DNA from: Saprospiraceae bacterium | GTDB lineage: Bacteria; Bacteroidota; Bacteroidia; Chitinophagales; Saprospiraceae | Direction of reading: 5' to 3' | Length of the DNA stretch: 45,914 nt | Assembly (NCBI GenBank): GCA_025056735.1 | Contig: JANWVR010000071.1 | Coordinates: 1 to 45,914, forward strand | In this document: positions 1 through 45,914 of the stretch, in pieces | Position numbering within the stretch: position 1 is the stretch's first letter | Layout: each line of letters opens with the position of its first letter | Notes under the pieces: generated by a model | What the model saw: the letters and a program-made list of their open reading frames with translations, nothing else | Told to the model about the DNA's origin: nothing | Databases searched by the model: none | Made by a program: the position numbers and the translations under genes

Positions 1-1
1 C

Positions 2-244
2 TTAGCTTTAGGCAATCCCGACCGAGCTGCCCAACAGGCCAGTGCTGTGCTGCGCCAAAACCCGCGCAACACCGAAGCCATCAAGGTCGCCGTAGAAGCC
101 GAAATCCAGCGAGGCGATACTGCTCAAGCCATTCAAATTATCGAACAATCCATCCGAAAGGGCGCAACCGTAAAAGGCATTCGGCCCGAATTGCACCAGC
201 AGCTCTTAGCAGATACCCTGGCTCGCCGCCAACGCCCGCAATAA
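2..244 (+). CDS. C-terminal end of a TPR-type repeat protein (5' partial)
   Basis: The reading frame is open from the first complete codon of the window and ends at TAA 242-244, so only about the last 80 residues of a longer protein are present. The alternation of small and aromatic-free helical positions (for example AAQQASAVLRQNPRNTEAI and QAIQIIEQSI) looks like one to two tetratricopeptide-type helix pairs near the end of the protein. Nothing shows its specific role; TPR proteins act as protein-binding scaffolds. It converges with the dehydrogenase gene at 265-1068, with only about 20 bases between the two stops. Confidence 0.55.
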   Translation, partial: LALGNPDRAAQQASAVLRQNPRNTEAIKVAVEAEIQRGDTAQAIQIIEQSIRKGATVKGIRPELHQQLLADTLARRQRPQ

Positions 245-264
245 AAGACGCCGCAAGACCCCTG

Positions 265-1068
265 CTATTTCTTCAACAGGCTCTGCATCTGGCGCGTGAT
301 GAAATGAACCGCGTATCGAGGTGCCAGCCGGTAAAGGCGATCCATGAACGAGGCGTCGGAACCCACCAACACGCGGAACGCATTCTTTTCAATCGCTCTG
401 ACGATAATAGCCGCTGCCTTATCGGCTGGCAAGGCCTTGAAGCGGCTGCTGTTCCCTGAGGCAGGTGGCGCCTCTATACCCGAATTCTCGACAATATTTG
501 TAGCCACCGCACCCGGCATCACAATCGTTACCCGAACGCGCGTGTGAAGCAGCTCGGCGTACAGCCCCTCTGTGAACAGCTTAACTGCGGCCTTTGAGGC
601 GCCGTACACGCTCTGGCCAGGCACAGGCAAAAAGCCGCCCATACTGGAAACATTGGCAATGTGCGCCTCCGGACGCTCCAATAAATGCGGCAGCAAAGCC
701 TTGGTCAGATAAACCACGCCGTAAAAATTGACATTCATCACCCGATGGATGGCCTCCAACGACAATTCGTTCACCGGCTGAAAGGGTTGGATGATGCCAG
801 CATTGTTGATGAGGCCATCCACCCCGCCAAATATGGACGGCGCTTCGGCTGCAAAAGACTGCACACGCTCCAGGTTGGAGACATCCAATGCCACGCCTCG
901 AAAGCGTGCATCATCGCCACCTGCCAGCGTCTTGGTTTGTGCCAGCGAAGCTTCTCTAAGATCAAGGCCAATCACACGAGCGCCTTTCTGGATAAGCAGC
1001 AACGACAACTGCTGACCAATACCGCTGCCAGCCCCTGTTACGATGAAGGTTTTATCCCTGATTTGCAT
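265..1068 (-). CDS. Short-chain dehydrogenase/reductase (SDR family)
   Basis: This 267-residue protein is a classical SDR oxidoreductase. Visible are the Rossmann cofactor motif TGAGSGIG (residues 11-18), the structural NNAG motif (88-91) and the catalytic Ser (141/142) with Tyr155 and Lys159 in YGASK. Asp36 at the end of the second strand favours NAD(H) over NADP(H), by family knowledge. The length is normal for cytoplasmic classical SDRs, and there is no signal peptide. The substrate cannot be read from the sequence. The gene stands alone, convergent with the TPR gene and divergent from the metalloprotease gene at 1244. A TATCTTTG element at 1106-1113 upstream is a likely promoter. Confidence 0.9.
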   Translation of the reverse strand: MQIRDKTFIVTGAGSGIGQQLSLLLIQKGARVIGLDLREASLAQTKTLAGGDDARFRGVALDVSNLERVQSFAAEAPSIFGGVDGLINNAGIIQPFQPVNELSLEAIHRVMNVNFYGVVYLTKALLPHLLERPEAHIANVSSMGGFLPVPGQSVYGASKAAVKLFTEGLYAELLHTRVRVTIVMPGAVATNIVENSGIEAPPASGNSSRFKALPADKAAAIIVRAIEKNAFRVLVGSDASFMDRLYRLAPRYAVHFITRQMQSLLKK

Positions 1069-1105
1069 AGCTAGTAAACGGTTTGAGTGTGTATTTACTC
1101 CCGTT

Positions 1106-1113
1106 CAAAGATA
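1106..1113 (-). promoter_or_regulatory. Bacteroidota-type -7 element for the SDR gene
   Basis: On the minus strand this reads TATCTTTG, a full match to TAnnTTTG, about 40 bases before the ATG at 1068. A TTTTTGG stretch lies about 25 bases further upstream, slightly further than the usual 17-23, so the -33 element is uncertain. Confidence 0.5.
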
Positions 1114-1174
1114 CCTGCGTTGGCGCCGCTTTTTTATCCAAAAATAAAAAATATCCAACATCCAAATGTTTAAT

Positions 1175-1182
1175 TACTTTTG
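1175..1182 (+). promoter_or_regulatory. Bacteroidota-type -7 element for the HEIGH metalloprotease gene
   Basis: TACTTTTG matches TAnnTTTG exactly. It places the transcript start near 1186, which rules out the upstream in-frame ATG at 1166 and supports ATG 1244 as start. No clear -33 TTG is visible at the usual distance. Confidence 0.5.
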
Positions 1183-1243
1183 CTCATGCGCTTCGGCAAA
1201 TTGCTCTGCTTTTTTCTTTAAAAAAACTCAAACTGTCTGTGTT

Positions 1244-2041
1244 ATGCTCAAACGTCTCCTTTTCATTGCTTTGGCCGCCGTTATTTCGGTTGGCATCTAC
1301 TCGTGCGTTCGCGACAACGGCGCCGAAGAATTGCTCCCCACAGTACCGGAAGACGTGAAGGCGAAAATCGCCCGCTTAGGTTTTAGCCCAAAAGACACCT
1401 ATGCCTATGAAGATGGCTATGTCGTCGAGGGCGATATTTTCTTGCGCAAGCAAGATTTGGAGGCCGACCCAAGTCTCAGCCCGAACTTGATCATCGCTCA
1501 AGAAGAGCAGTACCGCACGTTCAATCTGGTAACAGGTTTGCCGCGCACGATCAAAATCAGCACATCCGGCACGCTCACGACCAACATTAGCAACGCCATT
1601 GACATCGCCATCAGTCGCTACAATGCCGAGAACCTGCTGCTGACGTTCCAGCGCGTAAATAGCGGCGCCAACATCGTCATTCGCATAGTCAATAGCGGGC
1701 CTTTTATCGCGTCTGCAGGCTTCCCCAGCGGCGGCAACCCGTATCCGGAGATTCAGTTCAATCGCCAATACGGCAACTGGAATGTGAACACGCTGGCCAC
1801 CGTATTTGCCCATGAAATTGGGCACTGCATCGGCTTCCGCCACACGGACTACATGAACCGCTCCTACAGTTGCGGCACCGGTGGCAACGAGGGCCAGGAG
1901 AATACCGGCGTGGGTGCGGTACACATTCCGGGCACGCCTACTGGCCCCGACCCGAACTCATGGATGCTAGCTTGCATCAACAACGGCATCAACCGTCCAT
2001 TTAACACCAACGACCGGACAGCGCTCAACTACCTCTACTAA
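1244..2041 (+). CDS. HEIGH-type zinc metalloprotease lipoprotein (M57-like)
   Basis: This 265-residue protein begins with a hydrophobic export signal followed by Cys21 (context IYSC), so it is probably a lipoprotein. The zinc site HEIGHCIGFRH (residues 190-200) is the extended HExxHxxxxxH form of metzincin-like enzymes. Together with the length it fits the dual-action HEIGH metallopeptidase family (peptidase M57) common in Bacteroidota. The likely role is proteolysis at the cell surface or in the periplasm; the substrate is unknown. The start at 1244 is chosen because the signal peptide begins there and a promoter element lies at 1175-1182. The gene is single and converges with the subtilase gene; a strong hairpin separates them. 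Confidence 0.85.
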   Translation: MLKRLLFIALAAVISVGIYSCVRDNGAEELLPTVPEDVKAKIARLGFSPKDTYAYEDGYVVEGDIFLRKQDLEADPSLSPNLIIAQEEQYRTFNLVTGLPRTIKISTSGTLTTNISNAIDIAISRYNAENLLLTFQRVNSGANIVIRIVNSGPFIASAGFPSGGNPYPEIQFNRQYGNWNVNTLATVFAHEIGHCIGFRHTDYMNRSYSCGTGGNEGQENTGVGAVHIPGTPTGPDPNSWMLACINNGINRPFNTNDRTALNYLY

Positions 2042-2068
2042 TCCTTCCACCAGCCGGAGCGGCCTAAA

Positions 2069-2103
2069 GCGAGGCGGCAGGAGGGGAACTCCTGTCGCTT
2101 CGC
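2069..2103. terminator. Strong hairpin between convergent genes (likely bidirectional terminator)
   Basis: The arms 2069-2083 and 2089-2103 pair over 15 positions with two G-U wobbles around a five-base loop. The plus strand continues into a T-rich stretch (ATTTATTTTA). It lies between the stop of the M57-like gene at 2041 and the stop of the subtilase gene at 2113, where both transcripts must end. Confidence 0.75.
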
Positions 2104-2112
2104 GCATTTATT

Positions 2113-4722
2113 TTATGGCTTGACCTTCAGGAAGCCGCGAGCTAGGACTTGAGACTCACGGGTAAAAACCCAGGTATAAAGGCCAGGCGACAGATAGGGC
2201 AAGAGCCAGGTGGCGTGCGCGTCCTCGACGGGCTTCTCCACTAAGAGACGCCCCAGAGGGTCGTACAGCCGCCATTGGGCGGGCAAGTGTTCGCTGGCCA
2301 GCAACAGCGTGAGTGCTTGGGTAGCCCGGGCCGGGTTGGGATACACCAGGGCCGGTGCAGGGCCAGTGTAGTAAACGTGTACGGGCGCTGTTGTGGGAGT
2401 GGCGCCGTTAGCCATCCGTAGGCGGACGCGATACGTGTTGGTACCCTGGGAAATCTCGTAGTCTTCTGCTTCCATTCGCAGACTCAAAGGTGCCTCCCGA
2501 CGCAAGAGCTGCCAGCTGCCAGCGCGCCATTTTTCCCAGAAGACTTCTTCCACTCCGTACAGGGAGCTGAGGTGCAGCTGCAAAGCGACCCTTTGACGCT
2601 CTCGCTCGAGCAGGGCGAGAAAAGCATTCAGGTAGCAACCGGCGCCCTGCTCAGCAATGGCCGGCGCAGGGGAGGGCAGCGTTTCGGCGCCATTGAAGAG
2701 GGCCGAGACGGCAAAGTGGGTCTGCGGAAAGCGGTCTTTGTATAGAACGATGCTGGTATCGGGGATTAACAGCGGCAACGGTTCCATGTAATGCGACCCA
2801 AGCCCCCAAAGGCGGTAGCGAGCGTTGGGGTGTGCGGCATTCCAGCGCAATAAGGTAGAGTCGGAGCAATGGACATCCACTTTCAGGCGTAGGAGTGGAG
2901 CAATAAGGATAGTGTCGGAAAGCCAATGGTCGTTTCCGACTACCATGCGTACCTGAGCGACCGTGGTGGTTGTCGGCAAGACCCACACCCAACCGCCTCG
3001 GCGCAAGAGCAGGCTGTCTTTCAGCGTCGTCCATGGGCCGTCGGGCAACGCGCGCCATTGAAGGACGCCACGGGTATCCGCAGGGTACGAGTGTTGCCAC
3101 CGCGGACGCAGCGCTTCACCGCTGATGGCCTGTTCACCTGTGGAGGGGCTTTTCCATTCTAAGCGCCCGGCAGCCTCTGTGCAGACGGCTATGGCGAAGC
3201 GCTGTTTGCCGCTGCTTATAGCACGCGCCGAGACGCGCAACGTGTAGGCGCCAGGCGCCGGCGCATACACGTCAATGGCTTCGGTGTTGTTAAGGGTGTC
3301 TATGCCGCGCCGCGCCGGTTGGCTCAAGGAGTCGGCTTTAGCAAAGGTGCTGAGCACCCACGGATGCCAGACTTGCCCATCTGGAGCGATGAGCGTCAGG
3401 TCTAAGTCGTTGACGAGTGCCTTAGGCGCCAGCGGGATGGCCGGCGGGTCGTTCCAGCACAGCACGGCGCGCAGGCGGTGGGTGCCAGCGGGCACGTTGA
3501 AGATATGCTCGACCCGTTGGCCGTGCGCTAAGGCGCCTTGCCACAGTGGCTGTTGGCGGGCCACTTCAATGGCCCTTCGCAGGTTGAGGTTGCCATGTCC
3601 GCTTCGGTAGTCCGGCCCGGGTTTGTCTACCTCGTCGCAGGCGGCCAGTAATATGGCGCGCAGCAGATCGGAAGTGGGCTGCATCTGGCGCTGCTCCTGC
3701 AAGCATTGACGCACTACGGCGGCGGCGCCGGAAACCAGGGCAGCGGCCTCTGAGGTGCCGTTAGGGCCATAAGCCACCAGGTCGGGCTTCAGGCGTCCGT
3801 CGTGCGCGGGCCCTGCTGAACCGAGATAGTCCGGAAAACCGTCTCTGTCCATGACGCCGACTAAGAGGACGTTTTTGGCCATTTTGTAGGAACCGGTCAG
3901 GTTGGCCCATCCTTGGACGCCGGCATAGCCACCTACGGTAGGTGTTTCGTAGCCCAGGTTGCCTGCCGAAAACACGTGCAGGAGCTCGGGATGCTCCATG
4001 GTAGTCATGTCGTAAGCCAGAGCGCCCGGGCTGTAGTAATTCTCAATATTGGAGCCGTAGGAATGGTTTTGGATGGCCACCTGCCAGGTTTTGTAATCTT
4101 CATCGGCGTCGGGCAACAGACCGACAAACGAAGAAGACAGTACCTGGGCGCCGCGCGCCACGCCGCGCGCCTGAGGGGCTGAGGTGCCGGCGCCGGCGAT
4201 GAGGGTAGCCATGAAGGTGGCATGGTCGGTCGCTTTGGGCGCCGAGCGACCCGTCAGCAGTACGCGCCCGCGCAGGTCCACGTCAGCCGAGTCGAAGCGC
4301 CATTCCTTGACCGATACCACGACGCCGCGCCCATCGAGGTCGGGATACTGCCGATGAACAGCGTAAATGTGGTTTAATGAAAGGTCGTGGCCGGGCACAG
4401 CGCGCTCCTCCCAGGCTTCGGCATGGCCTCGGTCAACTACCAGCACTTCAGGTAAGACCGCTACGCGCCGCCAGAACGTCTCTGGCGGACAATAGAGTGC
4501 AATTACTCCAGCGGGCTCGTATCGGCTCAATACGCGCGCCTGCGGCGCTTCCAACGCTAATCGGCGCTCAAAGGCATGTACATCGCCTACCGTAAGTGTA
4601 AAATATTCGCGCTTTTCGCCCACTTGCAAGCCCGGAGCGCATTTGAGCGCTCGAGGGAGATGCGACTGGCCATACAAAAAAGCCGACCAGCACCATAGCC
4701 ATAGTATTGCCCGTGTTTTCAT
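2113..4722 (-). CDS. Secreted subtilisin-like (S8) serine protease with T9SS sorting domain
   Basis: This 869-residue protein starts with a signal peptide (about 1-19). The S8 catalytic domain spans about 125-390: His167 in the HATFMATLIAG block, the oxyanion-hole Asn255 in SAGN, and the nucleophile Ser324 in NGTSEAAALVSG. Where S8 enzymes normally have the catalytic Asp (as in V-x-D-T-G), this protein has Glu140 in VSVKEW, a conservative but unusual change. A jelly-roll-like beta region follows. The last ~80 residues (YPNPARA ... GRLL ... LSPGLYTW ... KVKP) form a type A T9SS sorting domain, so the enzyme should be exported across the outer membrane and anchored or released. A well-spaced promoter lies at 4754-4782. 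Confidence 0.9.
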   Translation of the reverse strand: MKTRAILWLWCWSAFLYGQSHLPRALKCAPGLQVGEKREYFTLTVGDVHAFERRLALEAPQARVLSRYEPAGVIALYCPPETFWRRVAVLPEVLVVDRGHAEAWEERAVPGHDLSLNHIYAVHRQYPDLDGRGVVVSVKEWRFDSADVDLRGRVLLTGRSAPKATDHATFMATLIAGAGTSAPQARGVARGAQVLSSSFVGLLPDADEDYKTWQVAIQNHSYGSNIENYYSPGALAYDMTTMEHPELLHVFSAGNLGYETPTVGGYAGVQGWANLTGSYKMAKNVLLVGVMDRDGFPDYLGSAGPAHDGRLKPDLVAYGPNGTSEAAALVSGAAAVVRQCLQEQRQMQPTSDLLRAILLAACDEVDKPGPDYRSGHGNLNLRRAIEVARQQPLWQGALAHGQRVEHIFNVPAGTHRLRAVLCWNDPPAIPLAPKALVNDLDLTLIAPDGQVWHPWVLSTFAKADSLSQPARRGIDTLNNTEAIDVYAPAPGAYTLRVSARAISSGKQRFAIAVCTEAAGRLEWKSPSTGEQAISGEALRPRWQHSYPADTRGVLQWRALPDGPWTTLKDSLLLRRGGWVWVLPTTTTVAQVRMVVGNDHWLSDTILIAPLLRLKVDVHCSDSTLLRWNAAHPNARYRLWGLGSHYMEPLPLLIPDTSIVLYKDRFPQTHFAVSALFNGAETLPSPAPAIAEQGAGCYLNAFLALLERERQRVALQLHLSSLYGVEEVFWEKWRAGSWQLLRREAPLSLRMEAEDYEISQGTNTYRVRLRMANGATPTTAPVHVYYTGPAPALVYPNPARATQALTLLLASEHLPAQWRLYDPLGRLLVEKPVEDAHATWLLPYLSPGLYTWVFTRESQVLARGFLKVKP

Positions 4723-4753
4723 CGCTTTTTTCTTATTTCTATAAAAAGACTAA

Positions 4754-4782
4754 CAAATCTACGCTACGCCAGCCGAAGCAAA
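4754..4782 (-). promoter_or_regulatory. Promoter of the S8 protease gene (-33 TTTG, -7 TAGATTTG)
   Basis: On the minus strand TTTG (4779-4782) is followed after 17 bases by TAGATTTG (4754-4761), matching the Bacteroidota housekeeping sigma consensus in both boxes and spacing. Transcription should start near 4750, about 28 bases before the ATG at 4722. Confidence 0.7.
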
Positions 4783-4881
4783 AAGTCTTGCGAACAGCTG
4801 ACTTACGGCAAATTTTCAAACAAAACGCCCCCTCGTTTGTCTATTGCCCACATTTTGGCGCATGGGCGACGCGAACTGCTG

Positions 4882-4889
4882 TACTTTCG
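4882..4889 (+). promoter_or_regulatory. Probable -7 element for the M16 peptidase gene
   Basis: TACTTTCG differs from TAnnTTTG at one position. TTTG at 4854-4857 could be the -33 box (24-base spacing). Its position 27 bases before ATG 4916 supports that start over the in-frame codon at 4844, which lies upstream of the promoter. Confidence 0.45.
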
Positions 4890-4915
4890 CCTTTCACTCA
4901 AAACAGAACGTACCT

Positions 4916-7783
4916 ATGACCTCACATTCCATAATACATCCGGGCTTTACTACCGTTCCCCACGATCCCATCGGGGTGTTGCAATATACGCTGAGCAACG
5001 GCCTGCGGCTGTTTATGTCCGTTCATCGCGATGAACCGCGTGTTTACACGGAGATTGCTGTGCGGGCGGGCTCGAAGCACGACCCTGACGATACCACCGG
5101 GCTGGCGCACTACTTCGAGCACATGATGTTCAAAGGCACCGATCGGCTGGGCAGCCTGGATTGGGAAAAGGAGAAGCCGCTGCTCGACCGCATCGAGCAA
5201 CTTTTTGAGCAACATCGGGTTGAGCAGGACCCGGAGAGGAAGCGGGCGCTGTACGCCGAAATTGATCGCCTTTCGTTCGAGGCCGCGCAGTACGTAGCTG
5301 CCAACGAATACGATAAACTCGTGAGCGCTATAGGTGCGCGCGGCACCAACGCCTACACGTGGGTAGAGCAAACGGTTTATGTCAACGACATCCCCTCCAA
5401 TGAGCTGGAGCGTTGGTTTGCCTTAGAAAGCGAGCGCTTTCGCCGACCAGTACTGCGGCTGTTTCATACGGAATTAGAAACGGTCTTCGAGGAATACAAC
5501 ATCAGCCAGGACCGCGACTTCCGCAAGACGCTCAAGGCCATGCAAGAGGCGCTGACTCCGACGCACCCGTATGGCACACACACGACACTGGGCCGCGGCG
5601 AGGACCTGAAGAACCCCTCGCAGACGAATATTTACCGCTTTTTCGACCAGTATTATGTGCCCAACAATATGGCCATTGTGCTGTGTGGTGACTTCGACCC
5701 ACACCAGGCTGTGGTGCTGGCCGAGCGCTATTTTGGGCATTTTACTCCTAAAACGTTGCCTCCTTTTAACCCGCCTCCTCAGCCTGAATTGACGCGCCGC
5801 ATTCAGCGGGATGTGTACGGCCAGGAGCCGGCATGGTTAGAAATGGGCTGGCGTTTTGCAGGTGCGCGTTCCAAGGAGGCGCTCCTGCTGCCTGTAATAG
5901 CCGGCATCCTGCACAATTACCAGGCAGGGCTGTTCGATTTGAACCTCATCCAGGCGCAGCGCTTGCTGGAAGCCTCTGCATTCCCGCGCATCTATGAAGA
6001 GTATGGCAGCCTTATCCTGTATGGCAAGCCGCGCGAAGGCCAGACGCTGGCCGACGTGGAAGCGCTTCTATGGGAGCAAATCGAACACCTGCGTCAAGGC
6101 AACTTTGAAGACTGGCTCCCGCAGGCCGTGGTCAAAGACCTTAAGCTGTCGGAAATTCGGCAATTCGAGAAAAACACCGGTCGCGCCAGCGCTATTACAG
6201 CAGCATTCATCGCCGGGCTGCCCTGGGCTGACGTGGTCAATCGCTGGAAACGTTTAGAGCGCCTTTCCAAAGATGACATCGTCGCCTTTGCCCAAAAACA
6301 TCTGCGCCCAGATAATTACGCCGTTACTTATAAACACCACGGCGATGATCCAACCGTGATGAAAGTGGAAAAACCGCCCATCACGCCTATAGTGCTGAAC
6401 CGCACTGACCTGTCGGCTTTCGCACAAGAATTCTTGCAGAAAACAACGCCCGAGATCGAGCCGGAATTTGTGGATTTCTCGAAGGCGCTCCAAACAGTGC
6501 GATTGGCGCCAGGGCTGACCTTGCGCACCGTGCAGGAGCCCGATAGCCAGCTGTTTCGCCTCTATTTTGTCTTTGAAATGGGCAAAAGCGCCGATCGCCG
6601 ACTGTCGCTGGCCGCCAGCTATTTGCCCTATTTGGGCACGTCACGCTATTCGCCGGCCCAGATGCAGCAGGCATTTTACCGCATTGGGGTACATTTTTCG
6701 GCCAACTGTTATGCTGACTACCTGTACCTGTCGCTCACGGGCCTGAACGAGGCCCTCGACGAAGCGGTGGCGTTGGTCGAGCACTTGCTCACCGACCTGC
6801 AACCCAACGACGAGGCGCTGACAAAGCTCAAAGCAGACGTTTTGCTGCGGCGCGAAAATGCTAAAAAGGACAAGCGCACCATCCTGAACAAGGCGCTGTA
6901 CAACTACGCTCGCTATGGCTCTCTATCCCCCTACACCGACCGGCTGAGCGCAGAAGAATTGCACGCTCTTCGTGCGGAGGAGCTTACCGGCTTACTTCGG
7001 CAGTTGCCGGCATTTCAGCACGAACGTTTCTATTGTGGCCCGCTTAGCCTGCGCCAGGTGGCCCGACGCTTGCGCAAAGTTCTCGCTCCAACGGCCCCCT
7101 TGCGTCCACCATTGCCGGCCCGAACCTACCGCGAGCGCTCTGTGCGGCGCGACCAGGTTTTCTTCGTCCACTTCCCTATGGTGCAGGCTGAATTGTTGCT
7201 CTTAGCCAAGGGCGAACCTGCATTCGACCTGGACGCCTTCGCCTTGTCAGAGTGGTACAACCAGTACTTTGGCTACGGCCTGTCGTCCATCGTTTTTCAG
7301 GAAATCCGCGAAGCCAAAGCGCTGGCCTACGCCGCCTATGCTTACTATGCCAACCCTGAACAACGACGCCAGCCGCACTATTTTCAGGCGTACGTAGGCA
7401 CTCAGCCCGACAAACTACGCGAGGCCATTGAGGCTTTCCAACACTTACTGGCCCAGATGCCTGTATCGCTGTCCCAGATGGAACACGCCCGCCAGAGTGT
7501 CCTGCGCCAAATTGCCGCAAGCCGTATTAAACATGCTGACATTTACTGGAACTGGCGGACAACACGCCGTCGCGGTTTCCAGCACGATCTGCGGCAAGAT
7601 ATCTATCGCACCCTGCAGGGCGCCAAACCCGACGACCTTATCCGCTTCCATGAGCAGCACGTGGCTCATCGGCCTGTGCGCTGGCTTCTGCTCGGCGATG
7701 AAAATCGAATAGACCTCTCCCTCTTGCGGCAAACCATCGGTCCGGTGCGGAAACTGACGCTGGAGGAGATTTTTGGGTATTGA
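4916..7783 (+). CDS. Two-domain M16 family (insulinase/pitrilysin-type) zinc peptidase
   Basis: This protein of about 955 residues has the inverted zinc motif HYFEH (residues 65-69) in the context GLAHYFEHMMFKGTD. A charged insertion of about 45 residues (LDWEKEKPLLDRIEQLFEQ and following) precedes the GTNAYTWVEQTVY segment, and the region ERWFALESERF carries the likely third ligand. A second M16 half lacks the zinc motif but keeps the FGYGLSSIVFQEIREAKALAYAAYAY block, as expected for the non-catalytic domain of full-length M16 enzymes. There is no signal peptide, so a cytoplasmic oligopeptidase role is more likely than export. ATG 4916 is chosen over 4844 because of the promoter at 4882-4889. 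The gene is monocistronic and converges with nrdA. Confidence 0.9.
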   Translation: MTSHSIIHPGFTTVPHDPIGVLQYTLSNGLRLFMSVHRDEPRVYTEIAVRAGSKHDPDDTTGLAHYFEHMMFKGTDRLGSLDWEKEKPLLDRIEQLFEQHRVEQDPERKRALYAEIDRLSFEAAQYVAANEYDKLVSAIGARGTNAYTWVEQTVYVNDIPSNELERWFALESERFRRPVLRLFHTELETVFEEYNISQDRDFRKTLKAMQEALTPTHPYGTHTTLGRGEDLKNPSQTNIYRFFDQYYVPNNMAIVLCGDFDPHQAVVLAERYFGHFTPKTLPPFNPPPQPELTRRIQRDVYGQEPAWLEMGWRFAGARSKEALLLPVIAGILHNYQAGLFDLNLIQAQRLLEASAFPRIYEEYGSLILYGKPREGQTLADVEALLWEQIEHLRQGNFEDWLPQAVVKDLKLSEIRQFEKNTGRASAITAAFIAGLPWADVVNRWKRLERLSKDDIVAFAQKHLRPDNYAVTYKHHGDDPTVMKVEKPPITPIVLNRTDLSAFAQEFLQKTTPEIEPEFVDFSKALQTVRLAPGLTLRTVQEPDSQLFRLYFVFEMGKSADRRLSLAASYLPYLGTSRYSPAQMQQAFYRIGVHFSANCYADYLYLSLTGLNEALDEAVALVEHLLTDLQPNDEALTKLKADVLLRRENAKKDKRTILNKALYNYARYGSLSPYTDRLSAEELHALRAEELTGLLRQLPAFQHERFYCGPLSLRQVARRLRKVLAPTAPLRPPLPARTYRERSVRRDQVFFVHFPMVQAELLLLAKGEPAFDLDAFALSEWYNQYFGYGLSSIVFQEIREAKALAYAAYAYYANPEQRRQPHYFQAYVGTQPDKLREAIEAFQHLLAQMPVSLSQMEHARQSVLRQIAASRIKHADIYWNWRTTRRRGFQHDLRQDIYRTLQGAKPDDLIRFHEQHVAHRPVRWLLLGDENRIDLSLLRQTIGPVRKLTLEEIFGY

Positions 7784-7987
7784 GCCAACGTCCATGCGGG
7801 ACGAAAAGGCCCTATCTCTTGACTTTTTTCAGACTGGCGGCACCCGAAGCGCTCAACGGCGCATAATGGGTGGGAAAACAGGAAGGGCGCAGCAGGACAA
7901 TTTTATGCCGCTTTGCGGAGGGACGTACCGGTTCGTCGCCTCGGGGCCGCGCGTCTGATAGTTCGTCGTTCGCAGGCGCTGCCCGCC

Positions 7988-10411
7988 TCAGGCCGAGCAT
8001 GCCGTGCAGGTGGGATCGTCTAAGCTGCACACCTTGCCCTGAAGGTCTTCCACGCGCAAGGCCTCCATTCGGGGGACGGGCGCATTAGCGCCGCCGGAGG
8101 TGGAGTGCATCGCAGGTGTGTCGGTCGGGCGCGTAAATTTCTGCTGGTGTTTGTCGCTGAGGGTGAACTTGATGGGATCGGTCGCCGCCTTCGAGCGCAG
8201 GTAGTACATGCCCGTTTTGAGGCCTTTTTGCCAGGCATAGAAGTGCATAGACGAAAGTTTGGCAAACGTGGGCGACTCCATGAACACGTTGAGGCTCTGA
8301 CTCTGACAGATGAAGGCGCCGCGTTCGGCAGCCATGTCTAAGATGACTTTTTGGCTGATTTCGTAGGCCGTTTTATAGATGTCGCGCACTTCTTTGGGTA
8401 TGGCTTCGATGCCCTGCACGGAGCCGTTAGCGGCCATGATGGCTTCGCGCATTTCTTCGTCCCACAGGCCCAGGCGCACTAAGTCGCGCATGAGGTGTTT
8501 GTTGACCACGATGTGTTCGCCGGCCAATGTGCGACGGGTATAAAGGTTGCTGGTGTAGGGTTCGAAGCATTCGTTGTTGCCCAATATCTGACTGGTGGAG
8601 GCCGTAGGCATGGGCGCCACTAAGAGCGAGTTGCGCACGCCCACGCGCTTTACGCGCTCGCGCAGCCCCTCCCAGTCCCAGCGGTCGGAGGGCTGCACGC
8701 CCCAGAGGTCGAACTGGAACAGGCCCTGGCTCATAGGCGAGCCGGCGAAAGTCTCATAAGGACCGTACTTCTCAGCTAAGTTGCAGCTCTCGGTAACGGC
8801 AGCGAAGTAGATGGCCTCGAAGATGTCGCGGTTGAGGCGGCGCGCTTCTTCGCTATCGAAAGGCAGACCCAGCAGGATAAACGTATCGGCCAGCCCCTGC
8901 ACGCCCAGCCCGATAGGCCGGTGGCGGCGGTTGGAGCGCTCAGCCTGCGGGATAGGGTAGTAGTTGATGTCAATGACCTTGTTGAGGTTGCGGGTAACAA
9001 CGCGCGTGATCTCATGCAGGCGTTCGAAGTCAAACTGGCCATCGCGCACGAACTTGGGCAGAGCAATGGAAGCCAGATTGCACACGGCCACCTCGTCGGG
9101 CGAAGTGTACTCGATGATCTCGGTGCACAAGTTGGACGACCGGATGGTACCCAGATTTTTCTGGTTGCTCTTTTCGTTAGCGGCGTCTTTGTACAGGATG
9201 TACGGGGTACCGGTTTCTATCTGGCTTTCTAAAATGGCATTCCACAATTCGCGGGCGCGCACGGTGCGGCGCTGGCGTCCTTCGCGCTCGTACTGGCAGT
9301 AGAGGGCCTCGAACTTAGTGCCATAGACGTCGAACAGGCCCGGCGCCTCGTTGGGGCAGAACAGCGACCATTCCTCGTCGTTCTTAACGCGCTCCATGAA
9401 CAGGTCGGGCACCCAAAGGGCGTAGAACAGGTCGCGAGCGCGCAGCTCCTCTTTGCCGTGGTTTTTCTTCAGGTCGAGGAACTCAAAAATGTCGGCGTGC
9501 CAGGGCTCCAGGTAGATGGCGAAGGCGCCCTTGCGCTTGCCGCCGCCTTGATCCACGTAGCGGGCAGTGTCGTTGAAGACGCGAAGCATGGGAATGATGC
9601 CGTTCGACGTGCCGCCCGTGCCCTTGATGTAGGAGCCAGTGGCGCGGATGTTGTGGATGCTGACACCAATGCCGCCAGCGCTTTGGGAAATGAGGGCGCA
9701 GCGCTTGAGCGTCTCGAAGATGCCCTCAATGCTGTCTTCGGTCATGGAGAGCAGGAAGCACGACGACAATTGCGGTTTGGGCGTGCCCGCATTGAAGAGC
9801 GTGGGCGTGGCGTGGATAAACCAGCGCTCGCTCATGAGGTTGTAGGTCTCGATGGCGGCGTCAATGTCGTTGCCGTGAATGCCCACGGCTACGCGCATAA
9901 ACAGGTGCTGCGGCCGCTCGACGACTTTTCCATTCATGCGCATGAGGTAGGAGCGCTCCAGTGTCTTAAAGCCGAAGAAGTCAAAGTCGAAGTCCCGGTC
10001 GTGGATGATGGCCGAGTCGAGCCGGTCTTTGTGCTCCATGACGATGCGGTACGTATCCTCGCTGATAAGTCCGGCGCGCTCGCCCGTTTTAGGGTCAATA
10101 TAGTGGTAGAGGTCGTGCACGACCTTGTGGAAGGCCTTCTCCGTTTCTTTGTGCAGGTTGCTGACGGCAATGCGCGCAGCCAGCAGGGCGTAATCGGGGT
10201 GTATGGTGGCCATGGTGGCGGCCGTTTCGGCGGCTAAGTTGTCCAGCTCGACGGTTGTTACGCCGTCGTAGAGGCCCAGGATAACTTTCTTGGCCACCTC
10301 GATGATGTTGACGTAACGGGTATCTAACCCATAGCAGAGCTTGCGCAGGCGCGCCGTGATTTTATCGAACGATACATCCTCTCTGCGTCCAGAGCGTTTT
10401 ACGACTTGCAT
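7988..10411 (-). CDS. nrdA: Class Ia ribonucleoside-diphosphate reductase, alpha subunit
   Basis: The 807-residue catalytic subunit reduces ribonucleotides to deoxyribonucleotides together with NrdB. Visible parts: an N-terminal ATP-cone (about 1-90) for allosteric control; active-site cysteine pair Cys218 (SSCFLLS) and Cys444 (VAVCNLAS); the thiyl radical site Asn427-x-Cys429-x-Glu431 (SNLCTEI); and the C-terminal redox pair Cys802/Cys805 (CTAC) that is re-reduced by thioredoxin or glutaredoxin. The block [19 protein letters not shown] and the segment [19 protein letters not shown] resemble eukaryotic RNR1 more than Escherichia coli NrdA. It is the last gene of the leftward nrdB-yegP-nrdA cluster, 200 bases after the yegP stop, with two hairpins in the gap. 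Confidence 0.97.
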
Positions 10412-10494
10412 ATGTAACAGATTTGGAAGGTTTTATGTGATAAAATAATGACTTTCCTCACCGAGGTGCGGTCAGGCAGGAGGGGCTTTCAGGG

Positions 10495-10532
10495 GGCAAC
10501 TCCGAGGGCTTATTTCGGCGTTAGGAGTTGCC
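10495..10532. repeat. Perfect 9-bp inverted repeat in the yegP-nrdA gap
   Basis: GGCAACTCC (10495-10503) and GGAGTTGCC (10524-10532) are perfect complements with a 20-base loop. It lies 84 bases before the nrdA start. No T-run follows on the minus strand, so it is more likely an RNA processing, stability or regulatory hairpin than a terminator. Confidence 0.5.
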
Positions 10533-10560
10533 AATACCGGCTAATGGATTATTATTCAGC

Positions 10561-10599
10561 GCAGCCCACGCCTCAGCGAGGGCACTAAGGCGTGGCTGC
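10561..10599. repeat. GC-rich hairpin just after yegP
   Basis: GCAGCCCACGCCT (10561-10573) pairs with AGGCGTGGCTGC (10588-10599) over 12 positions with one bulged base. It is 13 bases beyond the yegP stop in the direction of transcription. It is followed by AATAATAAT rather than a T-run, so at most it would be a weak terminator that could lower nrdA expression relative to nrdB. Confidence 0.5.
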
Positions 10600-10611
10600 T
10601 GTAGACAGTGC

Positions 10612-10950
10612 TTAAGCCTCAACGGTTTCGTCTACCACTGCGGCGTCAGGTGCATTCTTCTTCACCGACTCAATGCCGTTGTCGCGCGAGTCTTCAGAAG
10701 CGTACATCTGGCTCTGGCCAATGACCTGGCCGTTGCTGGCTTTTAATACAAAGTAAGGTTTGCCGTTGCTGGCCACTCTGCGTTCGAAGCGCCCGTCCTC
10801 TTGCGAGTTCTTTTTTACCGACTCAATGCCGTTGAGGCACGACGCTTTGGAGGCATACCCCTCGCTGGTCAAAATGACCTGCCCGTTCGAGGCTAGCAAG
10901 TTGAATTGAAACTCGCCATTGCTGCGCTTGCTGATGACAAATTTGCTCAT
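10612..10950 (-). CDS. YegP-family (DUF1508) tandem-repeat protein
   Basis: The 112-residue protein is two copies of the ~50-residue DUF1508/YegP unit. Copy 1 has FQFNLLASNGQVILTSEGY ... GIESVKKN (about 12-48), and copy 2 has PYFVLKASNGQVIGQSQMY ... GIESVKKN (about 65-100). An acidic tail ends the protein. The family folds as a small alpha/beta domain; its function is not established, although family members are often small stress-associated proteins. The gene sits between nrdB (25 bases from the nrdB stop) and nrdA on the same strand, so it is probably co-transcribed with the ribonucleotide reductase genes, an arrangement that hints at a linked role but does not prove it. Confidence 0.85.
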   Translation of the reverse strand: MSKFVISKRSNGEFQFNLLASNGQVILTSEGYASKASCLNGIESVKKNSQEDGRFERRVASNGKPYFVLKASNGQVIGQSQMYASEDSRDNGIESVKKNAPDAAVVDETVEA

Positions 10951-10975
10951 AACCCTGTTTTATTTTGATGAAAAA

Positions 10976-11965
10976 TTAGAAATCTGCCTCTGTAGTGAAT
11001 GTTTGTTCTTCGCGCTTGGCCATTACGCCGGCCTTTTGGTAGTCGCCCACGCGCTTTTCAAAGAAGTTGGTTTTGCCCTGAATGGAAATCATATCCATCC
11101 ACGGGAAGGGATTGGCCGTGCCAAACACCTTGCTGACGCCCAGGGATACTAACAGGCGGTCAGCTACAAATTCGATGTACTGACTCATTAGGTCGGCATT
11201 CATGCCAATAAGCGACACGGGCAGGGCGTCCAGGATGAACTCTTTCTCAAATTCGACCGCCTCCGTAATAATGGCCTGCACCTCTTCGGGCGCCAGTTTG
11301 TTGCGCAGCATAGAATAGAGCAGGCAGGCAAAATCGCAGTGCATGCCCTCGTCGCGGCTGATGAGCTCGTTGGAAAACGTCAGCCCTGGCATCAGCCCGC
11401 GCTTCTTGAGCCAGAAGATAGCGCAGAATGAACCCGAGAAAAAGATACCCTCCACTGCCGCAAAGGCGATGAGCCGATGGGCAAACGACGGCGCATTCTC
11501 GATCCAGCGCAACGCCCATTGCCCTTTTTTGGCCACGCAAGGCAGGTTTTGCAGGGCATTAAATAAAAAATGCTTCTCCTGAGGCTCCTTGATATAAGTG
11601 TCAATAAGCAGCGAGTACACTTCCGAGTGGATGTTCTCAATGGCAATCTGGAAGCCGTAGAAACAGCGCGCTTCTGGGATTTGCACCTCGCGCATGAAGT
11701 TAAGCACTAAGTTCTCGTTCACGATGCCGTCCGAAGCGGCAAAGAAGGCCAGCACGTGCTTGATGAAGTGCCGGTCATTGTCGTTCAACTTGTGCTCCCA
11801 GTCCCACAGGTCTTGCTGCAGATCAATCTCCTCGGCCGTCCAGAAGGAGGCTTCCGCTTTTTTATACCATTCCCACACTTCAGGATACTGAATAGGCAGC
11901 AGGACAAACCGATTCGGATTGTCAGCCAGGATAGGCTCTACGTCGTATATATCTTCTCTTATCAT
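10976..11965 (-). CDS. nrdB: Class Ia ribonucleoside-diphosphate reductase, beta subunit
   Basis: The 329-residue radical subunit supplies the tyrosyl radical to NrdA. The di-iron/tyrosyl site is readable: Asp79 (FFAASDGI), Glu110 and His113 in ENIHSEVY, and the radical Tyr117 in the same motif. The blocks [18 protein letters not shown] and [11 protein letters not shown] are close to eukaryotic R2. The start at 11965 ([13 protein letters not shown]) is chosen because the upstream in-frame extension has no R2-like sequence. It is the first gene of the nrdB-yegP-nrdA cluster. The leader of about 180 bases contains an intrinsic terminator (12066-12100), and the promoter at 12150-12179 lies next to DnaA boxes. 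Confidence 0.96.
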
Positions 11966-12065
11966 AAAAGCATGTATGTTAGTGTGTGTAATGTAGTCAA
12001 AGCAAATATCCCAGCTCCTCGGGTGGAAGAACCTCAGCGGTAAGGACAACAAAGCGCGTGGTGGA

Positions 12066-12100
12066 TAAAAAAGCCCCCTCTTTTTCAGAAAACAAGGGGG
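12066..12100 (-). terminator. Intrinsic terminator inside the nrdB leader (candidate attenuator)
   Basis: On the minus strand the arms CCCCCT (complement of 12095-12100) and AGGGGG (complement of 12074-12079) form a GC stem. It continues through a small internal mismatch into TTTT/AAAA pairs and is followed by GCTTTTTT, a six-T run (12067-12072). Transcripts from the promoter at 12150-12179 must pass it to reach nrdB about 100 bases further on. No gene lies between promoter and terminator. A small TTGCC-TCC-GGCAA hairpin immediately precedes it and could be part of an alternative fold. Confidence 0.65.
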
Positions 12101-12149
12101 ACTTGCCGGAGGCAAAAACGATGGAATGGGATTGAAATAAAAGTGATCA

Positions 12150-12179
12150 CAAAAGTAGGGCTTTCGGCGCCTCTGTCAA
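12150..12179 (-). promoter_or_regulatory. nrdB: Promoter of the nrdB-yegP-nrdA operon
   Basis: On the minus strand TTG (12177-12179, within TTGACAG) is followed after exactly 19 bases by TACTTTTG (12150-12157), an ideal Bacteroidota promoter. The start point should be near 12146, giving a ~180-base leader before the nrdB ATG. Two facing DnaA boxes end 7 bases upstream of the -33 element, a typical place for a regulator. Confidence 0.75.
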
Positions 12180-12185
12180 GTCAAT

Positions 12186-12285
12186 TTTTCCACATTATGT
12201 GGATAACTTTTTCAAAAATTTGAAAATCAATGATTTGTATTTTGTCGAAAAAATGTCCACAATGTGGATAACTTGATGTGGAAAA
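12186..12285. promoter_or_regulatory. Cluster of DnaA boxes in AT-rich DNA (oriC candidate or nrd control region)
   Basis: Four sequences fit the DnaA box TTWTNCACA: TTTTCCACA at 12186-12194 (+), TTATCCACA at 12198-12206 (-), TTATCCACA at 12263-12271 (-) and TTTTCCACA at 12277-12285 (-). A partial one (TGTCCACA) is at 12254-12261. Boxes pair as dyads: TCCACA-TTA-TGTGGA and TCCACA-A-TGTGGA. Between them is AT-rich DNA with an 8-bp inverted repeat (TTTTCAAA/TTTGAAAA, 12209-12226). A further 8/9 match lies at 12060-12068. The cluster separates leftward nrdB from rightward rfbG. Both a replication origin and DnaA control of nrd, known from Escherichia coli, fit. Confidence 0.7.
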
Positions 12286-12359
12286 TTTTGGGTCTTGCAC
12301 AGGTCATCTCAGAAGGGCTTAAAAATGCACCGCAGGCCTTAAGGCGGCGCAGGTCGGCA

Positions 12360-12367
12360 TACCTTTG
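12360..12367 (+). promoter_or_regulatory. -7 element for the CDP-glucose dehydratase gene
   Basis: TACCTTTG matches TAnnTTTG. It overlaps the first in-frame ATG-like codon (12365), so translation must begin later, at ATG 12425. No clear -33 TTG is seen. Confidence 0.5.
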
Positions 12368-12424
12368 GCAACAAAGGATGGCAAGTCAGGAAATATCTGC
12401 TTGCTCACGCCTTTACCTGTACAT

Positions 12425-13513
12425 ATGGAACTGAACTTTCGCAACAGGCGCGTACTCATCACCGGGCATACGGGTTTCAAAGGCGCGTGGTTGAGCCTGT
12501 GGTTGGAGCGCCTGGGGGCCCATCTTTCGGGTATAGCGCTTGACCCGCGCACGGAGCGCGACGTATTCGTACTCAGCGGCATCGGCCAGCGCATGCGCGA
12601 CTATCGGGCCGACATTCGGAACTTAGATGCTGTGCTGCACATCTTTGACCAGGAGCAACCCGAAGTAGTGTTTCACCTGGCCGCTCAGCCTTTGGTGCTG
12701 CCCAGCTACGAAGACCCGGTAGGCACGTTTGCCACCAACACACAGGGCACGGTGCATATTCTGGAGGCCATTCGCCAGACGCCCAGCGTGCGCGCTGCCG
12801 TGCTCATCACCACCGACAAGTGCTACGAAAACCGCGAATGGGTCTATGGCTACCGCGAAACCGACCCCATGGGAGGCCACGACCCGTACAGCGCCAGCAA
12901 GGGGGCTGCAGAGCTGGTCATTGCGGCGTATCGGCGATCCTTTTTCCATCAGCCCGGCAGCCCTGCCATCGCCTCGGCCCGCGCCGGCAACGTCGTCGGC
13001 GGCGGCGACTGGGCCGAGTACCGCCTTGTGCCCGACATTGCGCGCGCACTTGAAAGCGGCCAGCCCTTAGACATCCGCAGCCCCAACGCCGTGCGCCCCT
13101 GGCAACACGTGCTGGAGCCGCTGGGCGGCTACCTGCTGCTGGCCCAACGCCTGCTCGATGCCCCCGAGCGCTACGCCGAAGCCTGGAACTTCGGCCCCCT
13201 GCCCCACAGCATCCAGCCAGTGCGCGCCGTATGCGACGCCTTCTTCGAGTACTTCCGCCAGCACAGCCCCGAGACCCAAAACCATCCGGGCTGGCGCGAC
13301 ATTTCATCACCCGACCAACCGCACGAAGCGGGCCTGCTTATGCTCGACATTAGCAAGGCCATCCATCGCCTGCGCTGGCAACCGGCACTGACATTCAGCG
13401 AAATGGTTGCCCTCACTGCCGATTGGTACGCCCGCTATCGCTCCGAACCCGTGCGGGAACTGTGCCTCGAACAAATCCAAACCTATGAACGGCTTTGGGC
13501 GGAGCGCTGCTAG
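12425..13513 (+). CDS. rfbG: CDP-glucose 4,6-dehydratase
   Basis: This 362-residue extended SDR converts CDP-glucose to CDP-4-dehydro-6-deoxyglucose, the entry step to CDP-linked 3,6-dideoxysugars and related deoxyhexoses of surface polysaccharide. The cofactor motif is GHTGFKG (14-20), TDKCYEN is at 130-136 and the catalytic Tyr155-x-x-x-Lys159 is in YSASK. GNVVGGGDW further along is typical of RfbG. The start at 12425 gives the usual N-terminus (MELNFRNRRVLITG). The usual partners rfbF (glucose-1-phosphate cytidylyltransferase) and rfbH are not in the window, so the gene is an orphan here. It converges with the methyltransferase gene at 13666. Confidence 0.9.
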   Translation: MELNFRNRRVLITGHTGFKGAWLSLWLERLGAHLSGIALDPRTERDVFVLSGIGQRMRDYRADIRNLDAVLHIFDQEQPEVVFHLAAQPLVLPSYEDPVGTFATNTQGTVHILEAIRQTPSVRAAVLITTDKCYENREWVYGYRETDPMGGHDPYSASKGAAELVIAAYRRSFFHQPGSPAIASARAGNVVGGGDWAEYRLVPDIARALESGQPLDIRSPNAVRPWQHVLEPLGGYLLLAQRLLDAPERYAEAWNFGPLPHSIQPVRAVCDAFFEYFRQHSPETQNHPGWRDISSPDQPHEAGLLMLDISKAIHRLRWQPALTFSEMVALTADWYARYRSEPVRELCLEQIQTYERLWAERC

Positions 13514-13665
13514 TGATTAGCAGTCGCCCGTTTTTTATCCCAGGATAGCGCGAGTTCAGCCTTTATGTCCCGAATTGTCCTGAAAGCGGTGCACCTAATT
13601 ATGACCCTTAGCGGATGCGGCTATAACGTTCGTGCCGAAGAGCGTTGCAGCCGGTGGGCCGCCTA

Positions 13666-15189
13666 TCAGGCCCATAAACGCATCTGGGTCGGCAGTTTGT
13701 ACGTCTGCACTACGCGGTCTGGTATGGGCAGCTGCTCCAACCAACGGGGCTCTACTTTGATGGCCCCGGCGCCATAGGATTTGCCGATTTTGGACAGGTT
13801 GGTGAGCATGTCGGGGTGATTGAGCACAAGAGCAAGGCGCTCTATGTACTCGGCGTTGCTCCAGTGGGGATAGAGGCATAGGAAGCCGGTCAGTGGGACA
13901 ACCTGGGCGTAGTTGCGAATAAAACGAGAATTTCGGCGTCCTAAATAGGCGAACAAGAGCGGCGGTGGTGTCCGGACTTCCATTTTGTACCAGGGTTTGC
14001 GCTGGGCGAGTAGCGGGCGAGTCGGCAGCCCTTTTTCTTCACCGAGAGCCAGATAACGCTGAAGCGCATCTGGGAAAGTTGTCTTGTCCTGGCCGTTTAG
14101 CGACAGCAGGAATGTTGGGCGTCCTGCAAGGTCGAGGGCATTCAGTGTCGTTGCGGTAACAGCGTCGCCACTGACGTCTCGGGTGCGGCCAATGGCTCGG
14201 ACGAAGTAGCTCTCCGGTAGGCCTAATGCCTCAATTTGACGGCTGTTTAGAAAGAAGAAATCGTTGGCGCCGGTAGCAATACCTCGAATGACTTTAGCAA
14301 AGTCGCCCAGGACATATCCTTCCTCTTGGCGCTCACATGGCTCGCGCGAGAAGCCAGTAGCCAGCCCTTCTTTAATGCTCCTGCGCATCATTTTTAAATC
14401 GTCGTACTCTTTGGCCTCCAACCCCCGGAGCACCCATTCCTGGAGGGCATTCGTCTGCGTCCGATGACACTTCGCCCACCAGAATTGTTCCTCAGGAGGC
14501 GCTTTGCGAATGAAAAAGACGATAGGGTTGGTGTCCACCGCTGGGAAGGGGGAGGCTGCTGGAGCAAAAGTAATTACAGCGTCTACAGCAAAATGGGTCG
14601 TGATCCACCCCCATATATCGCGAGCGTATTTTCCCTCACATACATCGGCAGGCAGAATAATGGCCAATCGGCCCCCGGCTTTGAGTAATGTCAATGCCCT
14701 TAACAGGAAATAGACGTGTAAGCCCGCTCGTCCGTCTATAGCACTCCCAATGATCTGAGCACACATGTGCCTGAGCGCTTCCTTTTTTTCGGCAGACAGG
14801 CGATGATGTCGAATGTAAGGAGGATTAGCGACGATAGCACTCAGTTTCTCTTGTGGCGGCTGAAGCGTAAAGTCGCCTATTGCGATGCCCGCCGTGTCTT
14901 CAGCCTGCAAATTACCGTCTTCTAAAGCCTGTTTTAGAATCTCTGGATCTATCTCCATGCCCCTACAACAAATAGGTGTTCCGCGCTCGCGCGCAAGCGA
15001 CTTCGCTGCGCGAAAGAAAGCGCCAGCGCCTACGGCGGGGTCGAACAACACATCTGTTGGCTGGGTCATCACGTACGCCGCCATTGCTTTTGCTACCCAT
15101 TCAGGTGTCCAAAATTGTCCTTTTTCTCTCAAACGTTCGCGCGCAGCCCAACGAGGCAAATTGCGAGAGGCGCCTTCAGGATTTGTCAT
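13666..15189 (-). CDS. Type II N6-adenine DNA methyltransferase (gamma-type, with target-recognition region)
   Basis: The 507-residue protein carries S-adenosylmethionine motif I (DPAVGAGAF, 50-58) followed by the catalytic motif NPPY (122-125, in ANPPYIRHHR). This order is typical of gamma-class adenine methylases of the Eco57I/TaqI style. The C-terminal half (about 280-507) looks like a TaqI-like target-recognition domain. Its start overlaps the stop of the upstream endonuclease gene by 14 bases, so the two are translationally coupled and form one RM system. It protects host DNA at the recognition site; the site cannot be deduced securely. The C-terminus converges with rfbG. Confidence 0.88.
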   Translation of the reverse strand: MTNPEGASRNLPRWAARERLREKGQFWTPEWVAKAMAAYVMTQPTDVLFDPAVGAGAFFRAAKSLARERGTPICCRGMEIDPEILKQALEDGNLQAEDTAGIAIGDFTLQPPQEKLSAIVANPPYIRHHRLSAEKKEALRHMCAQIIGSAIDGRAGLHVYFLLRALTLLKAGGRLAIILPADVCEGKYARDIWGWITTHFAVDAVITFAPAASPFPAVDTNPIVFFIRKAPPEEQFWWAKCHRTQTNALQEWVLRGLEAKEYDDLKMMRRSIKEGLATGFSREPCERQEEGYVLGDFAKVIRGIATGANDFFFLNSRQIEALGLPESYFVRAIGRTRDVSGDAVTATTLNALDLAGRPTFLLSLNGQDKTTFPDALQRYLALGEEKGLPTRPLLAQRKPWYKMEVRTPPPLLFAYLGRRNSRFIRNYAQVVPLTGFLCLYPHWSNAEYIERLALVLNHPDMLTNLSKIGKSYGAGAIKVEPRWLEQLPIPDRVVQTYKLPTQMRLWA

Positions 15190-16144
15190 GTCTCATCGTT
15201 TTTAGTACGTTCAAAGCGTCCGTCATAAGTTCCATCCGCCCGCCCTCAAAATGAACATAGGGCAAAATATGGCCATTCTTATCCTGAATGTACTTGGCCA
15301 CTAATTCCGGCTCTTGTATTGCCTCACCTACTAAGTAGGCATAGTGATGATAAATTTTGTAGATTGATTTTTGTGTAACGGCGCCACCGGGCGCCTGAAA
15401 CACCTGTTCTGTGGGAAGAATTAACCCCTCCTGGATCAAGCGCAGCGCCTCATTAAGGGCAATTCCGAACGCTAGATCATAGAAAACATGCCAGATATGG
15501 ATGGGAATGCCGTGAGATGCCTGCCACGTCAATAGCGGTTGAATGTCCTCTTCTTTCAGAATGATTGTGGGGAGAACAGCGTTCTTTTTCAAGCCGGGTT
15601 TGCCTCCCAACCGCCTTTGAGGCGTCAGCGGAGCGCCATAGTCGGGCATTTGCTTTCCCACCCAAAGGCTGTTTTCGCACTCGATAGCAAGAATAGCCTG
15701 CCCGAGTATGGACTGGATAATTGTCTCATTCTCCGCAAGGAACGGTAACTCTGCCCATCCTCCGATATCATTTAGAAGCGCATGTATTTCCTGACGCGCA
15801 GATGCCTCAAAGACAAGCAAATCAGGGCGCTTTTGCTGCCCTAATCCGGCCGCTTCGAGTCGTTCAAAATAAAGCTCCGCTTCTCGGATGTCATCATCGG
15901 GCGCTACTCCGCTTGGCCCGTAAGGAATGGCGAAATACTCGCCCGTTTGATGAATTGCCTGAACCATTCGATTTTCGCTCCAAACGCCTTGCGACCACCG
16001 CATCAGAAAGTCGCTACCGCGCAAACGCCTGGGGTTGAGCCAGAAATCCAACCACTCAGCAGAGGCAAGGCTTTGGAGCGGGGGCAACATCTCCTCCGAA
16101 CCCACGCTCAAAATGCGTTCAAATAGGCGGACTTCCTTTTGCAT
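15176..16144 (-). CDS. Type II restriction endonuclease partner of the adjacent methylase (possibly AccI-like)
   Basis: This 322-residue protein lies directly upstream of, and overlaps, the adenine methylase gene. A candidate PD-(D/E)xK-type core is visible: Asp in KRPDLLVF, then strand AILAIECENS with its acidic pair. The overall layout reminds me of the AccI endonuclease family, but this is recognition from memory and not certain. The start at 16144 (MQKEVRLFERIL) is preferred over 16186 because the promoter element at 16184-16191 overlaps the latter. The codon at 16186 would add 14 residues without a clear role. Its place 160 bases from a tRNA gene is common for mobile RM modules. Confidence 0.7.
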   Translation of the reverse strand: MQKEVRLFERILSVGSEEMLPPLQSLASAEWLDFWLNPRRLRGSDFLMRWSQGVWSENRMVQAIHQTGEYFAIPYGPSGVAPDDDIREAELYFERLEAAGLGQQKRPDLLVFEASARQEIHALLNDIGGWAELPFLAENETIIQSILGQAILAIECENSLWVGKQMPDYGAPLTPQRRLGGKPGLKKNAVLPTIILKEEDIQPLLTWQASHGIPIHIWHVFYDLAFGIALNEALRLIQEGLILPTEQVFQAPGGAVTQKSIYKIYHHYAYLVGEAIQEPELVAKYIQDKNGHILPYVHFEGGRMELMTDALNVLKTMRHDKS

Positions 16145-16183
16145 TTTTAACTTTGATTGACTCTTCCAAGGCAAATGTCCTCC

Positions 16184-16216
16184 CAAAAATAAGCTTTAAG
16201 TGCGCGTAGGACGCAA
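16184..16216 (-). promoter_or_regulatory. Promoter of the endonuclease-methylase pair
   Basis: On the minus strand TTG (16214-16216) is followed after 22 bases by TATTTTTG (16184-16191). It places the transcript start near 16180 and so selects ATG 16144 as the endonuclease start. There is no separate controller (C) protein gene. Confidence 0.55.
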
Positions 16217-16253
16217 TTTGCTTGACATCTTCTTATGAAAATTTCCTCATGTA

Positions 16254-16285
16254 TTGTTTTTCCCACCTCTCTACTCGTACCTTTG
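16254..16285 (+). promoter_or_regulatory. Promoter of tRNA-Met
   Basis: TTG at 16254-16256 and TACCTTTG at 16278-16285 are 21 bases apart. The -7 box ends 15 bases before the mature 5' end of the tRNA at 16301. Confidence 0.65.
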
Positions 16286-16300
16286 CAGCCCGAAAAGGAT

Positions 16301-16374
16301 GGCGCGGTAGCTCAGCTGGTCAGAGCGTATGATTCATAATCATAAGGTCGGGAGTTCAAGCCTCCCCCGCGCTA
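16301..16374 (+). tRNA. tRNA-Met (anticodon CAT)
   Basis: The 74-base gene folds as a full cloverleaf. Acceptor arm GGCGCGG pairs with CCGCGCT (first pair G-U). The D arm is GCTC/GAGC, the anticodon stem TATGA/TCATA surrounds loop TTCATAA with CAT at 16335-16337, and the T arm is GGGAG/CTCCC with loop TTCAAGC. The 3' CCA is not encoded. The anticodon stem lacks the three G-C pairs of initiators, so this is an elongator Met tRNA; a lysidine-modified Ile tRNA is less likely. It is transcribed alone and followed by a hairpin terminator. Confidence 0.95.
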
Positions 16375-16381
16375 CGAAAGG

Positions 16382-16417
16382 AAGCCTGAGGTGCATTTGC
16401 AGCGCTTCGGGCTTTTT
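16382..16417 (+). terminator. Terminator of tRNA-Met
   Basis: AAGCCTGAGG (16382-16391) pairs over 10 positions, two of them G-U, with CTTCGGGCTT (16405-16414), followed by a run of five T (16413-16417). It ends at the stop of the convergent symporter gene. Confidence 0.75.
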
Positions 16418-17745
16418 CATTTATGCAGGCGGATATCATCTTGTCCGGGTCGGGGCGCAACGGCGTGCAGTTGTCCTTCTGAGGCAGCCACACTGACTGC
16501 AACGACACAGTCGCCCGTGATGTTGGTAACAGTGCGCAACATGTCTAAAATGCGGTCCACGCCCAGGATGAGCGCGATGCCGGCACTGGGCACGCCAATG
16601 CTTTCCAAGATGATGATGAGCATGACCACGCCCGCGCCGGGCACGGCGGCCGTGCCGATGGAGGCCATGACGGCCAACAGCAAGATGTTGAGCTGAGCGG
16701 CGAGGCTCAGGTCCATGCCCAAGGCCTGAGCGATGAATACGGCGGCCACGCCCTGGTAGAGGGCTGTGCCGTCCATGTTAATGGTGGCGCCCAGCGGCAG
16801 TACGAAGGAGGAAACTTCCTCAGAGACGCCTAATTTCTCCTCGCAGCACTCCATCGTAACGGGCAGGGTGGCGCCGCTGCTGCTGGTAGAAAAGGCCACT
16901 AATTGCGCTTTGCCAATGCCGCCCAGGAACTTTCGGAACGACATTCTGGAAAACAACCGAAGCACTGTGCTGTAAACGCCCAGCGTATGCAAGGCCAATC
17001 CACCCGCCACAGTGAGGCAATAGACCAACAGACCTTGTAGCAGACCCACCAGCTGGCTCAAGTTGCCTTTAGAGGCTACGGTAATGGTATTGGCCATGAG
17101 GGCGAAGACGCCCAGCGGCGCCATGAGCATGATGAGGTCCACCAACCGGATGCTCACATCGCTCAGGCTTCGGAAAAAGCGCACCAACGGGCGGGCGCGC
17201 TCTTCGGGCACCTGCAGCAGTCCGATGCCGAAAAAGATGGCGAAGAAGACCACTTGCAGCATGTTGCTGTTGTTGGAAGCGGCGCTGAAGATGTTGGACG
17301 GCACCATGTCGGTGAGGATTTTAAGAGGGCCGCCTTTTTCTACGTCCTGCACCTTCTGGCGACTGGCCTCTACGTCGCTGCTGTAGGCCGCCATCAGTTC
17401 GTCGCGCATCTGTGTGGGCAAAAACTTACCCGGCTGCACCACGTTGGCCAGGACTAAGCCTATGGTGATAGCGATTGCCGTAGTGGCCACATAAAGCGCT
17501 ATGGTCTTGCCACCCATACGCCCCAGTTTGCCCACATCCGACAGCGAGGTTACGCCGGTGATGAGCGAGCCGAGCACTAAGGGCACGGCCACTAATTTGA
17601 GCGCGTTCAGGAAAATATCGCCAAACGGGGCGATCCAGTTTTTGGTGAACGTCGTCCAGCCGTTGGCGGCGCTGACGATGCCAAAGGCAAGGCCCAACAG
17701 GAGGCCCAGGATGATTTGCCAGTGAAGTTGTCGGTACCAGGGCAT
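16417..17745 (-). CDS. Dicarboxylate/amino acid:cation symporter (DAACS family)
   Basis: This 442-residue inner-membrane carrier belongs to the glutamate/dicarboxylate symporter family. It shows the serine-rich re-entrant loop FSTSSSGATLPVT and the NMDGTALYQG motif that binds substrate and cation, within about eight hydrophobic segments. It should take up C4-dicarboxylates, glutamate or aspartate with H+ or Na+. The start at 17745 (MPWYRQLHWQIILG) is typical, and ATG 17766 (MPPRRLP) is the alternative. The in-frame codon at 17811 is excluded because it lies within the promoter element at 17809-17816. It converges with the tRNA gene and follows the DsbD-type gene on the same strand at about 150 bases. 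Confidence 0.92.
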   Translation of the reverse strand: MPWYRQLHWQIILGLLLGLAFGIVSAANGWTTFTKNWIAPFGDIFLNALKLVAVPLVLGSLITGVTSLSDVGKLGRMGGKTIALYVATTAIAITIGLVLANVVQPGKFLPTQMRDELMAAYSSDVEASRQKVQDVEKGGPLKILTDMVPSNIFSAASNNSNMLQVVFFAIFFGIGLLQVPEERARPLVRFFRSLSDVSIRLVDLIMLMAPLGVFALMANTITVASKGNLSQLVGLLQGLLVYCLTVAGGLALHTLGVYSTVLRLFSRMSFRKFLGGIGKAQLVAFSTSSSGATLPVTMECCEEKLGVSEEVSSFVLPLGATINMDGTALYQGVAAVFIAQALGMDLSLAAQLNILLLAVMASIGTAAVPGAGVVMLIIILESIGVPSAGIALILGVDRILDMLRTVTNITGDCVVAVSVAASEGQLHAVAPRPGQDDIRLHK

Positions 17746-17808
17746 AGGCAGTCTGCGCGGCGGCATTGTCCGATGAGGCACGCTGCATCCTGGGGCCGCC
17801 GGTGTGTG

Positions 17809-17816
17809 CAAAAGTA
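17809..17816 (-). promoter_or_regulatory. -7 element for the symporter gene
   Basis: Minus-strand TACTTTTG matches TAnnTTTG, about 64 bases before the chosen ATG (43 before the alternative at 17766). Confidence 0.5.
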
Positions 17817-17895
17817 GCCGTGCTCGCCTATGCAGCGAGTTTCTTTGCGAAAAAAGTAAGGCCTTTCAGCCGGCTCGTCTGGATGTGAAACGCGC

Positions 17896-20040
17896 CTAAC
17901 GCTCTGACTTGCCGATAAGCGCCGGCGCATTTTGGCGCTCCTGCAGCTGAGCAAAGGCGGCCAAGCCGCACTCTAAGAAGCTGCGGTATTCATCCACATC
18001 AGGCGTATAGCCGCGCGGCTGGTTGAGCAGGGTTTTGCCGTCGTGGTGCATCAGTACGTACCAGGGCTGGGAGTTGCGCTGGAAGTTGTTAATCTGGAAG
18101 CTGCTCCATTTGCCGCCCACGGTGCGGATTTTTTCGCCCGTGTGGTGATCGAGCAGGTACTTTTGCCGGTCGTCGGGGAAGAGACGCGCCTGGTCGTCCA
18201 CGTATAGCGAAGCCACTACGAAGCGGTCGCGCAACAGGGCCAGGATTTCCTTTTTGTTCCACACGTTTTCCTCCATTTTGCGGCAGTTGACGCAGCCGTA
18301 GCCGGTAAAGTCCACGAAAATGGGCTTGTTTTCCATCCTGGCTACGCGCGCAGCCTCGTCGAAGTCGTGGTAGCAGTCCAGCTGGTGCGGGCAGTCCATG
18401 GGGCGGAAGTAGTTGTAATGCACCGGCGGAGCAATGCCGCTAAGGAGGCTGAGCGACTGATAGTTGAATAGGCCGTAGCCCAAGTAGCCGGCAAACCACA
18501 GGGCTAAGCCGGCCGTAACAAGGCGCCCAATGCCTGGGCGGCCCGAAGCGCCTTTCAGGAACGGCAACAGGCCCAATTGATAAAGCCCTAAGCCGAGGGC
18601 GATGAGGAACCACAGACCGAGGAAGAGTTCAAATTTGAGGATGCCCCAGTGGCGCACCATGTCGGCGGTGCTCAGGAACTTGAGCGCTAAGGCCAGTTCC
18701 ACGAAGCCGAGCGTGGTTTTCACGTTGTCCATCCAGTTACCCGATTTGGGCAGGCTTTGCAGCCAGCCGGGGAACATGGCAAAAAGCCCAAAGGGCAGCG
18801 CCAGCGCCAGTCCGAAGCCCGTCATACCGATGAGGGGGCGCAGCGGGATGAAGCCAAAAAGCGCATCACCAGCATTGGAGCGGGCCGTTTCCACCAGCAA
18901 GGTGCCCACGATAGGGCCCGTGCAAGAGAACGACACCAAAGCCAGCGTGAAGGCCATGAAAAAGATGCCAATCAGGCCGCCTTTGTCGGCCATGCGGTCG
19001 CTGCTTTCCACCCATGAAGCAGGGAGGGTGATTTCAAACAGCCCGAAGAACGACAGCGCGAACACCACAAAAACCGCGAAGAAGAGCAGGTTGAAGTACA
19101 TGTCCGTGCTCATTTCGTTCAGGATGGTCGGGCCAAAGATGATGGTGAGTAGGATGCCGAGACTCACGTAGATGACCACGATACTGGCGCTGTACCACAA
19201 GGCGTTGCGCAGGCCCGTGGCGCGGTCGCGGGAGCGCTTGGTGAAGAAGCTCACCGTCAGTGGAATCATCGGGAACACGCACGGCGTCAGCAGGGCGATG
19301 AGGCCGCCCAAAAAGCCGGCGATGAACACCCACCACCCGGAGCCGCGTTCTTCGGGTTCGGCAGCACACTGGCTGACGTACTCTTGCGGGTTGATGTCGC
19401 GCTTCGAGTCGAAAAAGCCCTGGAAATTAGGGTCATTGGGCGCGGCCATCTCTTTCGGTGTTGGGGTAACGGCAGCCTGGTCGTCGTTGGGCGTTAGGGC
19501 TTCGGGAGTATTGCCACTGGGCGCCACGGGCGGAGCCGTCGGCTTGTCGGGCGTGGCGCCAGGCTTAGCAGCGCCCGTACCGCTTGAAGGCGTGAGCGTA
19601 AAAGAGAAATCCACATCGCGCGGCGGCAGGCACATTTCATCGTTGCAAACCATGTAGGTCAGATAGCCCTTAATGGGCTTGCTTGGATCAGTAACTACCA
19701 CGCGCTGCGTGAAAATGCCCGTACCCGAAAACTTGGTCAAGTTCATGCCAAATACGTTGTCGTATTTGGTGGACTTGTTTCCGCTTTCTTTCACCTGGCC
19801 CTTGCGCTGGTAATGCGGCCCTTCCTCAAAGGTAAAAGACGTCGGCACCGGCCCGTCTTCGCTCTCTAAGAACTGCGAATAGGTGTTCCATCCGTCGGCT
19901 AAAGAAACTGTAAAGGTCAAATCGTACTCGCCGTTACCGACTTCTTTGCTGGAGAACGACCATCGGGCAGGGTTCTGAGCAGTGAGTACAATGGAGGACA
20001 GGGTAGTCGTCAATAACCAGACAATCAGGCGGAGTCTCAT
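17896..20040 (-). CDS. DsbD-type transmembrane thiol:disulfide reductase
   Basis: This 714-residue protein carries reducing power from the cytoplasm to the periplasm. A signal peptide (about 1-21) is followed by an nDsbD-like domain with the pair VCNDEMCLPP, a Pro/Thr-rich linker and the membrane domain with its buried cysteines in LLTPCVFPMIPL and SFSCTGPIVG. A C-terminal thioredoxin domain carries CVNC in FTGYGCVNCRKMEENVW. All three cysteine pairs of DsbD are therefore present. It would keep periplasmic disulfide isomerases and cytochrome c maturation factors reduced, and could serve the secreted CxxC proteins encoded in this window. The start at 20040 begins the signal peptide; a weak TTTCTTTG (20077-20084) lies upstream. 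Confidence 0.93.
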   Translation of the reverse strand: MRLRLIVWLLTTTLSSIVLTAQNPARWSFSSKEVGNGEYDLTFTVSLADGWNTYSQFLESEDGPVPTSFTFEEGPHYQRKGQVKESGNKSTKYDNVFGMNLTKFSGTGIFTQRVVVTDPSKPIKGYLTYMVCNDEMCLPPRDVDFSFTLTPSSGTGAAKPGATPDKPTAPPVAPSGNTPEALTPNDDQAAVTPTPKEMAAPNDPNFQGFFDSKRDINPQEYVSQCAAEPEERGSGWWVFIAGFLGGLIALLTPCVFPMIPLTVSFFTKRSRDRATGLRNALWYSASIVVIYVSLGILLTIIFGPTILNEMSTDMYFNLLFFAVFVVFALSFFGLFEITLPASWVESSDRMADKGGLIGIFFMAFTLALVSFSCTGPIVGTLLVETARSNAGDALFGFIPLRPLIGMTGFGLALALPFGLFAMFPGWLQSLPKSGNWMDNVKTTLGFVELALALKFLSTADMVRHWGILKFELFLGLWFLIALGLGLYQLGLLPFLKGASGRPGIGRLVTAGLALWFAGYLGYGLFNYQSLSLLSGIAPPVHYNYFRPMDCPHQLDCYHDFDEAARVARMENKPIFVDFTGYGCVNCRKMEENVWNKKEILALLRDRFVVASLYVDDQARLFPDDRQKYLLDHHTGEKIRTVGGKWSSFQINNFQRNSQPWYVLMHHDGKTLLNQPRGYTPDVDEYRSFLECGLAAFAQLQERQNAPALIGKSER

Positions 20041-20206
20041 ATTTCTGACGAGTTCGTGCGTTAAAAATTTGGACTGCAAAGAAACGGCGTTTTTGGCGCG
20101 CTTAAAACGGACTTTTGTCCTTAAAACAACTTTAACTGGCCTTTATGGCGGAGTGTTAAATCCGGAAACACGGGCTTGGCGGCCACCTGTTTTGGGGTGC
20201 GGGGGG

Positions 20207-21088
20207 CTATGGTGTCCGGGCCAGGCGAAAGCCCACGTCGTTGGCACGTCCGCCAGGCGTATAGTTGTGCCGGAAGGCCGTGCGAATGTACTGCGTAGGG
20301 TATGCCCAGGAGCCGCCGCGCACGACGCGGGTAACGCCGGTGTCGGGGCCGCGATAATCGGTGCGGCTGCCTTTAGGATATGGGCCAAACCAATCCCAGC
20401 ACCATTCCCACACATTCCCGCTCATGTCGTACAGGTCTAAGGCGTTAGGGCTGTTCAGGCTACCCACGGGAGCGGTCTTTTCGCGGTACTCGCCCGGCAA
20501 AGAGAGTCCTTTTTTGTCGTCGGGTTTGAAGTTGATGGCCCGCGGGTCGGCTACGTTTTTGCCGTTGCCAAACAGCGCGGCCTTGGCGCCGCGTGCAGCG
20601 TACTCCCATTCGGCTTCCGTGGGCAGCCGGTAGCCGTTGGCACTCCAGTTGGCCGTTACGCGCGTGCCCTCGAAGGCGTATACAGGCGCCAGACCCTCCT
20701 GCTTGCTCAGCCAGTTGCAATAGGCCACGGCATCAAACCAGCTAACGTCCACGACCGGTCGGCGACCGCGCCCCCATTGCCAGTCGTACGGCTTTGTGCG
20801 GCCAGTAGCTTCGCAAAAGGCGTCGTATTCATCGAAGGTTACCTCGTATTTACCCAAATAAAAATCGCCCACCGTAACGCGGCCAACAGGCTTTTCGTCG
20901 TCCCAGCAATCGCGTTGCTCCGAAGTACAACCCATGCTAAACGTGCCACCGCGGATGAGCACCATGTCCGGCTTTAAGTAACGAACACCCGCAACTCTCG
21001 AATGGCTATCCGAACCCTGGGCCAGCACCCGTAGGGAAGGGCTTAGAAGGAAGAGCACAAGGAGGGAATAAAACAGCATTTTTGCCAT
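20207..21088 (-). CDS. Secreted SUMF1/FGE-domain protein without the catalytic cysteines
   Basis: This 293-residue protein has a signal peptide (about 1-23, ending LRVLAQ) and one formylglycine-generating-enzyme-like domain: MVLIRGGTFSMG, GKYEVTFDEY, YRLPTEAEWEYAARGA, MSGNVWEWCWDW and RVVRGGSWAYP ... GFRLAR. In true formylglycine-generating enzymes the segment after RGGS holds the copper-binding cysteines; here it reads WAYPTQYIRTAFRHNYTP with none. It is therefore unlikely to activate sulfatases and more likely a structural or ligand-binding member, like the SUMF1-domain proteins GldK and GldJ of the Bacteroidota. It is divergent from the TonB receptor gene. Confidence 0.85.
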   Translation of the reverse strand: MAKMLFYSLLVLFLLSPSLRVLAQGSDSHSRVAGVRYLKPDMVLIRGGTFSMGCTSEQRDCWDDEKPVGRVTVGDFYLGKYEVTFDEYDAFCEATGRTKPYDWQWGRGRRPVVDVSWFDAVAYCNWLSKQEGLAPVYAFEGTRVTANWSANGYRLPTEAEWEYAARGAKAALFGNGKNVADPRAINFKPDDKKGLSLPGEYREKTAPVGSLNSPNALDLYDMSGNVWEWCWDWFGPYPKGSRTDYRGPDTGVTRVVRGGSWAYPTQYIRTAFRHNYTPGGRANDVGFRLARTP

Positions 21089-21213
21089 AAACGCTCTCGT
21101 TGAATTGACTAAGAATGAACTACTAAACGTTCGACAATAGGGTTTTTGGCGCTTAAAAAGGCGTATTCGTCGCCAGTGGACATTTGGAGGCGCCGACAAC
21201 GCACCGGCGTAGC

Positions 21214-21221
21214 TACCTTTG
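21214..21221 (+). promoter_or_regulatory. -7 element for the TonB-dependent receptor gene
   Basis: TACCTTTG matches TAnnTTTG, 33 bases before ATG 21255. TTTG at 21183-21186 is 27 bases further upstream, longer than the usual spacing. Confidence 0.5.
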
Positions 21222-21254
21222 CCACTTGCAAACAAATGAGCGCATCTTTTGGCG

Positions 21255-23540
21255 ATGAAACACCTTTTTTTACTGCTCTTGCTGCTGGGGCTGTCGGCGC
21301 CCTTGCTGGCCCAAAAGCCCAATCGCGGCGCCATCCGCGGCAATGTATTCGAGAAAGAGTCGGCCCAGCCCGTTGCTTTTGCAACGGTGCAATTAGAAGG
21401 CCCGGAAACGCGCGGCACGGCTACCGACATCAACGGCTTCTTCTCGATAGCCGATCTGCCGCCCGGCGCTTACCGGATTAAGGTAACCTACGTCGGCTAC
21501 GAGGACTATACGCTGGAGGTAACCATCAAAGGCGGCGAAGTGCTGTTCAAAAACATCACCCTGCAGGAAAGCGGCCAGAGCTTGGAGGAAATTGTCATCA
21601 GTGGCAAAAAAGAGCAGGCACGCTCGGAAATTCAAATCTCCAAAATATCGGTAACACCCAAGCAAATCCGCTCGCTGCCCTCAACGGGCGGCCAGGCCGA
21701 TATCGCGCAATATCTCACGGTGCTGCCCGGCGTCATCTTCACCGGCGACCAGGGCGGACAGCTGTACATCCGCGGCGGCTCGCCTGTGCAAAACCGCATC
21801 CTGCTGGATGGCATGACGATTTACAACCCGTTCCACAGCATCGGCTTCTTCTCGGTCTTCGAGACGGAGCTCATCCGCAACGTGGACGTGCTGACTGGCG
21901 GCTTTAACGCCGAACACGGCGGCCGCATTTCGGCCATCGTGGACGTGAAGACACGCGAAGGCAACCGCAAACGCCTGTCTGGTCTGGTGTCGGCCAGCCC
22001 ATTCCAGGCGCGCGCTATCTTAGAAGGCCCCATCGTGCCGCTGCGCCAGGACGGCGGCAGCAGCGTCTCCTTCGTGCTGGCCGGCAAACAGGCGCTCATT
22101 GACCGCGTAGGCAAGCAACTGTACCCCTACGTCAACGACGGCGACGGCATCCCCTTCCGCTACAGCGACCTCTACGGCAAACTTTCGCTCATGACCGGCA
22201 GCGGCAGTAAGGTCAACTTCTTTGGCTTCAACTACGACGACGGCGTGCGCTTCAACATCGCCGACTTCAGCTGGCAGAGCTCGGGCGGGGGCATGGATTT
22301 CACCCTCATACCGGCCAACTCGAACACCGTCATCAACGGTGTGCTCACTTACTCCGCCTACGACTCGCGCATCCAGGAAGCCGACCGAAAGCCGCGCACC
22401 AGCGGCATCAACGGCTTCTTCGCCGCCCTCAACTTCACCAACTTCGACCGCAACAGCGAATTCCGCTACGGGCTGGAACTCAACGGCTTCCGCACCGATT
22501 TCGCCTTTGAAAACTTTCGAGGGCTTAAAATTGAACAAATCGAAAACACTACCGAACTGGCCTTCTACCTGCGCTGGAAACGCAAAATCGGGCGCTTAGT
22601 CATCGAACCCGGCTTCCGCTTCCAGTACTACCTGTCACTCAATGATATCTCGCCCGAGCCGCGCTTAGGCCTAAAATACAACATCACCGACAACTTCCGC
22701 CTTAAAGCCGCCGGCGGCTGGTACTCGCAAAACCTGCTCGCTACCGTCAACGAACGCGACGTGGTCAACCTCTTCGTCGGCTTCCTCTCCGGCCCCGAAG
22801 AGACGGTCTATAAGCCCGGCTCTACCACCGAACGCATTGACCACCGCCTCCAAAAATCCATACACAGCGTGGCCGGCTTCGAGGTGGACGTTACCAATAA
22901 CATTGACCTCAACATCGAGGGCTACTACAAGGACTTTACCCAACTGCTGGCGCTCAACCGCTTCAAAACCCTGCCGCAAGAACCCAACTACATCACCGAA
23001 ACGGGCAAGGCTTACGGTATTGACTTCTCTGGCAAATGGGAAGCCAAACGCTTCTACGTGTGGGGCGCCTACTCTTTTGCCTTCGTAACGCGCTTCGACG
23101 GCCAACAAGAATACCCGCCCATCTTCGACCGCCGACACAACATGAACATCGTAACCACCTACCAGGCCGGAGCAAAAAAGGAATGGGAATTCGGCGCTCG
23201 CTGGAACCTCGGCTCGGGCTTCCCCTTCACCCAAACGCAGGGCTTCTACACAGTCTTCGACTTCAACCAGGGCATCAACACCGACGTGCTGACGAGCAAC
23301 GGCACTTTGGGTATCCTTTACTCCAACACACGCAACGGTGGTCGCCTGCCCTACTACCACCGCTTAGACGTGTCGGTGAAGCGCACGCTGACGTTCTCCA
23401 AATACGCTAAGGCGGAAATCGTCGCCTCAGCCACCAACGTCTATGACCGGCCGAATATCTTCTACTTCGACCGAGTGCGCTACCAACGTGTCAACCAACT
23501 GCCCATTCTGCCCAGCCTGAGCATGACGGTGCAGTTTTGA
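21255..23540 (+). CDS. TonB-dependent outer-membrane receptor with carboxypeptidase-like N-domain
   Basis: This 761-residue protein has a signal peptide (1-19), a carboxypeptidase-regulatory-like beta domain (about 25-105, GNVFEKESAQPVAFATVQLE), a plug domain (about 130-230, with LYIRGGSPVQNRILLDGM and NAEHGGRISAIVDV) and a beta-barrel to the C-terminal Phe (SLSMTVQF). It imports a ligand across the outer membrane using TonB energy; the ligand is not evident, and no SusD partner follows. ATG 21255 is preferred over TTG 21249. The last 18 codons, stop and following DNA are repeated in tandem downstream (23487-23747). Confidence 0.92.
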   Translation: MKHLFLLLLLLGLSAPLLAQKPNRGAIRGNVFEKESAQPVAFATVQLEGPETRGTATDINGFFSIADLPPGAYRIKVTYVGYEDYTLEVTIKGGEVLFKNITLQESGQSLEEIVISGKKEQARSEIQISKISVTPKQIRSLPSTGGQADIAQYLTVLPGVIFTGDQGGQLYIRGGSPVQNRILLDGMTIYNPFHSIGFFSVFETELIRNVDVLTGGFNAEHGGRISAIVDVKTREGNRKRLSGLVSASPFQARAILEGPIVPLRQDGGSSVSFVLAGKQALIDRVGKQLYPYVNDGDGIPFRYSDLYGKLSLMTGSGSKVNFFGFNYDDGVRFNIADFSWQSSGGGMDFTLIPANSNTVINGVLTYSAYDSRIQEADRKPRTSGINGFFAALNFTNFDRNSEFRYGLELNGFRTDFAFENFRGLKIEQIENTTELAFYLRWKRKIGRLVIEPGFRFQYYLSLNDISPEPRLGLKYNITDNFRLKAAGGWYSQNLLATVNERDVVNLFVGFLSGPEETVYKPGSTTERIDHRLQKSIHSVAGFEVDVTNNIDLNIEGYYKDFTQLLALNRFKTLPQEPNYITETGKAYGIDFSGKWEAKRFYVWGAYSFAFVTRFDGQQEYPPIFDRRHNMNIVTTYQAGAKKEWEFGARWNLGSGFPFTQTQGFYTVFDFNQGINTDVLTSNGTLGILYSNTRNGGRLPYYHRLDVSVKRTLTFSKYAKAEIVASATNVYDRPNIFYFDRVRYQRVNQLPILPSLSMTVQF

Positions 23541-23566
23541 GGCCAAACAAGTTTGGCCGTTACGGG
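23541..23566 (-). repeat. REP-like palindrome, copy 1
   Basis: GGCCAAACAAGTTTGGCC (23541-23558) immediately follows the receptor stop codon and is flanked by GTTACGGG. Read on the minus strand it is a CGTAAC head followed by an 8-bp-stem hairpin. The same unit recurs at 23623, 23714, 23865, 25816 and 25841. Confidence 0.8.
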
Positions 23567-23622
23567 GGCGCTATCAGCGTGTCAACCAACTGCCCAGCCT
23601 GAGCATGACGGTGCAGTTTTGA

Positions 23623-23648
23623 GGCCAAACAAGTTTGGCCGTTACGGG
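23623..23648 (-). repeat. REP-like palindrome, copy 2
   Basis: Identical to copy 1, including the GTTACGGG flank. It lies in the second tandem unit. Confidence 0.8.
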
Positions 23649-23713
23649 GGCGCTATCAGCGTGTCAACCAACTGCCCAGCCCGCCCAGCCTGAGCATGAC
23701 GGTGCAGTTTTGG

Positions 23714-23739
23714 GGCCAAACAAGTTTGGCCGGTACGGG
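23714..23739 (-). repeat. REP-like palindrome, copy 3
   Basis: The same 18-bp palindrome, flanked by GGTACGGG, so the head read on the minus strand is GTACC instead of GTAAC. Confidence 0.8.
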
Positions 23740-23747
23740 CGTTTCAG

Positions 23748-23864
23748 CGTGTTGAGAAAATCCGAGTTTCAGTAGTATTCATTTTAAGGCCAGATGTGCT
23801 TGTCTGGCACTATTTCACAGAAATCATTTTTGACAAACTTTAGGCCCGATATTTTGCTTTTTCA
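23748..23864. other. Gap between the receptor repeats and selD, no gene seen
   Basis: These bases between palindrome copies 3 and 4 contain a small imperfect hairpin (GGCCAGATGTGC with its TTGTCTGGCAC partner region) and AT-rich DNA (CATTTTTGAC, ATATTTTGC) where the selD promoter probably lies. No exact TAnnTTTG is present, and no reading frame looks like a protein. Confidence 0.4.
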
Positions 23865-23888
23865 TCCAAATAAGTTTGGTCGGTACGG
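23865..23888 (-). repeat. REP-like palindrome, copy 4 (degenerate), abutting selD
   Basis: CCAAATAAGTTTGG followed by TCGGTACGG is the same unit with shorter arms (CCAAA/TTTGG) and the same GGTACGG flank as copy 3. It ends one base before the selD ATG and occupies its ribosome-binding region. Confidence 0.7.
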
Positions 23889-23889
23889 T

Positions 23890-24933
23890 ATGGAATTCAA
23901 ACTCACCCAGTTTTCGCACGGCGCTGGCTGCGGCTGCAAGATTGCCCCCGAAGCGCTCGACCGCATCCTGAAGGCCAGCGCAGATGCGGCTGCAGGGCAC
24001 TACCCACAGCTGCTGGTCGGCCACGAGTCGCGCGACGACGCGGCGGTCTATGACCTGGGCGACGGCACCGCGCTGGTCAGTACGACGGATTTCTTCATGC
24101 CCATTGTGGACGACGCGGAGGATTTTGGCTACATCGCTGCCGTCAATGCCATTAGCGATGTGTATGCTATGGGCGCTGAGCCGCTCATGGCCATTGCTGT
24201 ACTGGGTTGGCCGGTCAATTTCATTCCGGTCGAAGTGGCGGGCTTAGTTGTGCAGGGCGGTCGGCGCGCCTGTGCAGCGGCAGGTATTCCGCTGGCGGGC
24301 GGGCACAGCGTGGACAGTCCGGAGCCCATCTTTGGCTTAGCCGTCAGTGGGCGCGTGAGCATCGAGCACCTGAAGCGCAACGGCGGCGCACAGCCTGGCG
24401 CAAAACTCTACCTGACCAAGCCTCTCGGCGTGGGTATCCTGACCACGGCTCAAAAGTACGGCCAGCTGCGGCCTGAACACGCTCAACTCGCTCCGGAGAT
24501 CATGAAAACACTCAACAAAGCCGGCGCGCGTTTTGGGCGACTGCCCTTTGTGCAGGCCATGACCGACGTTACGGGCTTCGGCCTGTTGGGCCACCTGCTG
24601 GAAATGTGCGATGCCAGCGGCGTCAGCGCGGTCATCCATGCCGAACACATCCCTCTTTTAGCGCCCGAAGTACTCGATTTTTATATCCAAAATCGCTGCG
24701 TGCCGGCAGCCACCCAGCGCAACTGGGACAGCTACGGCCAGCACATTGCCGGCGTCGAGGACGAGCGTCTGCGTGCTCTCCTGGCCGACCCTCAAACGGC
24801 AGGCGGCTTGCTCGTAGCCGTCGCCGCAGGGCACGAGGCCGATTTTGAGGCCGCCGCCGCACAAGAGGGGCTATCGCTTCGCCCCTTCGGATTCTGCATC
24901 GAGCGCCAGGGGCCCATCATTACCGTGGTATAA
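23890..24933 (+). CDS. selD: Selenide, water dikinase
   Basis: The 347-residue enzyme makes selenophosphate from selenide and ATP, the selenium donor for selenocysteine and 2-selenouridine in tRNA. The N-terminal catalytic motif GAGCGCK holds Cys14 and Lys17; the codon is TGC, so this is the cysteine form, not a selenoprotein. [19 protein letters not shown] and [13 protein letters not shown] are typical ATP/metal-binding blocks. The start at 23890 gives the conserved N-terminus ([14 protein letters not shown]). No selA, selB or selU is in the window, so the selenium use cannot be told. A palindrome abuts the start codon. Confidence 0.95.
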
Positions 24934-24939
24934 AAGGCT

Positions 24940-25467
24940 CTACTGCCGGCGGTTGCGGTATTCGTCCCAGGTGGTCGTTTTGTACGCTTCCTCGGCGGCG
25001 AAGCGCAGCTCTTTAAGCAAATCCGGCGCTTCTTTGTAGCCGGGCGAAATCATGATGCGCTCAAACTTTTCATTGAGATACACCATCGAGGGATAACTCA
25101 TACGCCCGTCCAAGAGCGCATAGGCCAGCGTGTGAACGCCCCTACCGTGGCCCGTTTCTACAAATTTATAGGTCTCTCCGTTGAACAGAATGTCGGCACG
25201 CTGTTCGGCGTCGAGCTTCACCGGGTAGAAGTGCTTGTTCAGATAAGCCGCTACTTCCGCGTTGCTGAACGTTACCTTGTCCATGCGCTTGCACCAGCCG
25301 CACCAGGCAGTGTAGGTGTCCACGAAAATTTTCTTCGGACGCTTCTTGTGCAGCGCGACCGCCTCTTCCCAGGTGTACCATTTTATGGCAGCAGTGTCCT
25401 GAGCTACCAAAGCATTGCTCAAAAGCGCTGAGAAGAGGGTAAAGATGAAGAAAAGGTTTTTTTGCAT
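24940..25467 (-). CDS. Secreted thioredoxin-fold protein (CGWC)
   Basis: The 175-residue protein has a signal peptide (about 1-22, ending LVAQ) and a thioredoxin-like domain with Cys56-Gly-Trp-Cys59 in DTYTAWCGWCKRM. The conserved MSYPSMVYLNE block supplies the cis-Pro loop. It resembles periplasmic DUF255/thioredoxin_7 proteins and is probably a periplasmic disulfide reductase or isomerase, possibly reduced by the DsbD-type protein encoded at 17896-20040. It converges with selD (6 bases between stops) and lies 36 bases after cutA on the same strand, so the two may share a transcript. Confidence 0.85.
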   Translation of the reverse strand: MQKNLFFIFTLFSALLSNALVAQDTAAIKWYTWEEAVALHKKRPKKIFVDTYTAWCGWCKRMDKVTFSNAEVAAYLNKHFYPVKLDAEQRADILFNGETYKFVETGHGRGVHTLAYALLDGRMSYPSMVYLNEKFERIMISPGYKEAPDLLKELRFAAEEAYKTTTWDEYRNRRQ

Positions 25468-25503
25468 AAAAAAGATGGTGTCTTTGTCTTTTTTGTATTG
25501 AAT

Positions 25504-25812
25504 TCAAGTGGTGCTTTCGCGTATCCAGCGCTCGTAGTCCTCATTAGCGCGCGCCTCAAAACGCAAGAAGCACGGCGTCTGGTACGGGTGTGCGGTGCGA
25601 AGAGCGCTTTCCAAGTCCGCCTCGCGTTCAAGGCTGGTTTTCAGGATGGAGACCCATTCGGCTTCACTCTGCACGGCGCCGTCCCACCAGTACACGCTCT
25701 GAATGGGAAAGACATTGGCGCAGGCGGCTAGCCGCTGCTCCACCATCTGGCCGGCAATGCGCCGCGCCGTCTCCTCGTCCGGGTGTGTTACATAGAATAA
25801 AAGAAATGCCAT
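25504..25812 (-). CDS. cutA: CutA-family divalent cation tolerance protein
   Basis: The 102-residue protein shows the CutA pattern: FYVTHPDEETARRIAGQMVE, LAACANVFPIQSVYWWDG and HPYQTPCFLRFEA near the C-terminus. The family forms very stable trimers and is linked to divalent metal tolerance, although its exact role is unresolved. The start at 25812 (MAFLLFYVTHPD) fits the family. The reading frame stays open upstream to 25896 only because it runs through two palindromic repeats, which are not CutA sequence. The repeats occupy the 5' untranslated region starting 3 bases before the ATG. Confidence 0.9.
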   Translation of the reverse strand: MAFLLFYVTHPDEETARRIAGQMVEQRLAACANVFPIQSVYWWDGAVQSEAEWVSILKTSLEREADLESALRTAHPYQTPCFLRFEARANEDYERWIRESTT

Positions 25813-25815
25813 ACC

Positions 25816-25867
25816 CCCAGTAACCGCCAAACTTGTTTGGCCCAGTAACCGCCAAACTTGTTTGGCC
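25816..25867 (+). repeat. Two tandem REP-like palindromes in the cutA leader (copies 5 and 6)
   Basis: Two exact 25-bp direct repeats (25816-25840 and 25841-25865) each read CCCAGTAACC followed by GCCAAACTTGTTTGG, ending in CC. The orientation is opposite to the copies near selD. Both carry the GTAACC head and the same hairpin, and they lie between the cutA ATG and its promoter region. Confidence 0.85.
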
Positions 25868-25945
25868 AAAAAGGCATCCAGAAAAAAACCTCGCAAATAT
25901 CGCCCCTACCCCCGACCTTTCAGCCGCCATTAGCAGCGCATTAAC

Positions 25946-26692
25946 ATGAGAGGAAAAACGCGCACCGCCAACCTCAAGGCTCAGGTCAAGGGCATGGACT
26001 TGCCTGTCAGAGTAGTGCTGGAGCGGCGCTTTGATTGCCGATACGCCATTTCGCGCCGCAGCGTCATCCTGCGCTTGCCGCATTACTATGGCCCTGAAGA
26101 AACACTTCGGGAGATGCACGCCATGCTGCGGTGGGTCGAGCAGATGTTCGATAAAGACCCCCGCCTGATGGAGCGCTTTCACGTGCGCGAATACCGCAGC
26201 GGCGACACGCTAACGGTGGGCGAGCGCCGTTACACACTGCACATCGCAGAGGAAGACCGGCAGACGCACACGGGGCGTCTGAAAGGCTCGACGATTGTGC
26301 TGCGCCTACGCCAGGGTGCGACACCTTCCGAACGCGCAAAAGCCATCCGGACGCTGCTGTCGCGCGTCGTGGCGGGCGACTTTCAGCGCGAAATCGAGCA
26401 GCGCGTTCTCGACATCAATCGCCGCACTGTTAACCGCCCCATTCGCGGCATATACCTTAAATATACCATCAGCAACTGGGGCAGCTGCTCCAGCCGGGGC
26501 AACATCAACCTCTCCACGCGCCTGCTCTTTGCGCCCCGCGAGGTGCAGGACTACGTCATCTTGCACGAATTGGCGCACTTGGTGGAGCCCAACCACTCCG
26601 ACCGCTTCTGGGCCGTCGTTGCCCAACACATGCCCGACTTCGAGCGCCATGAGGCATGGCTGCGCCAGCACGGCCCCAGTTGTGATTTCTGA
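25946..26692 (+). CDS. YgjP-like zinc metallopeptidase (DUF45/WLM fold)
   Basis: The 248-residue cytoplasmic protein has the DUF45 signature: NWGSCSSRGNINLSTRLLFAP (about 177-197), then the zinc motif HELAH (207-211) and a third His217 in EPNHSDRFW. By family this is a minigluzincin-type metalloprotease fold; the physiological substrate is unknown. There is no signal peptide. It is divergent from cutA with 133 bases between the two ATG codons, and converges with fumarylacetoacetase (55 bases between stops). Confidence 0.87.
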   Translation: MRGKTRTANLKAQVKGMDLPVRVVLERRFDCRYAISRRSVILRLPHYYGPEETLREMHAMLRWVEQMFDKDPRLMERFHVREYRSGDTLTVGERRYTLHIAEEDRQTHTGRLKGSTIVLRLRQGATPSERAKAIRTLLSRVVAGDFQREIEQRVLDINRRTVNRPIRGIYLKYTISNWGSCSSRGNINLSTRLLFAPREVQDYVILHELAHLVEPNHSDRFWAVVAQHMPDFERHEAWLRQHGPSCDF

Positions 26693-26746
26693 GAGAAGGC
26701 CGAGAAGCAATTCAGTATCAAGCCATATAAGCGGCGCCGGGCTACG

Positions 26747-27991
26747 TCATTTTCCCCTTTCTACCCACCCGGGGAGCACTGTTCCGCTCACCTGGCCGAA
26801 GCCTACGCGAATGTTGCCCTTTTGCGCGTAGGCGCGCAGGGTAACGGTGTCGCCGTCGAGCAGGAAGGTTCGGGTAGAGCCGTCGGCTAAGGGAATCGGC
26901 TTTTGGCCGCCCCAGGCCAGTTCGAGCAGGGAGCCGAAGCTGTCGGGTTGGGGGCCGCTGATGGTGCCGGAGGCCATGAGGTCGCCGGGGCGCACATTGC
27001 AGCCGTTGACGGTGTGGTGGGCCAGTTGTTGGGCCATAGACCAGTAAAGGTAGCGCGTGTTGGTGCGGCAGACCACCGTCTCCGGGCCGTTTTGGGGTCG
27101 GATGCTGACTTCGAGGTTGATGTCGTAGTGATGCCACCCGCGGATGCGCAGATAGTCTAAGGGTTTGGGCTTTTGCACAGGGCCTCGGGTTCGGAAGGGC
27201 TTGAGCGCGTCCAGCGTAACAATCCAGGGCGATATAGAGGAGGCGAAGTTTTTGCCCAAGAAAGGCCCCAGCGGTACGTATTCCCAGCGCTGGATGTCGC
27301 GCGCGCTCCAGTCGTTGAACAGGAGCAGGCCGAAGATGTGCTCTTCCGCCTGTTCGATGGGTATGGGCTGGCCTAAGCGGCTTTCTTTGCCGATGACAAA
27401 GGCCATCTCTAGCTCAAAATCCAGTTGTTGGGTAGCGGAGAAGATGGGCGTGTCGGCGCCCTTTGGCAGGATTTGCCCGTGTGGACGTCGGATGGGCGTT
27501 CCGTCTATGACGATGCTCGACGAACGTCCGTGATAGCCCACGGGCAGCCAGCGCCAGTTGGGCAGTAGCGGGTTGTCGGGACGGAACATTTTACCCACAT
27601 TGGTGGCGTGTTCGATGCTGCTGTAAAAGTCGGTGTAGTCGCCGATGCGCAGCGGCATCAGGGGGCGCACTTGCGCGCGCTCTAAGAGGAGGTATTCGGC
27701 GTCGTCGGGGCGTTTATCGTTGGTCAGCCACAGTTGCAGGCGGCGGCGGATGCGGCGGGCGAAGTCGTTGCCCAAGGCGATGAAGCTGTTGAGCGTTGGC
27801 TGCTCGAACAGGCGCACATGTGGCCGGCGCGCGCCAAACAGGCCGGCGTCGGCGGCAAGCACTAAGTCTATCACGTAGTCGCCCACCGGTACGCCCGCGG
27901 TGATGCGGCCGTTGGACGTCTCGATGATCCCAAAAGGAAGATTGTGGATGGAAAAGTCGGAGTCCGCGGGAATGGGTAGCCAGGTGGTCAT
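26747..27991 (-). CDS. fahA: Fumarylacetoacetase
   Basis: The 414-residue enzyme hydrolyses fumarylacetoacetate to fumarate and acetoacetate, the last step of tyrosine catabolism. Visible are the N-terminal barrel (SIHNLPFGI), PVGYHGRSSSIV with the catalytic His, metal ligands in DFELEMAFVIG and FNDWSARDIQRWEY, and ASGTISGP near the C-terminus. The length is close to mammalian FAH (about 420). Other tyrosine-degradation genes (homogentisate dioxygenase, maleylacetoacetate isomerase) are not adjacent. Upstream it is separated from the Dam-class methylase gene by 215 bases with no clear promoter match. Confidence 0.95.
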   Translation of the reverse strand: MTTWLPIPADSDFSIHNLPFGIIETSNGRITAGVPVGDYVIDLVLAADAGLFGARRPHVRLFEQPTLNSFIALGNDFARRIRRRLQLWLTNDKRPDDAEYLLLERAQVRPLMPLRIGDYTDFYSSIEHATNVGKMFRPDNPLLPNWRWLPVGYHGRSSSIVIDGTPIRRPHGQILPKGADTPIFSATQQLDFELEMAFVIGKESRLGQPIPIEQAEEHIFGLLLFNDWSARDIQRWEYVPLGPFLGKNFASSISPWIVTLDALKPFRTRGPVQKPKPLDYLRIRGWHHYDINLEVSIRPQNGPETVVCRTNTRYLYWSMAQQLAHHTVNGCNVRPGDLMASGTISGPQPDSFGSLLELAWGGQKPIPLADGSTRTFLLDGDTVTLRAYAQKGNIRVGFGQVSGTVLPGWVERGK

Positions 27992-28206
27992 CGTTCGTTG
28001 CGATTAAGGGTAGCTAATGTAGGTCTTCTGGCGAGAGTCCATCTCTTAGCCTGCAAAAACGCTGCTCTCTTGAGGCGTTTGCCCACGATAGGGCAGTCTC
28101 GCATCAGAATGCTCTTCTATAAATCTTTGAAATATAGCCTCCTGATCCTTTTGAGCAGCATTTAAATGTAGTGAAGTTTTTAAAAAGCCCGGAAGCGATA
28201 GAAAAT

Positions 28207-29091
28207 TTACCATTCGGAACTGTTCGTGATGAGCAGCTCATATTTCTTCAAGTGGTGGGTGGTTTTCATGGGAATGCTTCGATAAGGAAGACAGAACCTT
28301 TCGGCCAACTGGCGCACTTCTTTGGTGTCGTCATACGTGAGCATAAAATGGCCTTTAATGCAGCTGGCCAGCATAAAAAGGCGCTCATGGTCTAGTTCGG
28401 AATGGGTGTACAGGCGTCTGCCTGCGACCGTATAGGGAGGGTCTATGAAGAACACCGCTGAAGGATTGTCCAGCTGAGACTCGATAACAGGAAAGGCATC
28501 TCCTCGAATAAAAGTGATTTTGTGCCGGATCTGGTCTATTGCTCGAATGCGTTTGCAAAGCGTCAAAGGGTACCAGCGCGAGCCTAAGCCCTTTCCATTC
28601 TCGCCGCTTTTCATTTGCCCGGAACCTTTCGCTAAAATACCTCCATGAAGTACACGGTTTTTCAAGATGGTTTTGAAGGCCATTGCACGAAGGTTTGCAG
28701 GCTCTGCAGATAGCTCGCGCTGAACATTTTCGGGCGTAAAATCAAAATGCAACACTTTTTCTGCCAACCATTCGCCCTCTCCTTGAAAAATAACTTCCCA
28801 CACGGAGGCCACTTCGTCATCCAATTCCACCATAGTGATCCGGGAGGCCAGGTCTTCAAAAGCTACTGTCAGGCTCACAATGCCTCCCCCTGCAAAAGGC
28901 TCAATAAAATGCGTGTCCTTGGCCGCAAATGGCTGCATCCATTTGCGCACTAACGGTATTAACCAGGTCTTGCCTCCCGGATATCGAAACGGGCTGCGCT
29001 GAGGCACAGAGGCAACATTGGTTACCTCCTCACCCTCTACACGCTGAGGCAATAATGCTTTGGGCTTTTCTAAAAACAGTTCCAATTGCAT
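28207..29091 (-). CDS. Dam-class (D12) N6-adenine DNA methyltransferase
   Basis: The 294-residue alpha-class adenine methylase has RYPGGK (36-41), the S-adenosylmethionine motif FIEPFAGGG (62-70) and catalytic DPPY (217-220). It starts 8 bases after the stop of the NotI-family endonuclease gene on the same strand, so the two form an RM operon. The endonuclease is interrupted by a stop codon while the methylase looks intact. The recognition sequence cannot be read, and GATC specificity should not be assumed. Confidence 0.92.
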   Translation of the reverse strand: MQLELFLEKPKALLPQRVEGEEVTNVASVPQRSPFRYPGGKTWLIPLVRKWMQPFAAKDTHFIEPFAGGGIVSLTVAFEDLASRITMVELDDEVASVWEVIFQGEGEWLAEKVLHFDFTPENVQRELSAEPANLRAMAFKTILKNRVLHGGILAKGSGQMKSGENGKGLGSRWYPLTLCKRIRAIDQIRHKITFIRGDAFPVIESQLDNPSAVFFIDPPYTVAGRRLYTHSELDHERLFMLASCIKGHFMLTYDDTKEVRQLAERFCLPYRSIPMKTTHHLKKYELLITNSSEW

Positions 29092-29099
29092 AGCAGCAC

Positions 29100-29969
29100 T
29101 TACAGGCCTATCAAGTCAGATAAAGCGGGCGCATCGGGCGGGCTTGAGTCCAAGGTCTCGTCCAACCGGCTTTGCAAAAGTGAGACGAAGTTATCTATAT
29201 CTCCCGGCTTAGGCCAGGAAATCCGCTGCAGCGCCGGCAGAAACTGCGTGTAAACGGTTTCCACCAGGCGCAGGTGGAGCGTCTGATTTCCCTCATCCGG
29301 GAGTAAGTCGTATAAGAGCCAGGCGACCTCTGCCGTCTCTCGCGTTGCCGTAGGCAATTCTGGCAGCGTCTTGAAGAAAGCGTGTTGCAAGGCTACGGCC
29401 TGCTTTTTGCCCCACGCATGAAAAATCCCTCCTTTGTAGGTCATCTGAGGGAGAAGCCTCTTTCGAGAAGAGGAAAGATAATCCGGACGCGGAACGCCAT
29501 CCTTTTTCGACCAGGAAAAAGACGTGTCAGGGTTGCTCATGTAGGCAGAAAATACATTACGCAGATTGCCCGACACGTAGACGGCCTGCACCTCTAAAGA
29601 CCCAAAATCAAGGAGGCGACCGTGCTCGTCGTATGAAACCAACACAAAATCAACATTGCCGGCCGGCTGTCCATTCTGGTCTGTCAGTCGGACTTCCGTC
29701 ATGGACGTCCAGCGAGACTCCTTTCCGAAGAAGAATTGAGCAGCGTGCTCTAAAATGATCCAATCCTCCCGAAAGCGCACCGGACACGTAATAACGGGCC
29801 TTTATTCGTGCATCATGGAGCAGACGCCCAAAGGAGCGCTGGCTTTATCTTTGGTGCAATTAGGGACTTTGTTGTGGAAAGGGCAAAGGCACTGCTTTCG
29901 GTAGCGATTTGCTTGTTCAGAGGTATTGTAGGTGGGAAATCCAAAGACTTCAGCTAACGGGTTCTTCAT
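29100..29969 (-). pseudogene. NotI-family restriction endonuclease gene interrupted by an in-frame TAA
   Basis: From ATG 29969 the frame encodes MKNPLAEVFGFPTYN ... CLCPFHNK ... GVCSMMHE and meets TAA at 29802-29804 (codon 56). The same frame then continues without a shift as RPVITCPVRFREDW and runs to 29100. NotI enzymes bind iron through four N-terminal cysteines; here the CLCPF, NCTK and GVCS cysteines precede the stop and ITCP follows it. The catalytic pattern D ... E-x-Q (NVDFVLV and SLEVQAVY) is downstream. A GTG at 29780 could start a 226-residue fragment lacking the metal site. One base change (TAA to AAA, GAA or CAA) would restore 289 residues. Confidence 0.8.
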
Positions 29970-30055
29970 GGACGCATTGTTGTAAACCAATAGGACACCA
30001 CGCGCATTTCTTCCCTTGCCTTGCTCCTGCGCTGGGTTCGGGTCCAGTCTCTTCG

Positions 30056-30832
30056 TTACTTCCGCTTGCCGAATTGCAGATTGACGAAGAAGTTGACAAA
30101 CAGCCGTTGATTGGCGTCGGAGACCAAGATGGGTAGTTCAGTGGGGAAGACGTCGAGCATGATACCTACCTCAAAGGCTTTGACGAATTCGTCGAAGGCG
30201 CCCCAGTCTAAGTGCAGAGCTGCGGAGGCGTTGACACCCGGCCGGGGGCTAATTTCGCCGAGGCCTCGGGTAAAGGGCGAGGCGCCTTTGATGCGCCCGT
30301 TTTCATCTAAAAACAGGTTGGCGTTTTCGTCGGAATACTTTTCGTGCATAATGCGGCAGTCGCCCGGGCGCGTAGGGTTAGGGTAGCAGATGGCTAAGTA
30401 GTATGGCTTCAAGAGTGCCAGGGTTGGGCCAAGCGAATAGCTGACCCCCACGGCGACACCGCGATGTTTGGCTTTTTCGGAGAAGTAGCGCTTGACGCCC
30501 CAGGCGCCGCGCACTAAGAGCGCATTATTTTGCTTGCCAAAGATGTAAGGTCTGAACGAGCGGCTGAGGAGCGGATCGGCGCTCTGGCGCTGCTCTTTAG
30601 GGTGGCGCAATTCACCCGCGCTCAGGTGGAAGTAGGTCGTCTTGTAGTAGGTGCGCAGGCGGCCAAATTCCATCCCGACTAAGAAGCCTCGCGAAGTAGT
30701 CAGGCGCAGGTTGACCGTCGTCTCCCGGTTGTACACAACCCCCACGTTACCCGTGAGCGGGTCGGCATATTGAGCGAAGGCCAGGCTGTTCAGCCATAAA
30801 AGCAGGACGGGAGTAAGTATAAAGCGCGCCAT
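30056..30832 (-). CDS. Secreted/outer-membrane protein of unknown function
   Basis: The 258-residue protein has a signal peptide (about 1-20, LLLWLNSLAFA-QYA). The rest is rich in alternating hydrophobic strands with aromatic residues (for example NLRLTTSRGFLVGMEFGRL and LFVNFFVNLQFGKRK at the end), typical of a small outer-membrane beta-barrel. I do not recognise a family. The start at 30832 is set by the signal peptide and by a TACTTTTG element at 30849-30856. It is divergent from the Bat-type gene, with about 180 bases between the starts. Confidence 0.65.
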   Translation of the reverse strand: MARFILTPVLLLWLNSLAFAQYADPLTGNVGVVYNRETTVNLRLTTSRGFLVGMEFGRLRTYYKTTYFHLSAGELRHPKEQRQSADPLLSRSFRPYIFGKQNNALLVRGAWGVKRYFSEKAKHRGVAVGVSYSLGPTLALLKPYYLAICYPNPTRPGDCRIMHEKYSDENANLFLDENGRIKGASPFTRGLGEISPRPGVNASAALHLDWGAFDEFVKAFEVGIMLDVFPTELPILVSDANQRLFVNFFVNLQFGKRK

Positions 30833-30848
30833 AGCTGGATATTTTTCC

Positions 30849-30856
30849 CAAAAGTA
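30849..30856 (-). promoter_or_regulatory. -7 element for the outer-membrane-type gene at 30056-30832
   Basis: Minus-strand TACTTTTG matches TAnnTTTG, 16 bases before the ATG, giving a leader of only about a dozen bases. No clear -33 box at normal spacing. Confidence 0.45.
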
Positions 30857-31004
30857 AAACTTTTCTGCGGCATAAAACGCCGTTTTATTGCAATGGCGTT
30901 TCTGAGCAAAAACTTTTCCAAAGCAAAGACTAAAAGGCGCGCGCTGCACGCAGTGTGAGCTGTTGTTTTGCAACGCCGCAAGGTCTTTTCAGGCCAAACA
31001 GCGG

Positions 31005-31012
31005 TAGGTTTG
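31005..31012 (+). promoter_or_regulatory. -7 element for the BatB-BatC fusion gene (would give a leaderless mRNA)
   Basis: TAGGTTTG matches TAnnTTTG and ends 3 bases before ATG 31016, so the predicted transcript start coincides with the start codon. No -33 TTG at the usual distance, so confidence is limited. Confidence 0.35.
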
Positions 31013-31015
31013 AAT

Positions 31016-32677
31016 ATGTTTTCCTTCGAGCATCCCGAATACTTCTCGCTGTTGTGGGCGGCGCCGATTGCGGTGCTCATCTGGTTGTCGTACTTGTGGT
31101 GGCGTCGGCGTACGTTGTCGCGTTTGGTAGCGCCTTCGGCCCAGGAGCGCGTGTTGCCGGGCTGGTCAGCGGGTCGGTTCTGGCTTAAAAACACCCTGCT
31201 TTTGGCCGCCATGGTATTGCTCGTAATAGCGGTGGCCAATCCGAGGCGCGGCATGCGCCAGCAGGTAGGCGAACAGCGCAGCGCCGATGTGTTGCTGGTG
31301 CTCGACATTTCTCAGAGCATGCTGGCTCAGGATGTGCCGCCCAATCGCTTAGAGCGCGCTAAAATTTTTGCGCGCCAATTGGTGCGCGCATTGGCAGGCG
31401 AACGCATTGGGTTGGTGTTCTTCGCCGGCAGCGCCTATGCAGCCATGCCGCTGACGACCGACTATGAAGCCGCCGACATGCTGCTGCGCGCGGCAGCGCC
31501 CGACCTTATCAGTACGCAAGGCTCCGACATCGGCGCGGCGCTGAGGGTAGCCGCCAGGCGCTTCGACTCCACTCCTGGCGTGGGCAGGGCTATCGTGCTC
31601 ATCTCCGACGGCGAAGACCACGAGGGCGCCATCTCAAAGGCTATTGCCCAACTGCGCGACGCCGGCATCATCGCCTTTTGCACAGGCGTGGGCGCATCAG
31701 AAGGTGCCCCCATACCGCTCGGCAACGGCGAATACAAACGCAACGCAGAAGGGCAAATCATCCTCACCCGCGCGAACGAGGCCACTCTTCGACAAATAGC
31801 CACGGCCACGCGCGGTGAATACTACCGCGTCGAGCAGGGCGAGGCCGCCCTCCGGGCCATCCGCCGGGAAATAGCGCAATTAGAACGCCGCGCCGTCCAG
31901 ACCCGCTCGTTCACGGAGTTCGAGTCGTATTACATGTGGTTTGCCCTGCCTGCCTTCCTGCTCCTGACGCTTTACGCCGCCCTGAGCTGGCGGGTGCACA
32001 AAACAGTCGCTCTTCTCTTGGTAGCAGGCCTCCTGCAACTGCCGCTGCAAGCCCAGTCGGCCCGCGATTGGATGCGCCAGGGCGATACGTACTATGCAGA
32101 AGGACGCTACAACGAAGCCGAACAAGCCTACCGAAAGGCAGTCCAAAAAGCCCCTGCCGACGCTCAAGCCCTCTACAACCACGGCAACGCGCTCTACAAA
32201 CAGGGCAAATACGCCGAAGCCCAACAGGCCTGGGAAAAAGCCCTCCCCATTGCCGCCACACCTGCCCAAAAGGCCGACACCTGGCACAATATCGGCAACG
32301 CACTGGCCCAACAAGGCAACATGCCCGCAGCCATCCGCGCCTACGAAAACAGCCTCCGCCTGCGCCCCGGCGACCCCGACACTCAAACCAACCTGCAATT
32401 GGCCCGAAAAAAGATGCAGCAAAACCAACCCAAACCTCAAGAACAACAACCCTCCGAAGGCAACGGCGCCTCCGCCAGCGCTGACTCGATGCCGCAACCA
32501 CCGTCAACAACGCCTCAGCAGCCACAGCCACAAACACCACAGCAAGGTAAACTTACGCCCGAAGAAGCCCGCCAACTCCTGGAAACCACCGTCGCCCCAC
32601 AAGACCAAAACAGCGGACGCAAATACCGAGAACAAACGCCGGACAAACATCAAATCAGGCCTAAGAAAGATTGGTGA
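31016..32677 (+). CDS. BatB-BatC fusion: von Willebrand A membrane protein with TPR tail
   Basis: This 553-residue inner-membrane protein joins two usually separate proteins. The BatB part has two N-terminal membrane segments (about 12-29 and 57-75), a VWA domain with the metal-ion-dependent adhesion site DISQS (97-101) and a further hydrophobic pair (about 307-346). The BatC part has TPR units (MRQGDTYYAEGRYNEAEQAY, ALYNHGNALYKQGKYAEAQ, NALAQQGNMPAAIRAYENSL) and a Gln/Pro-rich tail. Bat (aerotolerance) proteins of Bacteroidota act with MoxR ATPases. The start at 31016 (MFSFEHPEYF) fits BatA/BatB N-termini. No batA, batD, batE or moxR is adjacent. Confidence 0.85.
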   Translation: MFSFEHPEYFSLLWAAPIAVLIWLSYLWWRRRTLSRLVAPSAQERVLPGWSAGRFWLKNTLLLAAMVLLVIAVANPRRGMRQQVGEQRSADVLLVLDISQSMLAQDVPPNRLERAKIFARQLVRALAGERIGLVFFAGSAYAAMPLTTDYEAADMLLRAAAPDLISTQGSDIGAALRVAARRFDSTPGVGRAIVLISDGEDHEGAISKAIAQLRDAGIIAFCTGVGASEGAPIPLGNGEYKRNAEGQIILTRANEATLRQIATATRGEYYRVEQGEAALRAIRREIAQLERRAVQTRSFTEFESYYMWFALPAFLLLTLYAALSWRVHKTVALLLVAGLLQLPLQAQSARDWMRQGDTYYAEGRYNEAEQAYRKAVQKAPADAQALYNHGNALYKQGKYAEAQQAWEKALPIAATPAQKADTWHNIGNALAQQGNMPAAIRAYENSLRLRPGDPDTQTNLQLARKKMQQNQPKPQEQQPSEGNGASASADSMPQPPSTTPQQPQPQTPQQGKLTPEEARQLLETTVAPQDQNSGRKYREQTPDKHQIRPKKDW

Positions 32678-32749
32678 AAATGGAAAATGAAAAGTGAAAA
32701 ATGAAAAATGGAAGGCGCCATTGCCATTTCATAAAAACACCTTTGCAAC
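32678..32749. other. Purine-rich low-complexity gap before exonuclease III
   Basis: The spacer holds repeated GAAAATG/GAAAAGTG/GAAAAATG words (32686-32711) and then CACCTTTG (32738-32745), one base off the -7 consensus and ending 4 bases before the GTG start at 32750. It may be a promoter giving a leaderless message, or the gene may be read from the Bat transcript. Confidence 0.4.
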
Positions 32750-33523
32750 GTGCTTACGCTTCTTTCTTACAACGTCAACGGCTTACGCTCGGCCATCAAT
32801 AAAAGTTTCTTGGACTGGCTGAGCCAGCAATCGCCTGCGCCTGATATTGTCTGCCTGCAGGAAATCAAGGCCCAGGCTGAGGACTTGCCCTTAACTGGCA
32901 TTGAAGCGCTGGGATACCACTGCTACTGGCATTCGGCCCAGAAGCCGGGTTACAGCGGCGTAACTACCTGGACGAAGCGCCTGCCCGACCGCGTTGTCGC
33001 CGGCTGCGGCATCGAAAAATACGACCGCGAGGGCCGCATCCTGCGCACCGACTTCGGCCACTGGACGCTGCTCAACTGCTATTTCCCCTCCGGCACCACC
33101 GGCGACGAACGGCAAGCCTTTAAAATGGAATTTCTGGACGACTTCTTCCGCTGGATGGCCGACCTCAAACAGGAACGCCCGCACCTGATCGTAACAGGCG
33201 ATTTCAACATCGCCCACACTGAACAGGACATCCACGACCCTAAAGGCAACAAAAAAAGCAGCGGCTTTCTGCCCGAAGAACGCGCCTGGATGACCCAGTG
33301 GTTTCAAAGCGGCTTCACCGACGCCTTCCGATACCGACACCCCGACCGCGTGGAGTACAGCTGGTGGACCTTCCGCGCCAACGCCCGCGCCAAAAACAAA
33401 GGCTGGCGCATTGACTACTTCTCCGTCAGCAACGAACTGGCCCCCCGCATCGGTGATGTGCGCCATCTGAGCGATGCCGTGCACTCCGACCATTGCCCGG
33501 TGTGGATGCAAATAGACCTGTAA
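32750..33523 (+). CDS. xth: Exodeoxyribonuclease III (AP endonuclease)
   Basis: The 257-residue enzyme of the exonuclease III/APE1 family cuts abasic sites and trims 3' ends in base excision repair. Motifs in order: SYNVNGLRSA (6-15), LQEIKAQ with metal ligand Glu38, VTGDFNIAHTEQDIHDPK, WTFRANARAKNKGWRIDYF and the catalytic HSDHCPVW near the end. The start is a GTG codon, because the conserved N-terminus (LTLLSYNVNG) leaves no room for a later start. It follows the Bat-type gene by 72 bases on the same strand. Confidence 0.93.
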   Translation: MLTLLSYNVNGLRSAINKSFLDWLSQQSPAPDIVCLQEIKAQAEDLPLTGIEALGYHCYWHSAQKPGYSGVTTWTKRLPDRVVAGCGIEKYDREGRILRTDFGHWTLLNCYFPSGTTGDERQAFKMEFLDDFFRWMADLKQERPHLIVTGDFNIAHTEQDIHDPKGNKKSSGFLPEERAWMTQWFQSGFTDAFRYRHPDRVEYSWWTFRANARAKNKGWRIDYFSVSNELAPRIGDVRHLSDAVHSDHCPVWMQIDL

Positions 33524-33661
33524 AAAACATTCCAGCGCCTTCATGCGCGCCTCTTACCCGGAGGCGGCTAACGTTTTATCCAAACGCCGTATCTAATAAC
33601 GCCGCTGCCGATACGGTCGGCAAGGCCACTCCATCTCATTCACTCACCTAAACCGTGCGCT

Positions 33662-35140
33662 ATGAAGCCTTTACTCGCGACACTAATCTCTGCCTTTTTG
33701 CTGGGGCATCACCTGCTACCGGCACAGCCCTGCTTACGCTCCTACACCGAAAAAAAGTACGCTTGGCGCGTGGAAAAGGACCTTGTCTATGGAAAGGCCA
33801 TCAACTACGTAGGCGATTCCATCGAACTTAAGTTAGACCTGTACAAACCTGTTGGGGATAGCAACCCAGCCCGGCCCATTTTCGTGTGTGTGCACGGCGG
33901 CTTCATGCTCACTGGTTGCAAAGAAGGCATGGCCTGGCTGGCCGAAGAAATGGCCGCCCGAGGGTACGTGGTGGCCAGCGTCAACTACCGAAAAGGCTGG
34001 CATAAGGCCAGCTACGTTTTGAATCCCAACTGCCTGCTGACAGGGCTGGGTATGGATGTCAAGTGCCTGTACGCGGCCGACAGTGCCGAACACTACCGGG
34101 CCATCTACCGCGGCATGCAGGACGTCAAGGGCGCCATCCGCTGGCTGAAGGCGCGCGCCCTTCAGGACTCTACCGACCACAAGAAGGTCATCGTAGGCGG
34201 CGAAAGCGCCGGCGGTTTTATTTCAATGGCCGTAGCCTTCTTAGACCGACCCGAGGAAAAGCCTGCCTCCTGCTATGCCTTGCCGGCAGCGCCTAAGCCC
34301 TACGGCAGCGGCGTCAATTGCTTTGAAGGCGACGGCTGCCGCCTGTTCAACTTGACGCTTACGGGCCCCGCTCTGCTACGGCCCGACCTCGGCTCCATCG
34401 AAGGGCATTTAAACCTGAACGGCCACAACGCCAACGTCGTCGGTGTCTTCAGCTTCTACGGCGGCGTGCCCTACGAAGCCCACGTCAACAGCCGCGACTG
34501 GCTGCGCGGACCCGATACGCCAGCGATCTATCTCTTCCACCAGACCTGCGACGGGACAGTGCCCTTCGTTTATGGCCAGCCTTTTGACGTCATTTCTGTG
34601 TATTGCAACGCCGGCTGCGACCCATGGCACTACCCATATATGCGCATCTTCGGGAGCGGCGCCATCGCCAACGCCTTAGAAGCCATCCCAAATCCGCCGC
34701 CTCTGATGAAGGAATTTTTTGACTGCCCGCCCTTCAATCCTAACTTAGCGCTTTTCGAGTGCCTTCGCTACGCTGACAACGGCGGTTACCACCGTATCAT
34801 AGACCAGCCGAAACGCGCCCGGAACATGGCCAACTTCTTCAACCCGCTTGTGTGCAACACCACTGCGGTCTCGGCTCAGGCGCCCGACCTCTCCGCACGG
34901 CTGCGCATCCAGCCCAATCCCTTCGACCAGCAGCTGGCTGTATGGGTAGATGCTCCCTTCAGTAGCGAGGCGCAGCTATGGCTATCGGATGTATCGGGGC
35001 AGGTCTTGTGGTCGGCCCGGCGGTTTCTGTCGGCAGGCCATCAGGTGCTCTTGGAACAAAACGACCTGCCCTCGGGCGTGTACTTCTTGTACTTGCGCTC
35101 GTCTGAGGGCGCCGGTGTGTGGAAGACGGTGCGAAAATGA
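33662..35140 (+). CDS. Secreted alpha/beta-hydrolase (esterase-like) with T9SS sorting domain
   Basis: The 492-residue protein has a signal peptide (about 1-22). The alpha/beta-hydrolase domain shows the oxyanion motif HGG (78-80) and nucleophile elbow GESAG with Ser182, in carboxylesterase/lipase style. The hydrolase region is unusually rich in cysteines, suggesting disulfides in an exported protein. The last ~80 residues (LRIQPNPFDQQLAVWV ... LPSGVYFLYLRS ... KTVRK) are a T9SS type A sorting domain, so it is likely displayed or released at the cell surface. The substrate ester is unknown. It is monocistronic and converges with gldF two bases away. Confidence 0.88.
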   Translation: MKPLLATLISAFLLGHHLLPAQPCLRSYTEKKYAWRVEKDLVYGKAINYVGDSIELKLDLYKPVGDSNPARPIFVCVHGGFMLTGCKEGMAWLAEEMAARGYVVASVNYRKGWHKASYVLNPNCLLTGLGMDVKCLYAADSAEHYRAIYRGMQDVKGAIRWLKARALQDSTDHKKVIVGGESAGGFISMAVAFLDRPEEKPASCYALPAAPKPYGSGVNCFEGDGCRLFNLTLTGPALLRPDLGSIEGHLNLNGHNANVVGVFSFYGGVPYEAHVNSRDWLRGPDTPAIYLFHQTCDGTVPFVYGQPFDVISVYCNAGCDPWHYPYMRIFGSGAIANALEAIPNPPPLMKEFFDCPPFNPNLALFECLRYADNGGYHRIIDQPKRARNMANFFNPLVCNTTAVSAQAPDLSARLRIQPNPFDQQLAVWVDAPFSSEAQLWLSDVSGQVLWSARRFLSAGHQVLLEQNDLPSGVYFLYLRSSEGAGVWKTVRK

Positions 35141-35142
35141 AA

Positions 35143-35874
35143 TTACCATCGCCGCCGCCCCAGCGACACCACCGTGGCGGCCAGAAACAACGCTATCAAC
35201 GACATAAAATACACTACATCGCGCGTGTCAATCAGCCCGCGACTCATCGAGTCGTAGTGGTACTGAATGCCCAGCGCCTGCACAATGTCGTCCGTTTTGC
35301 CAAAAAAAATGGGCAGGCGGCTGATGAGGTCGAACATTTGAAAAAAGAAAAAACACAGAAAAGCGGCCAGCAGAAAGGCCACAATCTGGCTTTGCGTCAG
35401 TGAGGAGGCGAACAGGCCAATAGCTACAAAAGCAGCGGCCAGAAAAAGCAATCCGATATAAGAGCCAAAAATGCCACCGCTGTCCAAGTTGCCCGGCGGC
35501 GCGCCTAATTGATACACCGTCAGATAGTAAAGCAGCGTGGGCAGCAGGGCAAAAACGACGAGCGTCAGGGCGGCCAGAAACTTACCGCCTACGATTTGCC
35601 AGTCCGACAGCGGGCGCGTGACAAGGAGTTCTAATGTGCCGGTTTGCATTTCCTCCGAAAAGGAGCGCATCGTTACAGCTGGGATGAGAAACAGGAACAC
35701 CTGTGGCGCTATGGCAAAAAGAGTGTCCAACGTGGCAAAGCGGCTGTCTAAAATGCTGTATTCGGGAAACACCCATAGAATAAGGCCCATGAGCGTCAGG
35801 AAGATGCCGACCACTACATAGCCGATGAGGGAGGAAAAGAAGGCGTTGATTTCTTTAAAATAAATGGCGCGCAT
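35143..35874 (-). CDS. gldF: ABC transporter permease, gliding-motility type GldF
   Basis: The 243-residue membrane protein has six hydrophobic segments and the GldF pattern: FKEINAFFSSLIGYVVVGIF at the start, then TMRSFSEEMQTGTLELLVTRPL after the second segment. With GldA it forms an ABC exporter that supports gliding in Flavobacterium; in non-gliding relatives its cargo is unknown. It lies 26 bases after gldA on the same strand, so the two are one operon. The third component GldG (auxiliary transport protein), usually next, is absent here; the neighbouring gene is on the other strand and convergent. Confidence 0.88.
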   Translation of the reverse strand: MRAIYFKEINAFFSSLIGYVVVGIFLTLMGLILWVFPEYSILDSRFATLDTLFAIAPQVFLFLIPAVTMRSFSEEMQTGTLELLVTRPLSDWQIVGGKFLAALTLVVFALLPTLLYYLTVYQLGAPPGNLDSGGIFGSYIGLLFLAAAFVAIGLFASSLTQSQIVAFLLAAFLCFFFFQMFDLISRLPIFFGKTDDIVQALGIQYHYDSMSRGLIDTRDVVYFMSLIALFLAATVVSLGRRRW

Positions 35875-35900
35875 AGCTCGGGCGGCTGTTTCCGAATAGG

Positions 35901-36806
35901 TTAGCGGGTGAGTTGCTGGAAGACGTCCTCGACCGATAGGGTTTCTTTGTGCAATTCTAAGAGCGTCAGGCGGTTTTCGGCAGCGAAGGCCGAAATGTCG
36001 GGGCGCAGGTCACAGCCGGCGGGCGCCATGAGTTGCCAGCGATTGCCGCCCAGCGACCGGACTTCCTGCACGTTCGGCAGCGCCTTTAGCCGAGCGCTCT
36101 GAACGGGCTGACCGAATTCGACCGTTACGATGCTTTGGCCCGCCATGCGGCTTTTGAGGTCTTCAATCGTGCCATCGGCGGCCAATTTGCCGCGGTGAAT
36201 GATGATGGCCCGGTTGCAAATGGCTTCCACCTCGGCCAGAATGTGCGTAGAGAGGATGACCGTCTTTTCGCGGCCCAGGTCTTTGATGAGCTGGCGTATC
36301 TCCACAATCTGATTGGGGTCGAGGCCCGAGGTAGGCTCGTCTAAGATGAGCACCTGCGGGTCGTGCAGCATGGCCTGGGCCAGCCCTACGCGCTGCCGGT
36401 AGCCTTTGGAGAGCTCGCCGATGCGCTTGTGCCGGTGCGAGGTCAGACCGGTGCGCTCCACCATTTCGTCCACGCGAGCGCGCGCATTGGGCAGGCGGTG
36501 AATGCCGGCGAAAAACGCTAAGTACTCGCGCACGTACATGTCGCGGTACAGCGGATTGTGTTCGGGCAAGTAGCCCACACAGGCACGAGCCTGCATCGGT
36601 TGCGCCACCACGTCGTAGCCACACACCTTTACCTCGCCTGAGGTGGCCGGCAAAAAGCCGGTAATGATCTTCATCGTCGTCGTCTTGCCCGCACCGTTGG
36701 GCCCCAAAAAGCCGAGCACCTCGCCCGCGTGGGCCTCAAACGTTACGTCATCTACCGCGCGCTGGGCACCGTAGAGTTTGACTAAATGGCTGACCTGTAC
36801 TGACAT
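35901..36806 (-). CDS. gldA: ABC transporter ATP-binding protein, gliding-motility type GldA
   Basis: The 301-residue ATPase has Walker A GPNGAGKT (35-42), signature LSKGYRQ (132-138) and Walker B LILDEP (153-158). The C-terminal ~90 residues form the extra domain common to drug-export/GldA-type ATPases. It powers the GldF permease encoded just downstream. A CTCCTTTG element at 36944-36951 with TTG 22 bases upstream is a possible promoter, about 140 bases from the ATG. Confidence 0.9.
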   Translation of the reverse strand: MSVQVSHLVKLYGAQRAVDDVTFEAHAGEVLGFLGPNGAGKTTTMKIITGFLPATSGEVKVCGYDVVAQPMQARACVGYLPEHNPLYRDMYVREYLAFFAGIHRLPNARARVDEMVERTGLTSHRHKRIGELSKGYRQRVGLAQAMLHDPQVLILDEPTSGLDPNQIVEIRQLIKDLGREKTVILSTHILAEVEAICNRAIIIHRGKLAADGTIEDLKSRMAGQSIVTVEFGQPVQSARLKALPNVQEVRSLGGNRWQLMAPAGCDLRPDISAFAAENRLTLLELHKETLSVEDVFQQLTR

Positions 36807-37150
36807 CGCGTCCTTTCAGCAGTGATGAAATCCGCCCCATTCCCTTTGGCGGGCCTTAATGGCCGGGCAAAAATCCGAATTTTTATGGCTGCGGGCACAG
36901 CCGACCTTTTGGCCTGTGGGCCAAGGGCAATGAAGTGCACCTGCAAAGGAGTGGTCGCGAGCAACCTCTTCTACAACCGAAAGCGCAAATAAGGGCTCGC
37001 TCCTGGCGCTATGGGCACGGCTTCGCTTAAAGTCGAACAATGGCGCCTCTTGCCGGCGGTACGAGTTTCAGCCTAATCCAGAGGCACCTCCATGAACAAC
37101 TTTCTGCACCGAAAAACCGGACAATTTCGTGCAGATGCGTCTTTCTTATT
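36807..37150. other. Gene-free stretch between gldA and the SprB-repeat gene
   Basis: About 340 bases without a credible gene. It contains GGCC-TTAAT-GGCC and AAAAAT-CCGA-ATTTTT inverted repeats (36850-36890 region), the possible gldA promoter (TTG 36974-36976 and CTCCTTTG 36944-36951 on the minus strand), and otherwise unremarkable sequence up to the terminator of the SprB-repeat gene. Confidence 0.45.
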
Positions 37151-37196
37151 AAAAGCCAGAGGCCCCGCAGGCGATAGAGCCTGGCGAGGCCTCTGC
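37151..37196 (-). terminator. Terminator of the SprB-repeat gene
   Basis: The arms 37180-37196 and 37155-37171 form a long GC-rich stem with small bulges and an eight-base loop. On the minus strand the stem is followed by TTTTAATAA. It lies 20 bases past the stop at 37217. Confidence 0.75.
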
Positions 37197-37216
37197 AAAC
37201 CCATAAATAGCGCGTC

Positions 37217-40200
37217 TTAACGGGCGATGATCAGTTTGCGCATACCCACACCCTCCATTGAGCGCAGGCGGAGCCAATAGACGCCTTCAGGCAGATGGGT
37301 GGCATCTATGCGCCAGACGTTTTGATGGCTCAAGCGCTGCGTCTGCACGAGGCGGCCCGTGGCATCGAGCAGGGCAATTTCGGCATCAGCCGGAGCGGGC
37401 TGGAGTAGTACGAGATCAGCAATGCCACCCGTCGGGTTGGGCCGCAGCACAAGGCCCTGCATCCAGTCGGGTTCGCGCGTGCGGACGACGTTGTCCACCG
37501 AAATGTTGCGCACTGCGAGGACGCAGCCGTTGGCGTCGCGAATTTCGACGTTGTAGCGCCCGGCCGGGATGTTTTTCAGGTCCTCGCTGGTGCCAACCAC
37601 ATTGCCCTGAGCGTCCGTCCAGACGAACTGGTATGGCGGTGTGCCGCCGGCGGGCGCGATGTCAATGGCGCCAACGCTCTGGCTATTGACGTCGTTCGTA
37701 ACCACTGGGGTGGGCACGGCAATGGGCGGTGTTATGGTTACGCGGAAAGAACAGCGGCCCACGTTGCCGGCGGCGTCGGTATAGGCGTACGTTTGCTCGG
37801 TAACGCCTACAGGGAATTCCGAGCCGCTGGGCAAGCCCTCTTCTAATTTCCATTCGCCGCCAGCCGACAGGCAGTTGTCCTGGGCGATGGGGGCCGAGTA
37901 GCTGACGGTGTTGTCGTACCAGCAGGCCACAACGTTTGCCGGGCAGGTAAGCGTGGGCGGCAGGTTGTCCACCACACTGACGAGCAGCTCTAAGATGGCG
38001 ACGTTGCCCTTAGCATCGTCGGCTGTGATGGTTACCATTTGCTGGCCCTGGCGCGAGCAATCAAACACAGCTGGCTCGACAGTTACTGATTTTACGGAGC
38101 AATTGTCGGTAATGCTGGCGCCTAAAGCGCTGAGAGAGACGGCTACGGCGCCGCTGGCGCCCAGTTCAAGTACGGTGTTTTGCACGGCAATAGTTGGCGC
38201 TTCGCCGTCAGTAGCTTCCAGCGTGTAGGCGGCTTCGACGGTACAGCCGTTAGCGTCGGTCAGCAACAGCGTATAGTTGCCGGGCAGGGCCTGTTCCAGG
38301 TTACTGCCGGTATGGCCGGTATTCCAGGCGTAGGTGTAGCCTCCTGTACCACCGGTAGTAGTCGTCCGAATAGCGCCAGCAGGTTCGTTGGGACAAAGTG
38401 GGTGAGTCAGGCTGGCTGTCAGTTCCAGCGGCGCGGGTTCGGTGATGGTGCTCGTCACCTCTAAGCTACAGCCATTGGCGTCGGTGATAGCGGCAGTGTA
38501 CGTGCCCGGAGCGAGGTTCTGGATGGAGGGCGTAGTGGCACCGGTGCTCCACAGGTAAGTGTAGGGCGCTGTACCGCCAGAGAGGCTGACTGAGATAGCG
38601 CCGTTGTGCTGACCGAAACAGCGCACGTGCGTGGCAGTAGGCTGAGCCGTTAGGGTGCAGCCGAAAGCATTTACCGTAACTGTTTGCACAGCAATACAGC
38701 CGTTTTCATCCGTTACCGTTACGGTGTAAATGCCAGGCGCCAAGCCACTCAAGGTCTGGGTGGTTTTGCCGTTGCTCCAGGTATAGGTATAGCTACCCGT
38801 ACCGCCGGTGGGATTGGCCATGGCCGTGCCGTTGTTGGCGTCTACAAACGTTTCATCGGTAGCAGAAGCATTGGCGAGCAGGCGCTCTGGCTGAGTGATG
38901 GTTATCTGCAGCACGTCGGCGCAGTTAGCGTTGTCCAGCACCTGCACAGTGTAAACACCGGGGGCGAGTTGGGCCACTTCGGCGGTCTTGGCGCCGTTGC
39001 TCCAGGCGTAGCTGACGGGAGCGTTGGCGCCGGTTACGGTAACTTTAGCGGTACCGTTGTTCGCGCCGAAGCAGGTAACGTCGGTGTAGGTGGCAGTAGC
39101 GTCAATGGTGCAGTCGAAGGCATTGACCACGACCGACTGGGCGGCGGTACAGCCATTTTCGTCGGTTATAACAACGGTGTAAATGCCTGGGGCGAGGTCA
39201 GTGATTGTCTGAGTGCTCTGTCCGTTGCTCCACAGGTAAGTGTAAGCGCCTGTGCCACCGACGGGATTAGCCGTAGCTGTGCCATCGTGGACTCCGTTAG
39301 CCGTTTGCGGCGTGGCAAAAGCGTTGGGCTGCAGAGCAGTGGGTTGTTCAATGGTGGTGATAGCGATAGCAGTGCAGCCCTCGGTGTCCGTGATGGTTAC
39401 AGTATAGGTGCCGGCAGAGAGATTTGTCGCCATAGCCGTCTCGTCGCCATTGGTCCACAGGAAGGCAAATTCGCCACTGCCTCCAGCAGCGCTGGCCACA
39501 GCGATGCCGTCGGCGCCGCCGAAGCAGGATACGTTCGTCTGTGGCTCGGCAGCAGCGCTTACGGGTTCGCGCTGAATGACCTGGGTACTGGCCTCAGCAG
39601 CGCAGCCCGTAGCGTCATTGCTCACCCGGAGTGTATAGACGCCTGCCGCATCCACGACCGGTTGCGGCGTGGTTTCGCCCGAGACGATGTTGCCGTCTTG
39701 CGTCGTCCACACGTAGCGAATGTGTTCGCCCTGAGCAGAGGCCGTGCCGTCAAGGATGACCTGCGAAGAATTGCAGTTCAGGGTAGTGGGCGCCACGGCG
39801 CTTGCCGCGGGCGGTAATGTGTCGTAGCGAACTAAGGCGACGGCTGAGGAGACGCACCCATTAAGGGTGTCCGTGATGAAGACGGTGTATTCGCCGCCTA
39901 AGGCCACCACCGGATCGGGCAGGTCGCTTTCAAAGCCTTCTGGTCCCGTCCAGGCGTAGATAGCATGGGCCGACTGTGTTTCTGCATTCAGCGCCACGGT
40001 GTCTACGGCGCAGGTGAGCACACCTCCAGTAGCCTCTGCTCCTGGAGGCACAGTGTCTATCTTGACGATGGTCGTGTCGAACTTCAAACAACCAGTAACG
40101 GAGTCCAGCACGGTCAGGGTATAAGCGCCAACGACGGCAACCGTAGGACTCTGTTCGGTAGAGGCAAAGCCATTGGGCCCCTTCCATTCAAACGAAGGTT

Positions 40201-41785
40201 TCGAGGCCGCCGTGGAGGTCGTAAGCGTCACGGTAGGAGCCATACAGTTGATGGGCCCATGGGTGATGGTTACTTTAGGAGGCAGGTTTTTAGGCGCCAC
40301 GAACAGGGTGTCGCGTCGGATACAGCCGTTAGCCGTGTTGGTTACGCGCAACACATAGTAGCCGCCAGAGTCCACTACGGGCGTGAGGGTGCTGTCTCCA
40401 GAGACGATGTGACCGCCACCATAGGTCGTCCATACATAAAAGAAGTTGGAGCCGGTAGAGGCCGTGCCCTGTAGCTGCACTTTGGGCTTCAGGCACGTAA
40501 CGCTGGTATCTGCACCGGCGTTGGCATCAGGTGGAGTTGTATTGGCCGTAACTGCAACTGTGGCAATGCCTCGGCATCGAGTTACCTCCTCCGTTACCTG
40601 GAGAATGTACACGCCTGCAGCATTGACAATAGGACTGGGCGTATTGGCGCCCGAGACAATGTTGCCGCCTCCAGAGGCCGTCCATTGATACGAGTACGAG
40701 TTGCTATAGCCGCCCGAGGCTGAGCCCTGGAGCTGCAGTTTAGGTACAGCACAGGTGATGACTCCAGGCGGGGCGATGGTGGCCACCGGGTTGGTAGGCG
40801 GTGGCATCACGCGCGTTACAGTTTTCGTGCATCCGCGTTGGTCGGTAACAGTGCAGGTGTAGGTGCCTGCCGTAAGACCATCTACTTTATTTCCGGTTTT
40901 GCCGTTGCTCCACACGTAAGTGTGGTTGTCCCAGCCGCCGGAGGAGGCTACTTCGATGCTGCCTAAAACACCCTGGCAGCCTACAGGCGTCACTTGCGTT
41001 ACCTGCAGGTCAAGTGGTGCCGGCGGATTCTCGACGACAATTGGCCCGGCAGTGCCCGTCCAGCCCTGAGCGTTGGTTACTGTACACGAGTACGTGCCGG
41101 CTGGAATATTGGTCAGGTTTTGCGTATTAGCGCCGTTTGACCATTGATAAGTGTAAGGCCCGCTACCGCCGGAAGCGGAGATAGAAATGGAGCCGGTGCT
41201 CGTGCCGTAGCAGCGGACGTGCTGAACGTTAGTTACATTCACATTCACCGCTAAGGGTGGGCAATGGGCGCTGCGCGCGGCCCACAGCCCAGAGGCAGGC
41301 TGCTGGCCGACGTGATAGATTTTTCTATCGGCCGGACAAACCATATAAATGGTTGGATAAAAAGACACCTGGTACTGGGCGCGAACACTGCAGTTGTCCG
41401 CAATTGGATAAGGCGTACCAGCAGCCCAGTTACCTTGTGTGCCGCCCACACACCCAGGCGAGTTGGTGATGCACTGCACTGTGGTATTGCAATCGCCCTC
41501 GATCATGATCACAAAGGCTTCGTTCGTACCCGGCGGGCCGTACTGATTCCACAGGTCTTTGAGCGCGTTGCTGTTGTGATAACTCCAGCATGGGCCGCAC
41601 CAAGTGGCGAAGAAATCTAAGTACACTGTTTTGCCCTGGTCGAGCAAAGTATACAGGGTGTGGGAGTTACCGTAGATGTCCACCACCGTGAAGTTGGGCG
41701 CAGTACTGCCGTTAGGCATTTGACCCATCGCCGGACTGGCACACAGCAAGGCCACCGTAGCTAAGCAGAGTAGTTGTCGTTGCAT
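37217..41785 (-). CDS. Secreted thioredoxin-domain protein with SprB-type repeats and T9SS sorting domain
   Basis: This 1522-residue exported protein has a signal peptide (about 1-21) followed by a TlpA/AhpC-like thioredoxin domain (about 24-180) with Cys63-Gly-Pro-Cys66 in FFATWCGPCWSYH. SprB-type repeats follow (for example VRCYGTSTGSISISASGGSG), then PKD/Ig-like units with LQLQGSASGG and APETxNI-like blocks (about 330-750), and more SprB repeats (about 750-1200, each with a WSNG and YTVTITDxxGC pattern). A HYR-like domain (about 1260-1345, PPTLTCPANVVACW) and a type A T9SS sorting domain (last ~80 residues, LRPNPTGG ... LPEGVYWLRLR) complete it. It is probably a surface-displayed protein; a redox active site at the tip of a repeat stalk is unusual. 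It ends at a strong terminator. Confidence 0.88.
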   Translation of the reverse strand: MQRQLLCLATVALLCASPAMGQMPNGSTAPNFTVVDIYGNSHTLYTLLDQGKTVYLDFFATWCGPCWSYHNSNALKDLWNQYGPPGTNEAFVIMIEGDCNTTVQCITNSPGCVGGTQGNWAAGTPYPIADNCSVRAQYQVSFYPTIYMVCPADRKIYHVGQQPASGLWAARSAHCPPLAVNVNVTNVQHVRCYGTSTGSISISASGGSGPYTYQWSNGANTQNLTNIPAGTYSCTVTNAQGWTGTAGPIVVENPPAPLDLQVTQVTPVGCQGVLGSIEVASSGGWDNHTYVWSNGKTGNKVDGLTAGTYTCTVTDQRGCTKTVTRVMPPPTNPVATIAPPGVITCAVPKLQLQGSASGGYSNSYSYQWTASGGGNIVSGANTPSPIVNAAGVYILQVTEEVTRCRGIATVAVTANTTPPDANAGADTSVTCLKPKVQLQGTASTGSNFFYVWTTYGGGHIVSGDSTLTPVVDSGGYYVLRVTNTANGCIRRDTLFVAPKNLPPKVTITHGPINCMAPTVTLTTSTAASKPSFEWKGPNGFASTEQSPTVAVVGAYTLTVLDSVTGCLKFDTTIVKIDTVPPGAEATGGVLTCAVDTVALNAETQSAHAIYAWTGPEGFESDLPDPVVALGGEYTVFITDTLNGCVSSAVALVRYDTLPPAASAVAPTTLNCNSSQVILDGTASAQGEHIRYVWTTQDGNIVSGETTPQPVVDAAGVYTLRVSNDATGCAAEASTQVIQREPVSAAAEPQTNVSCFGGADGIAVASAAGGSGEFAFLWTNGDETAMATNLSAGTYTVTITDTEGCTAIAITTIEQPTALQPNAFATPQTANGVHDGTATANPVGGTGAYTYLWSNGQSTQTITDLAPGIYTVVITDENGCTAAQSVVVNAFDCTIDATATYTDVTCFGANNGTAKVTVTGANAPVSYAWSNGAKTAEVAQLAPGVYTVQVLDNANCADVLQITITQPERLLANASATDETFVDANNGTAMANPTGGTGSYTYTWSNGKTTQTLSGLAPGIYTVTVTDENGCIAVQTVTVNAFGCTLTAQPTATHVRCFGQHNGAISVSLSGGTAPYTYLWSTGATTPSIQNLAPGTYTAAITDANGCSLEVTSTITEPAPLELTASLTHPLCPNEPAGAIRTTTTGGTGGYTYAWNTGHTGSNLEQALPGNYTLLLTDANGCTVEAAYTLEATDGEAPTIAVQNTVLELGASGAVAVSLSALGASITDNCSVKSVTVEPAVFDCSRQGQQMVTITADDAKGNVAILELLVSVVDNLPPTLTCPANVVACWYDNTVSYSAPIAQDNCLSAGGEWKLEEGLPSGSEFPVGVTEQTYAYTDAAGNVGRCSFRVTITPPIAVPTPVVTNDVNSQSVGAIDIAPAGGTPPYQFVWTDAQGNVVGTSEDLKNIPAGRYNVEIRDANGCVLAVRNISVDNVVRTREPDWMQGLVLRPNPTGGIADLVLLQPAPADAEIALLDATGRLVQTQRLSHQNVWRIDATHLPEGVYWLRLRSMEGVGMRKLIIAR

Positions 41786-42007
41786 AAGCGGGAGAGCAGT
41801 TAGTTAGTCTTTTTTACAAATGAACCGAAGACTCGCTTTCGCCTTTTGGCAAAAAGGACGCAGTAAAGGTAAACTTTTTCCATAAGTGCTATCCACATTT
41901 TTTTAAAGAGTCGCTGCCTTGTAAGCATGTATTCTCCAGAAAAATCCACAAAGCTGGTCAGTGGGAACCGCAGTCTTGCGTTTCGCCCTTTGTTGGATAG
42001 GCGGTGT
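41786..42007. other. Gap upstream of the SprB-repeat gene
   Basis: This 222-base gap lies between the propeller-protein stop and the SprB-gene start. Minus-strand TACCTTTA at 41864-41871, one base off TAnnTTTG, is a possible promoter 79 bases before the ATG. A CCTTTT/AAAAGG hairpin lies in the leader. No gene is seen. Confidence 0.35.
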
Positions 42008-44611
42008 TTACTGTCCCGTTAGGCGATAGGCATATACTTCCGTGTCGTATCCTACCACTAACCACCGCTCCTGAGCGCTGACGGAGAGCAGGTCGAAAGG
42101 CGTATTGCCGCCCAGAGGAAAGCCCTCAGCCAGACGGCCATCTCGTTTGAGCAAAAAAACCTGACGCGGTGAGCGGCATAAGACGCCAATGTCGGCATCA
42201 CCCACAGCCCAGAGTGTGTCGGCAGGTGCAGGCAACCTCCACTCGATAGGGCGGTGTGTGCCCGAGAGCGGCCGGGCAACAACATGCTGCCCGCTGACCA
42301 GAGCCACGCTGGCATTTTTAGCGTCTTTAGGAGAGCCTGATGCTGCGCCCCAATGGCGCTGCCGGGCATCCCAACCCAGCGCGTATTCGGTGATCTGACC
42401 TGTTAGTGAACAGCGAAAAGCGTGCCCGGCGTCGTTGATACACAAGAGATAAGGTATGTTTTTTTCCCAAACGCGCAGTGGGGGCGTGGTGGTAAAACTG
42501 CCCTGGAGTTGTGCGTCGGCAAAGTGCTTGTTGCCAGCGCGGTCGGCGCACATTAAACGGCCCTGAGTGCTAAGGGCGGCGATGTAATCCTTGTTCGACC
42601 AGGTAAAGTGGAGCAAAGGGCGCTCCACGCGGCCGGCGCCGGCTTTAGGATTCCAGCCAGGCAAGGGACGTCCGTAAGCGTCGAATCCGTACACGTTGCC
42701 GTTGGCGCAGGCCACAAAAAGCCCATAGCGGCGTGCACTTTCCAACGGCGCCACAATGACGCCGTTGGTCGCTGGCGACTGGAGTCGCAACGGAAAGCCC
42801 CGTACTTCCTGACCCTGGTCATCGAGCATCCACAGCGCCTCGGATGTGTTGAACACATAGTACCACCGGTCGCCTGGCAATCCCTCCAAGAGGTGAATAC
42901 TGGAACGAATGGGTTGGCCCAGCGCCTTGCTCCAGCGCAACTGCCCGCCGGCAGCTAGGCAGTGCAACTGGCCTTGCGCGTCCTGAGCAATCACGAACGG
43001 CACCGACTCGCCTTCTGCGGGCGCTATCCACTGGGGTGTCCCTATCACTGCTGCGGGCAGCGAAGTCTTCCACATCAGGCTGAGCGCTGCCAGCCCGGGC
43101 CGCTGGATGCGCTGCTGCACCACCTTTGCCCGCCACACGCCGCGGCCTTCGGGCTGAAAATCCAGCCCAGTCAGGCCCTTTGCTGCCCAATAGCGTATCT
43201 CTGCCAACACCGCCTCGGCGGGCGGCGCCAGCATCTTTTGCGCCAGCAAGGGCAAGTAGCGCCCATTGAACCACAAGGCCCACCGGCCTTCGGGGGGCTG
43301 GCGCGACAGGAGCGCCAAGTAGTCGGGGTTGTTGCTCAGCGTCTGGCTGACAATGTATTTGTCCAGCCACAGCTCCAGCGCTGCCGCAGAGGGCGCAAAT
43401 ACGGCGTAGCCATCAAAGACGGCGCAAGCGGGATTTTGCAGACCTGCCTCGACGCCCCGAAACAACAGAGGCGCCAGCAGCGATGGGTCGAGAAACTGGC
43501 GAATCTCGAAGGCATGATACCGATAGCGCCGCACCATACCTGAATGCGCGCCGTATTTTTCCAGCAGCCGGCGCGCCTGTCCTTCGTCGCGCACGGAGCA
43601 TACCCAGGCGCCGTCGAACGTAGCACTACCGGCCTGGGGCTCTAGCCACACCAAAGCGGCTTCGTGCCCACACCACGGGAGGATGTACTGCCGGAAGGCT
43701 GCGTCGTCGCGCCCTGGCTGTGCGAAGGCAGTCAGCGCCTCGCCGGGCTGCCTGGTCGTGTGCCAGGTGTATAGAGCGACGTGGTCGGGCAGGATGGCCG
43801 ACATAGGCGCCCGGCTAAGCGCTTTAGCGGGCGCATCCGTGTTCGTCGTACGTACGACGACCTCGCTGCTGTCGGGCCAGAGCCCTATCGCAACGGCCTC
43901 CAGGGCTGCTGCCAACGCCTCTGCCACGCCGCCCCAGCCCGACGTCAGCACCGTCCGAGCGCGCTCTACCACCATGCTCGGCCGCGCTACCACCACTACA
44001 GGCGCTGGCGTCCGGGCAGCCTGCTCCGCCCACCAGCCGTCGCGGCGTTCGAGCTGCGTCAGCGCCTCTTCTACGAGATACGAGAAGCGCGACGCTAACA
44101 TAAGGTTACGCCGGATGGCTATTATCCACTGCCGGCGTCCCTGGTGTTCGTACAACTCGTGGCCCTTGAACCGATACACCGACCACGCCCCAGCCTCTAC
44201 GCCCAATATGCGCTTAACGTCGAGCGCCTCGCCTGCGTCGAGCACCAATAGCGGCTGCAGGCTGTCGTTGGCATGCAGGCTGAAAATGGCTGCCTGCGGC
44301 TGACTGGCCCACCAGTGGGCTGCTTCTGGCGTTAGCAGGGCGGAGATGCCTTTCACAGCAGCCCGGTATTGCCGGAGAAGATGCCGTTGATTGGCCTCCT
44401 TATTTTCAGAAGGAAATACGGCATTCAGCCCAGCCATGCCTTCTGCTGCATACAGCACAACTGCTGCCTGCTCCGATGCCGCATGGAGCGGAGCATAGGG
44501 CCGTTTTTGCCATAAAAAATAAAAAATTAAACCTGCCACCCCAACAAGCGCTCCAATAAGCACCCGCTGGTGGCGCAACCATAAATCCATTAAATTCGTC
44601 AAATCGAGCAT
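42008..44611 (-). CDS. Membrane-anchored protein with C-terminal beta-propeller, function unknown
   Basis: The 867-residue protein has one N-terminal membrane segment (about 17-34, VLIGALVGVAGLIFYFLW) and a large periplasmic part. Residues about 50-520 resemble DUF3352-type proteins (repeated strands around AVVLYAAEGMAGLNAVF and a GVAEALAAALEAVAIGL helix), but I do not recognise the family securely. Residues about 550-867 look like a PQQ-like propeller: FVIAQDAQGQLHCLAAGG, GLFVACANGNVYGFDAYGRP, YIAALSTQGRLMCADRAG and VVGYDTEVYAYRLTG. The start is 44611; ATG 44590 (MDLWLRH) is an alternative. A TACCTTTG promoter element lies at 44632-44639. The gene is monocistronic. Confidence 0.7.
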   Translation of the reverse strand: MLDLTNLMDLWLRHQRVLIGALVGVAGLIFYFLWQKRPYAPLHAASEQAAVVLYAAEGMAGLNAVFPSENKEANQRHLLRQYRAAVKGISALLTPEAAHWWASQPQAAIFSLHANDSLQPLLVLDAGEALDVKRILGVEAGAWSVYRFKGHELYEHQGRRQWIIAIRRNLMLASRFSYLVEEALTQLERRDGWWAEQAARTPAPVVVVARPSMVVERARTVLTSGWGGVAEALAAALEAVAIGLWPDSSEVVVRTTNTDAPAKALSRAPMSAILPDHVALYTWHTTRQPGEALTAFAQPGRDDAAFRQYILPWCGHEAALVWLEPQAGSATFDGAWVCSVRDEGQARRLLEKYGAHSGMVRRYRYHAFEIRQFLDPSLLAPLLFRGVEAGLQNPACAVFDGYAVFAPSAAALELWLDKYIVSQTLSNNPDYLALLSRQPPEGRWALWFNGRYLPLLAQKMLAPPAEAVLAEIRYWAAKGLTGLDFQPEGRGVWRAKVVQQRIQRPGLAALSLMWKTSLPAAVIGTPQWIAPAEGESVPFVIAQDAQGQLHCLAAGGQLRWSKALGQPIRSSIHLLEGLPGDRWYYVFNTSEALWMLDDQGQEVRGFPLRLQSPATNGVIVAPLESARRYGLFVACANGNVYGFDAYGRPLPGWNPKAGAGRVERPLLHFTWSNKDYIAALSTQGRLMCADRAGNKHFADAQLQGSFTTTPPLRVWEKNIPYLLCINDAGHAFRCSLTGQITEYALGWDARQRHWGAASGSPKDAKNASVALVSGQHVVARPLSGTHRPIEWRLPAPADTLWAVGDADIGVLCRSPRQVFLLKRDGRLAEGFPLGGNTPFDLLSVSAQERWLVVGYDTEVYAYRLTGQ

Positions 44612-44631
44612 CCTTTGGGTCGCTTTTGGAG

Positions 44632-44639
44632 CAAAGGTA
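44632..44639 (-). promoter_or_regulatory. -7 element for the propeller-protein gene
   Basis: Minus-strand TACCTTTG matches TAnnTTTG, 20 bases before ATG 44611. Confidence 0.5.
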
Positions 44640-44750
44640 GCGGCCTGTGTCGCTTCTAAAGGAAGGGCACATCTGGGTTAGAAGGAACCCTTGCCGCCAA
44701 TTCAAGACACCGAATTGCAAAAAGCGCCTTTCAGGCCCGCGCACAAAGCT

Positions 44751-45116
44751 TCATTTGCGGATGAAATACACCGCCAACACCAGCAACACGAAGCCCACGT
44801 AGTGATTCCATTTGAGGGTTTCATTTTTGAAAAACAGCAGCGTGAAGCCCACAAATACCAGCAGGGTGATCACTTCCTGAATGACCTTCAGGTGCAGTAA
44901 CGAAAAAGGACCGCCGTTCCCTTGATAGCCGATGCGGTTGGCCGGTACCATGAAACAGTATTCTAAAAAGGCAATGAGCCAGCTGGCCATAATGATGCCG
45001 AAGAGGCCGGTTTTTTTAAAAAAAGCCAGCTGCTGAAACTTCAGGTGGCCATACCAGGCAAACGTCATGAAAATGTTGGAGATGAGGAGCAGGGCAATGG
45101 TGAGCAGTCCTTTCAT
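44751..45116 (-). CDS. DUF486-family small multidrug-type membrane protein
   Basis: The 121-residue protein has four hydrophobic helices and the DUF486 pattern: IFMTFAWYGHLKF after the first helix, FLEYCFMVPANRIGYQ, LHLKVIQEVITLLVFVGF and WNHYVGFVLLVLAVYFI. The family is related to the drug/metabolite transporter superfamily; its function is not established. The start at 45116 (MKGLLTIALL) fits the family better than 45149. The flanks are non-coding: about 135 bases before the propeller gene and about 205 bases upstream with no recognisable promoter. Confidence 0.85.
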   Translation of the reverse strand: MKGLLTIALLLISNIFMTFAWYGHLKFQQLAFFKKTGLFGIIMASWLIAFLEYCFMVPANRIGYQGNGGPFSLLHLKVIQEVITLLVFVGFTLLFFKNETLKWNHYVGFVLLVLAVYFIRK

Positions 45117-45323
45117 ACAGTTGGGCGCAAAGTGCGGGCAAACATCCATAAAAATCCGGCCATTGCGTCGGGGAGGATGTCTGAGAAATCCGGAGCGTCA
45201 TTACTGTGGGCAGCCTCTTACGGCTTGTGCCGCGAGCTGGCTGTTGCGGAGCGAAGAGGCAACCTGCTCTCGATATTTCAAAAGGGAACTGGACCTGAGC
45301 AGAGTGGGTTTTCGAGGGTTTTG

Positions 45324-45914
45324 TCAGCGGAAGAAGCGGATTTGCAGCGAGTCGCGCAGCGGCTCGCTGGCGTTGTCGTTGTGGTTCCAGTAATCGCTCA
45401 TAAGGGTGCTGCGTAGCGTGGCGCGGGTGGTAACTTGTCCGTTGTCGGTTTCCTCCCAGCCTAAAATGCGGTGTGGCTTAGCGGTTTCAAAGCGGATGAG
45501 GAGTTGTCGGGGCAGGCTCAGGTATTGAAGGCGCAGGACATTTTCTTTTTCGCCTTTTTCGATGCGAATAGAGGCCTCGTACACTTGAAGCGGCAGGTGT
45601 TGAAACCGGAAGAACAGCATAGACGGCAACACCTTCATTACCTTTTCCGCATCTTCGAAGCGCTCGGGCCGCAGGCGTACGGCCGTCCAGAGTTCGTCTT
45701 CAAGCAGGTCGGGGCGCAGGGTTTGGTCGGTATCGCCTTCGCTCTCGAAGTAGGAAAATTGCCGGAAGCGGTAAGCGCTATCAGGCTGGCGATTGGCCTG
45801 GACGAAGACCTGGCCGCACCAATCCTGAATGCTCCAGGTGGCCTTCAGCGCGCGGCTGTCGAGGGTGTTCACAGGCGAGAAAACCGACATCATAATGGAA
45901 TAGTCGTAGATGCC
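45324..45914 (-). CDS. Conserved Bacteroidota protein, often labelled 'septum formation inhibitor Maf' (5' partial)
   Basis: The frame is open to the window edge (first codons GIYDYSIMMSVFSPV), so about 197 C-terminal residues are seen. The segment YSIMMSVFSPV ... KATWSIQDWCGQVFVQ is typical of a Bacteroidota-specific lipoprotein-like family often labelled septum formation inhibitor Maf, although it is not related to the Maf nucleotide pyrophosphatases. The function is unknown. The upstream part, with any signal peptide, lies outside the window. Confidence 0.65.
   Translation of the reverse strand, partial: GIYDYSIMMSVFSPVNTLDSRALKATWSIQDWCGQVFVQANRQPDSAYRFRQFSYFESEGDTDQTLRPDLLEDELWTAVRLRPERFEDAEKVMKVLPSMLFFRFQHLPLQVYEASIRIEKGEKENVLRLQYLSLPRQLLIRFETAKPHRILGWEETDNGQVTTRATLRSTLMSDYWNHNDNASEPLRDSLQIRFFR

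What the first reader, a model, noticed from the sequence alone, without database searches (positions are those of the whole stretch)
12186..12285. DnaA-box cluster with AT-rich core between nrdB and rfbG: replication origin or nrd switch
Four DnaA-type boxes, two of them exact TTATCCACA, lie within 100 bases, with a fifth partial box between them and a sixth 8/9 match at 12060-12068. They are arranged as two dyads around AT-rich DNA that has its own 8-bp inverted repeat, between divergent genes. Two readings fit: a chromosomal origin away from dnaA, or DnaA control of ribonucleotide reductase. The Escherichia coli nrdAB promoter is regulated through DnaA boxes. One dyad ends 7 bases upstream of the nrd -33 element, an ideal activator or repressor position.
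Basis: partly seen in the sequence, partly recalled or inferred. Interest (0 to 1): 0.75.

Follow-up and report, generated by a model that had tools for sequence, protein, structure and literature searches.

The report
DnaA-type switch before reductase genes
Next to the genes that make DNA building blocks, this environmental bacterium and many of its relatives keep a fixed cluster of sites of the kind bound by the protein that starts chromosome copying, so building-block supply is probably tied to the start of replication; it is probably not the replication origin.

Summary
The boxes are real: four DnaA-type 9-mers in 100 bp; none of 200 window shuffles had more than two. The arrangement is conserved. 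Of 91 non-redundant nrdB upstream regions, 72 carry the proximal dyad at 16 or more of 18 positions, against 0 of 1820 shuffles; the distal dyad lies 64-65 bp further up in 54 of 78, and a -7 promoter element 28-30 nt downstream in 60 of 78. An IHF-consensus site lies between the dyads, at one offset in 35 of 36 loci with a perfect forward match. The module follows nrdB, not its neighbour: rfbG is there in 3 of 72 loci, and two relatives have a second copy with identical geometry before nrdA. That points to a promoter switch. An origin is unlikely, though skew evidence is weak. NrdR was found in 0 of 40 relatives, Hda above cut-off in 0 of 30. Best reading: DnaA-controlled ribonucleotide reductase, with IHF/HU bending two DnaA groups together. 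New variant of a known kind.

The parts
12277..12285 (-). outer distal DnaA-type box TTTTCCACA
   Evidence: a box 13-15 or 25 nt before the distal dyad in many, not all, relatives listed
12263..12271 (-). distal dyad, arm 1: exact DnaA box TTATCCACA
   Evidence: distal dyad 64-65 bp from the proximal one in 54 of 78 loci
12253..12261 (+). distal dyad, arm 2: degenerate box ATGTCCACA (7 of 9), 1-nt spacer from arm 1
   Evidence: read; full or one-mismatch box at this place in several relatives
12225..12237 (+). AT-rich centre with IHF-consensus site AATCAATGATTTG (9 of 9 to WATCARnnnnTTR)
   Evidence: In nrdB sense this is a reverse-strand match at offset 31, shared by 7 loci; the forward match at offset 19 is commoner (35 loci). 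Either strand: 42 of 78 at 9/9, null 1.4%. Consensus as quoted in PMC8407004
12186..12206 (.). proximal dyad TTTTCCACA-TTA-TGTGGATAA (two inverted DnaA-type boxes, 3-nt spacer)
   Evidence: the only match in the genome to the pattern; 16 or more of 18 positions in 72 of 91 relatives
12177..12179 (-). -33 element TTG of the nrdB promoter
   Evidence: read; the Bacteroidota promoter form is recalled, not from a call
12150..12157 (-). -7 element TACTTTTG of the nrdB promoter
   Evidence: read; TAnnTTN[GC] starts 28-30 nt after the dyad in 60 of 78 loci, 2.0% of shuffles
10976..11965 (-). nrdB, ribonucleotide reductase small subunit
   Evidence: PF00268, 9.4e-117
10612..10950 (-). small DUF1508 protein between nrdB and nrdA
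   Evidence: PF07411
7988..10411 (-). nrdA, ribonucleotide reductase large subunit with ATP-cone
   Evidence: PF02867, PF00317, PF03477
12425..13513 (+). divergent neighbour rfbG, CDP-glucose 4,6-dehydratase; not part of the module
   Evidence: TIGR02622 above cut-off; found upstream of nrdB in 3 of 72 loci

Best explanation
The element is the control region of the nrdB-nrdA promoter. DnaA binds two inverted box pairs about 65 bp apart; an IHF/HU-type protein bends the AT-rich DNA between them so that the two DnaA groups touch. The proximal pair sits just upstream of the -33 element, where I expect basal DnaA to help RNA polymerase and higher-order (ATP-)DnaA to block it, so that dNTP supply follows initiation capacity. 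Shown here: boxes, fixed geometry, promoter anchoring, second copy before nrdA, no NrdR found. Inferred: that DnaA is the binder, that IHF/HU bends the centre, and the sign of regulation.
For: Dyad at 16 or more of 18 in 72 of 91 nrdB upstreams, 0 of 1820 shuffles; spacing 64-65 bp in 54 of 78; -7 element at 28-30 nt in 60 of 78 against 2.0% of shuffles. The IHF consensus, taken from outside the data, is matched 9/9 in 35 of 78 against 0.4% of shuffles; 35 of 36 such loci have it at one offset. Of 27 same-genus loci fetched around the dyad 24 adjoin nrd genes; in other genera of the family 17 of 20. G008 and G023 have a second module before nrdA with the same 65 / 19 / 28 geometry. rfbG adjoins in 3 of 72. 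NrdR 0 of 40. Reader: a box profile like that at nrdB (A3, T4, C5, C6, 5' G), unlike background, recurs in an array upstream of dnaB where boxes are not close dyads, as expected of a box-by-box binder such as DnaA; domain IV of the genome's DnaA aligns to 1J1V with GGRDH kept. HU/IHF-family genes are present. E. coli precedent: PMC8203912 (passages).
Against: No binding or expression data. In more distant relatives, and in part of the genus, boxes are often TTATCAACA, TTATTAACA or TTACYAACA, outside the TT[A/T]TNCACA consensus quoted in PMC8682772. The strong two-fold symmetry would also suit a dimeric regulator. 19 of 91 score below 16, including Saprospira grandis (12 of 18) and Aureispira loci (one search list). 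0 of 10 dyads fetched from other families of the order adjoin nrd genes by a search with the window's NrdA and NrdB, so the module looks family-limited. The 3' flank of boxes differs between nrd and dnaB. The dyad consensus was drawn from the same sequences that it was counted in.
Confidence: 0.74

Rival explanations
1. A different, dimeric transcription factor with a palindrome such as GTTAnYAACAnnnTGTTRnTAAC reads the sites; the DnaA look is partly coincidence in this genus.
For: Strong dyad symmetry; C6 replaced by A in many relatives; within the family the fetched sites are mostly at nrd genes.
Against: Spacer is 1 nt in the distal and 3 nt in the proximal dyad; a like box profile forms a non-dyad array before dnaB. 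Per genome, use of the A6 variant at nrd and dnaB tends to go together, but only weakly (rho 0.50, p 0.067, n 14 related genomes).
Confidence: 0.16
2. A chromosomal replication origin away from dnaA.
For: Box cluster, AT-rich core, IHF-like site. In 1.18 Mb sampled from relative G009 only the nrdB and dnaB clusters reach four boxes in 250 bp, and none of three or more lies in the 60 kb read around dnaA. On G009 C3 the raw skew turns from negative to positive between the samples at 180 and 240 kb, about 80-140 kb from nrdB at 319 kb. In Saprospira grandis, which lacks the dyad, a short raw sign change lies between samples at 0.9 and 1.1 Mb, around its nrdB at 0.95 Mb.
Against: Geometry is fixed to the nrdB promoter and the module is duplicated before nrdA. 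In G009 the samples at 240-420 kb around nrdB are all positive; with coding-strand bias removed the change moves to 60-120 kb, some 200 kb away. In S. grandis the longest-lasting change is at 2.1-2.3 Mb. Another box array lies before dnaB, though without a clear skew switch in G007.
Confidence: 0.06
3. A datA- or DARS-like DnaA titration or nucleotide-state site that happens to lie before nrdB.
For: DnaA boxes plus IHF site, as described for datA and DARS2 in PMC8682772 (passages).
Against: Such a site needs no fixed distance to a promoter, nor a copy before nrdA. A double role is not excluded.
Confidence: 0.04

Closest known systems
E. coli nrdAB promoter controlled by DnaA
   Same: DnaA boxes upstream of the class I reductase promoter; PMC8203912 reports activation by DnaA-ADP or low DnaA-ATP and repression by high DnaA-ATP (passages).
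   Different: Here two rigidly spaced inverted pairs with an IHF-consensus site between them, a Bacteroidota-type promoter, nrdB first in the operon, NrdR found in 0 of 40 relatives, Hda above cut-off in 0 of 30. PMC8203912 describes three boxes for E. coli; I did not compare exact positions.
Proposed DnaA control of ribonucleotide reductase in Caulobacter crescentus and Bacillus subtilis
   Same: DnaA named as regulator of reductase genes (PMC8203912, passages).
   Different: Other phyla; I did not compare their promoter layouts.
datA and DARS2 of E. coli
   Same: DnaA boxes with IHF sites (PMC8682772, passages).
   Different: Not promoter-anchored control regions of nrd genes.
NrdR regulon
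   Same: Sites upstream of ribonucleotide reductase genes.
   Different: NrdR itself was found in 0 of 40 relatives; the box sequence differs from the NrdR box as I recall it.

Membership tests
DnaA-regulated nrd promoter | DnaA boxes upstream of a ribonucleotide reductase promoter | tested here: met
   conserved in relatives
DnaA-regulated nrd promoter | DnaA protein with a box-binding domain in the genome | tested here: met
   TIGR00362 over cut-off in G000, domain IV aligned to 1J1V
DnaA-regulated nrd promoter | DnaA binds the boxes and changes nrd transcription | not testable with these tools
   needs footprinting and reporter assays
DnaA-regulated nrd promoter | boxes match TT[A/T]TNCACA across relatives | tested here: inconclusive
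   met in the window; A at position 6 in 34% of the genus nrd boxes counted and in many distant relatives
chromosomal oriC | lies at a GC-skew / gene-orientation switch | tested here: inconclusive
   no switch at nrdB in G009, nearest raw change 80-140 kb away, 20-kb samples every 60 kb, weak skew; own genome not testable (152 contigs)
chromosomal oriC | DnaA-box cluster with AT-rich DNA | tested here: met
chromosomal oriC | position independent of one promoter, not duplicated before a second gene | tested here: not met
   promoter distance fixed; second copy before nrdA in G008 and G023
datA / DARS | stimulates DnaA-ATP hydrolysis or nucleotide exchange | not testable with these tools
   biochemistry needed
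NrdR regulon | NrdR present | tested here: not met
   TIGR00244: 0 of 40 relatives, 9 of 14 control genomes positive

The most novel reading that the evidence does not exclude
In a bacterial family in which neither NrdR nor Hda was detected, a DnaA-IHF/HU looped complex, built like a small orisome, is the main transcriptional link between initiation capacity and dNTP supply, and DnaA there reads a relaxed box (TTAnYMACA) that has drifted together at nrd and at the dnaB-side array.
Probability: 0.4. Interest if true: 0.65.

Novelty: new variant of a known kind. Interest (0 to 1): 0.5.

Why it matters
A 2025 review (PMC11853086, passages) asks how dNTP synthesis is coordinated with initiation in species without Hda. 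In the relatives searched here Hda exceeds its cut-off in 0 of 30 and NrdR is found in 0 of 40, yet most of the nrd promoters examined keep a rigid DnaA-type module. That gives a compact region on which to test the question outside the usual model bacteria. PMC8407004 (passages) also raises IHF as a possible regulator of cell-cycle genes such as nrdAB; here an IHF-consensus site lies at a preferred place in the module.

Tried and rejected
Origin reading: looked for a skew switch and box clusters in G009, G007 and Saprospira grandis. The origin was not located. The sharpest change in G009 lies by dnaA, with genes diverging as at an origin but the skew turning from plus to minus, the reverse of the usual sign; no box cluster was found in the 60 kb read there. 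The dnaB array has boxes but no clear switch in G007.

NrdR reading: none in 40 genomes. Riboswitch reading: Rfam at gathering thresholds gave only a tRNA in the window. The sigma-70/terminator scan does not cover this promoter type. Leader hairpin as a proven attenuator: folding is no better than shuffles (z -0.55), so only noted.

Mended steps: the first upstream scan mixed strands and was redone. A first rfbG search used a wrong frame and was redone. Of 30 dnaB loci fetched, 25 were read and G003's was dropped because it was not anchored on the gene start; four more dnaB loci were read. Of the nrdB loci, L028 and L029 (gene start missing), L030 and L031 (remote proteins) were left out of the counts.

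Full report
What is there. The window is contig C65 of a 152-contig genome; its nearest named relatives are Saprospiraceae metagenome assemblies. Four DnaA-type boxes lie at 12186-12285 between nrdB (-) and rfbG (+). None of 200 shuffles of the window put more than two such boxes in 100 bp. On the nrdB strand the order is: box; box plus a worn inverted partner (distal dyad, 1-nt spacer); AT-rich centre; inverted pair (proximal dyad, 3-nt spacer); 6 bp; TTG-19-TACTTTTG promoter; a leader of about 180 nt; nrdB. nrdB is followed by a DUF1508 gene and by nrdA with an ATP-cone.

Conservation. From two searches I took 106 upstream sequences, 91 non-redundant. The proximal dyad reaches 16 or more of 18 positions in 72 of 91 and 15 or more in 78; 0 of 1820 shuffles reached 16. 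Among the 78, the distal dyad starts 64 or 65 bp further up in 54, and a TAnnTTN[GC] element starts 28-30 nt downstream in 60, against 2.0% of shuffles. The IHF consensus WATCARnnnnTTR (quoted in PMC8407004) is matched 9/9 in 35 of 78, against 0.4% of shuffles. With a slightly longer stretch 36 loci match, 35 of them starting exactly 19 bp before the dyad. Seven loci have a reverse-strand match at offset 31; either strand gives 42 of 78, null 1.4%. The window is of the reverse kind: 12225-12237 on the + strand. The dyad consensus came from these sequences, but the promoter distance and IHF offset were not imposed, and the distal dyad was sought over an 80-bp range.

It travels with nrd genes. 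The dyad pattern occurs in 28 of 42 genus genomes, at 31 places. Of the 27 loci fetched, 24 adjoin nrdB and/or nrdA. Of the other three, L201 is cut by a contig end and has the same promoter spacing facing that end, and L191 and L198 lie at one shared non-nrd place. Over the order, 58 of 298 genomes match. Of 30 loci fetched, 17 of 20 from other genera of the family adjoin nrdB, and 0 of 10 from other families do, by tblastn with the window's NrdA and NrdB. G008 and G023 carry a second module between nrdB and nrdA with the same geometry: 65 bp between main boxes, IHF site at 19, -7 element at 28. rfbG is found upstream in 3 of 72 loci.

Origin or not. In G009 (7 contigs) the 20-kb samples at 240-420 kb of C3, around nrdB at 319 kb, are all positive. 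The raw sign turns from minus to plus between 180 and 240 kb; with coding-strand bias removed it turns between 60 and 120 kb, and single samples still scatter. A sharper change lies at 1.02-1.05 Mb of C1 by dnaA; genes diverge there as at an origin, but the skew turns from plus to minus, against the usual sign. In S. grandis, without the dyad, the longest-lasting change is at 2.1-2.3 Mb; a short raw change also falls around its nrdB. So skew alone decides little; the promoter-fixed geometry and the copy before nrdA are the stronger arguments against an origin.

Who reads the boxes. An array of three to six boxes lies upstream of dnaB in 18 of 18 genus loci that could be read (16, 2). In the eight loci of other families there are none to two; S. 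grandis has none and G041 three in one orientation. The box profile at positions 3-6 and the 5' base resembles that at nrdB and differs from background matches of the same expression in G009; the 3' flank differs between the two. Boxes before dnaB are commonly spaced about 20, 27 and 22 bp and are not close dyads, which favours a protein that binds single boxes. DnaA fits; its domain IV aligns to 1J1V, which I recall as the E. coli domain bound to DNA. Against this, A at position 6 in many relatives departs from the quoted DnaA consensus, so a dimeric factor keeps a probability of 0.16. Single dyads before dnaN (L326) and smc (L336) are further hints of a replication regulon but are single cases.

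Regulatory context. NrdR was found in 0 of 40 relatives, with 9 of 14 control genomes positive. Hda exceeded its cut-off in 0 of 30 relatives and in 1 of 14 controls; the lower-scoring hits include DnaA itself. HU/IHF-family genes are present in 5 of 5 genomes tested; that one of them acts here is inference.

Literature. E. coli nrdAB control by DnaA is established (PMC8203912 and PMC8682772, passages), so the principle is known. Searches for DnaA box with Saprospir, for DnaA, ribonucleotide reductase, Flavobacterium and DnaA boxes, and for DnaA, ribonucleotide reductase, Bacteroid, transcription factor and nrdB found no paper holding all terms in the held open-licence library; wider searches listed none whose title or abstract start names such a module. 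Subscription papers are not covered.

Verdict. A conserved, promoter-anchored DnaA-type module on nrd genes of Saprospiraceae: a new variant of a known kind of control, with the binder still to be shown.

Noticed in passing
L262 (G000:C118, upstream of dnaB at 37945-39267 -); L254, L255 and other genus loci: Array of three to six DnaA-type boxes (commonly -,-,+,+ about 20/27/22 bp apart, in some a further box near AT-rich DNA) upstream of dnaB in 18 of 18 readable genus loci: a candidate origin or dnaB control region; no clear skew switch there in G007.
   Followed up: partly
G009:C1 1.02-1.05 Mb (L165, L156): Sharp skew and gene-orientation change next to dnaA, skew sign opposite to the usual origin, and no box cluster within the 60 kb read.
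   Followed up: partly
L326 near 1501; L336 near 1501: The same dyad about 70 bp before dnaN and about 55 bp before smc in two other family members.
   Followed up: partly
window 12067-12100, - strand: Terminator-like hairpin with U-run in the nrdB leader, with partly changed letters in three near relatives; folding no better than shuffles. Possible attenuator.
   Followed up: partly
window 10612-10950, - strand: Small DUF1508 protein between nrdB and nrdA.
   Followed up: no
window 13666-16186, - strand: N6 DNA methylase and AccI-like restriction endonuclease side by side, probably a restriction-modification pair.
   Followed up: no
window 28207-29091, - strand: D12-class N6-adenine DNA methyltransferase.
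   Followed up: no
DnaA of G000, G002, G011 (L121, L122, L123): These three have PRH where the nine other DnaA proteins read have ARQ (eight) or ARK (S. grandis) in domain IV, and among the boxes counted they use only C6 at nrdB and dnaB: one clade, so only a hint of co-drift.
   Followed up: partly
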